DNA of 64,000 bases. Source: Nocardioides sp. B-3 (lineage in GTDB: Bacteria > Actinomycetota > Actinomycetes > Propionibacteriales > Nocardioidaceae). A program made the translations under genes and the position numbers. Shown here one piece after another: positions 1 to 64,000 of this stretch. The notes beneath the pieces were generated by a model. That model did not search any database. It was not told where the DNA came from and worked only from the letters and a program-made list of their open reading frames with translations. How positions within the stretch are numbered: the first letter of the stretch is position 1; each line of letters starts with the position of its first letter. The stretch covers positions 3,844,001-3,908,000 of the forward strand of contig NZ_CP087968.1 in assembly GCF_024703895.1 (NCBI RefSeq), read 5' to 3'.

Positions 1-1301
1 GCCACCGAGTAGTGATCGGGCCGCACGACCTCGGCCGCACCGGGGAGGTCATCTTGGAGCAGGATGCTTCCTCCGCCGACCAGGGACGACGGGGAGAGGG
101 GCTGGGCTGGTGCGCATCCTGTCCACGACAGTGGCAACCTCGTCGGCCATCCAGCCGAGAGCCTTGTTGACCATGCCCTTGTCGAGGTGTGCAACCAGTG
201 ACGGGTCGCCGATCTCGGCGAGGCCGGCCGCTACCGCAGGTCCGTCGCTGTCAGCTCTGATCCACCGAAGACGAGCGCCTGTTCACGCAACCGGAAGCCG
301 ACGCTGTCGGGACCGACGGTGACGTCCCCGCCGTCCGCGCGAATCCGGGATCCGCCGCCGATACCCACCGACAGCACGTCCGGCATCCGGAAGTTGGTGC
401 GGATCCCACCGACGCTGACCTCAGCGGTTGCTTCATGAGGGAAACCGCCCTGCAGGATCCCCACGTCGCTGGTGGTGCCGCCGACATCAACCACGGCGCA
501 GGTTTCCGGGCCCGAGAGGAACATGGCACCGCGCATCGAGTTGGTCGGTCCGGAGGCGAACGTGGCGACAGGGTGCTCGCGTGCGTACTCCACGTCCATC
601 AAGGTGCCGTCGTTCTGACTGAGGAAGAGCGGTGCCTCGAAGCCCGCCTTGGCGAGGGTCTCTGTCAGGCCGCGACACACGTGGTCGGCCAGCTCACGCA
701 GGGACGCGTTGATGATGGTGGCGTTCTCGCGCTCGAGGAGGCCCATTCGGCCGATCTCGTGGGACAGACTGACATGGAGGGAGGGCAGCTGCTCGAGCAG
801 GATGGCTGCCGCCTCCTGCTCCATGTCCGCGTTGACGGGACTGAAGACCGACGAGATGGCGACGGAGCGAATCCCTGACGTGACCAAGGAATCGGCGACG
901 CGCAGCAGCTCGGAGCGATCGAGGGGGAGATGAGTCGTCCGTCGAACTCGTGGCCACCATGGCACAGGTGCCCCTGACCCTCCATTGCCTTGATCAGACG
1001 TTCTGGCCATCCGCTGAAGGGCGGCAGAGCAGCCGTTGCTGGAAGCCCGAGGCGCACCGCCGCTGTCGGGCAGAGCCGATTGCCCTCGACAATGGCATTG
1101 ATGAAGTGCGTCGTGCCGACCATGACCGCCTTGACCGCGCTCGGTTCGAAGGGCGTGACTGCCCGGAGCCCTTCGATCGCCTGCACGATCCCGGTCGTCA
1201 CGTCGGCGCTGGTCGACGCCTTGGTCTCGGCCAGGGACTCGACTTCCCTCGAGCAGGACGGCGTCCGTGTTCGTCCCGCCAACGTCGATGCCAATTTGCA
1301 T
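1..1301 (-). CDS. Hydantoinase/oxoprolinase family protein (HyuA-like), 3' end beyond the window, frameshifted
   Basis: The start at 1301 gives MQIGIDVGGTNTDAVLLEG, the phosphate-binding N-terminal motif of ATP-dependent hydantoinase/5-oxoprolinase proteins, with an AAAGGATC ribosome site just upstream. Further family marks are VGTTHFINAIVEGN, a SGPTNSMRGA stretch and VVDVGGTTSDVG. The reading frame changes near 1245, 980, 235 and 85; after each shift the family sequence resumes, so I read one gene with sequencing errors rather than several. The family hydrolyses cyclic amides or carboxylates ketones using ATP; the substrate cannot be told from the sequence. The C-terminal part and any partner B subunit lie left of the window. 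It is transcribed away from a PucR-type regulator, a common arrangement for purine or hydantoin catabolism genes, so control by that regulator is a reasonable inference. Confidence 0.8.
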
Positions 1302-1686
1302 AGTGGAGATCCTTTAGCCAGTCGCAGGTGCGGCCTGCAGAGCGTTGAGTGAAGTCCCGTCCGGGGCAAGGCTCGGGCCGATCTGATTTGGATCGTATGA
1401 AACTCGGTTGGTGGCGTCATTGGACAGATCGCTGAACAGGCCACCGCCAATCAGTGCAAGAAGCCCTTTGGGAGGCGGTGGCCCTCGTTTGCTCTACCGC
1501 CGATTCTCATCAGCATTGCCGAGGCGCAGCATCTTCAATTGAGCGCGCAGGGCGAGTTGCCCAGTCCTTCAGCATTGACGTAGCGCTTTGCCCAGTGATG
1601 GGTCTCACGACCGGGTCTACTGTCGGCCAGCATCACCCTTCGGCTCAGTGCGCCGCACCGAGCCGGGACGAATTGGAGGCAGCCTC
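1302..1686. promoter_or_regulatory. Divergent control region between the hydantoinase gene and pucR
   Basis: About 385 bases without a convincing gene separate two divergent starts. An imperfect operator-like inverted repeat, CGATC with seven bases then GATCG, lies at 1379-1395. A GGAGG ribosome site at 1675-1679 sits seven bases before the GTG at 1687 and fixes the pucR start. No other element was recognised. Confidence 0.4.
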
Positions 1687-3396
1687 GTGACGATTGTCGA
1701 GCAGGTCAACTCAGGGATGGAGCCGGTGCGCACGTTGAGTTCGCTTCCCTTCGGTCCCTCGATCCGCCGGGCAGCCGACGCATCCTCGGAGCGTGGCTCG
1801 TCCACGTTGAGGCTCAGTCCCAAGGACCGGGCCGTCAGGCGACTCGGCGTACACGTCACCCTGTGGAACCCGGTCGCCGCAACCGGCGCAGAACTCAGCC
1901 CGGTTGCCTCGCCCAACGATCTTGATGTCCCGGTGTCGGGCGCCGTCATCTGGGACGCCCACAACCCCGCCGCGGTCGGACCCAACGAAATCGTGCTCGC
2001 GGTCGGGGTCGAGTCGGTCTCGCCACTCGCGTCCGAGCTCATGGAGCAGGCAAGCAGTGTCGGGGCGAGCGCCGTCATCTTCAAGGGTCTGATCGACCGC
2101 GACTGGGCCATCGCCCGGGCACAACGCACTGGCGTCACCATCCTTGCCCTTGCGGCCTCGACGACGTGGGACTGCGCGCGCTCGAGCCTCGGGTCATTGA
2201 TCGGTGCCAGTTCACTCGTCGACGACCTGCCTGTCTCCGACCTCTTCGCGCTGGCCGAGACCGCGGCCGAGGTGCTCGGTCGCGCAGTCGAGGTCCACGA
2301 CAGCGCCATGCGCGTTGTCGCCTACGCCAACTGTGGAGAACAGGTCGTTGACGACGCCTGCGCACAGGCGATCACCCGCCGCGAGCTGCCACAGCCGATG
2401 GCCACGTGGCTGGACGCGCCCGGCCACCTCCAACACATCAGGGAGTCCTATCAGCCGGTGCGACTCTCGCCGGAGGGCGCTCCTGCGAGGATCGTGTTCC
2501 CGGTGCGTGCCGGCATCGACGTCCTCGGATACGTGTGGGTCACCGAGGGAACGACGCAGCTGGCGGCAGCCCAGGAACGAGAACTCATCGAGTTCGCGCG
2601 TATCGCGTCGGTCCTGATGCTGCGCCTGCGCTCGATCCAGGACATGGGCCGACGACTCAACAGCGACCTCATGATGGCGGTCCTCGACGGCACCAGTGCT
2701 CCCCAGATGCTGTCGCCTTGCCTCGATGCCTCGAACGACTACCAACTCGTGGCCTTCCGAGCCACTGGTCGTGAGGTCGGTCCCATCGACCGGATGCACG
2801 TGGAGAATCTCGTCGGCCTCAGGATGGCGAGCCGGGCGCCCGGCGCGATCATGGCCACGCGGGGCGACAACCTCTACGCGCTCGTCCCGGGGATGCACGC
2901 CGACGACCCGGATACGTTCTGCTCCCAGCTGGGCACCCGGGCACGCAACCGGGCCAAGGTCGAGCTCTTCTGTGCGTACGGCGAACCGGTGACCGCCTTG
3001 AACAGCCTGCCCGGCATGCGCGCCGAGCTCGACCGTGTCCTTGACGTCACGTCCAGCAGCGATGGGCCGCGCGTGGCCACGGTGGCCGAGTGCCGAGCGC
3101 AATCCGTGCTGTGCGATCTCCGGGGACTGGTCCGTCAGCACCCGCACCTGCTGGTCGGACGGATCCGGGCTCTCAGTGCGAGCGACGAATCGCGCAACAC
3201 GGACTACGTCGTCACCCTGCGGGCCTACTTCGATGCCGCGTGTGACCTGCCTCGGGCTGCCAAGCAGCTCTTCATCCACCGCAACACGCTGCGCTACCGG
3301 CTCCGCAAGATTCAGGAAGTCTGCGGACTTGATCTGGACGACCCCGTGGAGCGGATGGTGGCTGAACTCCAGCTCCGTCTCATGGCTGCGGCCTGA
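1687..3396 (+). CDS. PucR family transcriptional regulator
   Basis: The C-terminal 60 residues hold the PucR-type helix-turn-helix (HTH_30): DLPRAAKQLFIHRNTLRYRLRK is the recognisable core (reported here in part: AAKQLFIHRNTLRYRL). The middle resembles the GGDEF-like/ligand-sensing region of the family. I chose the GTG at 1687 because GGAGG lies seven bases upstream; an ORF opening at 1588 would add 33 unconvincing residues. Length of about 569 residues suits the family. PucR-type proteins usually activate a neighbouring catabolic operon in response to its substrate. The candidate targets are the divergent hydantoinase gene and, 58 bases downstream on the same strand, fgd. The frame is intact throughout. 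Confidence 0.85.
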   Translation: MTIVEQVNSGMEPVRTLSSLPFGPSIRRAADASSERGSSTLRLSPKDRAVRRLGVHVTLWNPVAATGAELSPVASPNDLDVPVSGAVIWDAHNPAAVGPNEIVLAVGVESVSPLASELMEQASSVGASAVIFKGLIDRDWAIARAQRTGVTILALAASTTWDCARSSLGSLIGASSLVDDLPVSDLFALAETAAEVLGRAVEVHDSAMRVVAYANCGEQVVDDACAQAITRRELPQPMATWLDAPGHLQHIRESYQPVRLSPEGAPARIVFPVRAGIDVLGYVWVTEGTTQLAAAQERELIEFARIASVLMLRLRSIQDMGRRLNSDLMMAVLDGTSAPQMLSPCLDASNDYQLVAFRATGREVGPIDRMHVENLVGLRMASRAPGAIMATRGDNLYALVPGMHADDPDTFCSQLGTRARNRAKVELFCAYGEPVTALNSLPGMRAELDRVLDVTSSSDGPRVATVAECRAQSVLCDLRGLVRQHPHLLVGRIRALSASDESRNTDYVVTLRAYFDAACDLPRAAKQLFIHRNTLRYRLRKIQEVCGLDLDDPVERMVAELQLRLMAAA

Positions 3397-3454
3397 GCTC
3401 TCGGCCCGAACTCGCCTCAACTTCTGTCTTGACCACTCATCTAGGAGACCTCAC

Positions 3455-4475
3455 ATGGCATTGAAGATCGGCTACAAGGCGTCGGCGGAGCAGTTCGCCC
3501 CACGACCTCTGGTTGAGTACGCGGTCCCGGCCGAAGAGCTCGGCCCTGGACAGCGTCGTGACGTCTGATCACTTCCTTCCGTGGCGCCATGTCGGGGGCC
3601 ATGCGCCGTTCTCCCCGGCCCGGATGGCGGCGGTGGGGGAGCGGACCTCGCGGGTCATGATCGGCACCAGCGTGTTGACGCCGACCTTTCGGTACAACCC
3701 TGCGGTGCTGGCGCAGGCCTTCGCCACGATGGCGTTGCTCTACCCGGGGCGCGTGATGCTCGGGATCGGTACCGGCGAGGCTCTCAACGAGATCGCTGTC
3801 TCGGGTCGCGAATGGCCGGAGTTCAAGGAGCGCTACGCACGTCTGCGTGAATCGGTGACCCTGATGCGCGAGCTGTGGACTGAGGCCGAGGTGTCGATGA
3901 ATGGTGAGTACTACACGACGGTCAAGGCCAAGATCTACGACCGACCTGAGCAGCCGGTCCCGATCTACATCGCCGCGGGTGGTCCGCAAATGGCGAAGTA
4001 CGTCGGTCGTGTTGCGGACGGTTTCATCTGCACGTCGGGCAAGGGCATGGAGCTGTACAACGACCAGCTCATGCCTGCCCCGGCCGAGGGTGCCGAGACT
4101 GCCGGACGCAGCCTTGATGAGATCGATCGCATGATCGAGATCAAGTTGTCCTATGACCGAGACCCCACCCAAGCGCTGGAGAACACCCGGTTCTGGGCTC
4201 CGCTGTCGCTGACTGCGGAGCAGAAGCACTCGGTTGACTCGGCCGTGGAGATGGAACGGCTGGCCGACGAGCTGCCGCTCGAGCAGGTTGCCAAGCGGTG
4301 GATCGTTGCCTCGGACCCCGATGATGCGGTGGCGCAGATCAAGCCGTATCTGGACGCGGGGCTGAACCACCTCGTCTTCCACGGCCCGGGACACGACCAG
4401 GAACGCTTCCTGCAGCAGCTGGCCGAGGACGTCATCCCCAAGCTGCGCAACATGACCGGACCCACCATCACCTAG
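3455..4475 (+). CDS. fgd: F420-dependent glucose-6-phosphate dehydrogenase
   Basis: This luciferase-like (LLM class) enzyme oxidises glucose 6-phosphate to 6-phosphogluconolactone and reduces F420 to F420H2 in the cytosol. Family marks include [12 protein letters not shown] at the N-terminus, [57 protein letters not shown] and [14 protein letters not shown], all in the order of the mycobacterial Fgd1. The ATG at 3455 has AGGAGA 8 bases upstream. One extra C in the CCC at 3544-3546 breaks the frame after about 30 residues; correcting it gives 339 residues, close to the usual 336. Its stop codon overlaps the stop of the convergent cofE gene. It is the reductant-generating step for the F420 made by the adjacent operon. 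Confidence 0.9.
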
Positions 4476-5244
4476 CAGTCGGAGCTGTTGGTCGCGCTGG
4501 CCCGCCCGAGTTCGAGCGCCTCATTCGTGCCCATCCGGAACATGTCCTCGTCCGGCGATCGGACCAGCGCGGGGGCACCGGCCCGTCGTCGAGTGTGACC
4601 AGATGGTGAAGGCCGCGGACGACCACGACGGGTATCTGGGCGGTCTTGCCGGCGATGAGCTCGGCGAAGGCGGCGATCTCATCTGCGGCCGCTGTGATCG
4701 TCAGCGAGAGCTCGTTGCCGTAGGCATCGACCCGTGAACGGCAGTCGATGAGGACCTCGAGTCCGGCAGCGCCGATCGCGAGGTCGACCAGTCCGTTGCG
4801 CCACGGCCGCCCGGCTGTGTCGGTCACCAAGACCGCGACATCGGCGCCGGACAAGCGTCGCAGCTCGCGCCGAATCTGGCGCGCGGACTCGTCCGGGTCG
4901 ATTGGAAGAAGAAGCACCAGTCCCGACTCGACGTTGGAGTTGTCCACGCCCGCAGCCGCGAGCACGAAGCCGTGTCTCGTCTCCACGATGCGGGTGTCAC
5001 CGCGAGCCGCGACCAAGCGGACGGTCTCGGCGTCTATGGCCGCACTGCGATCGGCGGCGGCCGGGTGGCGGCCTTCCGCCTTCGAGACGATCTTGCTCGT
5101 GACGACCACGACGTCGCCGGACCTCAACGTGTTGACTCCGGCTGAGCCCGCCGTGATGCAGGCCCAGATCTGGCCGGCGAGATCGTCGCCCGGCACTACC
5201 TTGGGCATCCCGTGAACGGCGAAGCCGTGTACGTGGTCGGGCAT
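4472..5244 (-). CDS. cofE: Coenzyme F420-0:L-glutamate ligase (CofE type)
   Basis: CofE adds L-glutamates to F420-0 using GTP. Recognisable parts are [17 protein letters not shown] near the N-terminus, [13 protein letters not shown], and [19 protein letters not shown], the metal/GTP-binding core of the fold. I place the start at the ATG at 5244, which has GGAGA six bases upstream and follows the ribA stop by one base; an upstream ATG at 5277 would overlap ribA. The frame slips near 4580 in a C run, after which the expected tail resumes and stops at 4472-4474. At about 257 residues this is CofE alone, not the two-domain FbiB of mycobacteria that carries an extra nitroreductase-like domain. Confidence 0.88.
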
Positions 5245-5245
5245 C

Positions 5246-5932
5246 TCAGTCTCCGGGGCAGGTGGAATCGCTGTCATCGGCCACGGCGAACTGGTGGCCG
5301 CGCGCGGCCTTCGTCCGTAGGTAATGCAGGTTGGACGGCGTGCTGTGCAGGGCCGTGCTCAGCACCCGGTCCACCTCGATGCCGAGCTCCGTCAACTGAC
5401 GGGTCTTGGTCGGGTTGCCGGTGAGCAGGTCAATCCCGGCGGCACCCAGAGCCAGCAGCATCTCGGCAGCCACCCGGTAGTCGCGCCCGTCCTCGGCGTA
5501 CCCCAGCGCGAGGTTGGCCTCGAACGTGTCGAGTCCGTGGTCCCGGAGCAGGTAGGCGTCGAGCTTGGAGTACAACCCGATGCCGCGACCCTCCTGACGC
5601 AGATAGAGCAGAAAGCCGCCGCGCGCATGGATTCGCCGCATGGCTTCGTCGAGCTGAGGACCGCAGTCGCATCGCCGCGAACCGAGCACGTCACCGGTCA
5701 TGCACTCCGAGTGGATCCGGACGAGCGGCACGCCTCCGACGGGATGACGGAAGGATCCCAGGCCGACTGCGAGGTGCTCGGCGCTGTTCGCGAGACCACG
5801 GAAGGTGAACAACATGGCCGGGGCCTCGACCCCATCCGCGAGATCGATCGGGACCTCCACCTGAGCCCGCACCTCGGGACCGCTACCCACAGCATCAGTG
5901 AGGTCCGACGGGCTGGGCATCGAGGCACTCAC
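5246..5932 (-). CDS. ribA: GTP cyclohydrolase II
   Basis: RibA opens GTP to 2,5-diamino-6-ribosylamino-pyrimidinone phosphate, the first step of riboflavin synthesis. The zinc ligands are visible as [17 protein letters not shown] (C-X10-C-X-C) and the catalytic loop as [17 protein letters not shown]. The frame is intact at 228 residues, the normal size for a stand-alone GTP cyclohydrolase II without a fused RibB domain. I choose the GTG at 5932 because GGAGG lies seven bases upstream and it forms a GTGA overlap with the cofC stop. The gene lies between cofC and cofE with almost no spacing, so it is co-transcribed with F420 genes. This fits, since FbiC consumes a riboflavin intermediate derived from the RibA product. 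Confidence 0.93.
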
Positions 5933-6624
5933 CTTGCTGCCTCCAGCTCCGTGTCCGGGGACTCGGTGTCCAGCACGAACGAAGCCGTGTGGGGGCCACA
6001 CCCGAGTGCCGGGGCGTGCTCGAGGGCAGCCAGTCATCAACGTCGCGGCGAAGGCTCGGCAAGTCATCACTCGCAAGCTCGTGCGCGCCGGAGGCCCGGT
6101 GGCGCATCCGCGAGCTCGCGCCGTAACGACGCGCGCAACGGAGAATGTCCGGTGGCGGTCAGCACGCTGGTCCCGTCCTTGTCCGCATCCGGCACGAACG
6201 CACGACAGAATCGGCCCGCCCGGTCGAGGAAGGTGGCCAGCTCGGTCGGGTCGAGGGCAGGCAAGTCGCTCGGTACGACGACCACGTGCGAGCCGGGCAT
6301 GGCTCGCCGAGCCCGGGCCGCGCCCAGTTCGACGGAATGGTTGAGGTCAAGCCCCGTGGCAGCCAGTGGATGAAGGGTCTCGGTCTCCGGCAGCTCACCC
6401 ATGTCCGCGTCGTCGTCCCACACCACGAAGACGTGCCCGATCGCCGGCGTCACCTCGAGCGCCGAAACGGTGTCCCTCAGCATCGCCGCGGCCGGGTCCC
6501 GTCGCGGTGCTGCCAGTAGAGCGATCCGGCTTTTGGCGCGCGCCAAGGCCTTCTGGGGCACGATCGCGCACCACATGTCCGCCGCGTCTGTCGGCAGCCA
6601 CCCCTCGCACGAACACGTCATCAC
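5929..6624 (-). CDS. cofC: 2-phospho-L-lactate/phosphoenolpyruvate guanylyltransferase (CofC/FbiD type)
   Basis: CofC activates a three-carbon phosphate with GTP for F420-0 assembly by CofD/FbiA. The nucleotidyltransferase start [17 protein letters not shown], the middle [21 protein letters not shown] and [12 protein letters not shown] near the end are typical. The GTG at 6624 is preceded by AGGAGG with eight bases between; the in-frame ATG directly after it is an alternative. The frame slips near 6110 and 6010. Reading through gives a tail ending LEAAR and a TGA at 5929-5931 that overlaps the ribA start. The gene is flanked by fbiC and ribA in one operon. CofD/FbiA, which uses its product, is not in the window. 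Confidence 0.85.
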
Positions 6625-6636
6625 GCCCTCGCCCTC

Positions 6637-9222
6637 CTAGGTCGTGGCCGGAACCCGGGGGCAGGAGCCGTCGAGTGGCCTCGTCGAACCCGAGGGCCGC
6701 GCTGGCTCGCTCCTCTGACACCTGCCCATAGGTTGTGGTGCGCTGTCGTGCGGGGCGACCCGCCGGGGCAGCGATCTCCTGCATCTCGACAACCGTCTTG
6801 AGAGAGCCGAAGCTGGAGCCCGCCATCCGGCTGATGGTCTCCTCCATGAGCGTGCCGCCGAGGTCGTTGGCGCCGCCGAGAAGAACGTCGAGACACCCTT
6901 CCTCTCCGAGCTTCACCCACGAGCACTGGATGTTGTCGATGGCGCCGTGCAGCAGCAGTCGAGCCACCGCGTGCACGGCTCGATTGTCGTGGGTCGTGGG
7001 CCCGGGTCGGGCGACGCCGGCCGGTAGACCGGCGAGTTCTGATGGATGAACGGCAACGGCACGAACTCAGGTGAAACCGCCCGTCTCGCCCTGCAGCCGC
7101 GCCAGGAGCCGCAGGTGCGCCACCCAGTGATGGGGCGCGTCGACGTGGCCGTACATCATCGTGGAGCTTGACCGGATTCCGAGCTCGTGGGCGGTCCGGA
7201 CGACCTGAACCCACACATCGGTGGGCAGCTTGCCCTTGGTGAGGATCCAGCGGATCTCGTCGTCGAGGATCTCCGCCGCGGTGCCCGGAATGGTGTCGAG
7301 ACCCGCGTCCTTCGCGGCCTGCAGCCACTCGCGGATCGGCATCCCCGTCCGCGATGCCCCGTTGACGATCTCCATGGGCGAGAACGCATGCACGTGCATC
7401 TCGGGCACGCGGCGCCGTACCTCGGCGGCGATCTCGAAGTAGGCGGTGCCGGGCAGCTTCGGGTCGATGCCACCCTGCATGCAGACCTCTGTCGCCCCCG
7501 CCTGCCGGGCCTCCTCCGCACGCACGCCGACCTCGGTCAGCGAAAGCGTGTAGGCGTCCGCGTCGGTCTCTCGCTGCGCGAACGCACAGAACCTGCACCC
7601 GACGTAACAGACGTTGGTGAAATTGATGTTGCGATTCACGACGAACGTGACGTCGTCGCCAACAGTGTCGCGACGCACGTCGTCGGCCAACTGACAGACC
7701 GCCTCGAGTGCTGCGCCGTCCGCGGTGATCAGGGCGAGTGCTTCGTCGTCGGTGACCGCAGCTGGATTCCGCTCGGCCGACCGCAGCGCCGCCGGGACGT
7801 CCTGCTCCAGTCTTGCGACGACCCGGTCGGGCTTCGCGACCTGCTCCCGGAGCACCGACCAGTCGCCGTACGCCGCGTCGAAGTCGCTGCGCGTGTCCGT
7901 GATCCTGCCGACGGTGTCGATCGCGGTGTGCAGATCGGTGCGTCCGGACGACTCCCAGACTCGGTCGGGCTCCTGCCGGGAAGGCCCGCGGCCCTGACGC
8001 CTGTCTTGGCCAACCCCGTTGCCGGGTCCATCAGTGCCCGCACGTGCGGGACCACGCGCGGGTCCAACCGGGGGTCTCCGGCCAGCGCGTGCTCAGGGTG
8101 GACCGTGAGCCGCTCGCGAAGCTCGAAGCCGGCCTCGGCGGTCAGCTCGGTCAGCCTCTCGATCTCGGGCCGGGGACGCTCGGGGTTCACGTGGTCGGGT
8201 GTCACCGGTGAGACGCCGCCCCAGTCATCGACGCCGGCCGCCAGCAACAGTGCGAAATGGTCGGGCCGCGAGAGGTTGGGCGGGGCTCGGATCCGCATGC
8301 GCGGCCCGAGGATGATGCGCGCCACTGCGACCGCCGCGAGGTACTCCTCGAAGTCGGCGTCGGGTTCGTTGCGCATCGCCGTGTCAGGCTTCGCGCGGAA
8401 GTTCTGGACGATCACCTCCCGGATCGCGCCGAACTGCTCCGGCGATCCCGCGCATCTCGAAGATCGAGTCCGCACGGTCCTCGATCGTCTCACCGATGCC
8501 AACGAGGATCCCGGTGGTGAAGGGGACCGCAGATCGTGAGGCGTCCTCGAGCACCCTCAGGCGCACCGACGGCTCCTTGTCGGGTGATCCGTAGTGGCAC
8601 CCGCCGTTCCGGACCACAACTTGGTCGAGGTCGTCTCCAGCATCATCCCCATCGAGGGGGCAACGGGCTTGAGGCGCTGGATCTCTTCCCACGTCATCAC
8701 ACCCGGGTTGAGGTGTGGCAGCAGGCCGGTCTCCTCCAACACCGGGATCGCCATGGCGCGCACGTAGGACAGGGTGTCGGCATACCCCGCTGCATCGAGC
8801 CACTCGGCTGCGGCACTCCAGCGCTCCTCGGGCCGGTCGCCGAGCGTGAAGAGGGCCTCCTTGCAACCGGCGGCCTGACCGGCGCGCGCGATGGCGAGCA
8901 CCTCGTCGGGGGAGAGATATGGCGACTCGACCCGGCCGGGCGTGGTCGCGAACGTGCAGTAGTGGCAGCGGTCGCGACACAGCCGCGTGAGTGGCACGAA
9001 CACCTTGCGGCTGTAGGTGACGATGCCGGGTCGACCGGCGTCGCGCAGGCCGAGGTCTCGAGACTTGGCGGCCACGGCGCACAGCTGCTCAAGATCGTCA
9101 CCTCGCGCCTTCAGGAGGACGACGGCCTCGTCGCGGTTCAGCGACTTGGCCGCTACGGCCCCGGCCAGTGCGCGGACATACCTGCGACCGGTGAGCTGTT
9201 CAACGCGACACCATGCCGACAA
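6637..9222 (-). CDS. fbiC: FO synthase, fused CofG-CofH radical SAM enzyme
   Basis: FbiC joins 5-amino-6-ribitylamino-uracil and tyrosine to make FO, the deazaflavin core of F420. Both radical SAM halves are present: LCRDRCHYC (CX3CX2C, CofG part) at the N-terminal side and [11 protein letters not shown] (CofH part) in the second half. Other matches are [44 protein letters not shown] and [13 protein letters not shown]. Frames shift near 8610, 8450, 7990, 7065 (an extra T) and in the G run 6657-6661; correction gives about 860 residues, the family length, ending in VPATT with TAG at 6637-6639. The precise N-terminus is uncertain: a TTG at 9222 opens the frame and an ATG at 9226 is one frame off. 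It heads the fbiC-cofC-ribA-cofE operon. Confidence 0.92.
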
Positions 9223-9226
9223 GCAT

Positions 9227-9610
9227 GCAACGGCTCTGAGAGCTCATATGGAACTCACTTCCTGTGTTGAAGGAGCGTCAAGCCCGGTGCTCGACATTCA
9301 GCCAAGACGCGGCGAGGGGTGCCCGCATCGGCCCGGGGTTCCGCCCACCATGGACACTTCAGCGTCGCACGGGGATCGGGACGCTTCATTGGCGCGATGG
9401 CTAGCAGAAGCCCGAAGAATTTTCCTTTTGGGTCACCAACGCCGGTGGCTGATGTCAGCCGCTCGTTCGCAGTGCGAACCGCACTACCTCAATGCAAGTC
9501 ACGTGCATTCTGCACATCCACTCGTGCGTCAGGCAGGTCTAATGTCCTGCGTATCGCCCCGGCGGCCATCTGCCGCCGTCTTGTCGGGCATTGACCCGGG
9601 AGGTGGATCA
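9227..9610. promoter_or_regulatory. Upstream region of the molybdenum hydroxylase operon with palindromes
   Basis: A 384-base stretch without a gene lies between divergent fbiC and the hydroxylase operon. It holds a perfect 15-base palindrome, GTTCGCAGTGCGAAC, at 9465-9479, and a smaller inverted repeat, GTGCA TTC TGCAC, at 9503-9515. These are candidate operators; the binding protein is unknown. A GGAGG about seven bases before 9611 marks the first start of the operon. Confidence 0.5.
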
Positions 9611-10496
9611 ATGGCGTCAACCGTGCAGTTCCATGCTGCGACGTCACTCGAGGACGCGCTGGAGCGTCTCGATCAACTCGGCTCGGAGGCGAGGGTGCTC
9701 GCCGGCGGGACCGACCTGATGATCCAGTTGCAGGGAGGACAGCTCTCCCCTCGTGAGCTCGTGCACATCCACGCGGTCCCCGGCCTCGCCGACTTCGCCG
9801 TCGATGAACAGGGCCTGCGCCCGGGCGCCATGGTGACCCACGAGAACCTCTGGCGCCACGCCGGGGCCGACGATTTCACGAGCCTCAGTGAGGCGGCACG
9901 TCAGGTCGGGGGCTGGCAGACCCAGTCCATCGGCACCGTTGTGGGAAATGTGGTCAACGCGTCCCCCGCAGGGGACCTTCTGCCGAGCCTGCTCGTGCAC
10001 GAAGCCGTGCTGCATCTCGCCCGAAGTGGCAATGAGCGCACGGTGCCGATGTCGGAGTTCTTGCTCGGGCGTAGGCAGACCGCACGCGAACCGGAGGAGC
10101 TCGTCACCAAGATCACGATGGGGCCGGTGCCTGCCGGTGCAGCCGAGGCCTTCGTCAAGGTCGGCCGACGGCGTGCCATGGAGGTGTCGGTCGTCGCGGT
10201 GGCTGTTCGACTTGTCATGGACCCGTCCTCAGGTGTCATCACGGATGCCCGGATCGCGGTCGGTGCCGCGAGCGCCGTTCCCCTTCCGGGCGGCCGCTGC
10301 TGAGCAGCTGCTCATCGGTGCCCACCCCAGTCACTCGATCTTCCGTGAGGCCGGGCAGGCAGCCCTTGAAGGCGCCAACCCCATCGACGACATGCGGGCC
10401 AGCCGCCGCTACCGGCTCACGGTGCTGCCTAGAGCCGTTGCCCACGCGCTCGCCCGTGCTGGTGAGCGTATTGACAAGACAAGGAGTGTGGCATGA
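9611..10496 (+). CDS. Molybdenum hydroxylase FAD-binding subunit (XdhB/CoxM-like)
   Basis: This medium subunit carries the FAD that passes electrons from the iron-sulfur subunit. The FAD-binding pattern VLAGGTDLMIQLQ and the second pattern IGTVVGNVVNASPAGDLLP are clear, as is GRRRAMEVSVVAVAVRL. The ATG at 9611 has a GGAGG site. The frame is broken by one extra C in the CCCC at 10279-10282; beyond it the protein continues AAAAEQLLIGAHPSHS to a stop at 10494-10496. Corrected length is 294 residues. The stop overlaps the ATG of the 2Fe-2S subunit by four bases, showing translational coupling. Substrate (xanthine, nicotinate, an aldehyde or carbon monoxide) cannot be assigned from this subunit. 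Confidence 0.85.
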
Positions 10497-10993
10497 CCAC
10501 CGAGTCGGTGAGCTTCACCGTGAACGACTCCGAACGCACCACTGAGGTGACAGGTTCGGAGACACTGCTCGACACGTTGCGCGAGCGAATGGGCCTGCGT
10601 GGCACCAAGGAGGGCTGCCTCGAGGGTGAGTGTGGCGCCTGCACCGTGCTGTTGGACGATCGCCCGATCGATTCCTGCATCTATCCGACCGCGGCATGCG
10701 CCGGTCGCGCGGTCCGTACGGTGGAAGGCGTCGGTGAGGTCGATGCGCCGTCCCTGCTCCAGCAGGCAATGGTGCGTTGCGGCGGCGTTCAGTGCGGCTT
10801 CTGCACTCCCGGGTTCGTCATGTCCCTGACGGCGCTGCTCGAGCGGGAGGCAAACCCCGACCGGGAGGCCATTCAGAACGCCATCAGCGGCAACATCTGC
10901 CGGTGCACCGGATACACCCAGATCGTCGAGGCAGTCGAGGCCGTGCTGGTCGAGAGTGGCCGGGCCAACACCGCGCAAGGGGCAACGTCATGA
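10493..10993 (+). CDS. Molybdenum hydroxylase 2Fe-2S subunit (CoxS/XdhC-like)
   Basis: The intact 166-residue protein has the two clusters of the family: a plant-type ferredoxin half with GCLEGECGACTVLLDD and a later Cys (DSC), and a C-terminal helical half with CGFCTPGF and the CRCTGY motif. It shuttles electrons from the molybdenum centre to FAD. It overlaps both neighbours by four bases (ATGA), so the three subunits are made together, in the order FAD, Fe-S, Mo typical of bacterial purine and aldehyde hydroxylases. Confidence 0.92.
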   Translation: MTTESVSFTVNDSERTTEVTGSETLLDTLRERMGLRGTKEGCLEGECGACTVLLDDRPIDSCIYPTAACAGRAVRTVEGVGEVDAPSLLQQAMVRCGGVQCGFCTPGFVMSLTALLEREANPDREAIQNAISGNICRCTGYTQIVEAVEAVLVESGRANTAQGATS

Positions 10994-13288
10994 GCGTGAC
11001 CATCGGCGCAAACATGAACCGCACGGACGGCGTGGCCAAGGTGACCGGCTCAGCGCAGTACGGAGTCGACCACGTCGTGGTGGGCATGGCACACGGAGTG
11101 GTCCTGCGCTCCCCGGTGCCGGCCGGGCGACTGGTGGGGATCGACGCCGAGCGGGCGAAGCGTCTGCCGGGCGTCGTCGCTGTCGTCACGGCCGCAGACC
11201 AGCCGAACGTGTACGGCGGATGGGTCCTCCAGGGATCAGCAGATCCTCGCAGTCGACCGGGTCCGCTACGAGGGCGAGCCTGTGGCGATCGTCGTGGCGG
11301 AGTCGCGCGAGCAGGCGCAGGCTGCGGCCGATGCAATCCTGCTCGACATCGAGGAATGGGAAGGCATCACCCTCGAACGTGCTGCGAAGGGGGATGCACG
11401 TGTCATCCACCCCGAGTGGGCGAAGTACGTTCCGACCTTCGGGGTGGACCACCCCGTGTCGGACAACTGCGCGTGTGAGGTCACCGCCGAACCCGAAGGG
11501 GTCGACGAGGCCTTCGCTCGGGCTGCCCACATCGTCGAGGGCACCTACTCGGCCCAACGGCAGTACCGGGCATATCTCGAGCCGAAGGCGGCCACCGCGA
11601 CCTACGAGCACGGCCGCTTCGTGATCACGACGGCGAGCCAGTACCCGTTCAACGTTCGCGATCGGATCGCCCAGCTGTTGGCAGTCCGGCCCAGCGACGT
11701 TCGAGTCGTGGGCAAGACGATCGGTGGCGGCTTCGGTGCCAAGCTGGACGGTTGGGTCGAGCCGCTCGCCGCGCTCGCCGCGAAGGTGACGGGACGAACC
11801 GTCAGCATTCGCACGAGCCGAGCCGAAGACATGCTCACCTGTCCGACCCGCGACAACGCGACAATGACGATCCGGACTGCTCTCGACGCCGAGGGTCGCA
11901 TGATCGGGCGTGAGTTCTCGTGCGACATGGACAACGGCGCGTACAGCGGGGAGATGCCCCGGCTGGCCAGCCTGCCGCTGTCCATCATCGGGTCGGTCTA
12001 CAAGATGCACGGCCCGATGCGTGCCAGCGTCCGGTTGTGGTATACGAACACCGCTCCCACAGGTGCGTTCCGGGCCGTCAACGGCGTCTACCTCTACATG
12101 GCGCAAGAGCAGCACATGGATGAAATCGCCGACCTGCTCGGCGTGGACCGGCGCGAGTACCGCTTGCGTCACCTGTTCACCGACGGCGAGAAGAGCCGGA
12201 CCGGTCAGGTCTTCGAGGACGCCAGCATCTTGCGTACGGCCTTCGACAAGCTCGAGGAACACGCCCCGTGGCAGGAGGTCCTCGACGGCCTCAAGCCGAA
12301 CCGGGGGGTGGGTATCGCGGCCGGCGTCTGGATGACGAACCCGATGCCGGGCGAGGTGACGATCAAGATGTACGAGGACGGCACCGCCAGCCTCATCACC
12401 GCGGCGAACGACAATGGTTCCGGTGCGGTCTCGATGGGTCTGACCCAGATCGTCGCCAGCGCGCTCGGCATGAATGAAGGCGACGTTCGGTCGTCCCTTC
12501 CGGACACCGATGTCTCCGGATACGACGGGGGCTCCCGGGGAGGTCGCACCACGGCCATCGTGGGCACAGCGGCCCTCGAGGCCAGCATCCGGGTCCGGGA
12601 CAAGCTCCTCGCCGTCGCGGCCGGTCTCCTCGAGGCCAGCCCGGAGGACATCGAGCTCATCGATGGTCATGCCCGAGTCAAGGGGGCTCCGAGCTCGGCA
12701 GTGCCCCTCGCTGCTGTTGCCGCGACGGCGACCTTCACGACGGGTTCGATCTCGGCAACGTCGTCCTACACGTCTCCGCCCATTCCCTTCGATGCCGGCT
12801 GCGCGTCGGGCGCGCTCTTCACGACCATGAGCACGCCGACCTACCACGTGCATCTCGCCGTGGTCGAGGTGGACGAGGTGACTGGGCATGTCGAGGTGGT
12901 GCGCTACATCGTCGTCCAGGAAACCGGGAAGGTGATCAATCCGGTCGGCGCCCGCGGACAGGTCCGGGGCGGAGTGGTGCAGGGCATCGGATACTCGCTG
13001 TACGAGAGCATGCGCATCGGCGACGACGCGCGACTCGTGGAGAGGAGCCTCGAGAGCTACCGTCTGCCGCTCGCAGTCGACGTTCCCGAAGTCGAGATCA
13101 TCTTCATGGAGCACCCCGATCCCCTGACCGGTCACGGTGCCAAGGGATTGGGAGAGGCCCCGGTGGTTCTCACCGCGGCTGTGATCTCCACCGCCGTCCG
13201 CCATGCCACGGGCAAGTCGTTCACGGCGATTCCGATCACCCCGGAGGACGTGCTCTTCGCACTGGTGGACGCGGAGTCTGATTCCTGA
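10990..13288 (+). CDS. Molybdenum hydroxylase large, molybdopterin-binding subunit
   Basis: The N-terminal part RTDGVAKVTGSAQYGVD starts the aldehyde oxidase/xanthine dehydrogenase a/b hammerhead domain. Cofactor-binding patterns follow: TIGGGFGAKLDG, GAFRAVNG, GGSRGGRTTAIVGTAAL, and near the end GQVRGGVVQGIGYSLYE and GHGAKGLGEAPVV, whose Glu is the expected catalytic base. The AYXCSFR loop of true CO dehydrogenase is not present, so this is a CoxL paralogue, a purine or N-heterocycle/aldehyde hydroxylase. One extra base near 11230 shifts the frame after VYGGWVL; correction gives 765 residues, the normal size. It needs molybdopterin cytosine dinucleotide; moaE lies 14 kb downstream, but no maturation factor of the XdhC/CoxF kind is adjacent. 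Confidence 0.88.
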
Positions 13289-13312
13289 CCGCAGGCTCGA
13301 CCAGCAAGGCGA

Positions 13313-13342
13313 GGGGGTCATCGGCACCGGCCGATGACCCCC
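13313..13342. terminator. Bidirectional hairpin terminator
   Basis: A 12-base perfect stem, GGGGGTCATCGG against CCGATGACCCCC, with a six-base loop lies 25 bases after the hydroxylase stop and 49 bases before the convergent gnd stop. It has no long T run, so it may act as an intrinsic or bidirectional stop between the two convergent units. Confidence 0.75.
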
Positions 13343-13390
13343 TTGACGCGTAACGTTTCGCCGCGAGGCGTGAACTGAACCGAGTTTCGA

Positions 13391-14285
13391 CTACCCGGTG
13401 GAGCCGGAAGTGCTCGTGACTGCATGTCCGCCGAACTGGTTGCGGAGTGCGGCGATCATCTTCATGCTCGGTGAGTCGTCCCGGCGTGAGGCGAAACGTG
13501 CGTAGAGCGCGGCTGTGATCGCGGGCAGGGGGACGGCCTGATCGACTGCGGCCCGGATGGCCCAGCGGCCTTCGCCGGAGTCGGCGGCGTATCCCCGCAC
13601 GTCTCGGAGGTGCTCGTCCTTGTCCGGGGCGAGCACGGCAAGGTCGAGGAGCCGAGGAGCGGACGACGGATCCGTGCTGCCACGAGCGGAAGACCTCGCG
13701 CACGTCGGTGACCCGGTTGGCTGTCTCCAGCAGTTCCCAGCCCTCTGCGAAGGACTGCATGACGCCGTACTCGATGGCGTTGTGAACCATCTTGGCGAAG
13801 TGTCCGGCGCCGGTCGGTCCCGCGTGGACGAATCCCTCACCACCGGTGGGTGTCAAGGCATCGAAGATCGGTCGCGCTGCAGCCACGTCGTCGTCGGAGC
13901 CCCCGCACATGAGGGCGTAACCCTCGGTGAGTCCCCACACGCCACCGCTCACTCCGCAGTCGATGTAGGCGACGCCGCTGGCGCCAAGGATTCGGGCGTG
14001 GTGTTCGTCGTCGCTGTGGTGCGAGTTGCCGCCGTCGATCACCGGGTCGCCGGGGAGAGCAGTTCGGCGAGCGTCTCGATCGTGCGTATGGTGGCGTCCC
14101 CCGCAGGGACCATCACCCACAGTCGGCGCGGGGTGGGGATTGCTTCCACGAGTTTCGCGAGGGAATCGACGTCGCTTGACTCCGAGTGCGGGTCGAAGCC
14201 GATGACGGACAGTCCTGCTCGCCGCAGCCGCTCGGCCATGTTGCCGCCCATGCAGCCCCGGGCCGATCATTCCGATCGTTTCCAT
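13391..14285 (-). CDS. gnd: 6-phosphogluconate dehydrogenase, short (NAD-preferring) type
   Basis: The protein starts METIGMIG and, after one shift, continues CMGGNMAERLRRAGLSVIGFD, the Rossmann fold of the family. The catalytic region GDPVIDGGNSH, CGVSGGVWGLTEGYALMCGG and GHFAKMVHNAIEYGVMQ is unmistakable. Three frame slips, near 14262, 14045 and 13670, interrupt it; the corrected length of about 297 residues matches the short GndA/YqeC class rather than the 470-residue enzyme. It decarboxylates 6-phosphogluconate to ribulose 5-phosphate. Its neighbour glpX on the same strand is 50 bases upstream, so the two may form a sugar-phosphate operon. Notably fgd, which produces the lactone precursor, is in the same window. 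Confidence 0.87.
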
Positions 14286-14335
14286 TGAGTCCTCGTCTCT
14301 GTTTGATCTTGTGCGACCGGGGCGATGCCGTTGGC

Positions 14336-15367
14336 CTAGTGAGTGGTGGGTGTGGTCGATTCGATGAAGTCGACGGTCCGGTGTCGCGAGTGCATGACGA
14401 CGGAGTGGGTCACCGTGGAGCCGGCGTCGCGCCTGACCCCGCGGACCGGGTCTCCGTCCGTCACTCCGGTTGCCACGAAGATCACGTCGCGGCCCGAGAC
14501 GAGGTCCTCCGTCGTGAGGATGCGGTCGAGGTCGTGGCCGGCGTCGACCGCCCGGGCCCGCTCTCGCTCATCCTGTGGCCAGAGTCGACCCCGGATCACG
14601 CCGCCCGGGCTGCGAATCGCACATGCCGCCGGGGTCCCTTCGGGAGTGCCGCCGATTCCGAGCAGCAGATCGATCCCGGTCCCCGTGCGTGCGGCGGCGA
14701 TGGCGCCCGCGACGTCCCCGTCCATGAGGAGCTGGAGGCGGGCACCGCTGCGTCGAACCTCGCGCACGAGATCTTCGTGGCGTGGCCGGTCGAGCATCGC
14801 GACCGTGATCTCTGAGGGTGCGCGGCCAGTTGCCTTGGCCACGCGCCGGATGTTCACCTCGGCCGGGGCGCTGATGTCCACGACGTCCGCAGCCTCGGGA
14901 CCCGTGACCAGCTTCTCCATGTAGAACACGGCGGAGGGGTCGTACATCGCGCCGCGTTCGGCGATGGCGACGATCGACAGCGCGTTGTTCAGCCCGTTGG
15001 CTGTGAGTCGGGTGCCATCGATCGGGTCGACGGCAAGATCACACGCCGGGGCGCCGCCGCCGGAGCCGACTCTCTCGCCGTTGAACAACATCGGCGCGTC
15101 ATCCTTCTCGCCCTCGCCGATCACGACCGTGCCGTTGATGGCCACTGTGCCGAGGAGGTGCCGCATCGCGGCGACTGCCGCGCCGTCGGCGCCGTTCTTG
15201 TCCCCACGCCCGACCCGGGCAGCCGATGCGACGGCCGCAGCCCGGGTGACTCGAGCAAGCTCCCACGCCGGGCCCGGCTCCAACGAGGACGATCCGTGGG
15301 TCAGGTCGAGCGGCGTGTGCCCGGTGTTCTGGCTTCCCGGTGCTTCAAGGGTGATGGACTCATTCAT
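14336..15367 (-). CDS. glpX: Fructose-1,6-bisphosphatase class II
   Basis: An intact 343-residue protein with GlpX motifs: GRGDKNGADGAAVAAMR, INGTVVIGEGEKDDAPML (the metal-binding GEGE pattern), LAVDPIDGT (the DPIDG phosphatase signature), and GIGGTPEGT. It hydrolyses fructose 1,6-bisphosphate in gluconeogenesis with Mn2+ or Mg2+. This is the main FBPase class of Actinobacteria. It lies divergent from a DeoR-type repressor, 190 bases apart, and upstream of gnd on the same strand. Confidence 0.93.
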   Translation of the reverse strand: MNESITLEAPGSQNTGHTPLDLTHGSSSLEPGPAWELARVTRAAAVASAARVGRGDKNGADGAAVAAMRHLLGTVAINGTVVIGEGEKDDAPMLFNGERVGSGGGAPACDLAVDPIDGTRLTANGLNNALSIVAIAERGAMYDPSAVFYMEKLVTGPEAADVVDISAPAEVNIRRVAKATGRAPSEITVAMLDRPRHEDLVREVRRSGARLQLLMDGDVAGAIAAARTGTGIDLLLGIGGTPEGTPAACAIRSPGGVIRGRLWPQDERERARAVDAGHDLDRILTTEDLVSGRDVIFVATGVTDGDPVRGVRRDAGSTVTHSVVMHSRHRTVDFIESTTPTTH

Positions 15368-15556
15368 GTGCCGGTACCTCGCTGTCTGCGCGCGTGCATT
15401 TGCGCGATGTCGCGCAACCGAGTGGAAGATATCGGGCAGATGCCGGGTCTACAATCTCCCATCCGTACAAATTGGGCCTTCCTCGCAGTGCAGGGCGCAT
15501 TATGCTGCGTGAATACGCGCGACCAATGCGCCGCACACGAGGCCGGGGGGACGAAC

Positions 15557-16310
15557 GTGACCGCGCAGGCGAGACAGCGTCAGATCATGGATCGAGTGAC
15601 GTCCGAGGGCTATGTCGAAGCCCATGACCCGGCTGAGTCCCCCGGGTGTCAATCCCTCGACCATTCGGCGCGACCCGGATTCGTTGGCCAAGACCGGACG
15701 GATCCAGCGGACACATGGCGGCGCCGGCTCGTCGCTGATGGGACTGGGGACGTGCCGTGCACGCGCAAGGTGCATGAACGCGTGTCCGAGAAGAGGATGA
15801 TCGCCGGGATCGCCGCGGACCCGGTCAAGGACGGGGACACAGTCATCCCGGACAGTGGTTCCACGACGTATGAGATCGCCGTCGCGCTGCGTGATCGGCC
15901 AGTCACGGTGATCACCAACGACCTGAGGATTGCGCATTTCGTCGCAACGAGCTCGGATGCGCGGCTCCTGGTAACGGGCGGCGAACTACTGGGCGCCGTT
16001 TTCACCTTGGTGGGCGATCGCGCCCTGTCGTTCTTCGACGACCTGAGTGCGGATTGGACGTTCCTCGGAGCGGATGCCGTTGACGCCTCGATCGGGATCA
16101 CGAACACCAACACGCTCGAAGTGCCGACCAAGCGCGCGATGATCGCCGCGGCTGCAAAGACCCTTGTCGTTGTCGACAGCAGCAAGTTCGGCCACCGAGC
16201 GCTGGCCGGGGTGGCCGCCATCGACGAGGTCGACGGAATCATCACCGACGACCAGATCGCTCCCCGAAGAACGTCATGCCTATGGCGCCGGAATCATCGC
16301 CGGCACGTAG
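15557..16310 (+). CDS. DeoR family transcriptional regulator
   Basis: The GTG at 15557 opens VTAQARQRQIMDRVTSEGYVE. One base later in frame the helix-turn-helix continues as GVNPSTIRRDPDSLAKTGRIQRTHGGA, the classical DeoR N-terminus with its conserved HGGA. The sensor domain follows: DSGSTTYEIAVAL, VITNDLRIAHFV, LVTGGELLG, FLGADAVDASIGITN and VVDSSKFGH. Frame slips are near 15627 and 15733, and an extra C in 16262-16265 hides the true tail ending GIIAGT at TAG 16308-16310. Corrected length is 250 residues, exactly typical. Such proteins sense a phosphorylated sugar; divergent glpX and downstream gnd are the obvious candidates for control, though dadA downstream is also possible. Confidence 0.85.
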
Positions 16311-16421
16311 CGACCGACATATCTTCCGGTCGCCGTGACTGTGGCCCGGTCACAGTCGGGGCCAGTCGAACTGTGCTGGCAGGGCAAGGACAGAGTGCCC
16401 GTCGTGGGCGAGCATCGAATC

Positions 16422-17667
16422 ATGGTCAACAGCTCTCGCCAACGACGCCAGCGCGTCGCAGTCCTCGGTGCCGGCATGGTCGGACTCAGCACAGCCTGGT
16501 ACCTCCGGGAGCACGGCGTCGACGTCACGGTCTACGACCGCGACGACGTGGCCGCTGGATCCAGCTGGGGCAACGCCGGCTGGCTCACCCCCAGCATTGC
16601 GGTGCCCCTGCCTGAGCCGTCGGTCCTGAAGTACGGCTTGCGAGCTGTGCTCAGTCCGTCGTCGCCTGTCTACATCCCGCCCACTGCCGACCCCCGACTC
16701 ATCCGGTGGTTGCTGCAGTTCGCGCGCAACTGCACCAACACCCGTTGGCAGCGTGCGATGCAGGCGCTCATCCCCTTGAACAACGGTGCTCTGGCGGCGT
16801 TCGACGAGATGGGCCACGGCGGCGTCATCGAACCGACGCGCACGGCGGAGCCCTTCACTGCCGCCTTCCGCACGGTGGCGGACAGCAAGGGCCTGCTGGA
16901 GGAGTTCGAGCAGATCCCGGCTGCCGGACAGCAGGTGAACTTCGAGGTCATCGACGGCGACGAGGCGCGCCGGCAGGACCCGGCACTGTCGGACGAGATC
17001 GGCACCGCAATCAGGCTCCATGGCGAGCGCTTCCTCGACCCGTCGGCCTACGTGCACTCGGTTGCCGAGTCAGTCCGCAACCGTGGTGGGGAGATCCGCT
17101 CCGACTCCGAGGTCACCGACATCCGGGCCAGCGGGTCGGGCGTCATCATCGCCGGCGAGCACTACGACGCCGTGGTGATCGCGACCGGCGCGCGCCTGAA
17201 CAAACTGGCCCGCCAGTTCGGCGTACGACGGGTCGTCCGGGCGGGACGCGGCTACTCCTTCACGGTCAAGGTGGACCAGCAGCCCCGGGGCCCGGTCTAC
17301 TTCCCGAAGCAGAGGGTGGCATGCACTCCCGTCGGAGATCGGCTCCGCGTTGCGGGGATGATGGAGTTCCGCGACGTCGCCGCCCCCCGGGACCCACGCC
17401 GCATCCGGGCCTTGGTGGACGAGGCCAGCCGCCTCTTGACGGGCGCCCACCTCGACCAGCGTGAGGACGAGTGGGTCGGAGCCCGACCCTGCACCGCCGA
17501 CGGTCTGCCACTGGTCGGCGGTACAGAACAACCCGCACGTCTTCATCGCCGGCGGTCACGGGATGTGGGGCATCACGCTCGGGCCCGTGACGGGCAAGCT
17601 CCCGGCCGAAGAAATCATCACCGGCAACAGCCCCGCGCAGCTGCGCGCGGTCAACCCCCTGCGCTGA
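16422..17667 (+). CDS. dadA: FAD-dependent D-amino acid dehydrogenase (DadA-like)
   Basis: The N-terminus RVAVLGAGMVGLSTAWYLRE is a GxGxxG FAD-binding fold, followed by GSSWGNAGWLTPS, which is diagnostic for the DadA group. The later part GARPCTADGLPLVGG and, after one frame slip near 17520, HVFIAGGHGMWGITLGPVTG complete the substrate and FAD domain. Corrected length is 414 residues. The enzyme deaminates D-amino acids, best D-alanine, to keto acids and ammonia, feeding electrons to the membrane quinone pool. A Rid-family gene follows after 11 bases, and an alanine racemase lies 2 kb away, together forming an alanine catabolic set. The start at the ATG 16422 lacks a strong ribosome site, so it is moderately certain. 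Confidence 0.82.
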
Positions 17668-17678
17668 GAAGGAAGCCC

Positions 17679-18068
17679 ATGACCAACCCGACTCACATTG
17701 CATCGCCGGACGCGCCGGCCGCGATCGGCCCCTACGTCCGGGCGGTGGCCCATCACGGTGTCCTCTACTGTTCCGGCTCGCTGCCACTTGACCCAGCAAC
17801 CGGTCAGCTGGACAACGCCGATCTGACCGCGGAGGTGCGGCGCAGCCTCGGCAACCTCGAAGCCGTGTGCCGCGAGGCGGGTACCTCGCTCGATCGAGCT
17901 CTTCGCCCGGGCGTCTTCACGACACGCCCGGAGGCGTTCGCGGAGATCAACGCGGCGTACACCGAGCACTTCGAGGGTCGGCCGGTGCCGGCCCGAACCA
18001 CGATCGGCGTGGCTGCGCTGCCTCTGGGCGCCGTGGTGGAGATCGATGCGATCGTCGCCTTGACCTGA
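17679..18068 (+). CDS. Rid family (RidA/TdcF-like) enamine/imine deaminase
   Basis: The intact 129-residue protein has the YjgF/Rid pattern: APAAIGPYVRAV, LYCSGSLPLDPATGQL, NLEAVCREAGTSLD, and the C-terminal GRPVPARTTIGVAALPLGAVVEIDAIV. The Arg in VPARTT is the conserved catalytic arginine that binds the carboxylate of the imine. AAGGAAG lies just upstream of the ATG. The protein removes reactive imines released by amino acid oxidation, which fits its position directly after dadA, and it probably shares that transcript. It ends 17 bases from the end of a convergent regulator gene. Confidence 0.9.
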   Translation: MTNPTHIASPDAPAAIGPYVRAVAHHGVLYCSGSLPLDPATGQLDNADLTAEVRRSLGNLEAVCREAGTSLDRALRPGVFTTRPEAFAEINAAYTEHFEGRPVPARTTIGVAALPLGAVVEIDAIVALT

Positions 18069-18084
18069 TCGGGACTCGCCCCGG

Positions 18085-19622
18085 TCAGTGCCCTGCTTGC
18101 TTACCGGCTATCTCCGGGCGCAATGCCGGGCGCTGGGCAGGATCGGTGAGGTCGACCGGCCATCGTTCGGCCAACCGGGTCAGGCGGTAGCGAACCGTGT
18201 TGGGGTGGATTCCGAGTGCGTGCGCCGCGCGACGGGGTTCGCCCCAGTAGTCGATGACCGCAGCCGGGGGTCTCGATCAGGTCCCCACCGTTCTCGCCCT
18301 CGTCCACGAGGAGATCCTTCACCGGCGAGACCAAGGACCTGTGGGCGAGCCCCGCAACCGCTCGGGCCAGCACCAGTGCGGTCCATGAGGATTCCAGGGG
18401 ACGCCACAGGATGCTCGAGTGAATCGGGGCTCAGCCTCATCAGCTCGTCCGCAGCAGCTCGAGACTGGGTCACCTCGGCGACAGAGTCGACCGGTCCGCC
18501 GGCGACGATGAGGAGCGACGAGTTCCGCGTGCTCTCCTCGCGGACGAGCTCGCGGAGCCACGCCCAGCTGCCGACGCCCGCGCCCTCTTCCTGCAGCAGG
18601 GCATACACGGCGTCGTCGATGTCCGCGATCAAGGGCTGGCGCCAACCACGCCGGCGGGTCAGCGCTTGCCACAGCTGGCAGCGGGCCTCTGCCGGTGTCT
18701 CGACCACGGGGCCGGAGAGGACCGCAACGCGCCAAGGACCGGGAGCGAGCCAGCTTGGCTGCCCGGCAACACGGCTCTTCAACACGGTGCGGATCTGGTC
18801 CAGGTGCACCTGCAGCTGCAGCTCGCTCTGCGCACGGATGCGGAGCAGATAGAGCGCAACAACCTCCGTAGCAGCGCGCAGCTCACGCGCTCGAGCCGCG
18901 GGGGCCGGCTCTTCCATCACGGCCCACACCGATCCCAGCCATTCGCCACCTGCCCGAACGGGCACGACGAACCGCGCCTTGACGCCTGCCTCTCCCGCCG
19001 GCACGAAGACGGCAGCGTCGGATGACGCGAGCCGACGGAAGACGCCCAGTGCGCGGAAGTGCTCGCGCACCTGCCGCGGCACCTGCCGACCCACGATGGT
19101 CGACATCCTTGCCTCGTCGACCCCCGCTTGACCGGTCGAGTAAGCGAGCACTCGAGAGGCTGGGTCCTCGATCGTGACCGGAGCCCCGAGAATGGTGCCG
19201 ATCTTGTCGGCCATCTCGAAGAGGTCGTGGTAGACGTGGTCGGCCGCGCCCTCGTCACGCCGGGTGCTGGCAGCGGTGTCGAGCGTGCTGCGCAGTAGCC
19301 GAATGGCGGCGGTCCGGGTGACGTCGGGGACCACCGCGAGCAGGGACAGCCCCGCGTCGACACACATCTTCTGGACCCTCACGTCCCCAACCCACGGGTC
19401 ACGGAGCACGAGGCCGGAAGCATCGCGAGCACGCTGGACGAGGTCGGCTACGTCGTCGATGTCCCGAGCGCCTACACCCGGGACCGGGTCACCTGTTTCG
19501 ACAACGGTGCTGTCACCCGGCTCGATCATCTCCAGCTCGCGGACCGGGATGTGTCCGTCACCCTGAACCAGCGTGATGAAGGCCGAGGTAAGGGCATCTG
19601 CGAGGCCTGATGCCGTGATCAC
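18085..19622 (-). CDS. PucR family transcriptional regulator
   Basis: The long N-terminal and middle part is in one frame (PVRELEMIEPGDSTVVETGD is the purine-regulator N domain, followed by a sensor domain including VTIEDPASRVLAYS). Near the C-terminus, shifts near 18385 and 18265 move to the frame coding EPRRAAHALGIHPNTVRYRL, the PucR helix-turn-helix, and the protein ends KQAGH at TGA 18085-18087. Corrected length is about 511 residues. The GTG at 19622 is a weak start without a clear ribosome site. It lies divergent from alr and convergent with the Rid gene. PucR-type proteins are known to activate alanine and proline catabolic genes in actinomycetes; control of dadA, alr and the Liv importer is inference. 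Confidence 0.82.
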
Positions 19623-19768
19623 GAGGCCACATTGTCACGAGAACGGTCGCCGCGGCGTTGACCTCACGTCACAATCCGACCCCCGGAAACTGTGCCGCGC
19701 GGCCAGCCAGTCCCGTTCAGGTCCGGGCGATGATCGGCCACAGCAACACCGAGATCAGGAGGATTGTC

Positions 19769-20937
19769 ATGCTCGTCGATGGACAAGCGAGTGCGTACGG
19801 CGCACAGAACCGCGGTGCTGCGCTGGCCCGGCGCGAGATCGACCCGGACGCTGTGGCGCACAACGTCGGCCTCCCCGGCGGCCCGTTGTGCTCCCGCTGA
19901 GCTGATGGTCGTGGTGAAGGCCGATGCCTACTCCCACGGAGCGGGGCAGGTCGCCCGAGCTGCGCTGGATGCCGGCGCGGCCCCGCTTGGGAGTAGCGGT
20001 CCTCGAGGAGGCGTTCGAGCTGCGACGCCCGGGGATCGATGCTCCCATCCCGGCTCGGCTTGCCGCGCCCGGTGCGCCGTGCGCAGAGGCCCTCGGTCTC
20101 GACATCGAGCTGGCTGCCTACTCCTGTTCGCAACTGGACGCGATCGCTCGGGCTGCTCAACTCATCGGGGGCGTCGCCCGGGTCCATCTCAAGGTGGAGA
20201 CAGGCATGTGGCGCGGGGGTGCCGCAGGGGAGTGGCCCGACATGGTGGCCCCGGCCCGCAGGTACGAAGAGGAGGGCGTGCTGCACGTGCAGGGGGTCTG
20301 GTCACATCTGGCCTGCGCAGACACCCCTGACAACCCGGCCAACGACGCTCAGCTCGCGGTCTTCCTCGATGCAGTGGCGACCGCACACGCCGCCGGACTA
20401 CGGCCCACCTTCCGGCACCCGGCCAACTCGGCGGCGGCCCTGACGCGGGCGGACATGCACTTCGACATTGTGCGCTGCGGGCTCGCCGTCTACGGCGTCA
20501 ATCCGCTCACCGATCAGGATGTGAACGTGGACCTGCGTCCTGCGATGGCGATCAAGGCGCACGTGGCGCACGTGAAGACAGCCCCGGCCGGCGTCGGAGT
20601 CTCCTATTCACTTACCTACGTCACGACCGCTCCGACAACCTTGGCTGTGGTGCCACTCGGCTACGCAGACGGAGTGCCAGTCCTCGCTGACCCCGGGGCT
20701 CCGATCGGACGCCCGGGGACCGCTCTCCAGATCGCCGGGCGCGTCTGCATGGACCAGCTCATCGTCGACATGGGTGAGGTGCCGGTGGAACCCGGGGACG
20801 TGGTCACCCTGCTCGGCCCCGGCGACGACGGTGAGCACACTGCGGCCCAGTGGGCCTCGGCCAGTGGGCGCAGCGCCTACGACATCTTGACCGGCTTTGC
20901 GAGACGGCGGGTCCCGATCTTCGCGCGCCAGCAGTGA
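19769..20937 (+). CDS. alr: Alanine racemase
   Basis: AGGAGG six bases before the ATG at 19769 fixes the start. After EIDPDAVAHNVG the frame slips near 19870 and again near 19985. The PLP lysine lies in LMVVVKADAYSHGAGQVARAAL, and the second catalytic residue in VGVSYSLTYVT (Tyr). Other marks are HLKVETGMWRGG, VWSHLACAD, FDIVRCGLAVYGVNPL and AGRVCMDQLIVDMG. Corrected length is 388 residues, normal for Alr. It interconverts L- and D-alanine. Because dadA and an amino acid importer surround it, a catabolic role (DadX-like) is more likely than cell wall supply; the housekeeping alr would sit elsewhere, which I cannot test here. Confidence 0.88.
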
Positions 20938-21125
20938 TGTCCGGACATCGGCCCTGAACTCACGCTCGCACAAAGCGAGGACCGCAACGTTGTCGCGGCG
21001 GGCAATGCGCTGGCCGGTCACTGGAACTGATGATCGGAACACCGATGACACACCGCCTCCTCTTCTCGCAGGACGGCGCGGTGTCACAGCAAACGGCGGC
21101 CCCGCTCGCCAGAAGGAGAACCCCA

Positions 21126-22400
21126 ATGCCCGCACCATTGATTCGAGGACTCGTGCTCGCGGCGGCCTCCGCCCCGGCGCTCAGCGCCTGCGCGACGACT
21201 GCGTCGACCACTGGGTCCTCGACGTCTTCGGACGAGGCCATCACCGCCAAGACGGTGGGCGAGAAGCCGGCGGACGACGCGACGCGCATCAAGGCCGACG
21301 CCTCGGCGGCGCAGCCCACCGGCGACCCTGTCCTCATCGGTCAGACCGGTGGCCTGACCGGCTTCATGTCGATCTTCGACGGCCCGATCAAGCAAGGGAT
21401 GGAGTTCGCGATCGAGGATCTCAACGCGTCCGGAGGCATTCTCGGTAGGCCCGTCGAGCTCGTCACCACCGACAATACGAGTGACGTGTCGAAGATCCAG
21501 ACCGCGGCCGAGAACCTCTTGGAGCAGGGGGCTGACGTGGCGGTCGTTTCCTGCGACTACGACATGGGTGGCCCGGCGGCCGGGACGGTCAACGCCAAGG
21601 GCATCCTCGCGTTCGGCTGCGCAGGAGCCGACGAGTTCGGCTTCAAGGACCTCGGTCCACTCACCTACAACGTCAACAGCGGCACCGGGGCCGAGGGTGC
21701 GGCGATGGCCGACTACCTCAAGGCCAAGGGCTACACGAAGCCCTTCCTCATCACGGATCAGTCGCTGCAGTTCACCCAGACCCTCGGCGAGACCTTCACT
21801 GAGCGGGCCGAGGAGATCGGACTGGAGCTGGAGGGGGAGGAGGACTTCCAGAACAGCGACGCCTCGGCCGCGGCCCAGATCGCCGCGATCCGGCAGTCGC
21901 AGGCCGACGTCGTCGTCGTCGCGAGCTACCCGCCCGGCGGACCGACGCTACTGCGCCAGCTCCGAACTGCCGGCGTCTCCCAGCCGGTCGTCGCTGGTAG
22001 TGCCTTCGACGGCGTCTACTGGCTCGACACGATCAAGGACCCCGGTGACTTCAGCATCGTCGTGGCGACGTCGCTCTTCGGTGACGACCTCAGCGCCGCG
22101 CGCAACGAGTTCTTCGCCGGGTTCGAACCGGCGACGGGCATGTACCCGACCTTCGGCTATTCGATGGTGCAGGCCTTCGCCCCGGCTGCTGAGAGCGCCG
22201 GCAGCATCGAGACCGACGCGGTCCGGGCGGCGCTGGACGAGTTCACGGATGAGCAGCTGCTCATCGGGGCCACGACGTACACCTCCGAGTGCCACATCCC
22301 CACGCCGCGGCCGTACCACGTTGTCAGCTATGCCGGCGGCACCGCCAAGGTGGTCGACTACGCAACGACGGTCGACATCCCCGGCGAGCAGCCGTGCTGA
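21126..22400 (+). CDS. Amino acid ABC transporter substrate-binding lipoprotein (LivJ/LivK type)
   Basis: AAGGAG eight bases upstream fixes the ATG at 21126. Residues 1-22 are a lipoprotein signal ending LSAC, so the mature protein is tethered by Cys. The body is a type I periplasmic-binding fold (Peripla_BP_6): VLIGQTGGLTGFMSIFDGPI, FAIEDLNASGGILGRPVELV, TAAENLLEQGADVAVVSCDYD, and QADVVVVASYPPGGPTLLRQL. The frame is intact at 424 residues. It hands substrate to the LivH/LivM permeases encoded downstream. Branched-chain amino acids are the family default; the alanine genes upstream make alanine or another small amino acid a fair alternative. Confidence 0.9.
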   Translation: MPAPLIRGLVLAAASAPALSACATTASTTGSSTSSDEAITAKTVGEKPADDATRIKADASAAQPTGDPVLIGQTGGLTGFMSIFDGPIKQGMEFAIEDLNASGGILGRPVELVTTDNTSDVSKIQTAAENLLEQGADVAVVSCDYDMGGPAAGTVNAKGILAFGCAGADEFGFKDLGPLTYNVNSGTGAEGAAMADYLKAKGYTKPFLITDQSLQFTQTLGETFTERAEEIGLELEGEEDFQNSDASAAAQIAAIRQSQADVVVVASYPPGGPTLLRQLRTAGVSQPVVAGSAFDGVYWLDTIKDPGDFSIVVATSLFGDDLSAARNEFFAGFEPATGMYPTFGYSMVQAFAPAAESAGSIETDAVRAALDEFTDEQLLIGATTYTSECHIPTPRPYHVVSYAGGTAKVVDYATTVDIPGEQPC

Positions 22401-22432
22401 CGTGGTTCGAGATGAGCCGACGGAGAACCCCC

Positions 22433-23189
22433 ATGCCGAACCCGGGGGGCAACCACGGCGCCCCCCGGGTTCTCCGCTCGACGGGCCTGTCGGTCGCCTT
22501 CGATGGCATCCGGGCGCTGCAGGGCATCGACCTCGAACTACGACACGGTGAGATCCTCGGACTCATCGGGCCCAATGGCGCGGGCAAGTCGACCATGACC
22601 AACGCGTTGACCGGTTTCGCGCAGTTCAGCGGTCAGCTCGAGGTGGACGGGCACGACGTCACTGGCTGGAGCTCACACCGACTGGCGCGCTTCGGCGTAC
22701 GCCGTTCCTTCCGAGCGGTACGGCTCTTCCAAGGCATGTCCGTCAGGGAGAACGTCGAGGTGGCGGCCCTCGGCTGCGGCATGGCCCCGGCCGCGGCGAG
22801 CCGAGCCGCGGCCGACGCGCTCGAGGCGTTCGGTCTGCTCGACCACGCAGACTCCCCGGCCGGGGCCATGCCGTACGGACATGAACGTCGGCTGGGGATA
22901 GCGCGGGCCGTCGTGGCTCAACCGCGGTACCTCCTGCTCGACGAACCGGCCGCCGGTCTGAACGAGGAGGAGAGCGATCTGCTGCTCTCCCAGCTCCGGG
23001 TCGTACCTCAGCACTTCGACTGCGGCGTGCTCCTGATCGAGCACGACATGCGGCTGGTGATGGGGCTTTGCCATCGCATCCACGTCATCGACCACGGAAG
23101 GACCCTCGTGGTGGGAACCCCCCGACGAAGTTCGCTCCGACCCGGCCGTCATTGAGGCCTATCTCGGGAGTGGAGCGCACCATGCTTGA
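22433..23189 (+). CDS. livG: Branched-chain amino acid type ABC transporter ATP-binding protein
   Basis: The ATPase shows Walker A (GLIGPNGAGKSTMTNAL), the LivG-type signature region MPYGHERRLGIARAVV, and Walker B YLLLDEPAAGLNEEE. I choose the ATG at 22433 because GGAGAA is six bases upstream; an earlier ATG at 22412 is possible. An extra C in the C6 run 23118-23123 hides the true tail, which continues DEVRSDPAVIEAYLG and stops at 23187-23189, eight bases inside livF. Corrected length is 251 residues. It is the second gene of the importer operon. Confidence 0.9.
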
Positions 23190-23905
23190 GGTCCGAGATC
23201 TCACGGTCTCCTACGGGACGTTGACCGCGGTGCGTGATGTGTCGCTCCGCGTCGGCGTGGGAGAGATCGTCGCGGTTGTCGGCCCCAACGGTGCCGGCAA
23301 GTCAACGACACTGTCAGCCGTGGCCGGGCTGCTCCGGCCGGGGAACGGGACCATCGAGTTCCAAGGGCGCGAGATCCGGGGGGAGTCACCCGAGAACATC
23401 GTCCGCCGTGGCATCGCGCTCGTCCCGGAGGGGCGACACATCTTCTCCTCTCTCACCGTCGAGGAGAACCTCATGCTCAGGGGCCACCTGCCGCACCGAT
23501 CGGGCTGGTGTACGGCGATCGCTCGATGAGCAGTGCTCCCGGTTCCCCATCCTCGCGGACCGGAAGAAGCAGCAGGCCGGATACCTGTCGGGCGGAGAGC
23601 AGCAACAGCTCGCCATCGCCAGAGCCCTCATGTCGTCGCCCACCATGCTCCTGCTCGACGAGCCGTCCCTCGGCTTGGCACCGCGAATCGTCGACGACGT
23701 GTTCGCAACGATCTCCGAGCTTCGAACCGGTGGATTGAGTGTGCTGCTCGTCGAGCAGAACGCCACGCGCGCCGTGGCGATGTCTGATCGGGCGTACGTG
23801 CTCGGCACCGGACGCGTCACCCGATCGGGAACCCCCGAAGAGCTCGGTGAAGGAGGAGGCATGGCCGCCGCATATCTCGGTCTCTCCCGGGAAGCAGAAT
23901 CATGA
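23182..23905 (+). CDS. livF: Branched-chain amino acid type ABC transporter ATP-binding protein
   Basis: Walker A is VVGPNGAGKSTTLSAVAG, the LivF-specific RRGIALVPEGRHIFSSLTV follows, and after a frame slip near 23510 come the signature YLSGGEQQQLAIARALM and Walker B MLLLDEPSLGLAP. The corrected 240-residue length is typical. It overlaps livG by eight bases and its stop overlaps the livH ATG by four, so the transporter genes are translationally coupled. It pairs with LivG to energise the importer. Confidence 0.9.
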
Positions 23906-24783
23906 ACGCACTCATCCGGGCGCTCGTCGACGCTCTCTACCTCGGAAGCCTCTACGCGCTGTATGCACTTGGTGTCGCCATGATCTTCGGGATCATGCGC
24001 CTCATCAACTTCGCTCATGCCAGCCTGATCGCGGCCGGGGCCTATGCCCCGGCAGTCACCACCGGCCAGCCGCTCGCCCTGCGCATCGTCTTCGCCGTCG
24101 CGGTCTGCGTGGGCTTGGCGCTGTTGCTCGAGCTCGTGGCGTTCAGGAGCCTGCGTGGCGCAGACCCGGCCACTCTCCCGGTCACGTCCTTCGCGGTCTA
24201 CGTCACGCTCACCGCCGTGTTCGAGGCAGTGTTCGGAAGTCTGCCGACGGCGAGTCCCATGAACGACTGGTTCCAGCTCAGCTGGGTGGCCGGCAGCCTC
24301 TACCTGCCCACGATCAACGGTCTCACGCTGGTCGTCGTCGGGGTGCTGCTTATCGGCCTCAGCCTCTTCCTCGCCAAGACGCGATGGGGCCTCCAGATGC
24401 GCGCTGCGGCAGAAGACTTCTCAACCGCGCGTCTGCTCGGAGTCCGTGCCAATCGAGTCATCATGCTGGCGTTCGCCATCAGCGGCATGCTGGCCGCGGC
24501 GGCCGCGATCCTGCTCGTGGGGAAGGTTGGGACGGTCACGCCGACGTTCGGCATCATCCCGGTGCTGTTCGGGCTCATCGCTGCTGTGGTCGGCGGGTTG
24601 TCGAGCCTGCGTGGCGCGGTGCTCGGCGGGTTCGTCATCGGCATCACCAGCCAGCTGCTGCAGTACTTCCTCCCCGAGGACCTGCGGCCGTTCCGGGACG
24701 CGTTTCTCTTCGCCACGGTCTTCCTGATCCCGGTCTTCCGCCCACAGGGCCTCATCTCTCCCAAGCAGGGTGTACGTGTATGA
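23902..24783 (+). CDS. livH: Branched-chain amino acid type ABC transporter permease
   Basis: An intact 293-residue, strongly hydrophobic protein with about eight membrane segments. Family marks are YLGSLYALYALGVAMIFGIMR near the N-terminus (in part: GVAMIFGIMRLINFAH), the coupling region LGVRANRVIMLAFAISG that contacts the ATPase, and VVGGLSSLRGAVLGGFVIG near the end. It forms one half of the transmembrane pore with LivM and overlaps both neighbours by ATGA. Confidence 0.92.
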   Translation: MNALIRALVDALYLGSLYALYALGVAMIFGIMRLINFAHASLIAAGAYAPAVTTGQPLALRIVFAVAVCVGLALLLELVAFRSLRGADPATLPVTSFAVYVTLTAVFEAVFGSLPTASPMNDWFQLSWVAGSLYLPTINGLTLVVVGVLLIGLSLFLAKTRWGLQMRAAAEDFSTARLLGVRANRVIMLAFAISGMLAAAAAILLVGKVGTVTPTFGIIPVLFGLIAAVVGGLSSLRGAVLGGFVIGITSQLLQYFLPEDLRPFRDAFLFATVFLIPVFRPQGLISPKQGVRV

Positions 24784-25842
24784 AACGCCTTATCGAACGT
24801 CTCGGCGTTCCACTCAGCATCTTCGTCCTCGTTGCCGTCGTCGCTGGACTCGTCCACGCGGTGTCTCAGGCCTCGCTGCAGCGGACGGTCATCGTGGTCC
24901 TCATCAACATCGTGCTCGTCGTCGGGCTCTACGTCTTCACCGGCAACTCAGGCGTCTACTCGTTCGGTCACCCGGCCTTCGCCATGTTGGGCGCGTACGT
25001 CGGGGGCCTGCTCGTCATGTCGACAGAACTCAAGGAGGTCCAGGTCCCGGACGCCCCGGACTTCCTTCGCGCGATCGAGGTCTCTCCGGTCCTCGCGGTG
25101 CTCATCGCCGGGCTCGTGGCGGCATTGGTCGCCATCCCCATCGCGATCCCGCTGTCACGCATCGGCGGGCTCTCCGCCGGCCTCGCGACCGTGGCGATGC
25201 TCCTGTCGATGAACGTGATCGCGAGCGAGTGGACCGATGTCACGCGAGGTCGTCGTGCCCTCTCGTCCATCCCTACTGAGACGACCTTGGCGTCGGCGCT
25301 GTTCTGGGTCTTCATCGTGCTGCTGCTTGCCGGCCTCCACCAGACCTCGTCCTCAGGTCGCCAGCTGCGGGCGTCTCGAGATGACGAGATCGCCGCGGCG
25401 GCCTCAGGAGTGCGCACCCCGTTGCTTCGCGGCCGGGCCTTCGTCCTGAGCGCGTTCGTCACCGGTGTCGGCGGCGCCCTGTTCGGCATGTTCCTCGGCT
25501 CGGTGAGTCCCTCGGTCTTCTACCTTGACTACACCTTCATCGTCATCGCCATGCTCGTGGTCGGTGGCGCCCACAGCCTGACCGGCGCCGTGCTCGGTGC
25601 TGCGGTCATCGGAATCCTCCAGGGAGTTCCTGCGCCGCGCCGAGGCAGGCAACCTGTTGGGGCTCGACATCCCGTCTCGTCCCGGGTTGGCGAACATCGC
25701 ACTCGGCGTCCTCCTGATCGTCATCCTCGTCCGGCTGCCTCGGGGCCTGAGTGGCGGTCACGAGCTCCGATGGTGGCGTTGGCGCCCGAGTTTGGGATCG
25801 GCGGCAAGGTCCGCGACCACCCGACCAAGGACCAGTTACTAG
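24780..25842 (+). CDS. livM: Branched-chain amino acid type ABC transporter permease
   Basis: The ATG at 24780 overlaps the livH stop. The protein has the LivM fold: TGNSGVYSFGHPAFAMLGAY, about nine membrane segments, the coupling helix RQLRASRDDEIAAAASGV, and VVGGAHSLTGAVLGAAVIGIL. An extra G in 25622-25624 shifts the frame; the real tail continues EFLRRAEAGNLLGL and LANIALGVLLIVILVRLPRG to a stop at 25842. Corrected length is 353 residues. It completes a five-gene importer with no obvious additional component. Confidence 0.88.
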
Positions 25843-25898
25843 AACCACGTCCGAAATTGCTCCATCGCCCGCCACACCGAGCAAGACAAGGAGAAGGC

Positions 25899-25994
25899 AT
25901 GGCAGTGACCAAGATCGAGATCGCCACCTCCAACGAAAGGTTGAGCTCGCCGGTTGCCATGGACGACTACGTCGTCGCCTCACAAGAGGGGTGA
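25899..25994 (+). CDS. 31-residue ORF coupled to the following HTH gene; unknown function
   Basis: A very good ribosome site (AAGGAG, about seven bases before the ATG) begins a 31-codon ORF starting MAVTKIEIATSNERLSS and ending QEG. Its TGA at 25992-25994 overlaps the GTG of the multi-HTH gene at 25991 (GTGA), so translation of the two is coupled. I do not recognise the peptide. It could be a leader or small partner protein; or, since single-base insertions are frequent here, it may be the true N-terminus of the HTH protein split by an error. The following gene has no good ribosome site of its own, which both explanations would account for. Confidence 0.5.
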   Translation: MAVTKIEIATSNERLSSPVAMDDYVVASQEG

Positions 25995-26960
25995 AGGTTG
26001 ACTTCGTCGGTACTCGCGCACGCAGATCGGGCCCCCACCGGGAGTCCGCGGCAGGCAGCGAAGAACCGCGCCACGAGCACCTGCTGAGACATCGTCGGCG
26101 GCGGAAGGCATTGACGGTGCATCACGTCGCCGCGGAGGTGGGCGTCCACCCGACCACCATCTCGCGGTGGGAACGTCGAGCGCGGTTGCCGGGACCGCAC
26201 CACGTGCGCGCCCCGGCCGGTGTCCTCGATCTGAGCGTGTCGGACGTGGCGGAGTTCTTCGACAGTGTGCGCCTGCCTGACGTCGAAGCATGCGGCGTAC
26301 GAGGCCACGGACTGAGGCCGCTGCGGCGTGCGGCAGGGCTCAGTGCTCACACCGTGGCCGCAGCGGTCGGAGTTCCGGTCCACAGCGTCTACAACTGGGA
26401 GCTGGGCACGGCGCGGATGCCCGACCGGGCAGTCCGCGGTGTCGCAGATCTGATGGGGCTGAACCCCGAGCGCCTCGTTGCGCTGCTTCATGTTGCCCCT
26501 CCGCCACCGCCGACCCGCCGGGGGGCGTCGCCGCTGCGTCGGCTGCGTCATCGGGCCGGGTTGTCGCAATCGGTCGTTGCGGGAGCGAATTGGCCACTCT
26601 CGCCATGCGCTGGGTGGCTGGGAGCGGGGAGCGGAGCCTCCGTTGGTGGCCTTGCGTCGGCTCGCGGTCGTCTATGGGGTGCCCACGGACGTCGTGGCCG
26701 GGGCCGCGCGAGTGCAGCCCCCACCGTTGCTGGACACGCGTCGCTGGAAGCCGGGCACGATTCAGGATGTCCCGGCCGTGATGCGCCGTTGGCATGGCTT
26801 GACCCAACGCGAGGTCGCGGACCTGACAGGGAGCAGCGGTGCCGCCGTGCGGACCCGGGAGGCGGGGCTCCATTTGCCCTCGCCTGCGGCCCTACAGCGG
26901 CTCGAGCGAGCCTATGGTCTCGAACACGGAGCCCTGCTTGCTACGTATCCTCGACGGTGA
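25991..26960 (+). CDS. Protein with four tandem helix-turn-helix (XRE-like) units
   Basis: After one extra G in 26581-26583 is removed, the product is about 322 residues and consists almost wholly of four XRE-like units spaced about 70 residues apart: near 31-90 (VAAEVGVHPTTISRWERR), 108-166 (VAAAVGVPVHSVYNWELG), 180-240 (VVAERIGHSRHALGGWERG) and 255-315 (REVADLTGSSGAAVRTREAG). Each has the same plan: a GLS/GLT opener, a helix-turn-helix, a W/R-E-x-G turn, a Pro, then LxRLAxxYGV. No sensor, enzymatic or membrane domain is seen. Four units in one chain suggest binding to an extended or repeated DNA site, or binding as a scaffold. It follows the liv operon by 56 bases plus the small ORF, and may regulate it. 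The precise start is uncertain. Confidence 0.75.
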
Positions 26961-26984
26961 TCGTCCCGACGAAATTTGCGGGGC

Positions 26985-27413
26985 TCAAGGTGTGCCGACC
27001 CACTCATCGGCGCCGTCCGTAAACCGTTGGTGCTTCCAGATGGGCACCTGCTTCTTCAGCTGATCTATCAGTGCTCGAGAAGCTTCGAAGGCCGTTCCGC
27101 GGTGCGCGGCGGAAGTCGCGATGATGACGGCTGCATCACCTATGCCCAAAGTACCGACACGGTGAACGGCCGCGACGGCGTGCACGTCATACGACGACGC
27201 AACCTCGTCGCAGACCTCAACCAGCCGAGCCGCGGCATTCGGGTGGGCGGAGTAGTCAAGCCCGGTGACCCCCTTGCCGCCGTCATGATCTCGAACGCAC
27301 CCGACAAACAGGTTCACTCCACCCGATCGCTCGCTCTCGACGGCGGCCGGGACCTCGGTGACGTCGAGAGCTTGGGTACGGATCTCCGCCAAGCGGACTG
27401 CAGGATGCGTCAT
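26985..27413 (-). CDS. moaE: Molybdopterin synthase catalytic (large) subunit
   Basis: The intact 142-residue protein matches MoaE: NLFVGCVRDHDGGKGVTGLDY, HRVGTLGIGDAAVIIATSAAHR, and the active-site lysine region LKKQVPIWKHQ. It transfers sulfur from MoaD to precursor Z to make molybdopterin in the cytosol. No moaD or other cofactor genes are adjacent. The molybdenum hydroxylase at 9.6-13.3 kb and any formate dehydrogenase served by FdhD would be the users. It ends 24 bases from the convergent multi-HTH gene. Confidence 0.93.
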   Translation of the reverse strand: MTHPAVRLAEIRTQALDVTEVPAAVESERSGGVNLFVGCVRDHDGGKGVTGLDYSAHPNAAARLVEVCDEVASSYDVHAVAAVHRVGTLGIGDAAVIIATSAAHRGTAFEASRALIDQLKKQVPIWKHQRFTDGADEWVGTP

Positions 27414-27661
27414 GGCCGGATCCTAGGCCCGGCCCCTCGCTGGCGGCCCGCCGTCTCATCGACCGACTGGCCTTGGCGCGGGGACATCGGACCACCCCTA
27501 TCTACCGTCGCAGGTGCCGGACTCGCCGCCCGGTTGGTGACCCTGCCTCAGCTCGGGAGTGGCTGCACCGGGTGCGCACCCCGGTGACAAGGCAGCAGAA
27601 GAGCAGCACTTTGGTGTTGCAGGTGGCCCGAATCGAGACGAAATCGCCGAGACCACGAGGT

Positions 27662-28020
27662 ATGTCATCGGCGGGAAGAGGACGTCGCGCGCCTGCCGCG
27701 CGTGCCCTTCGGGCGATGGAGGCGACGGGGATGAACCAGCGGGAGATCGCAGCAGCACTGGGCATCAGCCAGCCTGCGGTGAGTCAACAGTTCAAGGCGT
27801 CGCAGGACTTGGCGCGGGTTCATCCCGATGCCCAGTCGAGGCCGCTGCACCGGTCCTGCGGCGTCTCGCTGAAGAGTCGGAGGGGACGTCGTCGTTCGGG
27901 TTCATCTAGTTCAAGCAGTTGATGGAGCAGGTGCTCGGCCGGCAGATAGACTCGGTCGACTACGGGGGTCTGAAGGCGAAGGTGGATGACGACATCCGGC
28001 GCGAGGCGGTGCTGTTCTGA
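27662..28020 (+). pseudogene. Remnant of an HTH plus MNT-type nucleotidyltransferase antitoxin
   Basis: The N-terminal helix-turn-helix MNQREIAAALGISQPAVSQQ is intact and, after a frame slip near 27833, VEAAAPVLRRLAEE follows. The expected nucleotidyltransferase core (GSxAR...SDIDLLV) is absent: the sequence jumps straight to GTSSFGFI, then a TAG stop, then FKQLMEQVLGRQIDSVDYGG and DDDIRREAVLF, which is the normal C-terminus of this antitoxin family. So roughly 30 residues holding the active site are lost and a nonsense codon is added. This is real decay, since a loss of about 90 bases cannot be explained by the single-base errors seen elsewhere. The TGA at 28018-28020 overlaps the ATG of the HepT remnant, keeping the ancestral gene coupling. 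Confidence 0.75.
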
Positions 28021-28268
28021 TGGAGCTCAAGGCAGCCAAGGAACTGCTCCACGTCCAGACATGGCTAGGCCGTGTCGACGCGATCGTGACACGCGGCATG
28101 ACGGCCTACCTCGCCGACGACCAGCTCCGGGAGGCGGGGGATTCACTCATGATGAAGCTGGGTGAAGCAGCCAACCGGTTGTCCCGGTTCGGGGTCCCGG
28201 CGCCGGACGGCGTGGAGTGGGCACTCGCCGACGCGAACCGCAACTTCGTCCATTTGTGTTGGCGGTGA
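28020..28268 (+). pseudogene. Truncated HepT-like (HEPN, DUF86) toxin remnant
   Basis: The start MELKAAKELLHVQTWLGRVDA and LADDQLREAGDSLMMKLGEAANRLS match HepT toxins of the MNT/HepT system, an RNA-cleaving HEPN protein that the partner antitoxin AMPylates. The usual R-X4-H catalytic motif near the C-terminus is deformed: here it reads ANRNFVHLCWR and stops, with only three residues between Arg and His and the last 25 or so residues missing. Together with the broken antitoxin it is most likely inactive. Homologous full-length proteins are about 110-115 residues; this one has 82. Confidence 0.75.
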
Positions 28269-28438
28269 GTGCTGGCCCAGTCGGTGTCGAGCGATCGCAG
28301 CCAAGTTGCCAAACGCAACGTCGCGCTGCGCGAAAATTGAAGTGTGCAACCCCGCATGCTTGACGCCTCCGCCCCCTCGAGTTCGGAGAGGGGCGAAGGC
28401 GACGAGGTCCTAGGCAGGCTGGGCCTAGGTCCCGCGTG
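28269..28438. other. Intergenic remnant DNA
   Basis: About 170 bases between the HepT remnant and the integrase remnant. I see no gene, no ribosome site and no convincing structure. It is probably leftover mobile-element DNA. Confidence 0.4.
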
Positions 28439-28610
28439 TCAGAGAGCCCAGCAGTTGAGGCGGACCGGCTGCTTCAGCAGGCCTTGGATGACGCCGGAGG
28501 CGACGGGACCGTCGGCGATCGTTGCGCCATCGACTGCGGCGTTAGTGAGACCGGTACCTCGTAGGTCGTGGAAGTGGAGGTTGGGTCTCGCGGCCAAACC
28601 CCGCGCTCAC
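28439..28610 (-). pseudogene. C-terminal remnant of a tyrosine recombinase (integrase)
   Basis: On the minus strand a short frame reads AARPNLHFHDLRGTGLTNAA and continues VDGATIADGPVA to a stop at 28439. HDLRGTGLT corresponds to the H-x-L-R active-site box of phage-type integrases (usually HDLRHTGLT). The Arg is present, but nothing of the N-terminal or the catalytic tyrosine part remains. It lies 220 bases from the 3' end of a tRNA-Pro gene, the kind of site such enzymes use, and next to a decayed toxin-antitoxin pair, so this was probably the end of a small integrated element. Between 28611 and 28784 I see no gene. Confidence 0.6.
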
Positions 28611-28784
28611 GGCCACAGCCTCATGCGGTCATCGTCGAGGGGACCTCGGAGGGCCAGCGAGGGCAATCCATGGACTGCTCAGCGAGGCCTTCCAGATGCC
28701 CCGTTGGCGGCGGTGGAGAGCTGTTCGGGGCGAATACTTCAGGGAATACTTCGGGAATATGGCCTTCTCGGCTCAAAACCACAC

Positions 28785-28820
28785 TTGCCTCTGACCTGCG
28801 TTCCCGCAGGTCAGAGGCAA
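28785..28820 (-). terminator. Perfect 15-bp hairpin downstream of tRNA-Pro
   Basis: TTGCCTCTGACCTGC and its exact complement GCAGGTCAGAGGCAA flank a six-base loop. On the minus strand it lies 8 bases after the tRNA-Pro 3' end and is followed by TTTT a few bases on, as expected of an intrinsic terminator. It could also have marked the element boundary. Confidence 0.8.
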
Positions 28821-28828
28821 TTTGTCGG

Positions 28829-28902
28829 TCGGGCTGACAGGATTTGAACCTGCGACCCCCTGACCCCCAGTCAGGTGCGCTACCAAGCTGCGCTACAGCC
28901 CG
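28829..28902 (-). tRNA. tRNA-Pro (anticodon GGG)
   Basis: The minus strand starts CGGGCTGTAGCGCAGC and ends CAGCCCG plus a discriminator A; the acceptor arms pair over seven bases. The anticodon arm is CCTGA, loop CTGGGGG, TCAGG, giving GGG at positions 34-36, and the T arm has GGTTCAAATCC. No CCA is encoded. Its 3' end faces the integrase remnant. Confidence 0.95.
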
Positions 28903-28982
28903 AACGCCCGTTCGCTGTCGGCGGGCCGACGCGGTGAGCGAGCGAAACCTTACCCCAGCCCCGCCGCGTCCCTCACATCAGG

Positions 28983-30466
28983 TCAGCTGGGGTCGGGCAA
29001 CAGGCCGAACGTGCCGTTGCACGTCCAGCCACGACAGCTCAGCAGCTGGAGCCGGCGCTGCTCGAGGAGCGCGCGGATCTCGAGGTATCCGGGGTCGTCG
29101 TACCGGTTGATCAGCTCGTGCGGATCGCGCAGGTTGTCGTAGAGGAAGCCGTCGGCACCGTTGACGCCGTACAGGTAGCGGGTCGTGCGCACGCCTCGGT
29201 AGGCCCACCCGTCCCCACCGTCGTCGCCGGTCTGGACGAGGGTGGTGTCGTGGAACGGCTGGTCCCGGCCGCGCAGGGTCGGGGTGAACGAGAGTCCGTC
29301 GAGCTGCCAGCCGGGCTGCACGTCGGCGAGCGAGGTGAAGGTGGCGGGCAGGTCCACGAGCGTGACCGGCAGCTCGGAGGTCGTGCCGTGGTCGATGCCG
29401 GGGCCGCGCACGAGCAGCGGCACCTGCATCACCTCCTCGGTGAGCACGTTCTTGCCGACGAAGCGGTGCTCGCCCGGGGAGTAACCGTTGTCGGAGGAGA
29501 AGACGATGACGGTGTTGTTCAGCTCGCCGACGCTGCGCAGCGTCTCGACGAGTGACTCGACGGCCCGGTCGACCGCCTGCAGGGCGCGGAGGCGCGCGGG
29601 TGCTCGGTGCTGACGACCTCAGGGTCGGCCAGTCGGCGGGTGCGGAACGGTCGGGGCTGGTCGAGCACGTCGCGCTCGTTGAAGGAGGGTGAGCGGAACG
29701 ACGGCGGGACCGCCCGGGCGAAGCGCCCCTTGTCCCTCGCGGCTGCGGGCGGTGGCACCGGCGTGCCGTTGCCGTTGATGCGGTAGTGCGGAGCAAGGTG
29801 CCGGGAGTAGACGAGGAACGGCTCGTCGTGGTCCGCGAACTCACGCACCGTCTCGTTGGTGCGCTCGGCGATCACGTCGGTGACATAGCTGTCGCGGTAG
29901 GTCTTCGGGTCACCGTCGTTGTCGAACGCGAAGTCGAAGTAGTCGTAGACCCCGGCACTGAGCGCGTCCCAGTGGTCCCAACCGGAGGGCCGGACGTCCT
30001 GAGCGGTGTAGCCGTTGAGGAACTTGCCGATGAAGCCCGTCCGGTAGCCGCCCCGCTTGAACCACGAGCTGATCTCGTGCGTCGGGTCGAGGGCCCGGAA
30101 GCCGCCGAAGGGCCCGGCGTTGTGCTGCACGCCGTTGTTCTGGGCGTACTGACCGGTGACCAGCTGGGCGCGTGCCGGGCAGCACAGCGGATGTGGCGAG
30201 ATCGCGTCGGTGAAGTCGATGCCGCGCTCACCCAGCAGCTCGCGGGTGTGCGGCATCCACCGCAGGTCGTCCTCGCGCATGTCGTCGGTCATCACGAAGA
30301 CGATGTTGGGACGTTCCTCACCGGCGGCGGGGGCCGCGACAGACGCACCGACGGCCGCCTGCACCGCGCCCGGCAGGGTGGTGGCCTCCTCGGCCAACGT
30401 CACACCCGAGGCAGCCAGCAACAAGACGATCAGCGCGGTTGTCCCGCTGCGAACCCACGCCTGCAT
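28983..30466 (-). CDS. Secreted sulfatase
   Basis: A signal peptide of about 25 residues (SGTTALIVLLLAASGVTLAEE) precedes a sulfatase domain: RPNIVFVMTDDMREDDLRWMP with the metal-binding DD, and the modification site HPLCCPARAQLVTGQ, a CxPxR motif whose first Cys becomes formylglycine. Later metal ligands are in FSSDNGYSPGEHRFVGKN, which follows a frame slip near 29605. I start at the ATG 30466, preceded by AAGGGA, rather than an earlier in-frame codon. It would remove sulfate from an extracellular ester; the substrate is unknown. It is divergent from the CNNM genes, with 120 bases of promoter region between. Confidence 0.85.
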
Positions 30467-30586
30467 GCTGTCCCTTTGTTGCCTCGATCGGAGGGCACAG
30501 CGTAGGCGGTGGCGCGCCCCCTCCCCAAAGCGGTGAGCGCCCGCCCCGACTGCCGTCACCGTTGGCTGCCTCGCTTACGCTGAAGT

Positions 30587-31926
30587 GTGACCCCGTGGCT
30601 GCTCCTGCTTGCCTCCTTGGCGCTGATAGCCATCTGCGGGCTGTTCGTGGCGGCGGAGTTCTCCTTCGTCACCGTCGACCGCGCGAGCGTCGATCGGGCG
30701 GCGGAGGCCGGGGACACTGGCGCCGAGGGCGTGCAGCACGCGCTGAAGTCGCTCTCGACGCAGCTCTCCGGCGCCCGTGTCGGCATCACGGTCACCAACC
30801 CGGCGGTCGGCTTCCCGGCCGAGCCGGCGATCGCCCAGCTCGTCGACTCACCCCTCGAGGCGCTCGGGGTGCCCGCCGACTGGGTCTCGCCGGTCGCCAT
30901 CGGGATCGGTCTCGCACTCGGCACCGTCCTGACGATGCTCTTCGGTGAGATGGTCCCCAAGAACGTCGCCCCCGGCCATGCCGCTCGAGACCGCGCGCAA
31001 CACCCAGCGCTTCATGCGCGGCTTCACGACCCTGAACAAGGGGCCCATCCGGGTGCTCAACGGCTCGGCCAACGCTCTCGTACGCCGCTTGGGCATCGAG
31101 CCCCGGGAGGAGCTCCGTTCGGCACGCAGCTCGGAGGAGCTCGCGTCGCTGGTGCAGCGCTCCGCCGTCCGGGGCACGCTGGACGCCGAGACCGCGGAGC
31201 TGATGGAACGCAGCGTCGAGTTCGGCACCCGCACGGCCGGCGAGATCATGACGCCCCGCGTCCGCACCACCACCCCCGGACGACACCGAGCGCGCCGAGG
31301 CCGTCATCGAGCTCACCCGCCAGACGGGCCTGTCCCGCTTCCCGGTCCTCGACGCCGAGGACACCGTCGTCGGCACCGTCCACGTCAAGCACGCCGTCGC
31401 ACTGCCCATGCACGAACGCGCCACCACCCGCGTCCGCAAGATCATGGTCAAGTCGACGGTTGTGCCTGACAGCCTGCGCCTCGACCCGCTCCTGTCGCTG
31501 CTGCGTGGCGACGGCTTCCAGATGGCGATCGTGCTTGATGAGTACGGCGGTCATGCCGGCGTCGTCACGCTCGAGGACGTCGTCGAGGAGATCGTCGGCG
31601 ACATCTCCGACGAGCACGACCGGCTCGGGGCCCGCGCCCGTCAGCGCCGTGACGGCAGCTGGAGCCTGTCCGGCCTGTTGCGCCCCGACGAGGTCGAGGA
31701 CGCCACCGGCGTGGAGCTGCCCGACCACGAGGACTACGACACGATCGGCGGGCTCGTCATGCGCGAGCTCGGGAAGATCCCCGCCGCCGGTGACCGGATC
31801 GAGGTCGCCGTACCCGACAGGACGGATCCGGACGAGCCGGGCGAGCACTCGGCCACGCTGACCGTGGAGCGGATGGACGGGCTGCGTGTCGACCGCATCG
31901 AGCTTCGCCTCGTGACGGGGAGACGG
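30587..31926 (+). CDS. CNNM/CBS domain membrane protein (HlyC/CorC family), first of a pair
   Basis: A DUF21 membrane domain (WLLLLASLALIAICGLFVAAE, AEPAIAQLVDSPLEAL, GTVLTMLFGEMVPKNVA) precedes two CBS motifs (MTPRVRTTT..., ELTRQTGLSRFPVLDAED) and a C-terminal CorC domain (LSGLLRPDEVEDATGVELPD). This family moves Mg2+ or Co2+, or is regulatory. Extra Cs in the C5 runs 30969-30973 and 31273-31277 break the frame. GTG at 30587 is the start. No stop separates the end of this protein from the start of the next: RLVTGRR runs in frame into MGDLSGVLL. In related genomes these are two genes, so either a true fusion or a compensating error removed the stop. Confidence 0.8.
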
Positions 31927-32995
31927 ATGGGTGACCTCAGCGGCGTCCTGCTCGCGGTCGTGCTGCTCGCGTTCAACGCCTTCTTCGTCGGTGCGGAGTT
32001 CGCGCTGTTGTCCGCGCGCCGCAGTCAGATCGAGCCTCGCGCCCGGGAAGGCTCGCGCTCGGCGCGCACGGCACTGCGCGCGATGGAGCACGTGTCCCCC
32101 GGTGATGGCGGGGGCCCAGCTGGGCATCACGGTGTGCTCGCTCGGTCTCGGTGCCGTCGGTGAGCCGGCGGTGGCGCACCTGCTCGAGCCCGTCCTCCAC
32201 GCCATGCGCGTGCCCGACGCCGCCCTGCACCCCGTGTCCTTCGTGGTGGCCATGTCGATCGTCGTCTACCTGCACGTCGTGCTCGGCGAGATGGTGCCCA
32301 AGAACATCGCGCTCGCCGGGCCCGACCGCGCGGCGCTGTTCCTGAGCCCGCCGATGATGGTGATCGTGACCCTGCTGAGGCCGTTCATCAGCGTCCTCAA
32401 CCTGACGGCCAACGGCATCCTGCGGCTGCTCGGCATCGAGCCGAAGGACGAGGTGAGCTCCAGCTACACCCGCGAGGAGGTCGCTGCCCTCGTGGAGGAG
32501 TCGCGCGGTGAGGGGATGATCGCCGCCGACGAGTACGACCGTCTCTCGGGCGCACTCGGCTTCACCGAGAAGGTCGTCACGTCCGTGCTGATGCCGGTCG
32601 ACGGGCTCTCCACCGTCCACACCGGTTCCACGCCGGCGGACGTCGAGGCGCTCTGCGCGGCCACCGGCTACAGCCGCTTCCCGGTGACCAGCGACGACGG
32701 CAGCCTCCGGGGCTACCTCCACATCAAGGACGTGCTGCAGAGCGACGAGGCGCGACGCCAGCGCCCGATCGAGGACAAGTGGGTGCGCCCCCTCGCCACG
32801 GTGGGCCCCGACGACGTCCTGCACGAGGCACTTGAGAACCTGCAACGCCGCGGAGCCCACATGGCCCGCGTCGTCACCCGCGAGGGAGCCGTGCTCGGTC
32901 TGGTCACGCTGGAGGACGTGTTGGAGGAGCTCGTCGGAGAGATCCGCGACGGCTCGCACCACGAGTGGGCCGGAACCACGGGCGAGGCTGGATAG
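31927..32995 (+). CDS. CNNM/CBS domain membrane protein (HlyC/CorC family), second of a pair
   Basis: The ATG at 31927 begins a second DUF21 domain (VLLAVVLLAFNAFFVGAEFA, GAQLGITVCSLGLGAVGEPA, VLGEMVPKNIALAGPDRA), then the CBS pair (SVLMPVDGLSTVHTGSTPAD, SRFPVTSDDGSLRGYLHIKD, VTREGAVLGLVTLEDVLEEL). Unlike its neighbour it lacks a clear CorC C-terminal domain. An extra C in 32096-32100 shifts the frame. Length is about 355 residues. Paired CNNM genes are common in Actinobacteria (Rv1841c and Rv1842c in M. tuberculosis). Confidence 0.82.
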
Positions 32996-33038
32996 GGTGA
33001 GGTCGGCAGCACACCGGCGGCCACACCCCGCAGATCCG

Positions 33039-33677
33039 ATGGCAGGCGATTCAGTGCAGGAGCAGACCGGACAGGCAACCGGGCAGTCTCGTGTGTGGAC
33101 GATCCCCAACATCATCAGCATGCTGCGACTGGCGGGCGTCCCGCTGTTCCTGTGGCTGGTGCTCGGTCCCGAAGCCGACGCGTGGGCGCTGGTGGTGCTC
33201 ATGATCTCCGGCGTCACCGACTTCCTCGACGGCTACCTCGCCCGGCGGCTCAACCAGTTCTCCAGCCTCGGCGAGATCCTCGACCCGGTCGCCGACCGGC
33301 TCTACATCCCGGCCGTCGTGGTCGGACTGGCACTGCGCGACATCATCCCGTGGTGGGTGGCGATCATCCTCCCGCTGCGCGACCTGCTGCTGTGGGGGCT
33401 GGTGCCGATCCTGCGCACCCGCGGATACAGCGCGCTGCCGGTGCACTTCCTCGGCAAGGCAGCCACCTTCAACCTGCTCTACGCGTTCCCGCTCCTGCTG
33501 CTGGGGGAGGGCACCGGCGTGGTGCCGACGATGGCCCGGGTGTTCGGCTGGGCCTTCGCTTTCTGGGGCATCGGCCTCTACTGGTGGGCTGGCGTGCTCT
33601 ACGCCCGGCAGGTGCGCAAGCTGATCCGTGACACGCCGCGGCGGGCCACCCGGTCAGCGGCCCAGCCCGGGGACTGA
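33039..33677 (+). CDS. CDP-alcohol phosphatidyltransferase (PgsA2-like)
   Basis: The intact 212-residue membrane protein has the full CDP-alcohol motif D-X2-DG-X2-AR-X8-G-X3-D-X3-D, beginning TDFLDGYLARR at about residue 64. Several hydrophobic segments follow. It would join a polyol phosphate to CDP-diacylglycerol in phospholipid synthesis. It heads the block of genes that matches Rv1822 (pgsA2) through Rv1832, which supports a role as cardiolipin or phosphatidylglycerol phosphate synthase, but the exact product is unproven. The ATG at 33039 or the GTG at 33054 may be used. Confidence 0.88.
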   Translation: MAGDSVQEQTGQATGQSRVWTIPNIISMLRLAGVPLFLWLVLGPEADAWALVVLMISGVTDFLDGYLARRLNQFSSLGEILDPVADRLYIPAVVVGLALRDIIPWWVAIILPLRDLLLWGLVPILRTRGYSALPVHFLGKAATFNLLYAFPLLLLGEGTGVVPTMARVFGWAFAFWGIGLYWWAGVLYARQVRKLIRDTPRRATRSAAQPGD

Positions 33678-33679
33678 GC

Positions 33680-34552
33680 ATGTTCGACCGGACCGCGTCC
33701 GACGCGCCACTGCCACACCACGTCACGACCCCGTTGCTGACGCTCATCACTGAGCGCTCGCTCGACGAGGACTACGCCCACGTCGCCGCAAAGCGCCGCG
33801 CCACCGGCGAGAACGAGCCACCGCGTTCGCGTCTGTGGAGTACGGCGTTGGCCGTGGCCGCCTTCGGAGCGCTGGCCACCATCGTGGCGGTCCAGACCCA
33901 GCGCGACGCCGACGTCCGGGAGCTCGGGCGCGCCGCGCTGATCCGGCAGATCGAGTCGGGTCGTGCCGACGTGGCCGACCTGCAGAAGCAGATCCGCAGC
34001 CTCACCGACGACGGGCTGGCGCTCGACAAGGCCAATGCCGCGCTCGCCGAGGAGGTGGACGACCTCAGCGCCCGGCGCCAGCGGCTCGAGGTCGTCAACG
34101 GCTACATCCCGGTCCGCGGTCCGGGGGTGCGGATCAAGGTGGCCAGTGCGCCCGGCGCCGTACCCAATGACGAGGTGCGCGACTCCGACCCGGCGCTGCT
34201 GGTCGACGGGTTGTTCACCGCGGGAGCCGAGGCGATCGCGATCAACGACCAGCGGATCGTCGCGCTGGGTGGCATCCGCAACACCAATCGGGCCGTCCAT
34301 GTCAACGGCCGGCCGCTGACGCCGCCCTTCGTCGTCGAGGCGATCGGCAATCCGGGCACCCTGCAGGCGCGATTGCTCGAATCCAGTGCAGGATTGGAGT
34401 GGTTCAGCGTGGTGAGTACCTACGGATTCTCCTACGTACCGCAGAATGTCGATGACCTCCGCCTGCCGGCCGCCACGCTGCGGACGTTGCGGCAGGCAAA
34501 GATCGACACGCTCACCGACACACGCCCGGACGAGGAAGGAGCCGCCCCGTGA
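33680..34552 (+). CDS. DUF881 family membrane-anchored protein
   Basis: The intact 290-residue protein has a single membrane anchor (WSTALAVAAFGALATIVAVQ), then a coiled-coil stretch (RQIESGRADVADLQKQIRSL) and the DUF881 fold (RLEVVNGYIPVRGPGVRIKV and LLVDGLFTAGAEAIAINDQR). It resembles Rv1823. The family is of unknown biochemistry and lies outside the membrane by topology. It overlaps the next gene by four bases, and is duplicated two genes later. Confidence 0.85.
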   Translation: MFDRTASDAPLPHHVTTPLLTLITERSLDEDYAHVAAKRRATGENEPPRSRLWSTALAVAAFGALATIVAVQTQRDADVRELGRAALIRQIESGRADVADLQKQIRSLTDDGLALDKANAALAEEVDDLSARRQRLEVVNGYIPVRGPGVRIKVASAPGAVPNDEVRDSDPALLVDGLFTAGAEAIAINDQRIVALGGIRNTNRAVHVNGRPLTPPFVVEAIGNPGTLQARLLESSAGLEWFSVVSTYGFSYVPQNVDDLRLPAATLRTLRQAKIDTLTDTRPDEEGAAP

Positions 34553-34881
34553 TCGCCGCTCTCGGACTCCTGCTCGGCATCCCGGCCGGACTCGTGTTCG
34601 CCCCCGATGTGCCACTGTGGCTCGAGCCCTACCTGCCGATCGCGGTGGTGGCGGCCCTCGACGCGGTCTTCGGTGGGCTGCGGGCATTCCTCGACGGCAT
34701 CTTCGACGACAAGGTCTTCGTCGTCTCGTTCGTGAGCAACGTCGTGATCGCCGCCGCGATCGTCTTCCTCGGTGACCAGCTGGGCGTCGGCGGCCAGTTG
34801 ACCACCGGCGTCGTCGTGGTGCTCGGGATCCGGATCTTCTCCAACGCCGCGGCCATCCGCCGTCACCTGTTCCATGCCTGA
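34549..34881 (+). CDS. sbp: Small basic family protein (Sbp, DUF1290)
   Basis: The 110-residue protein has three membrane helices and the family pattern GIPAGLVFAPDVPLWLEPYLP and ALDAVFGGLRAFLDG. Such proteins are small membrane components found next to DUF881 and division genes, resembling Rv1824. The GTG start overlaps the upstream stop, and its own stop is eight bases inside the next gene. Confidence 0.9.
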   Translation: MIAALGLLLGIPAGLVFAPDVPLWLEPYLPIAVVAALDAVFGGLRAFLDGIFDDKVFVVSFVSNVVIAAAIVFLGDQLGVGGQLTTGVVVVLGIRIFSNAAAIRRHLFHA

Positions 34882-35618
34882 ACAGGACGTTCCCGACGAG
34901 ACCGGTCGCGACCGGCTCCCGGCGACGCTGCGCAGGCCGACGCGGGCCCCGGGCCATCGTCGGCGTACTGCTGGCGGTGCTCGGCTTCTCGGCAGTGGTC
35001 CGGGTCAGGAACAACGAGCAGGACAACACCTACGCCGGACTGCGCGAGCAGGACCTGATCGAGATCCCGGACGCGCTCACCGGCACCGCCGAATGCGCGC
35101 GGCGCGAGGTAGACCGGCTCGAGGGCACGCGCGACCAGCTGCAGTCGGAGTCGACCCGGAGACAGGCGGCGTTGAACGCGACGCAGGAGCGCGTCACCAC
35201 CCTGAACATCATCGCGGGTCTGGTGCCGGTGACCGGCCCCGGCATCCGGGTCCGCATCGAGGAGGAGACCGGCTCGGCCACCCTCGTCTCGTTGCTCGAC
35301 CCGGTGCAGGAGCTGCGGACGGCCGACGCCGAGGCGATGGAGTTCAACGACACCTACCGCCTCGCGGCCCAGAGCTCCTTCAACACCGTCGTCGGCGGCA
35401 TCGAGCTCGACGGCGAGCTGCTCGAGCCGCCGTACATCATCGACGTCATCGGCGAGCCGCACGCTCTGACCAGCGCTATGACCTTCGACAGTGGGCCCAT
35501 CGAGCAGCTGAAACGCGACGGCGCGAGCGTGCAGGTCACCGAGCTCGAGTCGCTCGACGTCGAGAGCGTCCGGGAACCGGTGCGACCCCTGAATGCCGAG
35601 CCCGACCCGGACCAGTAG
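34874..35618 (+). CDS. DUF881 family protein, second copy
   Basis: After MPEQDVPDETGRDRLPATLR an extra C in 34947-34950 shifts the frame; the correct reading gives AIVGVLLAVLGFSAVVRVRN as the membrane anchor, followed by a coiled coil (REVDRLEGTRDQLQSESTRR) and the DUF881 fold (LVPVTGPGIRVRIEE, FNTVVGGIELDGELLEPPYI). Length is 247 residues, corresponding to Rv1825. It completes a DUF881-Sbp-DUF881 trio often found beside gcvH in Actinobacteria. Confidence 0.85.
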
Positions 35619-35653
35619 CCTGCCCACAACCGACCCGAGGAGAAGGAGTCACC

Positions 35654-36040
35654 GTGTATCCCGAGGACCTGAAGTACACCAGTGAGCACGAGTGGGTTCG
35701 CAGCCCCGGCGACGCCGAGGGATCGGTCCGCGTCGGCATCACACACTTCGCCCGGGACGCCCCGGGCGACATCGTCTACGTGTCGCTGCCCGAGGTCGGG
35801 GAGCAGGTCACCGGCGGCGAGACCTGCGGGGAGCTCGAGTCCACGAAGTCGGTGAGCGACGTCTACGCACCGCTGACCGGTGAGGTCGTGGCCCGCAACG
35901 AGACCCTCGACGCCACCCCCGAGCTCGTGAACAACGATCCGTACGCCGCCGGCTGGCTGTTCGAGATCGTGCCGGCCGACGCAGGTGCGGTCGAGGCGCT
36001 GCTGGACGCTGCGGCGTACCAAGCCGGCCCGGAAGGCTGA
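35654..36040 (+). CDS. gcvH: Glycine cleavage system H protein
   Basis: The intact 128-residue protein carries its lipoyl lysine in ELESTKSVSDVYAPLTGEV and the classical start YPEDLKYTSEHEWV. AAGGAG lies six bases before the GTG at 35654. It shuttles the aminomethyl arm between the P and T proteins. gcvP is 3 kb downstream; gcvT and a lipoyl synthetase are not in the window. Confidence 0.95.
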   Translation: MYPEDLKYTSEHEWVRSPGDAEGSVRVGITHFARDAPGDIVYVSLPEVGEQVTGGETCGELESTKSVSDVYAPLTGEVVARNETLDATPELVNNDPYAAGWLFEIVPADAGAVEALLDAAAYQAGPEG

Positions 36041-36168
36041 TCCGCACACGGATCGCGCCGACGTGCCACGCTGCGCATCGTGCGACTGATAGGTTCGAAT
36101 CAGTAGTCAGAGTTGAGGTTTCGCGCCAGTCTCCGGTCTGATCGGGCCCGGCAATCGAGGAGGGTTTC

Positions 36169-36709
36169 ATGCCGTTCTGCACCGCCTGTGGCAAGCAGAA
36201 CCCGGACGATGCGCGGTTCTGTTCGCAGTGCGGCACCCGCCTCGTGACCGACGGCGCGGAGGCGCCGACCGGCACCGCCGGTTCGGAGGGCGCGGCCGGG
36301 GCCAGCGACGCGACCGCGACGATCACCTTCGGCGTCCCCACCCCCGTGGACACCTCGGACCGCAAGCTGAGCCCGGTCGATGCGGCCGCCGTGGACGCGC
36401 TGCCGGGACGGTCACGCGCTGCTCATCGTGCAGCGCGGCCCGAGTGCGGGCAGCCGGTTCCTGCTCGACGCCGACCTGACCGGCGCTGGCCGACACCCTG
36501 ACAGCGAGATCTTCTCGGACGACGTGACGGTGTCGCGTCGTCACGCGGAGTTCCGCCGCGTGGGCAACGACTTCACCGTCAGCGACGTCGGCAGCCTCAA
36601 CGGCACCTACGTCAACCGCGACCGCATCGACTCGGTCGAGCTCACCGACGGCGACGAGGTCCAGATCGGCAAGTACCGCCTCGTCTTCTTCACCAGCGCC
36701 GCAGGCTGA
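36169..36709 (+). CDS. FHA domain protein with N-terminal zinc ribbon (GarA-position)
   Basis: CTACGKQNPDDARFCSQCG at the start is a zinc ribbon (two CxxC). After an extra G in 36405-36407 the rest is a forkhead-associated domain: SAGSRFLLDADLTGAGRHPD, VSRRHAEFRR and VGSLNGTYVNRDRID, whose Arg, Ser and Asn are the phosphothreonine contacts. It occupies the place of garA (Rv1827), the inhibitor of 2-oxoglutarate decarboxylation, but GarA has no zinc ribbon and its double Thr switch is not obvious here, so function is inferred from location only. Length is 179 residues; the ATG at 36169 has GAGGA about ten bases upstream. Confidence 0.85.
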
Positions 36710-36712
36710 TCC

Positions 36713-37441
36713 ATGGCTGAACCCGCTGCGTCTCGGACGCGGATGAACATCGGCCGGGTCCTCGATCACCTGCGCAGCGACTTTCCCGGGGTGACGATCT
36801 CCAAGATCCGCTTCCTTGAGGACCGGGGGCTGATCAAGCCCGAGCGGACGCAGTCGGGCTACCGCAAGTTCTCCGGCGGAGACGTCGACCGGTTGCGCTA
36901 CATCCTGCGGATGCAGCGAGACCACTACCTTCCGCACAAGGTGATCGGCGAGCACCTCGACGCGATCGACCGTGGCCTTGAGCCGCCGGCGATCGACGGC
37001 GTCGTGCCGACGGTGCCCAAGGTCGCACTGGCCCCCGACGGGCTGCCGTCGCCAGAGTCCTTCCGCACCACCAGCGACGTGCGCCTCTCACGGCGCGAGC
37101 TGATCAAGATCGCCGAGATCTCCGAGGAGCTGCTGGCCCAGCTGGAGCAGTTCGCGCTGATCTCCCCACGTCCCGGCACCGGGCACTACGACACCGACGA
37201 CTCGGTCGTGGCCAAGACGGCTCGCGAGCTGGCCGCCTTCGGGTTGGAGCCACGTCACCTGCGGGCCTTCAAGACGGCCGCGGACCGCGAGGTCGGCCTC
37301 GTGGAACAGGTCGTTGCGCCCCTGCAACGCGGCCGTGATGCCGCAGCGAAGGGACGCATCGAGGAGGCGGTCAGCGAGATCGCCGCGCTGTCCGTGCGCC
37401 TGCACGCGACGCTGGTCAAGACGGGCCTGCGTCGCTCCTGA
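36713..37441 (+). CDS. ftsR: MerR-family regulator FtsR
   Basis: The intact 242-residue protein has a MerR N-terminal helix-turn-helix (TISKIRFLEDRGLIKPERTQ) followed by FSGGDVDRLRYILRMQRDHY. It is the counterpart of Rv1828 and of the regulator described as FtsR in Corynebacterium glutamicum, which activates ftsZ. It begins four bases after the FHA stop. Confidence 0.87.
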   Translation: MAEPAASRTRMNIGRVLDHLRSDFPGVTISKIRFLEDRGLIKPERTQSGYRKFSGGDVDRLRYILRMQRDHYLPHKVIGEHLDAIDRGLEPPAIDGVVPTVPKVALAPDGLPSPESFRTTSDVRLSRRELIKIAEISEELLAQLEQFALISPRPGTGHYDTDDSVVAKTARELAAFGLEPRHLRAFKTAADREVGLVEQVVAPLQRGRDAAAKGRIEEAVSEIAALSVRLHATLVKTGLRRS

Positions 37442-37483
37442 CTGCCCGCCGGTCGCTTCACGCCGTCGGAGTAGGGTGAACGA

Positions 37484-37951
37484 GTGCGCGAAGTAGACGT
37501 CATCGGAGTCCGGGTGGAGATGCCCTCCAACCAGCCCATCGTGCTGTTGCGCGAGGCCGGGGGAGAGCGTTACCTGCCCATCTGGATCGGCGCCGTCGAG
37601 GCGACGGCCATCGCGTTCGCCCAGCAGGGCGTCACGCCGCCGCGTCCGTTGACGCATGACCTGATGAAGAACGTGCTGGAAGCGACCGGCCAGCAGCTGA
37701 GCGAGGTGCGGATCACCGATGTCCGTGACGGTGTCTTCTACGCCGAGCTCGTGTTCGTGGGCGGTCAGGAAGTCAGCGCACGGCCGTCGGACTCGATCGC
37801 CCCGGCGCTGCGCATGGGCACGCGGATCGTGTGCGCGGAGGACGTGCTCGACGAGGCGGGGCTGGCCGTGCCGGCCGAGCAGGAGGACGAGGTCGAGGCG
37901 TTCCGGGAGTTCCCGGACCACGTCTCACCGGAAGACTTCGAGGCTCAGTGA
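37484..37951 (+). CDS. Bifunctional nuclease family (DUF151) protein
   Basis: The intact 155-residue protein reads VREVDVIGVRVEMPSNQPIV, with LPIWIGAVEATAIAFAQQG and RPLTHDLMKNVLEATG typical of the DUF151/BFN fold. It corresponds to Rv1829. Some members degrade nucleic acids in vitro; a cellular role is not established. It starts at a GTG 42 bases after ftsR. Confidence 0.9.
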   Translation: MREVDVIGVRVEMPSNQPIVLLREAGGERYLPIWIGAVEATAIAFAQQGVTPPRPLTHDLMKNVLEATGQQLSEVRITDVRDGVFYAELVFVGGQEVSARPSDSIAPALRMGTRIVCAEDVLDEAGLAVPAEQEDEVEAFREFPDHVSPEDFEAQ

Positions 37952-37955
37952 CAGC

Positions 37956-37978
37956 CTCAACCTCACCCTCAGGTTGAG
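37956..37978. promoter_or_regulatory. Inverted repeat, probable MerR-type operator
   Basis: CTCAACCT, seven bases, then AGGTTGAG is a perfect inverted repeat directly upstream of a MerR gene; AGGTTG recurs at once at 37977, giving a partly direct-repeated site. The position and symmetry fit autoregulation by the MerR protein or by FtsR. Confidence 0.6.
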
Positions 37979-38052
37979 GTTGAGGGGTTGCGACACGCCG
38001 CGACCATGATTGACCGGGCTGGATTCGCGGCCTACTTTGAAACGTCTCTGTT

Positions 38053-38105
38053 GTAACTCCACCCGTGTGGTTGCCCTTCCCCGCAGCCTCTTCCCCCGGA
38101 GTTAC
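38053..38105 (+). promoter_or_regulatory. Long inverted repeat before the MerR gene
   Basis: GTAACTCC at 38053-38060 and GGAGTTAC at 38098-38105 are exact complements 37 bases apart. They could form a stem in the leader transcript or be two half-sites. GGAGGG at 38125-38130, just after, is the ribosome site of the gene at 38136. Confidence 0.45.
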
Positions 38106-38135
38106 GCCCAACGGAGTAGGACTCGGAGGGTCGCT

Positions 38136-38739
38136 GTGGCTGTGAACGAGAACGACCGGGACCGCCCGGCCGCCGCACACGCGGCCAAGGCGGCCGAGGC
38201 CGCTGAGGAGCAGGGACTGCTCTTCACCGACGACGTCTCGACACTGCCGAGCGACACCGGCTACCGCGGACCGACGGCGTGCAACGCCGCCGGCATCACC
38301 TACCGCCAGCTCGACTACTGGGCGCGCACCGGACTGGTCAGAGCCGACCGTCCGCGGGGCCACCGGCTCGGGCTCGCAGCGTCTCTACTCCTTCCGCGAC
38401 ATCTTGATCCTCAAGGTCGTGAAGCGCTTGCTGGACGCGGGCATCTCGCTGCAGCAGATCCGCACCGCCGTACAACACCTGCGGGAGCGGGGCACCGACG
38501 ACCTGACGCGTGTGACGCTGATGAGCGACGGTGCCAGCGTCTACGAGTGCACCAGCAATGACGAGGTCATCGACCTCCTGCAGGGCGGTCAGGGCGTCTT
38601 CGGCATCGCCATCGGCGGCGTCTGGCGCGAGATCGAGGGCACCCTCGCCGAGCTGCCCAGCGAGCGTGCCGCCGAGGACGTCAGCGACGTCGCCGGTGAC
38701 GAGCTGGCCGCAAGGCGCGCCGCCCGCAAGATCGGCTGA
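38136..38739 (+). CDS. MerR-family regulator (Rv1830-position)
   Basis: Starting at the GTG (GGAGGG five bases upstream), the protein has ACNAAGITYRQLDYWARTGLV; an extra A near 38341 shifts the frame, and the correct reading continues EPTVRGATGSGSQRLYSFRD, then ILILKVVKRLLDAGISLQQI. This is the atypical MerR family of M. tuberculosis Rv1830, with a long acidic C-terminal tail. Length is 200 residues. It sits between DUF151 and the glycine riboswitch-gcvP unit, the conserved order. In mycobacteria the protein has been linked to growth control and drug tolerance; here that is only an analogy. Confidence 0.82.
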
Positions 38740-38792
38740 GCCGACCACGGCTCGATCGGCATGACACGGTAGGCTGGTGCCGCTGACGATCC

Positions 38793-38940
38793 CGCGCGGG
38801 AGAGTCGACGGCACGGCGACTCCTCCTTGAGGAGGAATCGTGTGCGTTGCGCCGAAGGGGCAATTCCTCCCCGGAACCTCTCAGGCACCCGAACTGCGCG
38901 GAGCAGGCAACTCTGAAGGACCCGTCCGGGCCTGACAGAG
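38793..38940 (+). ncRNA. Glycine riboswitch
   Basis: Upstream of gcvP the leader has the conserved blocks of a glycine aptamer in order: GCGGGAGAGT, GCCGAAGGGGCAA, GGAACCTCTCAGGCA, GCGGAGCAGGC and ACTCTGAAGGA, ending in a CTCTG/CAGAG closing stem. I see one aptamer, not the tandem form. Downstream, GGAGGC near 38942 can pair with GCCTCC just before the gcvP ATG, with the ribosome site GAGGGAG between them, so control of translation start is possible. Glycine binding would switch on glycine breakdown. Confidence 0.9.
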
Positions 38941-38978
38941 GGGGAGGCGCCTGCTGACCGCCAACCGAGGGAGCCTCC

Positions 38979-41823
38979 ATGACGGACCCGTCCGCGCCCC
39001 ACTCACCCTTCGTCGACCGCCACATCGGTCTGCGCCCCCGACGACATCGAGAAGATGCTCGAAGCGTTGGGGGCACGACTCGCTCGAGTCCCTGATGGCG
39101 GCCGCCGTCCCCGGTGGCATCCGTGCCGACGGAGACCTCGACCTGCCCGAGGCCGTCAGCGAGGACGCGGCGGCCAAGGAGCTGCGGCACCTCGCGGGCC
39201 TCAACCGGCCGGCCGAGGCGATGATCGGTCTCGGCTACCACGCGACGATCACCCCGCCCGTGATCCGGCGCAACGTGCTCGAGGACCCGAGCTGGTACAC
39301 CGCCTACACGCCGTACCAGCCGGAGATCTCGCAGGGCCGTCTCGAGGCGCTGATCAACTTCCAGACCGTCATCGGCGACCTGACCGGCCTGCCGACGGCC
39401 AACTCGTCGTTGCTCGACGAGGGCACCGCCGCCGCGGAGGCGATGACGCTCCTGCGCCGTGGAAACAAGAAGGCGTCGGGCCCGTTCGTGGTCGACGCGG
39501 ACGCGCTTCCGCAGACGATCGAGGTCGTGCGCACCCGCGCCGCGGGCATGGGCATCGACGTCGTCGTCGCCGACCTCACCGCCGGCCTGCCGGAGGGCCC
39601 GCTGAGTGGCCTGCTCGTGCAGTATCCCGGAGCCAGCGGCCGGATCCTCGACCCCCGCCCGCTGATCGAGGCCGCACACGGTCGCGATGCCCTCGTCGTC
39701 GTCGCCGCCGACCTGCTGGCGCTCACCCTGCTCGAGGCGCCCGGGGAGATGGGGGCCGACGTCGTCGTCGGCTCGTCGCAGCGCTTCGGCGTCCCGCTGT
39801 TCTACGGCGGCCCGCACGCCGGCTTCATGTCCGTCAGCGCCGGTCTCGAGCGGCACCTGCCCGGTCGCCCGGTCGGTGTCTCGATCGACGCGGAGGGCCG
39901 CCCCGCCTACCGCCTCGCCCTCCAGACCCGCGAGCAGCACATCCCGCCGCGACAAGGCGACCTCCAACATCTGCACCGCCCGAGTCCTGCTCGCCGTCGT
40001 GGCTTCGATGTACGCCGTCTACCACGGTCCCGAGGGGCTGAAGGCGATCGCACAGCGCACCCACGACTACGCCGCCCGCATCGCCGCGGCGCTCGAGGCC
40101 GGGGGAGTGGAACTGGTCAACGACACCCGGTTCGACACGCTGACCGCGCACGTGCCCGGTCGTGCTGCGGAGGTCGTCGCGTCGGCCCGCTCCTTCGGGC
40201 TGCACCTGCGCTCGGTCGACGCCGACCACGTCGGCCTCTCCACGTCGGAGACCACCACGCCCTCCACGGTCTCCAGCGTGCTGCGTGCCTTCGGCGTCAG
40301 CGATGGCGTCTCCGAGACCGCGTCGTCGATCCCGAGCTCGGTGGTGCGGCAGTCGGCCTACCTCACCCACGAGGTGTTCGGCAGCCACCACAGTGAGACG
40401 CAGATGCTGCGCTACCTGCGCCGCCTGTCGGCGCGCGACTACGCCCCTTGACCGCGGCATGATCCCGCTCGGCTCGTGCACGATGAAGCTCAACGCCACC
40501 ACCGAGATGGAGCCGGTGAGCCTGCCGGGGTTCGCCGACCTGCACCCGTTCGCGCCCGCAGAGGACGCGGCCGGCTACCGCAAGCTGATCGACGACCTCG
40601 AGGGTTGGCTCGCCGAGGTCACGGGCTACGACCGCGTGTCGATCCAGCCCAACGCGGGTTCGCAGGGCGAGCTCGCGGGGCTGCTGGCGATCCGTGGCTT
40701 CCACCTCGCCAACGGGGACACCGAGCGGACTGTCTGCCTCATCCCCTCGTCGGCGCACGGCACCAACGCCGCGTCCGCGGTGATGGCCGGGATGAAGGTC
40801 GTTGTCGTCAAGGCGGCCGACGACGGTTCCGTCGACCTCGACGACCTGCAGGCCGCGTGCGAGAAGCACTCCGACTCGCTGGCCGCGATCATGGTCACCT
40901 ACCCGTCGACGCACGGTGCCTACGAGGACTCCATCACCGAGCTGTGCAAGATCGTGCACGGCCACGGCGGTCAGGTGTACGTCGACGGCGCCAACCTCAA
41001 CGCGCTGCTCGGGTTCGCCAAGCCCGGCGAGTTCGGCGGCGACGTCTCGCACCTCAACCTGCACAAGACGTTCTGCATCCCGCACGGTGGCGGCGGTCCG
41101 GGTGTCGGGCCGGTCGCGGTGCAGGGCACACCGGCGCCGTACCTCCCCTCGCACCCGATGCACCCCGAGCCCGAGAAGCGCGCGGGCATCGGCCCGATCA
41201 GCGCGGCTCCCTACGGCTCGGCGGGCATCCTGCCGATCTCGTGGGCCTACATCCGGCTGATGGGCGGCCCCGGCCTGACGCGGGCGACCGCCGTGGCGGT
41301 GCTGTCCGCCAACTACGTCGCGCTCCGGCTCGCCGACCACTTCCCGGTGCTCTACCGCGGGCACGGCGGCCCGGTGGCGCACGAGTGCATTCTCGACGTG
41401 CGCGGCCTGACCAAGGACTCCGGCGTCAGCGTCGACGACGTGGCCAAGCGGCTCGTCGACTACGGCTTCCACGCACCGACCATGTCGTTCCCGGTCGCCG
41501 GCACGCTGATGGTCGAGCCGACGGAGTCCGAGGACCTCGGGGAGATCGACCGCTTCTGCGACGCGATGATCGCCATCAAGGGCGAGATCGACCGCGTGCA
41601 GGCAGGGGAGTGGTCCCCGGAGAACTCGCCGCTGCGGCACGCGCCGCACACCGCCCGCGCGCTGGTCGGCGAGTGGGACCGGGTCTACTCCCGCGAGGTG
41701 GGCGTCTTCCCGACCGGCATCGACCCCGACAAGTACTGGCCGCCGGTGGCCCGCATCGACCGGGCCTACGGCGACCGCAACCTCGTCTGCGCGTGCCCGC
41801 CACCCGAGGCGTTCGCCGAATGA
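38979..41823 (+). CDS. gcvP: Glycine dehydrogenase (decarboxylating), P protein
   Basis: PLP-dependent P protein of the glycine cleavage system. Four extra bases are visible: C5 at 39035-39039, G5 at 39069-39073, CCC near 39951 and CCCC at 40444-40447. Corrected, it is 946 residues in one chain. The PLP lysine is in [20 protein letters not shown] in the C-terminal half; other marks are [28 protein letters not shown]-like [13 protein letters not shown], and [16 protein letters not shown]. It decarboxylates glycine and passes the methylamine to GcvH. Expression is probably set by the riboswitch upstream. Its stop overlaps the ATG of the next gene. Confidence 0.93.
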
Positions 41824-43154
41824 GCCCGGTCACCGACTTCACCGACTACCGCCTGCGTTGGCGGGTCGCGAAGGCCCGGGCCGACGGCATGGTGCCCTCG
41901 ATCGTGGCAGGGGTCGTCCGCGACGGCACGCTGGCGTGGGCCGGTGGAGCCGGCGCGGTGCCCGGCCCGCTGACCGACACGCAGTACAAGATCGGCTCGA
42001 TCACCAAGACGTTCACGGCCGTACTGATCCTCCAGCTCGTCGAGGAGGGGCTGCTGTCGCTCGACGCGCCGGCCTCGTCCGTGCTGGGTGAGGTGGGCTA
42101 CGCCGACCGTTCCATCCGGCAGCTCTCGGCCCACTCCGGTGGACTTCAGGCCGAGCCGGCCGGGTCGTGGTGGGAGCGGTCGGAGGGCGGTTCTTTCGAG
42201 TCGCTCGCTGGTGCAAATGACGGGTCGGCGGCGCCGTGCGCCCCGGATCGGCAGTTCCACTACTCCAACCTCGGCTACGGCCTGCTCGGCGAGATCGTGG
42301 CGCGCCTGCGCGGCCAGACCCGGTGGGAGGTCGCATCGGAGCGGATCCTCACCCCGCTCGGGATGAACCGCACGTCCTACCAGCACTCGGGCACGCATGC
42401 CGAGGGCTGGTCGGTGCATCCCTATGCCCAGACGCTGATCGCCGAGCCGCTGCCAGACACGGCGGCCATGGCGCCGGCCGGGCAGGTGTGGAGCACGGTC
42501 GCCGACCTCGCGACCTACTGCGGCTTCCTGCTCGAGGGACACGACGACGTGCTGAGCCCAGAAGTCCTCGGGCGTGCCTTCACCCCGCAGTCGGGGGAGG
42601 AGCACGCCGGGCTGGCCTACACGCACGGGCTCGGGTTCCAGATCTTCCGCGGCGGCTCGGGGACGCTGGTCGGGCACAGCGGGTCGATGCCCGGGTTCCA
42701 CGCCATCTGCACGGTCGACCGCACGCGCCATGCAGGCGTCGTCGGACTCGTCAACGGCACCTCGGGCGTGCCCGTGGCGGCCTTCGGCGCCGACCTCTGG
42801 ACGAGCTCGAGCAGTGGGAGCCGGCCCTGCCCGTCGCGTGGGCGCCCAACGAGACCGTGCCGCCCGAGTTCGCCGACGTGCTCGGCCTGTGGCACTGGGG
42901 GCCCGGGCCGGTCGTCTTCGCCTGTGAGGCCGGCGATCTCGTGGCACGACAACGGGGCATCGAGGCATGGCGCTTCGGGGTCGACGCCGGTCGGGTGGTC
43001 GGGATCCGCGGCTACCACTCGGGCGAGCAGCTCCGGGTCGTACGCCGAAGCGACGGCGTGGTCTCGCACCTCGACATCGGCACGTTCATCCTGACGCGTG
43101 AGCCCTACGAGGACGGGGCGCCCATTCCCCGGTGGACGCCCCGACCTCGGCTGA
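41820..43154 (+). CDS. Serine hydrolase of the beta-lactamase/class C family
   Basis: The active-site serine motif SITK ([15 protein letters not shown]), the YSN box ([15 protein letters not shown]) and the HSG box ([12 protein letters not shown]) are all present. There is no signal peptide, so the protein is likely cytosolic, more like an esterase or peptidase than a secreted beta-lactamase. Frames slip near 42805 and in the CCCC at 43127-43130; the corrected end GGRPDLG stops at 43154. The C-terminal part past residue 330 resembles the beta-barrel domain of such hydrolases. Substrate unknown; the ATGA overlap with gcvP suggests joint transcription. Confidence 0.82.
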
Positions 43155-43157
43155 GGG

Positions 43158-44549
43158 CTACTGGGCCTGCGAGACGCTCGACATGTTGAAGTCGGGGATC
43201 CGCAGGGCCGGCATGGCGGTGCGCGAGAAGTAGTCGTCGCCCCACTCGCGGCTGAAGCTCGGCACCGTCGCGCTGGCGTGCGAGAAGCGGTTGAGCAGGT
43301 CGATCGGGCTCTCGTTCCAGCGGAAGTTGTTGACCGCGCCGACGATCTCGCCGCCCTCGACGAGGTAGACCCCGTCACGAGTGAGTCCGGTGAGCAGCAT
43401 GGTCTGCGGGTCGACCTCGCGGATGTACCACAGGCACGTCACGAGCAGGCCCTTATCCATCCCGGCCACGAGGTCCATCTCGCTGCCCTGACCACCGTCG
43501 ACCTCGAGCACGAGGTTGTCGATCATCGGGGTGACGGGCTGGCCGGTCATGACTGCGGAGTGCCGCGTCTGCAGCAGCGCGGAGAGCGTGCCGTCGGCGA
43601 TCCAGTCGGTGCGGCCCAGCGGCAGGCCGTTGTCGAAGACCGACTCGGTGTTGTCCGAGGCGCCCGCGATGTTGAACGGAGTGCACTGGAGCCCGGTGTA
43701 GGCGGGGTCGGACCACAGGTGGACGCCCTGCTTGACGATCCGCTCGCCGATCTTCGTCCCACCGCCCGTCCTGCTGTAGACGGACTCGCCCTCGTGCGCG
43801 ACCCGGGCACCCGCGCCCCAGTAGGCGTCGATCATCAGGTCGGCGACGGACGTCGGCGGCAGGATCGTGTCGTAGCGACCTGCCGGCAGCTCGATCTGCC
43901 GCTCGGCCCGGGCAAGCCGCTGCTTGACCTGCTCGGCCATCGTGGCCGCGTCGACCTCGGCGAAGTCGCGGGTCGCGCCACCCACCCGAGCACTCTCGGA
44001 CAGACCGAGGTCCTTGGCCGTGCAGGCGTAGTGCCCGGTCGGCTGCACGTGTCGCAGCCGGAGTCCGCGCGACGACCCCGGGTAAGTGGTGACGACCTCG
44101 TGGCTGACGAAGCCGTAGAGCAGGCGGTCCTCGGCCGAGGCAGCGCGGAACGCCTCGCCGAGGGCGGGGGCGAACGAGTCGTAGGCCTTGATGCCCGTGC
44201 GCTCGGGAGCGGCGTCCCAGTCGGTGCTGGTGTGGTCGGCAACCGGGTCGGCGGCGTCCTCGGCAGCCGAGGCCGACCGTGCCGCCGCATCGGCGGCCTT
44301 GACCGGGGTCTCGACCTGTTCGGGGGTGCTCGCGCTCCCGGAGACCGACCCCGTCGCGACGCCGTCGCCCCGGGCCACGAACGAGATGACGGTGACGTCG
44401 ACGGAGACCATCACGCCGTTGGTGGTCAGGGTGTTGTTCGCCCAGCGCAGGTTGGCGCTGCTGCTGTCGGCCGCGATGGCGATGCAGTCGTCGGCGGTGG
44501 AGGTGGCGAGCGCGTGCTCGACCAGCTGCTGCGGGGTGTGCGCGGTCAT
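43158..44549 (-). CDS. tldE: TldE/PmbA family metalloprotease partner subunit
   Basis: The intact 463-residue protein belongs to the TldE/PmbA group: it aligns in fold to TldD but lacks HExxxH. Recognisable parts are [36 protein letters not shown] and [20 protein letters not shown]. It forms a heterocomplex with TldD and degrades unfolded or modified peptides; in some bacteria it matures small peptide antibiotics. Its ATG shares a base with the tldD stop (TGATG). Confidence 0.88.
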
Positions 44550-46059
44550 CAGTGGCCTGCCTCGTCGGTGGTGTTGAGGATGCGGACGCCGCGGAACAGC
44601 GCCGTCGGCGCTCCGTGGCTGACGGCGGCCACCTGACCGGGCTGAGCCTTGCCGCAGTTGAACGCGCCGCCCAGCACCCGGGTGTCGGGGCCGCCGACGG
44701 CCTCCATGGAGTTCCAGAAGTCGGTGGTGGTCGCCCTGGTAGGCGACGTCGCGGAGCTGGCCGTCCAGCTTGCCGTCGGTGATCTTGAAGAACCGCTGGC
44801 CGGTGAACTGGAAGTTGAACCGCTGCATGTCGATCGACCACGACTTGTCGCCGACGATGTAGATCCCGCGCTCGACCTTGCCGATCAGCTCGTCGGTGCT
44901 GGGACCGTCCGGCGCCGCCTGCAGCGACACGTTGGCCATCCGCTGGATGGGGATGTGGCCCGGCGAGTCGGCGTACGCACAACCGTTGGAGCGGCCCTCG
45001 TGCAGCTCGGGCTTCATGTGCCCCATGGACCGGTCGAGCTGGTAGCCCACCAGCACACCGTCCTTGACGATGTCCCACTCGCGGGTCTGCACGCCCTCGT
45101 CGTCGTAGCCGACGGTGGAGAGCCCGTGCTCGACGGTCCGGTCGCCGGTGACGTTCATGATCGGGGGAGCCGTACTGCAGGTTGCCGAGCTTGTCGTAGG
45201 TCGCGAAGGAGGTGCCGGCGTAGTTGGCCTCGTAGCCCAGCGCCCGGTCGAGCTCGGTCGCGTGCCCGATTGACTCGTGGATCGTCAGCCACAGGTTGGA
45301 CGGGTGGATGACCGGGTCGTAGCTGCCCGGCTCCACGCTCGGGGCCACCAGCTTCTCGGCCAGCAGCTCGGGGACCTGCGCGAGCTCGGCGTCCCAGTCG
45401 TAGCGGCCGTCGGTGATGTACTCCCAGCCGCGGGCGACCGGGGGAGCGATGGACGACATCGAGTCGAAGATGCCGGTCTTCTCGTCCGAGCCCATGGCCT
45501 CGAAGCCCGGCTGCAGCCGGACGCGTGCTGCGTGGTGCGGGTGCCGGCCGGGTCGGCGTAGTACTTGTTCTCCTGCACCTGCTGGAGGTCCGCGGTCGCG
45601 TGGCCGACGCTCGCGTGCCGGCGCAGCCGGTCGGTCCACTCGGTGAGCACCGCCGCCTTCTCCGCGGTCGGCACCTCGAGGGGATTGAGGTCATAGGCCG
45701 AGACCCGGGTGACGTCGTCGTAGACCGGCTCGGCCGCCAGCTGCACAGGCGTCGTGGTCATCTCGGCGGCCACCTCGGCGACCGCGATCGCGGTCTCCGC
45801 GACACGCCGGGCTTCGGCGTCCGTGAGGACGACACCGGAGGCGAAGCCCCGGGCGCCGCGATGGATGACGCGTACAGGCGAAGCCGACGTCCTCCACATC
45901 GCTGGCAGTCTGCAGCACGCCGTCGCGGGCTGCGAGGTATTGGTAGCGGACGCTTCCGAAGCGGAAGTCGGCATGGGTGGCGCCGAGCTCGGCCGCTCTG
46001 GCCAGCGCGGCGTCACCGAGGGTGCGGTGGGGCAGCGCGGCGAAGGTCGGATCGATCAT
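44549..46059 (-). CDS. tldD: TldD family metalloprotease, active subunit
   Basis: The zinc-binding HExxxH occurs in LTIHESIGHATELDRAL. The start is MIDPTFAALPHRTLGDAALA, with its C-terminal part ending LGGAFNCGKAQPGQVAAVSH. Four frame slips, near 45885 (extra T), 45525, in the run 45163-45167 and at 44734-44736, interrupt it; the corrected length is about 503 residues. It pairs with the downstream tldE. No precursor peptide gene or modifying enzyme lies nearby, so a general peptidase role is more likely than antibiotic maturation. Confidence 0.85.
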
Positions 46060-46115
46060 GGAGCGAACCTAACGCAGAGCACAGGCGCGATGACGCAGCC
46101 ATTAGGGTGGCGCGC

Positions 46116-46811
46116 ATGGGTACTCCGTCGTGGCTGGGCATCGGCGCGCAACGGTCCGGGACGACGTGGTTCACCGACCTGCTGACGCAGCACCCGCAGG
46201 TCGGGTTGGGGACGAACGGCAAGAAGGAACAGCACCTCCTGCACAAGGTGGGAGACGGTGTCGAGCCGGCTTCGGCGTACCTCGACCTGTTCCCGGAGGA
46301 CGGGATCCGTCGCGGCGACTGGACGCCGCAGTACCTCCGTCACTCGTCGGCTCCGGCCACGGCCGCGCGGCTGCTGGGCCCGGACGCCCCGGTGCTGGTG
46401 CTCCTGCGCGACCCGGTCGACCGGTTCGTCTCGGCCATGCGGCTCGCCGCCACGCGGGCCAAGTCGCCGTGGCCCTATCCGGTGCCGATCACGGTGCAGA
46501 CCTTCAGCGGGTTCTATGCCGACCAGCTGGCGATGTGGGCGCACCATGTCGGGCGTTCGCGCATGCAGGTGATGGTCTTCGAGAGCGTGCGTCAGGACCC
46601 GCAGGCCGCCGTCGACTCGGTGTGGTCACGTCTCGGGGTGACCTCCGTTGCGCTTCGCGACGTCGACCGCCCCTCGGGTTCGAGCAGCCGGGCGTCGTGG
46701 ACGCCGCCCGAGGGGCTGCTGGCTTCGCTCGAGGTGCTCTATCGACCGCAGGTGCGTCGCCCGGTCGACGACTGGGGACTCGACATCTCCACCCGGAAGA
46801 CCCAGCCCTGA
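46116..46811 (+). CDS. Sulfotransferase
   Basis: The intact 231-residue protein has the PAPS-binding 5' loop IGAQRSGTTWFTDLLTQHP at its start and the 3'-phosphate site VLLRDPVDRFVSAMRLA in the middle. It would move sulfate from PAPS to an acceptor that cannot be named. It is divergent from tldD with only 56 bases between. A sulfatase lies 16 kb away, but there is no sign of linkage. Confidence 0.88.
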   Translation: MGTPSWLGIGAQRSGTTWFTDLLTQHPQVGLGTNGKKEQHLLHKVGDGVEPASAYLDLFPEDGIRRGDWTPQYLRHSSAPATAARLLGPDAPVLVLLRDPVDRFVSAMRLAATRAKSPWPYPVPITVQTFSGFYADQLAMWAHHVGRSRMQVMVFESVRQDPQAAVDSVWSRLGVTSVALRDVDRPSGSSSRASWTPPEGLLASLEVLYRPQVRRPVDDWGLDISTRKTQP

Positions 46812-46817
46812 GGCGCT

Positions 46818-49800
46818 TCAGCCGACGCTGACACTGACCCGGGAGCCGTCGCGGCCCTTGGTCACGCGCAGCTGGCTGGGGATGCGGGTCTGCATCTCGG
46901 CCACGTGGCTGACGACGCCGACGACGCGCCCTCCGTCGCGCAGGCCGTCGAGGGTGTCCATCACGTCGTCGAGGGTGTCGGCGTCCAACGAACCGAAGCC
47001 CTCATCCACGAACAGTGTGTCGAGGTCGGCGCCCCCGGCTTCCCGGGTGATGACGTCGGCGAGGCCCAGCGCCGGGGCGAGCGAGACCACGAACGTCTCG
47101 CCGCCGGACAACGTCGCCGGATCGCGTGCCTCGCCCGACCAGTCGTCGCGCACGAGGAGGCTCAGCCCGCCACGCGTCTCCCCGGCACCGCGCTTGCCGG
47201 TGTGCTCGAGGGAGTAGCGCTGGTCGCTCATCCGCGCCAGCCGCTCGTTGGCCGCTGCCACTACAGGGGTCAGCCGATGCGCCGGGACGTAGGCCGAGAG
47301 CCGCATCTGCAAGGCGTTGTCGGGCGACTTCCCTTCCACGAAGTGGGCGAGGCCCGCCGTGAGCTCGAGCTCCTCGCGGACCGGCCGCCACGTGTCCGGG
47401 GCGTCCGACACGTCCTGCACCAGCGCGGTGAGCCGGTTGCGCCGCCGGACCGCCTCGTCGTGGGCGGCGTGCGCGATCCGGGCACGGGTCTCGGCGAGCT
47501 CGAGCGCCGCGACCAGCTCGGGGATGTCAGGTCGGGGGAGTGCGGTGGCGGCACAGTGCTCGGCGTCCTGCGTGATGGCACGTGCGGTGTGCAGGGCGTC
47601 GTCGAGAGCGGCGATCTCGGCGGCCAGTGCCTGTCGTTCGTCCTCGTCCATGAGGCGCTGCACGGGCGGCCTCGACGGAGCCGAATCCAGCGCCCGAGGC
47701 AGCGTCGGCCAGTGCGCGCTCTGCCCGCGCGAGGTCACGCTCGGTCCCGGCGAGCTGCTCGTGCGCTTCACAGGCCCGGGCCAGTGCGTCGAGCTGACGC
47801 TGGCGCAGCGTGCACAGCTCGGTGACGGTCCGGCAGCCGCTGCCCTCGAGCAGCTCCTCGATGCGGTCGCGCAGTCGTTGATGCTCGTTGGTGTGGAGCT
47901 CCAGCCGGGCCGCCGTGTCGGTGCATCGCTGACCCGCCGTGTCCCGGGCTGCTCGCAGGTTGTCTCCGGCGGCGCGTTGACCGGCCACCTCTGCGGCCAA
48001 GGCGATGTGCGTCGCCGCGAGGGCGGCGGCCTCGTCGTGCGCCTGCCGGGCCTCGGCCGGGGGCGCGTGCGGCATCGTCGCCCGTGAGTCCGTCGGCGAC
48101 GGTCAGGAGCCGCGTGTGGTGCGCCTCGGACTGCCGCAGCTGGTCGTCGAGCACGACCAGCAGGCCTTCCGCGTCGTCCACGTCCTTGCGTGCCGCCCGC
48201 TCGGTGGCGGCGTCGGGACTGCCGGCCGTGGCCACCGCCGGGCGGGGATGGTCGTGCGAACCACAGACCGGGCAGTCAGCGCCGACGGCCAGAGCGCCGG
48301 CGATCTCCGCGGCCATCCCGTCGAGCCCGGCCTCGCGCACCTCGAGCCGGGTCTCCTTGAGTCGTGTCAGCACGTCGCGGGCCGTCTCGCGCTCGCGGCG
48401 CAGATCCGTGAGGACTGCGGTCGCCGAGACAAGCTCGGTCGCGGCGCCGGCGCGTTCGTGAGCCGGGGCCAGCGTGGCCGCCAACGCCGGGAGCCGCACC
48501 TGTGCAGAGTGCGCCGAGGCCGGGGGCTTCCTCGACTGCCGCCGGGCGCCCAGGAGCCTCGTCGACCTCGGACGAGAGGCGGACGACTGCCGCCGTGGCC
48601 GCCGAGAGCAGCTCGGTGACCTCGGTGCAGAGCCCCGTGAGCTCGTGCAGGCGCTCGGCATCGGGGCGCGCCGCCTCGGCCGGGTCGAGCGCGCGGCCCG
48701 CCGCCGCCGGGACCGAGGGCAGCTCGTCGTAGGTCGGAGCCGCTTGGCCGGGAGCCGCGATCCGCAGCCCGGGCAGCGGTGGTGGACTCCGCTTCGCGTC
48801 GGCGCTGCGCGACGAGGTGGGCGTCCCGGGCGGCCGCAAGATCGAGGTCGGCCAGCGCTGTCGCGCGCTCGGCGCCCTGAAACAGCCCCCGACTCCGTGC
48901 GAGCGCGGACTCGTCGTGCTCGGCGAGCCGCGTCATCGCGGCCGCGTGCGCGGCCCGGCGGTCCGCTACGAGATGTCCGCTGGCAAGGGAGTCGGCCGAC
49001 GTGGCCACGAGCCGGTCGGCATCCGAGCACCCCAAGGTCGCCCTCGCCACGTCGGTCCCGGCGGGAGCTGACGCAGCCGGTGACCCAGCTGACGACGCCG
49101 CCGTCCGCGGCATCGAGGGAGAGGTCGGAGATGTCCCATGTCGCCGGCATTGGCTGGCCTGCGCTCTCGCTGACCCGACCGAGCAGCTGGGCGAGCGCGC
49201 GCCCGTGGTCCGTGGAACTGCGCTGCAGGTCGAGCCGCCGCTCGCGCAGCCACTGCTCGATCCGGTCGAAGCGTCCGGTCCGGAAGACCTGTCGCAGCAA
49301 CGCATGGCGATCCTCCGACCGGGCGCGCAGGAAGGCTCGGAACCGACCCTGCGGCAGCATCGCCACCCGGCAGAACTGCGTCAGGGTGAGCCCCACGAGC
49401 CCGGTGACGAGGTGACCGGTCTCGTCGAGCCGGGTCGAGAGGGGTTGCCATCCGTCGTCCACGCGCTCGCTGATGACAACGGAGGCCTGCTCGGTGGTCA
49501 TGCCGGTGCCGCGCTTCTTGGGCCGCTCCCACTTGGGGGAGCGCTCGATCCGGAACCGGCGGCCCGACAGGGTCACCTCCAGTCGCACTCGTGGCGCCAC
49601 ACCCTCGCCGGCCCGGTCGCAGCGGAGTCGACCGGCGGTGCTGCGATCGCCGGGGACGTCGCCGTACAGCGCAAAGCAGACGGCGTCGAGGACGCTCGAC
49701 TTGCCCGCGCCGGTGGGGCCGCTCAGCAGGAAGAGGCCGGAGCCGGAGAGCGTGTCGAAGTCGACTTCGACCGTGTCGGCGAAGGGGCCGAACGCGGTGA

Positions 49801-49822
49801 TGCTCAGGGAGTGCAGGCGCAT
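46818..49822 (-). CDS. sbcC: DNA repair exonuclease ATPase subunit SbcC (Rad50-like)
   Basis: Walker A is in LLSGPTGAGKSSVLDAVCFAL, and the C-terminal half has the signature ATLSGGETFVVSLAPALGLA and Walker B LDTLFVDEGFGSLDADTL. The zinc hook CPVCGSHDHP sits in the middle of a long coiled coil. Five frame slips, near 49070, 48785, 48510, 48075 and 47670, divide it; the corrected length is about 1,000 residues. With SbcD it opens hairpin DNA ends. Its ATG overlaps the sbcD stop (TGATG), so they are coupled. Confidence 0.9.
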
Positions 49823-50983
49823 CAGGCCTCACCCACCGGGACGTCGAGGTCGGTGTCTTCGCAGCAGGCGTCGCAGGCCTCGAGAAGGAGGTCGGACTCG
49901 ACGGACGTGGCGGGCACCCCTCGCAGCTCGGCGACGAAGTCGAGAGCGATCTCGTGGTCGCGACGACCGACGACGCTGGCGATCGGGAGCTGGACCGGCG
50001 TGGCACCGGTGGGGGCGAAGGAGAGCACGAGGGTGTGCTCGAACCGGCGCCGCAGCCGCTCCATGGCTCGGGCTGGGCGCAACGCGTCGGTGAGCGTGAC
50101 TCGGACCCAGTCGTGCTCGTGCCGGTCCGGGTCTGGATCGGAGAGCAGCGTCTCGAGGTCGCCGGTGAGACGGACCAGCCGACGGGGGACCGGAGCCTCG
50201 ATGAAGTGCGCGGCGCTCACCCCGGTCGGCCCGAGGTCGACCAACCAGCTGCCCTTGACTCGGTCGGACTCGCCGAACGAGTAGGCCAGCGGGGAGCCGC
50301 TGTAGCGGATGTGGTCCTCGAGGACATGGCGACCGTGCAGGTGCCCGAGCGCGACGTAGTCGATGTCGTCGAAGATGCCGGTGGGGACACGGCTGACGCC
50401 GCCGACGCTGATGTCGCGCTCCGACTCCGACGGCTGCGCCCCCGCGACGAAGGCGTGTGCCAGCACGACCGAGCGCGTGTGTGCCCGCTTGTCGAGATCG
50501 GCGCGCACCCGGCGCATCGCCTCGCCCAGCACGATCTCGTGGGACCTGCCGGGCAGGCCCCCGGGGCTCGATCATCGCGGTCGGGTCGAGGTAGGGCAGG
50601 CCGTGGAAGGCCACCGGCCCGTGCGCGTCCTCGAGCAGGACGGGGGAGCCGACGGTCCGGGCGTCGGTGCGGATGAAGACGCCGGCCGCGTCGATCAGCC
50701 GGCTGCCGAAGCCGAGCCGCTGGGCGGAGTCGTGGTTGCCGCTCGTGACCACCACCGCAGCCCGCGACGCGGCGAGCCGGGCGAAGGTCTCGTCGGCCGG
50801 GCGCACCGCGTCGACGTGGGGGAGGGCACGGTCGTAGATGTCGCCGGCGACGACCACCACGTCGACCGACTCGCGCTTGACCACGTCGAGCAAGTGGTCC
50901 ATGAACACGCCCTGATGCCCGAGGAGCCCTTCGCGGTGGAAGGACCTCCCCGTGTGCCAGTCAGAGGTGTGCAGGATCCGCAT
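49822..50983 (-). CDS. sbcD: DNA repair nuclease subunit SbcD (Mre11-like)
   Basis: The calcineurin-like nuclease motifs are clear: ILHTSDWHTGRSFHREGLL, VVVAGDIYDRALPH, VVTSGNHDSAQRLGFGS and YVALGHLHGRHVLEDHIRYS. An extra base in the C/G run 50564-50572 shifts the frame at about residue 140; the corrected protein has about 386 residues. It is the nuclease partner of SbcC. Confidence 0.92.
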
Positions 50984-51032
50984 GGGACGAACCTAGGTTC
51001 GACCACCGACAACGCCGGGGAGCCCACGCCGT

Positions 51033-51855
51033 TCAGGCGTACTGCACGCACCGCTCCGGGCCGGTGAAGCCGAACAGTGCGAGCCCGGACTCGGTCGCCA
51101 GCCGCACGGACAGGCTCGTGGGCGCGCCCACCGCCACCGGGGCTGCCGATGCCGCTGGCGACCGCCTTCTGCACGAGCTCGAACCCGGCCCGTCCGCTGA
51201 CCACGAGGCACGCAGCTGCGCGTGGTTCGCCGGCCAGCACCCGGTGGCCGATCACCTTGTCCACGGCGTTGTGGCGCCCGACGTCCTCACGCACGACCAG
51301 CAGCCGCCCGTCCTCGTCGGCGAGGGCCGCGGCGTGCACGCCGCCCGTCCTGCCGAAGACGGCCTGCCCTTCGCGCATCCGGGCGGGCAGGCCGCGGATG
51401 ACGTCGACGGACGGGATCGCACCGGGCCACGGCGGCGCCGACCGCACGTCCAGCACCGCCGCGACGCTGTCCTTGCCGCACACGCCGCACGCGGAGGAGC
51501 CGGCCGACTGAGCGGCATGCCGGTGACCGATGTCGGTGGCCTCTGCCACGGTGATCGTCACGACGTTGAACTCCCCGGTCGGGGGCCGGGTCGGCGTCGG
51601 TGCAGTAGGCCACCCGCACGATCCCTGAAGGAGGCACCAGTGACTCGTTCGCCGCGAAGCCCGCCGCCAGCTCGAAGTCGTGACCCGGCGTCCGCATCGT
51701 CACCCAGACCCGCTCGGCCGGGGCTCCGGGCGATGCCAGCCTGATCTCGAGGGGTTCCTCGGTCGCGAGCCGGTCCTCGTGCGTGCGCTCACCCGCGGCC
51801 GTGTGCTCGGTGACCCTCGCGCGCACCGAGGGTCCGGGGCGGCGTGCCGGGCTGC

Positions 51856-51859
<4 letters not shown>
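51033..51859 (-). CDS. fdhD: Formate dehydrogenase sulfurtransferase
   Basis: FdhD moves sulfur from IscS to the molybdenum cofactor of formate dehydrogenase. It shows TEEPLEIRLASPG, the HDFELAAGFAANE motif, SSACGVCGKDSV (the CxxC loop), REDVGRHNAVDKVIGH and SGRAGFELVQKAVASGI. Frame slips near 51575 and 51145 are followed by the C-terminus LFGFTGPERCVQYA. Corrected length is 274 residues. No formate dehydrogenase is encoded in this window. Its ATG overlaps the pepN stop, so the two share a transcript. Confidence 0.9.
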
Positions 51860-54352
<2,493 letters not shown>

Positions 54353-54513
54353 GCCAGCACCCTAGTCACGACAAGCCTTGTGGCGTGGGGGAGGTCACCC
54401 CGGAAATGGTCCGGCGAAGTGTTTCCACACCCGTAGAATGTAAGAGTCGCATCAGCGATCTATGCATTACATCTCTCACCCGGCCGGCACGGCCGAAAGG
54501 ACCAGGGAACACC

Positions 54514-54657
54514 ATGAGCACGCAGCTGCACCTCGCCAACGGAATCGTCGAGGGACGGGCCTTCTCCATCGAGGACAGGGCGCTGCTGCGGACCGTGGAG
54601 CTGGCCCGCCGCGAGCAGCGCCGCGCGGCACGCGCCGCCCGCCGGAACGCTCGCTGA
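54514..54657 (+). CDS. Small basic hypothetical protein, 47 residues
   Basis: The ATG is preceded by AGGGA about six bases upstream. The product starts MSTQLHLANGIVEGRAFSIE and ends in a very arginine-rich tail (REQRRAARAARRNAR). It has no membrane helix and no motif I know; it could bind nucleic acid. The upstream region has ATGTAA at 54438 and TTACAT at 54467, an inverted repeat that may be an operator. Codon use fits a real gene, though I cannot rule out a chance ORF. Confidence 0.5.
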   Translation: MSTQLHLANGIVEGRAFSIEDRALLRTVELARREQRRAARAARRNAR

Positions 54658-54688
54658 CCCGAGCCGCGCTGGCGCCTATGCTCGCCGC

Positions 54689-55118
54689 ATGAGCGACAAC
54701 CTCCGCAGCATCGAGCTGACCCGGGATCGGCAACGCCCGCTTCAAGGCCACCAACGACCGCGGCGGCGAGACCTTCATGGGCGTCGGGGGAGAGGACCCC
54801 GACTTCACCCCGGTCGAGCTGCTCCTGGCCGCCATCGCCGGCTGCAGCGCCCTCGACGTCGAGGCCCTCACCAGGAAGCGGTCCGACAGCACCGTCTTCG
54901 ACGTGTCGGTCGAGGGCAGCAAGGTCCGCGACGATGGCGGAAACCACATGACCGGGCTGCGCGTGAGCTTCGACGTGACCTTCCCCGACGGCCCCGAGGG
55001 CGATGCAGCACGCGAGTTCCTGCCGCGCGCGATCGCGATGTCGCGCGATCGCCTGTGCACGGTCAGCCGCACGGTCCAGCTCGGCGCCGAGGTCGCCTAC
55101 GACGGCACGGAAGCCTGA
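54689..55118 (+). CDS. OsmC family peroxiredoxin-like protein
   Basis: After [12 protein letters not shown] an extra G in 54723-54725 shifts the frame, then [20 protein letters not shown] continues into [20 protein letters not shown], which carries one of the two active cysteines. The second Cys is in [14 protein letters not shown]. Corrected length is 142 residues. OsmC proteins reduce organic peroxides. It lies 31 bases after the small ORF and may be co-transcribed with it. Confidence 0.85.
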
Positions 55119-55123
55119 CGCGG

Positions 55124-56014
55124 GTGTGGCGTCGGAGCACCTCCCGAGGCTGGACCACGGATCGGATGCCGCGCCGGGACGGGCGGACCTTCGTCGTCAC
55201 GGGCGCCTCGAGCGGTGTCGGCCTCGCGACAGCCAAGGCGCTGGCCGCGGCGGGGGCGCGGGTCGTGGTCGCCGTACGCAATCCGGACAAGGGACGTGCG
55301 GTCCCGAGGGGGTGTGCCGGGTGACTTCGTCGTACGCCGCCTCGATGTCGCCGACTTGTCGTCGGTACGCGCCTTCGCGGACGAGACGCCCACCCCCGGA
55401 CGTGCTGGTCAACAACGCAGGCGTCATGTCGCTGCCCGAGTCACGGACGGTGGACGGCTTCGAGACGCAGCTCGCGACCAACCACCTCGGCCACTTCGCG
55501 CTCACCAACCTGCTGCTGCCCCGGCTGACCGACCGCGTCGTGGTGATCGGGTCCGCGGCCCACCGCAGCGGAGTGCTCGACGTCGACGACCTGTTCTTCG
55601 AGCGCCGGCCGTGCCGCCCCTACGCCGCGTACGCCGCGTCGAAGCTCGCCAACGTCAGCTTCCTCGGCGAGCTGCACCGACGTCTCACCACGGCCGGATC
55701 GTCGGTGCGAGCCGTCGGCGCCCACCCCGGTTACACCTCGACCGGGATCCGAGGTCGGCACCGGGAGTGCCGCGTTCAACCGCGTGGGCGCCCCGGGCAA
55801 CCGACTGGTCGGCATGCCGGTGGAGCGGGGCGCGCTGCCCTCGCTGTACGCGGCGACCATGGACATCGCGGGCAACACCTATGTCGGTCCGCACGGACCG
55901 CGCGAGCTGTGGGGCTCGCCAGTCCCGGTCGGGCGCTCCGAAATGGCCAGCGACCCCGACCTCGCCGCCCGGCTGTGGGCGAAGTCGGAGTCGCTGACGG
56001 GTGTCAGCTGGTGA
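55124..56014 (+). CDS. Short-chain dehydrogenase/reductase (retinol-dehydrogenase-like)
   Basis: The NAD(P) loop [24 protein letters not shown] ([12 protein letters not shown]), the catalytic YAASK ([13 protein letters not shown]) and an N-terminal [13 protein letters not shown] typical of the WWOX/retinol group are present. Frames slip near 55303, 55395 and 55752. The GTG at 55124 gives the fuller N-terminus; the ATG at 55166 is an alternative. The substrate is unknown. Its stop abuts the convergent isomerase gene. Confidence 0.82.
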
Positions 56015-56732
56015 TCAGCCGATCGTCACGGCGGTGATGTCGATCGGGCCGGCGTTGGGCACGCCGCCACCGGCGGGGTGCGAACCGTCATCGCCTTCCT
56101 TGGCGGCGTCGGTCAGCAGCTTGAGGCCAGCCGGGTCGACGGTGCCGAAGACGTTGTAGTCGGGCGTCAGGCCGGGGGAGTCGTTGAACACCATGAAGAA
56201 CTGCGAGCCGTTGGTGTTGGGGCCGGCGTTGGCCATCGCGAGAGTGCCGGCCTCGTAGGTCTCCTCGCCGGTCAGCTCGTCGGCGAAGCTGTAGCCCGGA
56301 CCGCCGGAGCCGGTGCCGGACGGGTCGCCGCACTGCAGGATCCCGAACGAGGACGACGTCGCCATCCGCGGGCATGGGGAGTCGTCGAAGAAGCCCTGCT
56401 CGGCCAGCGAGACGAACGAGTTGACCGTGCACGGGGTGGCGTCGGCGTCCAGCGTGGCCGCGATGTCGCCGAGCGTGGTCTCGAAGACCACCTTCACCTC
56501 TCCGGAGACCGTCGGCTCGCTCGGCGGGAGGTCGACCTCCTTGGCCGCGGGGGCTCCTTCGACGTACTCACAGGGACCAGCGGCGGACTCGTCGGGGAGT
56601 CTCCGTGGTCTCGCTGGTGGTCTCGTTGGTGGACGGGTCGGTCGCGGTGTCGTCACCGTCCCCTTCATTGCCGCATGCGGCGAGGGACAGGCAGGCCGGG
56701 GTCGCCGAGACGGCGACGAGTCGCTTCAACAT
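56015..56732 (-). CDS. Lipoprotein peptidyl-prolyl cis-trans isomerase (cyclophilin)
   Basis: The first 20 residues ([20 protein letters not shown]) are a lipoprotein signal with lipobox LAAC, followed by a Thr/Glu-rich linker. An extra base in 56594-56597 shifts the frame after TTETP. The cyclophilin domain includes [56 protein letters not shown] and [16 protein letters not shown]. Corrected length is 238 residues. It would help fold proteins outside the membrane. Confidence 0.9.
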
Positions 56733-56839
56733 GTCGATGATCGTAGGGGAGCGCTGGGCGCGAGGTGAGAAGGCCCGGCATCGATGGCGACGACGGGCCG
56801 GCGGAGCCAGCTTAGGGCGATGCGCCTACGATTGCGCCC

Positions 56840-57193
56840 GTGAATCAAAGCGCGAGCAACCCGGGGGACCGGATCCCGCTGCTCATCACCATCGGAATCT
56901 TCCTCGCGATGCTGGCATGCGTGCCCCTCGTGCTGATGCTGGACGACAACATCGACGAAGATCGGCCGATGTACCGGGACCTGCAGCGGATGCAGACCTA
57001 CCGGGCCGCCCACGTTGCCAACGACGGTAGTCCCGTCGAGGTGACCGTGTCCGAGGGTGAGGTCGTCGAGATCGGGGCTTCGGCGTTCGAGACATCGCCC
57101 GGCGTGACGATCCGCGTGCGAGCGACAGACAAGGACTCGTTCTGCGTCACCGCGAGCAACGACTCAGGCGAGAAGGCCGAGCGCTGCAGCTAG
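56840..57193 (+). CDS. Hypothetical single-pass membrane protein
   Basis: The 117-residue product starts at a GTG; residues 10-30 (RIPLLITIGIFLAMLACVPL) form one membrane helix or uncleaved signal, and the rest is a small beta-rich-looking outside domain with a Cys pair (FCVTASN and ERCS). I recognise no family. The gene stands alone, divergent from the isomerase. Confidence 0.6.
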   Translation: MNQSASNPGDRIPLLITIGIFLAMLACVPLVLMLDDNIDEDRPMYRDLQRMQTYRAAHVANDGSPVEVTVSEGEVVEIGASAFETSPGVTIRVRATDKDSFCVTASNDSGEKAERCS

Positions 57194-57479
57194 CCAGAGC
57201 TCACGACCGCGATCATGAACGTGTTCGCTCCGCCGGCCCACCGGCGTCTGAGGATGGGGAGTGGCCACCCTCATCTCGACTCGTATTGACATAATGTCAG
57301 TTATCGGCGGTTCGTGACGCGTCGTCGACCAAGGTGGATCGAACCGAACGCGCGGCCTCTCTATCAACGCAGGCTGTCGAGGGACTCTCACCCCCGGCTG
57401 TCGTATACGGCAGTTCTCATTCGTAGTGGAGACAAGCGCCGGCAAACCGTCGGCGCTCGCACCCACGGAAGGCAATCAG
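57194..57479. promoter_or_regulatory. Intergenic region with operator-like palindrome
   Basis: About 285 bases without a gene precede the DHFR-like gene. TGACATAATGTCA at 57287-57299 is a perfect 13-base palindrome and overlaps a possible -35 TTGACA. A repressor site is likely; the regulator is not in the window. Confidence 0.5.
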
Positions 57480-57979
57480 ATGAGCGAGCTCGTCAACTCC
57501 ACCTACATCAGCCTCGACGGCGTCATCGAGAGTCCGCAGACCCGGCCGGCCACAGGCGGCTTCGGTGAACAGGGGAACAAGATCCAGACGGATCTCGTGC
57601 TCGCCAGTTCAGCCCTGATCATGGGCCGGCAGACCTATGAGGTCATGGCTCCCGTGTGGCCGACGATGGCCGGCACTGCCCCGGCGGACAAGTGAACTCG
57701 ATGCCCAAGCACGTCGCGTCCACCACGTTGAGCGATCCGGAATGGCACAACACCCACGTCATCGAGGACGAGCTGGTGACCGCCGTGAAGGAGCTGAAGG
57801 AGAAGTCGCAGGGCGACATCGTGCAGTTCGGCATCCTCGGCCGCAGTGGGCCGCAGGCCCTGCTCTTCAGCGAGGGGCCGGTGACCCGTTTCCAACTCAC
57901 CGAGGCCACTCCACTCGCGTCGGGGATCGTGATCCTCGACTACCGCGTCGTCGGTGCCGACACGGACGTGCAGTCATGA
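57480..57979 (+). CDS. Dihydrofolate reductase-like (RibD C-terminal) protein, internally shortened
   Basis: The N-terminus VNSTYISLDGVIESPQ and ASSALIMGRQTYEVMAPVWP and, after a missing base near 57691, KVNSMPKHVASTTL are those of the RibD-C/DHFR family. After GDIVQFGI the usual segment of about 25 residues (the helix and strand ahead of the GxDALLF motif) is missing, and the protein resumes GPQALLFSEGPVTRFQL and ASGIVILDYRV. At about 166 residues it is shorter than the common 190. Either a genuine in-frame loss or a compound error is possible. It would be an NADPH-dependent reductase of unknown substrate. Confidence 0.7.
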
Positions 57980-58000
57980 CCGCGATGAAGGAACAGGCTG

Positions 58001-58890
58001 TCAGGGCGTGTACCCAAGGCTGACCACCTCGACAGCGAACCTCTCCAAGATGTCTCGGTGTCGGTTCACCATCTCGGACCGCTGCTCGAGCATCAGTGTC
58101 TCGACCATCGCGAAGTAGTCCTTGCCGCAGTCGGCGTAGATGGTCGCAAGGCGCTGCCTGTCGGCGTCGGCCGCGCCGTCGACCCCTGACAGGTAGCTGC
58201 TGGCGGGGTTCCTCACGGAGACGGTCAGGCCTGAGCGCTGTTCGAGGCACCCTGCCAACGGGCCTCTCAAAGCTGCTACCCGGTTGTCCGCAGTCACCGT
58301 GCGCTCGACCTCGGCCCACGGTGACCTCAGCTCGGACCACGCTTGGAACGTCGGCGCCTGATCGATCAGGTTGCCGGGACTCGCCGCGTCACAGTCACGC
58401 CGCGCGCCGGCGAACATGTTGACATAATCTTCCGTGAAGCCCCGCTCGCGGATCAGCTCGAGGTCGGGTGTGGTGTCCTGCGAGAAGCGCTCCGACGTGT
58501 CGTCGATCGGTGCTCCCCGACCACCGCACTGCTGGGCCATCCAGCTTCGGATGAACGTGTTGATCCGGATCGAGCGCCGCTGCCCGGGGCCCGGAACGCT
58601 GAAGGTCCCCTCGATGACGTCGGACAACACCTTCGGGTCCACCGCGGTTGGGCTGCTCGCAGCATCGACCGCCCGATCTCCGGAGTCGTCACCTCCGGCG
58701 CCGACCTGCGTCACGATCGCTCCCCGCCGAGAACCACCGCAACCGAGGCCGCGACGAGCGAGACTGTGATCAGCGACCTTTGTCGCTTCGCCTTCTTGCC
58801 GGACGCGACGAGGGATGCCATGGCCGGCCGGCGATCGGGGACGCGCTCCCCCAGGTCATCAAGAAGTCGAGTGGCTTCGTCGTGATTCAT
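58001..58890 (-). CDS. Membrane protein encoded with the ECF sigma factor (candidate anti-sigma factor)
   Basis: The ATG at 58890 overlaps the sigma factor stop (ATGA). The N-terminal part MNHDEATRLLDDLGERVPDR and a membrane helix SLITVSLVAASVAVVLGG precede, after a missing base near 58722, a 240-residue outside domain rich in charged residues with several Cys (QQCGGRG, RRDCDAA, AGCLEQR, YADCGKD). No enzyme motif is visible. By position and topology it could hold the sigma factor at the membrane, but no zinc-containing anti-sigma motif (HxxxCxxC) is present. Confidence 0.6.
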
Positions 58891-59409
58891 CGCGTCCCTC
58901 CGTGGTCGGTCAGGTCTGGGCTGTTGGCGAGCACGCCGAGCGCCCGCGACAGGCGGCTCTTGACCGTGCCCGGCGCGATGGACAGAGCGGCGGCGATCTC
59001 CGATTCGGTCAGGCGAACGAAGTAGCGGAGCGCGACGACCTCGCGTTGCCCCCCGGCTCAGACCGCTCACTGCTCGCCGTACGGCGTCGGCGGTGTCACT
59101 GGCCCCGGTGGCATCGGCTTCGTGCACGTCGGGGACGTCCGCGACCGACGTTTCTCGCCGCCACCGACGACGATGCGTGTCTCGGTGGGCGTTCACGAGC
59201 ATCTTCGACACGTAGGCGTCGCGATGGTCTGCCTTCATCACCTTGTGCCGGGCGACGTAGACCTTGAGGAGCGTCGTCTGTGCCGGGTCCTCGGCCTCGG
59301 AGAGCGTGCAGCCCAGTGCCGGGGCAGTGCGCACCGGGAGCGACATGCCCTCGCGACGGCGGTCCCCGCGTACACCCAAAAAGGACGCCCACACGGACGC
59401 CCCTTCCAC
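58887..59409 (-). CDS. RNA polymerase ECF sigma factor (SigE-like family)
   Basis: Region 2 is seen in AEDPAQTTLLKVYVARHKVM and DAYVSKMLVNAHRDTHRRRW; an extra G near 59054 shifts the frame, and region 4 then reads QREVVALRYFVRLTESEIAA and PGTVKSRLSRALGVLANSPD. Corrected length is 173 residues. The start is uncertain (GTG 59409, ATG 59346), and the N-terminal stretch is weakly conserved. It is coupled to the next gene and lies divergent from helR with just 64 bases between, so the RAE there might affect both. Confidence 0.75.
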
Positions 59410-59430
59410 TCTCAACTTATAGCGGAGGTG

Positions 59431-59450
59431 GGGGCTTGCGGCAAGGCCCC
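59431..59450. promoter_or_regulatory. Rifamycin-associated element (RAE)
   Basis: GGGGCTTGCGGCAAGGCCCC, an inverted repeat, lies 23 bases before the helicase start. As I recall it, this is the published consensus of the actinobacterial element found upstream of rifamycin-inactivating and helR genes and needed for their induction by rifamycins. I rely on memory for the consensus. Confidence 0.85.
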
Positions 59451-59473
59451 GACGATGCCGCAGACTTCACGCC

Positions 59474-61628
59474 GTGACGCTGCTGAACACTGATCCCTTC
59501 GCCCTGCCCGACGCTCTCTCCGCCAAGTCCGACCCCGCCCTCATCGACGCCGACCGCGCGCACTTCGCTGCGATCGAGCAGAGCCTCGAGGTCACGATCG
59601 CCGACCTCCGGGACCGTCTCGACGCCACTCTCAAGGCGCCCGGTGGCATCGACCGGGCGGCGATGGACCACGACGAGGAGATCCACCGCCTCGGCGTCCG
59701 GCTGCGCACGCTGCGGCGCTACACCCCGGACCTGTGCCTCGGCCGGGTCGTCGGAACGAACGGCGAGACCCTCTACGTCGGACGTCTCGGCCTCACCGAC
59801 CGCACGGGCGCCCGACTGCTGCTCGACTGGCGCTCCCCCGCGGCCGAACCGTTCTTCGGAGCGACCCACGCCAACCCGATGGGGTTGGCGAGTCGCCGTC
59901 GCTACCGGTGGACGCGCGGCCGGATCAGCGACTACTGGGACGAGGTGTTCACGCCGGAGGGACTCGAGGGGCACGCTGCCCCGGATGACCAGTCGGCCTT
60001 CATCGCCACCCCGGGCAGCAACCGGTCGCCGCAGATGCGCGACGTCCTCGGCACGATCCGGGCCGACCAGGGACGCCATCATCCGTGCCGGTTCACGCGG
60101 CGCCCTCGTCGTCGACGGCGGCCCCGGCACGGGTAAGACAGTGGTCGCACTCCACCGCACGGCCTACCTCCTCTACTCCGATCCACGACTCGGCGATCGC
60201 CGTGGCGGCGTGCTCTTCGTCGGCCCGCACCAGCCCTATCTCAACTACGTCGGCGACGTGCTGCCCAGCCTCGGCGAGGAAGGCGTGCAGACCTGCACGC
60301 TCCTCGACCTCCAGCCCGAAGGGTTGACGACCAAGCCGGAAGCAGACCCCGAGGTGGCGCGCCTCAAGTCGTCCGCCGACATGGTCCGGGCGATCGAGAC
60401 CGGCCGTGCGGCTGTACGAGGAGCCACCCAGCGAAGGCATGGAGGTCGAGACCCACTGGGCCGACGTCTGGCTCAGCACCAGCGACTGGGCCGAGGCCTT
60501 CGAGACGCCCGCCCCCGGCACCCCGCACAACGAGGCACGCGACGAGATCTGGGAGGAACTCATCACGATCCTGATGGACAAGCACGAGGCCGACGACGAC
60601 GTCTCCCCCGATCTTGTACGGCGATCGCTGACCCAGAACGCGGCGCTGGCCGACGCCTTCAACAAGGCTCGGCCGATCATCGAGGCCACGGACCTCGTCG
60701 GCGACCTCTGGGAGGTCCCGGCATATCTGCGCATGTGCGCGCCCCGGCTCAGCGCCGACGAGGTCCGCACTCTCCGGCGTGCCGACGCCCGTGACTGGAC
60801 ACTGTCCGACCTGCCGCTGTTGGACGCCGCCCGACAACGTCTCGGCGACCCCGAGGCATCTCGGAGGCGACGACGTCACGAGGCCGCCGTTGCCGCGGAG
60901 CACGCCCAGATGGATCGCGTGATCGACGAGATCCTCCAGCTCGACGACGAGGACGGGCTGATGGCGCAGCTCAAGCAGGGCGGCATTCGCGACGCACTCG
61001 TCGACGAGGGTGCACTCCCCCGGGCCGAGCGCGACCTGCTCGCCGGTCCCTTCGCGCACGTCGTCGTCGACGAGGCACAAGAGCTCACCGACGCTGAGTG
61101 GCAGATGCTGCTGCAACGGTGTCCGTCACGGAGCTTCACCATCGTCGGCGACCGTGCGCAGGCGCGGCACGGCTTCACCGAGTCGTGGGAAGAGCGGCTC
61201 GAGCGCGTCGGGCTCGGCGAGGTCCAGCTCGCCTCGCTGGCGATCAACTACCGCACGCCCCAGGGAGGTCATGGCGGCCGCTGAGCCGGTCATCCGCGCC
61301 GTACTCCCCGACGCCAACGTGCCCACCTCGATCCGCAGCAACGGCGTCCCCGTGCACCGCGGATCGGTCGACGAGCTGCCCTCGATCCCGAGAGGCCCGG
61401 CTCTCCGAGCACGAGCACGGCGAGGGCATCGCCTGCGTCATCGGCGACCCCACGTTCGAGGCGACCGACCGGATCAGGTCCCTCTCCCCCGAGCACGTGA
61501 AGGGCCTCGAGTTCGACCTGGTCGTGCTCATCGACCCCGAGTCGTTCGGCACCGGGATCGAGGGTGCTGTCGACCGCTACGTCGCGATGACGCGCGCGAC
61601 CCAGCGCCTCGTCATCCTGACGTCATGA
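59474..61628 (+). CDS. helR: HelD/HelR-type RNA-polymerase-associated helicase
   Basis: Superfamily 1 ATPase: the Walker A loop is [20 protein letters not shown] and motif [19 protein letters not shown], with motif [23 protein letters not shown] and the C-terminal [13 protein letters not shown]. The N-terminal coiled coil ([20 protein letters not shown]) is that which HelD inserts into RNA polymerase. Frames slip near 60073, 60410, 61265 and 61395; the corrected length is about 717 residues. Proteins with this plan and an upstream RAE (HelR) push RNA polymerase off DNA and protect it from rifamycins. The RAE 23 bases before the GTG start supports HelR over housekeeping HelD. Confidence 0.85.
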
Positions 61629-61647
61629 GGACTGGTCGTTCGAACGA

Positions 61648-64000
<2,353 letters not shown>

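Follow-up and report, generated by a model that had tools for sequence, protein, structure and literature searches.

The rifamycin-associated element (RAE) is described as a 19-bp palindrome that precedes rifamycin-resistance genes, helR among them, and that is perhaps bound by an unknown factor (extracts of PMC10719064 and PMC12802891). HelR displaces rifamycin from RNA polymerase and so confers resistance in S. venezuelae and M. abscessus (PMC10719064, in extract), and its DWR motif is described in PMC8655204 (in extract). In M. smegmatis the RAE is reported to overlap the -35 of sense promoter 2, and sense transcription is reported to start some 20 bp before the RAE (PMC10719064, in extract). 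The RAE, HelR and rifamycin induction are known already; how actinobacteria sense rifamycins via the RAE is left open in the extracts of a 2022 review and a 2026 paper (PMC10719064, PMC12802891). The rifampicin alarm of B. subtilis helD/pps consists of two opposed promoters, of which the antisense one is the stronger, and the drug relieves the interference between them; when the distance was cut by 17 bp, the helD promoters became mutually exclusive and induction was abolished (PMC12802891, in extract).

An RAE in front of helR in a Nocardioides-like genome

The window analysed here is a stretch of 64,000 nucleotides (3,844,001-3,908,000) of a 4.48 Mb, single-contig Nocardioides-like genome with a completeness of 61%. 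The frames of helR, the sigma gene, its partner, the UvrA-like gene and rpoB are split in this genome (Table 1), and because several genes are split over frames in an assembly of one contig and 61% completeness, we treated the frame breaks as what they probably are, assembly errors; the genome is likely an uncorrected long-read assembly.

The initial annotation had placed an RAE-like inverted repeat 23 bases before a HelD-family gene, within a 64-base gap shared with a divergent gene, and both distances were borne out: 23 bases separate the palindrome GGGGCTTGCGGCAAGGCCCC (59431-59450) from the GTG at 59474, and 64 bases lie between the GTGs at 59409 and 59474. The convergent UvrA-like gene was likewise found where it had been reported, with 19 bases between its stop codon and that of helR. 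The search box was written down from the window sequence and the general form of the element, and was then matched to those that stand in front of rox, rph, rgt, arr and helR genes. With the 19-mer GGGGCTTGCGGCAAGCCCC as the search pattern, the window RAE was the single place in the 4.48 Mb genome at ≤2 mismatches, with no second RAE seen by a search that an indel-bearing copy could escape, which also answers the initial annotation's question about other RAE sites. At 3 mismatches one extra place appeared, and since a reversed-pattern control matched equally often (2 and 1), such matches are at chance level; an extended RAE pattern (≤3 mismatches) returned the window site alone (control, 0).

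The gene behind the RAE matches NCBIfam NF041254 (motor_HelR) in three pieces of 298.7, 204.2 and 452 bits that cover profile positions 1-193, 192-302 and 304-589 contiguously; none reaches the cut-off of 750 bits by itself, the gene having no single open frame and its C-terminal pieces lying outside the scan. Intact HelR relatives scored above this cut-off in 49 of 96 genomes, all with more than 1000 bits, and the best named match to the window HelR was that of Nocardioides pelophilus (74% identity). The translated pieces contain both the DWR motif and an NTPase motif that we take to be Walker A. In its piecewise motor_HelR match and these two motifs the gene is like HelR and other class II HelD proteins, and we saw nothing unusual in it. 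The window site is, as in the published description, a 19-bp palindrome upstream of a rifamycin-resistance gene, and because a real RAE here stands before a gene that matches HelR in pieces, published work leads us to predict rifamycin induction of helR and protection of RNA polymerase.

The UvrA-like relative in another genome (G005) is intact, with 810 aa and 695.8 bits to TIGR00630 (cut-off 729.8). A short UvrA-like gene convergent with helR was present in 10 of 29 same-genus HelR loci (at least 200 bits, within the fetched flanks; L145, L146, L151, L152, L156, L159, L163, L167, L168 and L170). As for rpoB, which the initial annotation had singled out for a check, the equivalents of D516, H526 and S531 are retained in the window genome, and those of N518, L521 and S522 in the rifampicin pocket read T, I and A. 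With residue numbering and reference residues as we presume them to be, the main rifamycin-resistance positions thus appear to be wild type and three lesser positions appear to differ.

Table 1. Features of the RAE-helR region (window coordinates).
Feature	Position	Strand	Remarks
Sigma partner, putative membrane anti-sigma-like protein	58001..58890	-	label by eye; frameshift-split
SigE-type ECF sigma gene	58891..59409	-	frameshifted; start uncertain, GTG 59409 or GTG 59394
13-bp hairpin from divergent start	59378..59407	-	-18.5 kcal/mol; z -4.89; 0/200 shuffles as stable
Predicted divergent start site	59406..59407	-	conserved GG on minus strand
Predicted divergent promoter -10, TAAGTT	59414..59419	-	consensus TANNNT, 19-bp spacer; inferred from conserved T1, A2, T6
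RAE palindrome	59431..59450		19-bp core 59431-59449; overlapping -35 boxes on both strands
Predicted helR promoter -35, TTGCGG	59436..59441	+	inferred from conservation
Predicted divergent promoter -35, TTGCCG	59439..59444	-	inside RAE
Predicted helR promoter -10, CAGACT	59461..59466	+	consensus CANAAT, 19-bp spacer; GTG 59474 at predicted start (leaderless)
helR, RNA polymerase recycling/protection ATPase	59474..61628	+	frame broken about four times
UvrA-like ATPase	61648..63998	-	convergent with helR; several frames broken; extends to window end

RAEs precede rifamycin-resistance genes across the class

A degenerate palindrome, GGGNCTTGCNNCAAGNCCC, was found at ≤1 mismatch upstream of HelR in 76 of 80 named HelR loci, at distances of up to 250 bases in 38 and of 250-700 bases in 12. 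The four loci lacking it at this stringency are L025, L065, L074 and L075, of which L065 and L075 have just 284 and 132 bases of sequence upstream. Within the genus, every one of the 29 HelR loci carries the palindrome within 400 bases at ≤2 mismatches. The remaining 26 named loci have their RAE more than 700 bases before helR (for example L012, L032, L033, L034 and L035); in several Streptomyces the sequence that follows the element resembles, by eye, the start of rgt, which suggests RAE-rgt-helR operons in these genomes.

The exact degenerate palindrome occurs in at least 120 of 296 genomes of the class, with reversed-control matches in about nine genomes among the matches listed. We examined 70 class-wide sites, a non-random set taken from the matches listed, 68 of which had enough flank for the downstream gene to be classed by sequence motifs or tblastn: helR-like in 32 cases (two at only 34% identity), rox-like in 18, rph-like in 7, arr in 4, rgt-like in 3 and unclassed in 4. 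When representatives were scored with NCBIfam, one rox-like protein passed the rifampin monooxygenase cut-off (853.5 of 800) and two fell below it (291.1 and 453), both arr representatives passed that of Arr, the rph-like one, cut by the end of its locus, reached 795.2 of 999, and the rgt-like one 517 of 800. Three of the unclassed genes read as arr. The last (L228; G379:C1:1049093-1052111, minus strand) encodes a 224-aa Amidase_2 protein, no known rifamycin gene, behind an RAE with the twin-promoter bases described below, and is possibly a new member of the RAE set.

RAEs also precede a second HelD family: among 22 HelD_MYCSM-type loci (L243-L264), 21 scored above the family cut-off and 20 have an RAE at ≤1 mismatch, the two without being L246 and L257. 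Eight HelD loci below the NF041465 cut-off (L265-L272) had no RAE at ≤2 mismatches, and for this reason the box may mark the resistance branch.

Conservation beyond the palindrome suggests a pair of divergent promoters

When 117 nonredundant HelR sites were aligned on the RAE, conservation extended without gaps from about -30 to +50 (base 0 being the first G). We collected 204 RAE sites before helR, rox, rph, rgt and arr (the RAE-bearing L248 stands outside this set), the class-wide ones being oriented via a flank profile learnt from the HelR sites. As the sites were picked by their palindrome, the invariance of the palindrome itself is partly by construction; outside it, between -30 and 49, nine positions are conserved at 0.95 or above, namely C-25, C-24, A-17, T-13, A-12, C-8, A31, A33 and T35. 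The plus strand reads TTGCGG at 5-10 and CANAAT at 30-35, and the minus strand, in mirror image, TTGCCG at 13-8 and TANNNT at -12 to -17, each pair with a 19-bp spacer. Read in this way, the conserved bases would include T1, A2 and T6 in a minus-strand -10, A2 and T6 in its plus-strand counterpart, and two positions at a predicted antisense start. The five key -10 bases occur together at 200 of the 204 sites, the exceptions being L016 and L216 (apparent 1-bp shifts), L215 and L261, and complementary mirror pairs of this kind have P=0.004 under random placement. Spacers of 19 bp are suboptimal for sigma70, and a promoter scan of 59300-59600 with a 16-18 nt spacer and TATAAT criteria found none. 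Among 30 same-genus loci there are 12, the window being one of them, whose helR begins 7-8 nt downstream of the plus -10, the distance that a leaderless mRNA would call for, so the predicted promoter facing helR could produce such an mRNA.

Two other ways of reading the upstream block fared less well. A TATA at -13 to -10, taken as an antisense -10 with a 17-bp spacer, was rejected, since the arr sites have lost the bases at -11 and -10 and kept those at -12, -13 and -17 (7 of 7). A sense -10 (CANNNT at -18 to -13) is disfavoured by the near-invariance of A-12, by the fixed spacing to the RAE and by the absence of a conserved sense -35 upstream.

A 14-base pattern of the -10 and -35 bases that left the GGG/CCC flanks of the palindrome free matched in 105 of 296 genomes, compared with 1 match of the reversed control, and by reading, all matched places but two (G183 and G206) carry an RAE-like palindrome; a stricter promoter-base pattern matched in 97 of 296 genomes, with no control matches seen. 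Because such patterns match almost only RAEs, the geometry is nearly private to them. Neither pattern picked up the window RAE, owing to its plus -10, CAGACT. The GGG/CCC flanks are present at nearly all promoter-only matches, and since these flanks accompany the geometry without being needed by a -35, a protein may bind there as well.

The predicted plus-strand promoter agrees with sense promoter 2 as reported for mycobacteria, and the published RAE has the same palindrome and the same -35 overlap with the sense promoter (PMC10719064, in extract). The extracts of PMC10719064, PMC8655204 and PMC12802891 mention neither a mirror-image promoter nor 19-bp spacers nor an antisense terminator, and nothing in the literature searched, a body of extracts other than the primary RAE and HelR papers, names an antisense promoter or terminator at an RAE.

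Many predicted antisense transcripts would begin with a hairpin

From the predicted antisense start at -24/-25, the minus strand folds into a hairpin at many sites, the arms of which vary together from site to site. Stems at 170 nonredundant sites average 7.62 bp, compared with 6.41 bp when arms were swapped between sites (maximum 6.68 in 200 trials) and with 5.82 bp after shuffling, and stems of at least 7 bp occur at 110 of these sites as against an arm-swap mean of 72.6 (maximum 87). A stem of at least 7 bp is found in 115 of 189 antisense leaders versus 12 of 204 sense leaders, the sense set not being de-duplicated. Stems of ≤5 bp were found in 53 of the 189 antisense leaders. At least four T among the next eight bases follow the stem at 48 of 71 sites with stems of at least 9 bp, 5 of 44 with stems of 7-8 bp and 3 of 53 with stems of ≤5 bp, and the hairpins of L012 and L043 resemble intrinsic terminators. 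When the hairpin region was aligned with MAFFT and folded with RNAalifold, no structure was returned, and the arm-swap comparison takes the place of that test.

In the window hairpin a T5 run is paired inside the 3' arm of the predicted fold, and a terminator scan of 59300-59600 that required a T-rich tail found none; the window hairpin may be terminator-like.

An ECF sigma gene lies beyond the hairpin

The divergent gene on the far side of the hairpin scores 59.9 bits with TIGR02983 in one frame (cut-off 141.55) and, with its frame broken, 19.6 bits for sigma region 2, under the Pfam cut-off. A 71%-identical homologue in a genome of the same genus (G009) has regions 2 and 4 above cut-off and the same partner gene, whose intact copy there has no Pfam or NCBIfam match. 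The sigma gene and a partner starting with MNHDEATRL occur in the window (58001-59415) and in L136 (4400-6014), and the partner is an unbroken 379-aa frame in G009. No HelR was seen near the G009 cassette in the 9 kb fetched, and its DNA similarity to the window (72%) begins at 59355, just past the RAE hairpin, so that the upstream region of the window sigma gene is not shared with G009.

A conserved pairing of RAE and sigma gene was rejected, as the sigma query had 0 matches in 29 same-genus HelR loci with about 4 kb of flank; among the 80 named loci it had weak matches in L004 and L074, neither of which adjoins an RAE by its coordinates. The initial annotation had taken the shared gap to be the sigma promoter as well. 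This stands insofar as a predicted antisense -35/-10 pair does face the sigma gene; the bases that form it are, however, general to RAE sites, and the hairpin lies between. A rifamycin signal reaching the sigma factor is physically possible, via leakage past the hairpin, in an arrangement that the sigma query showed in this genome only, and rifamycin control of this kind would seem to be a local peculiarity.

Discussion

Two observations go beyond the initial annotation, the conservation past the 19-bp box across 204 sites and the sigma pair just beyond the hairpin. We put at roughly 50% the probability that the RAE is a divergent, mutually exclusive pair of sigma70-type promoters with an early-terminated antisense arm, whose competition the drug would tip towards helR, and, jointly with this, that the window locus is an RAE-controlled helR gene. 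Comparison of sequences supplies the grounds, which are a geometry and a set of key -10 bases kept across sites, a hairpin particular to each site and a T tract at the longest stems, and the predicted twin promoters precede helR, rox, rph, rgt and arr alike. One palindrome would supply both -35 boxes, each with its -10 after 19 bp, and because the two boxes overlap, RNA polymerase would occupy one promoter at a time. A possibly leaderless mRNA would issue towards helR and, on the other side, a very short RNA that at many sites would form a hairpin right from its 5' end, with immediate termination. Were both promoters active, the antisense one, with its better -10 and conserved initiating GG, would hold the shared site and keep helR low without drug, and immediate termination, where a terminator is present, could let it recycle fast. 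Rifamycin halts RNA at 2-3 nt and might in this way preferentially disable the fast-cycling antisense competitor, upon which the helR promoter would fire with drug-free polymerase and HelR would strip the drug from polymerase, the last of these steps being published. In the window genome, leaky termination at the antisense hairpin could let transcription run into the ECF sigma cassette that lies directly beyond it. That the RAE amounts to a self-contained rifamycin sensor without a dedicated regulator, with the ECF sigma gene placed on its antisense output here, we consider doubtful. Several findings count against the twin promoters: the 19-bp spacers, the promoter and terminator scans of the window that returned neither, the T5 run paired within the window stem, the weak T tracts at stems of 7-8 bp, the 53 antisense leaders with stems of ≤5 bp and the RNAalifold result. 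Nor do the twin promoters account for the sense start reported in M. smegmatis some 20 bp before the RAE.

A bound factor is a serious rival, which we hold tentatively and at less than even odds: the RAE would be the operator of an undiscovered rifamycin-responsive transcription factor and the plus -10 the real helR promoter, with the conserved upstream bases and the hairpin insulating the site or forming part of the region that the factor binds. An unknown factor is what published work proposes (extracts of PMC10719064 and PMC12802891), and the GGG/CCC flanks, present at nearly every match of a pattern that leaves them free, point the same way. However, a protein sitting over the middle of both -35 boxes would more probably act as a block than as an activator. 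The upstream conserved bases have the identity, the position and the mirror-image spacing expected of a -10, and the hairpin arms change in the matched fashion of RNA structures, unlike operators. If instead the locus were an ordinary RAE-helR pair, with the extended conservation reflecting one sense promoter and recent common descent, it would be in keeping with the published pair and with a spread of RAE-bearing resistance genes by descent and transfer; this seems quite improbable and is already weakened, in that the same five bases recur in front of five gene families, and in two families of HelR, amid variable neighbours, in that the hairpin covaries, and by the specificity of the promoter-base pattern.

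The initial annotation raised the possibility that a rifamycin signal reaches the sigma factor. On that reading the RAE region would be a bidirectional promoter that co-induces helR and the ECF sigma gene, and rifamycin would switch on a sigma regulon. That the antisense -10/-35 faces the sigma gene, 64 bases from helR, agrees with this, as does the similarity to the G009 cassette starting at 59355, past the hairpin, with no upstream region common to both. We nonetheless find co-induction unlikely, given the strong hairpin between promoter and gene, inside which the sigma start codon may even lie, the broken sigma frame in this assembly, and the absence of a sigma-query match from the 29 same-genus HelR loci (about 4 kb flanks) and of a HelR from the 9 kb around the G009 homologue.

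The predicted divergent promoter pair also differs from the B. subtilis arrangement, in which the two helD promoters are convergent with 39 bp between their starts (PMC12802891, in extract): rather than facing each other upstream of the gene, the RAE promoters would face apart and overlap at their -35 boxes. Because mutual exclusion abolished induction in B. subtilis (PMC12802891, in extract), the model developed there is not simply transferable to the RAE.

With the invariant bases as the pattern, searches for rifamycin-controlled genes become more selective. If the RAE does consist of two divergent promoters and an antisense terminator of its own, rifamycin sensing through it would become directly testable, and the actinobacterial and Bacillus systems would come under one principle, promoter interference that is relieved by the drug.
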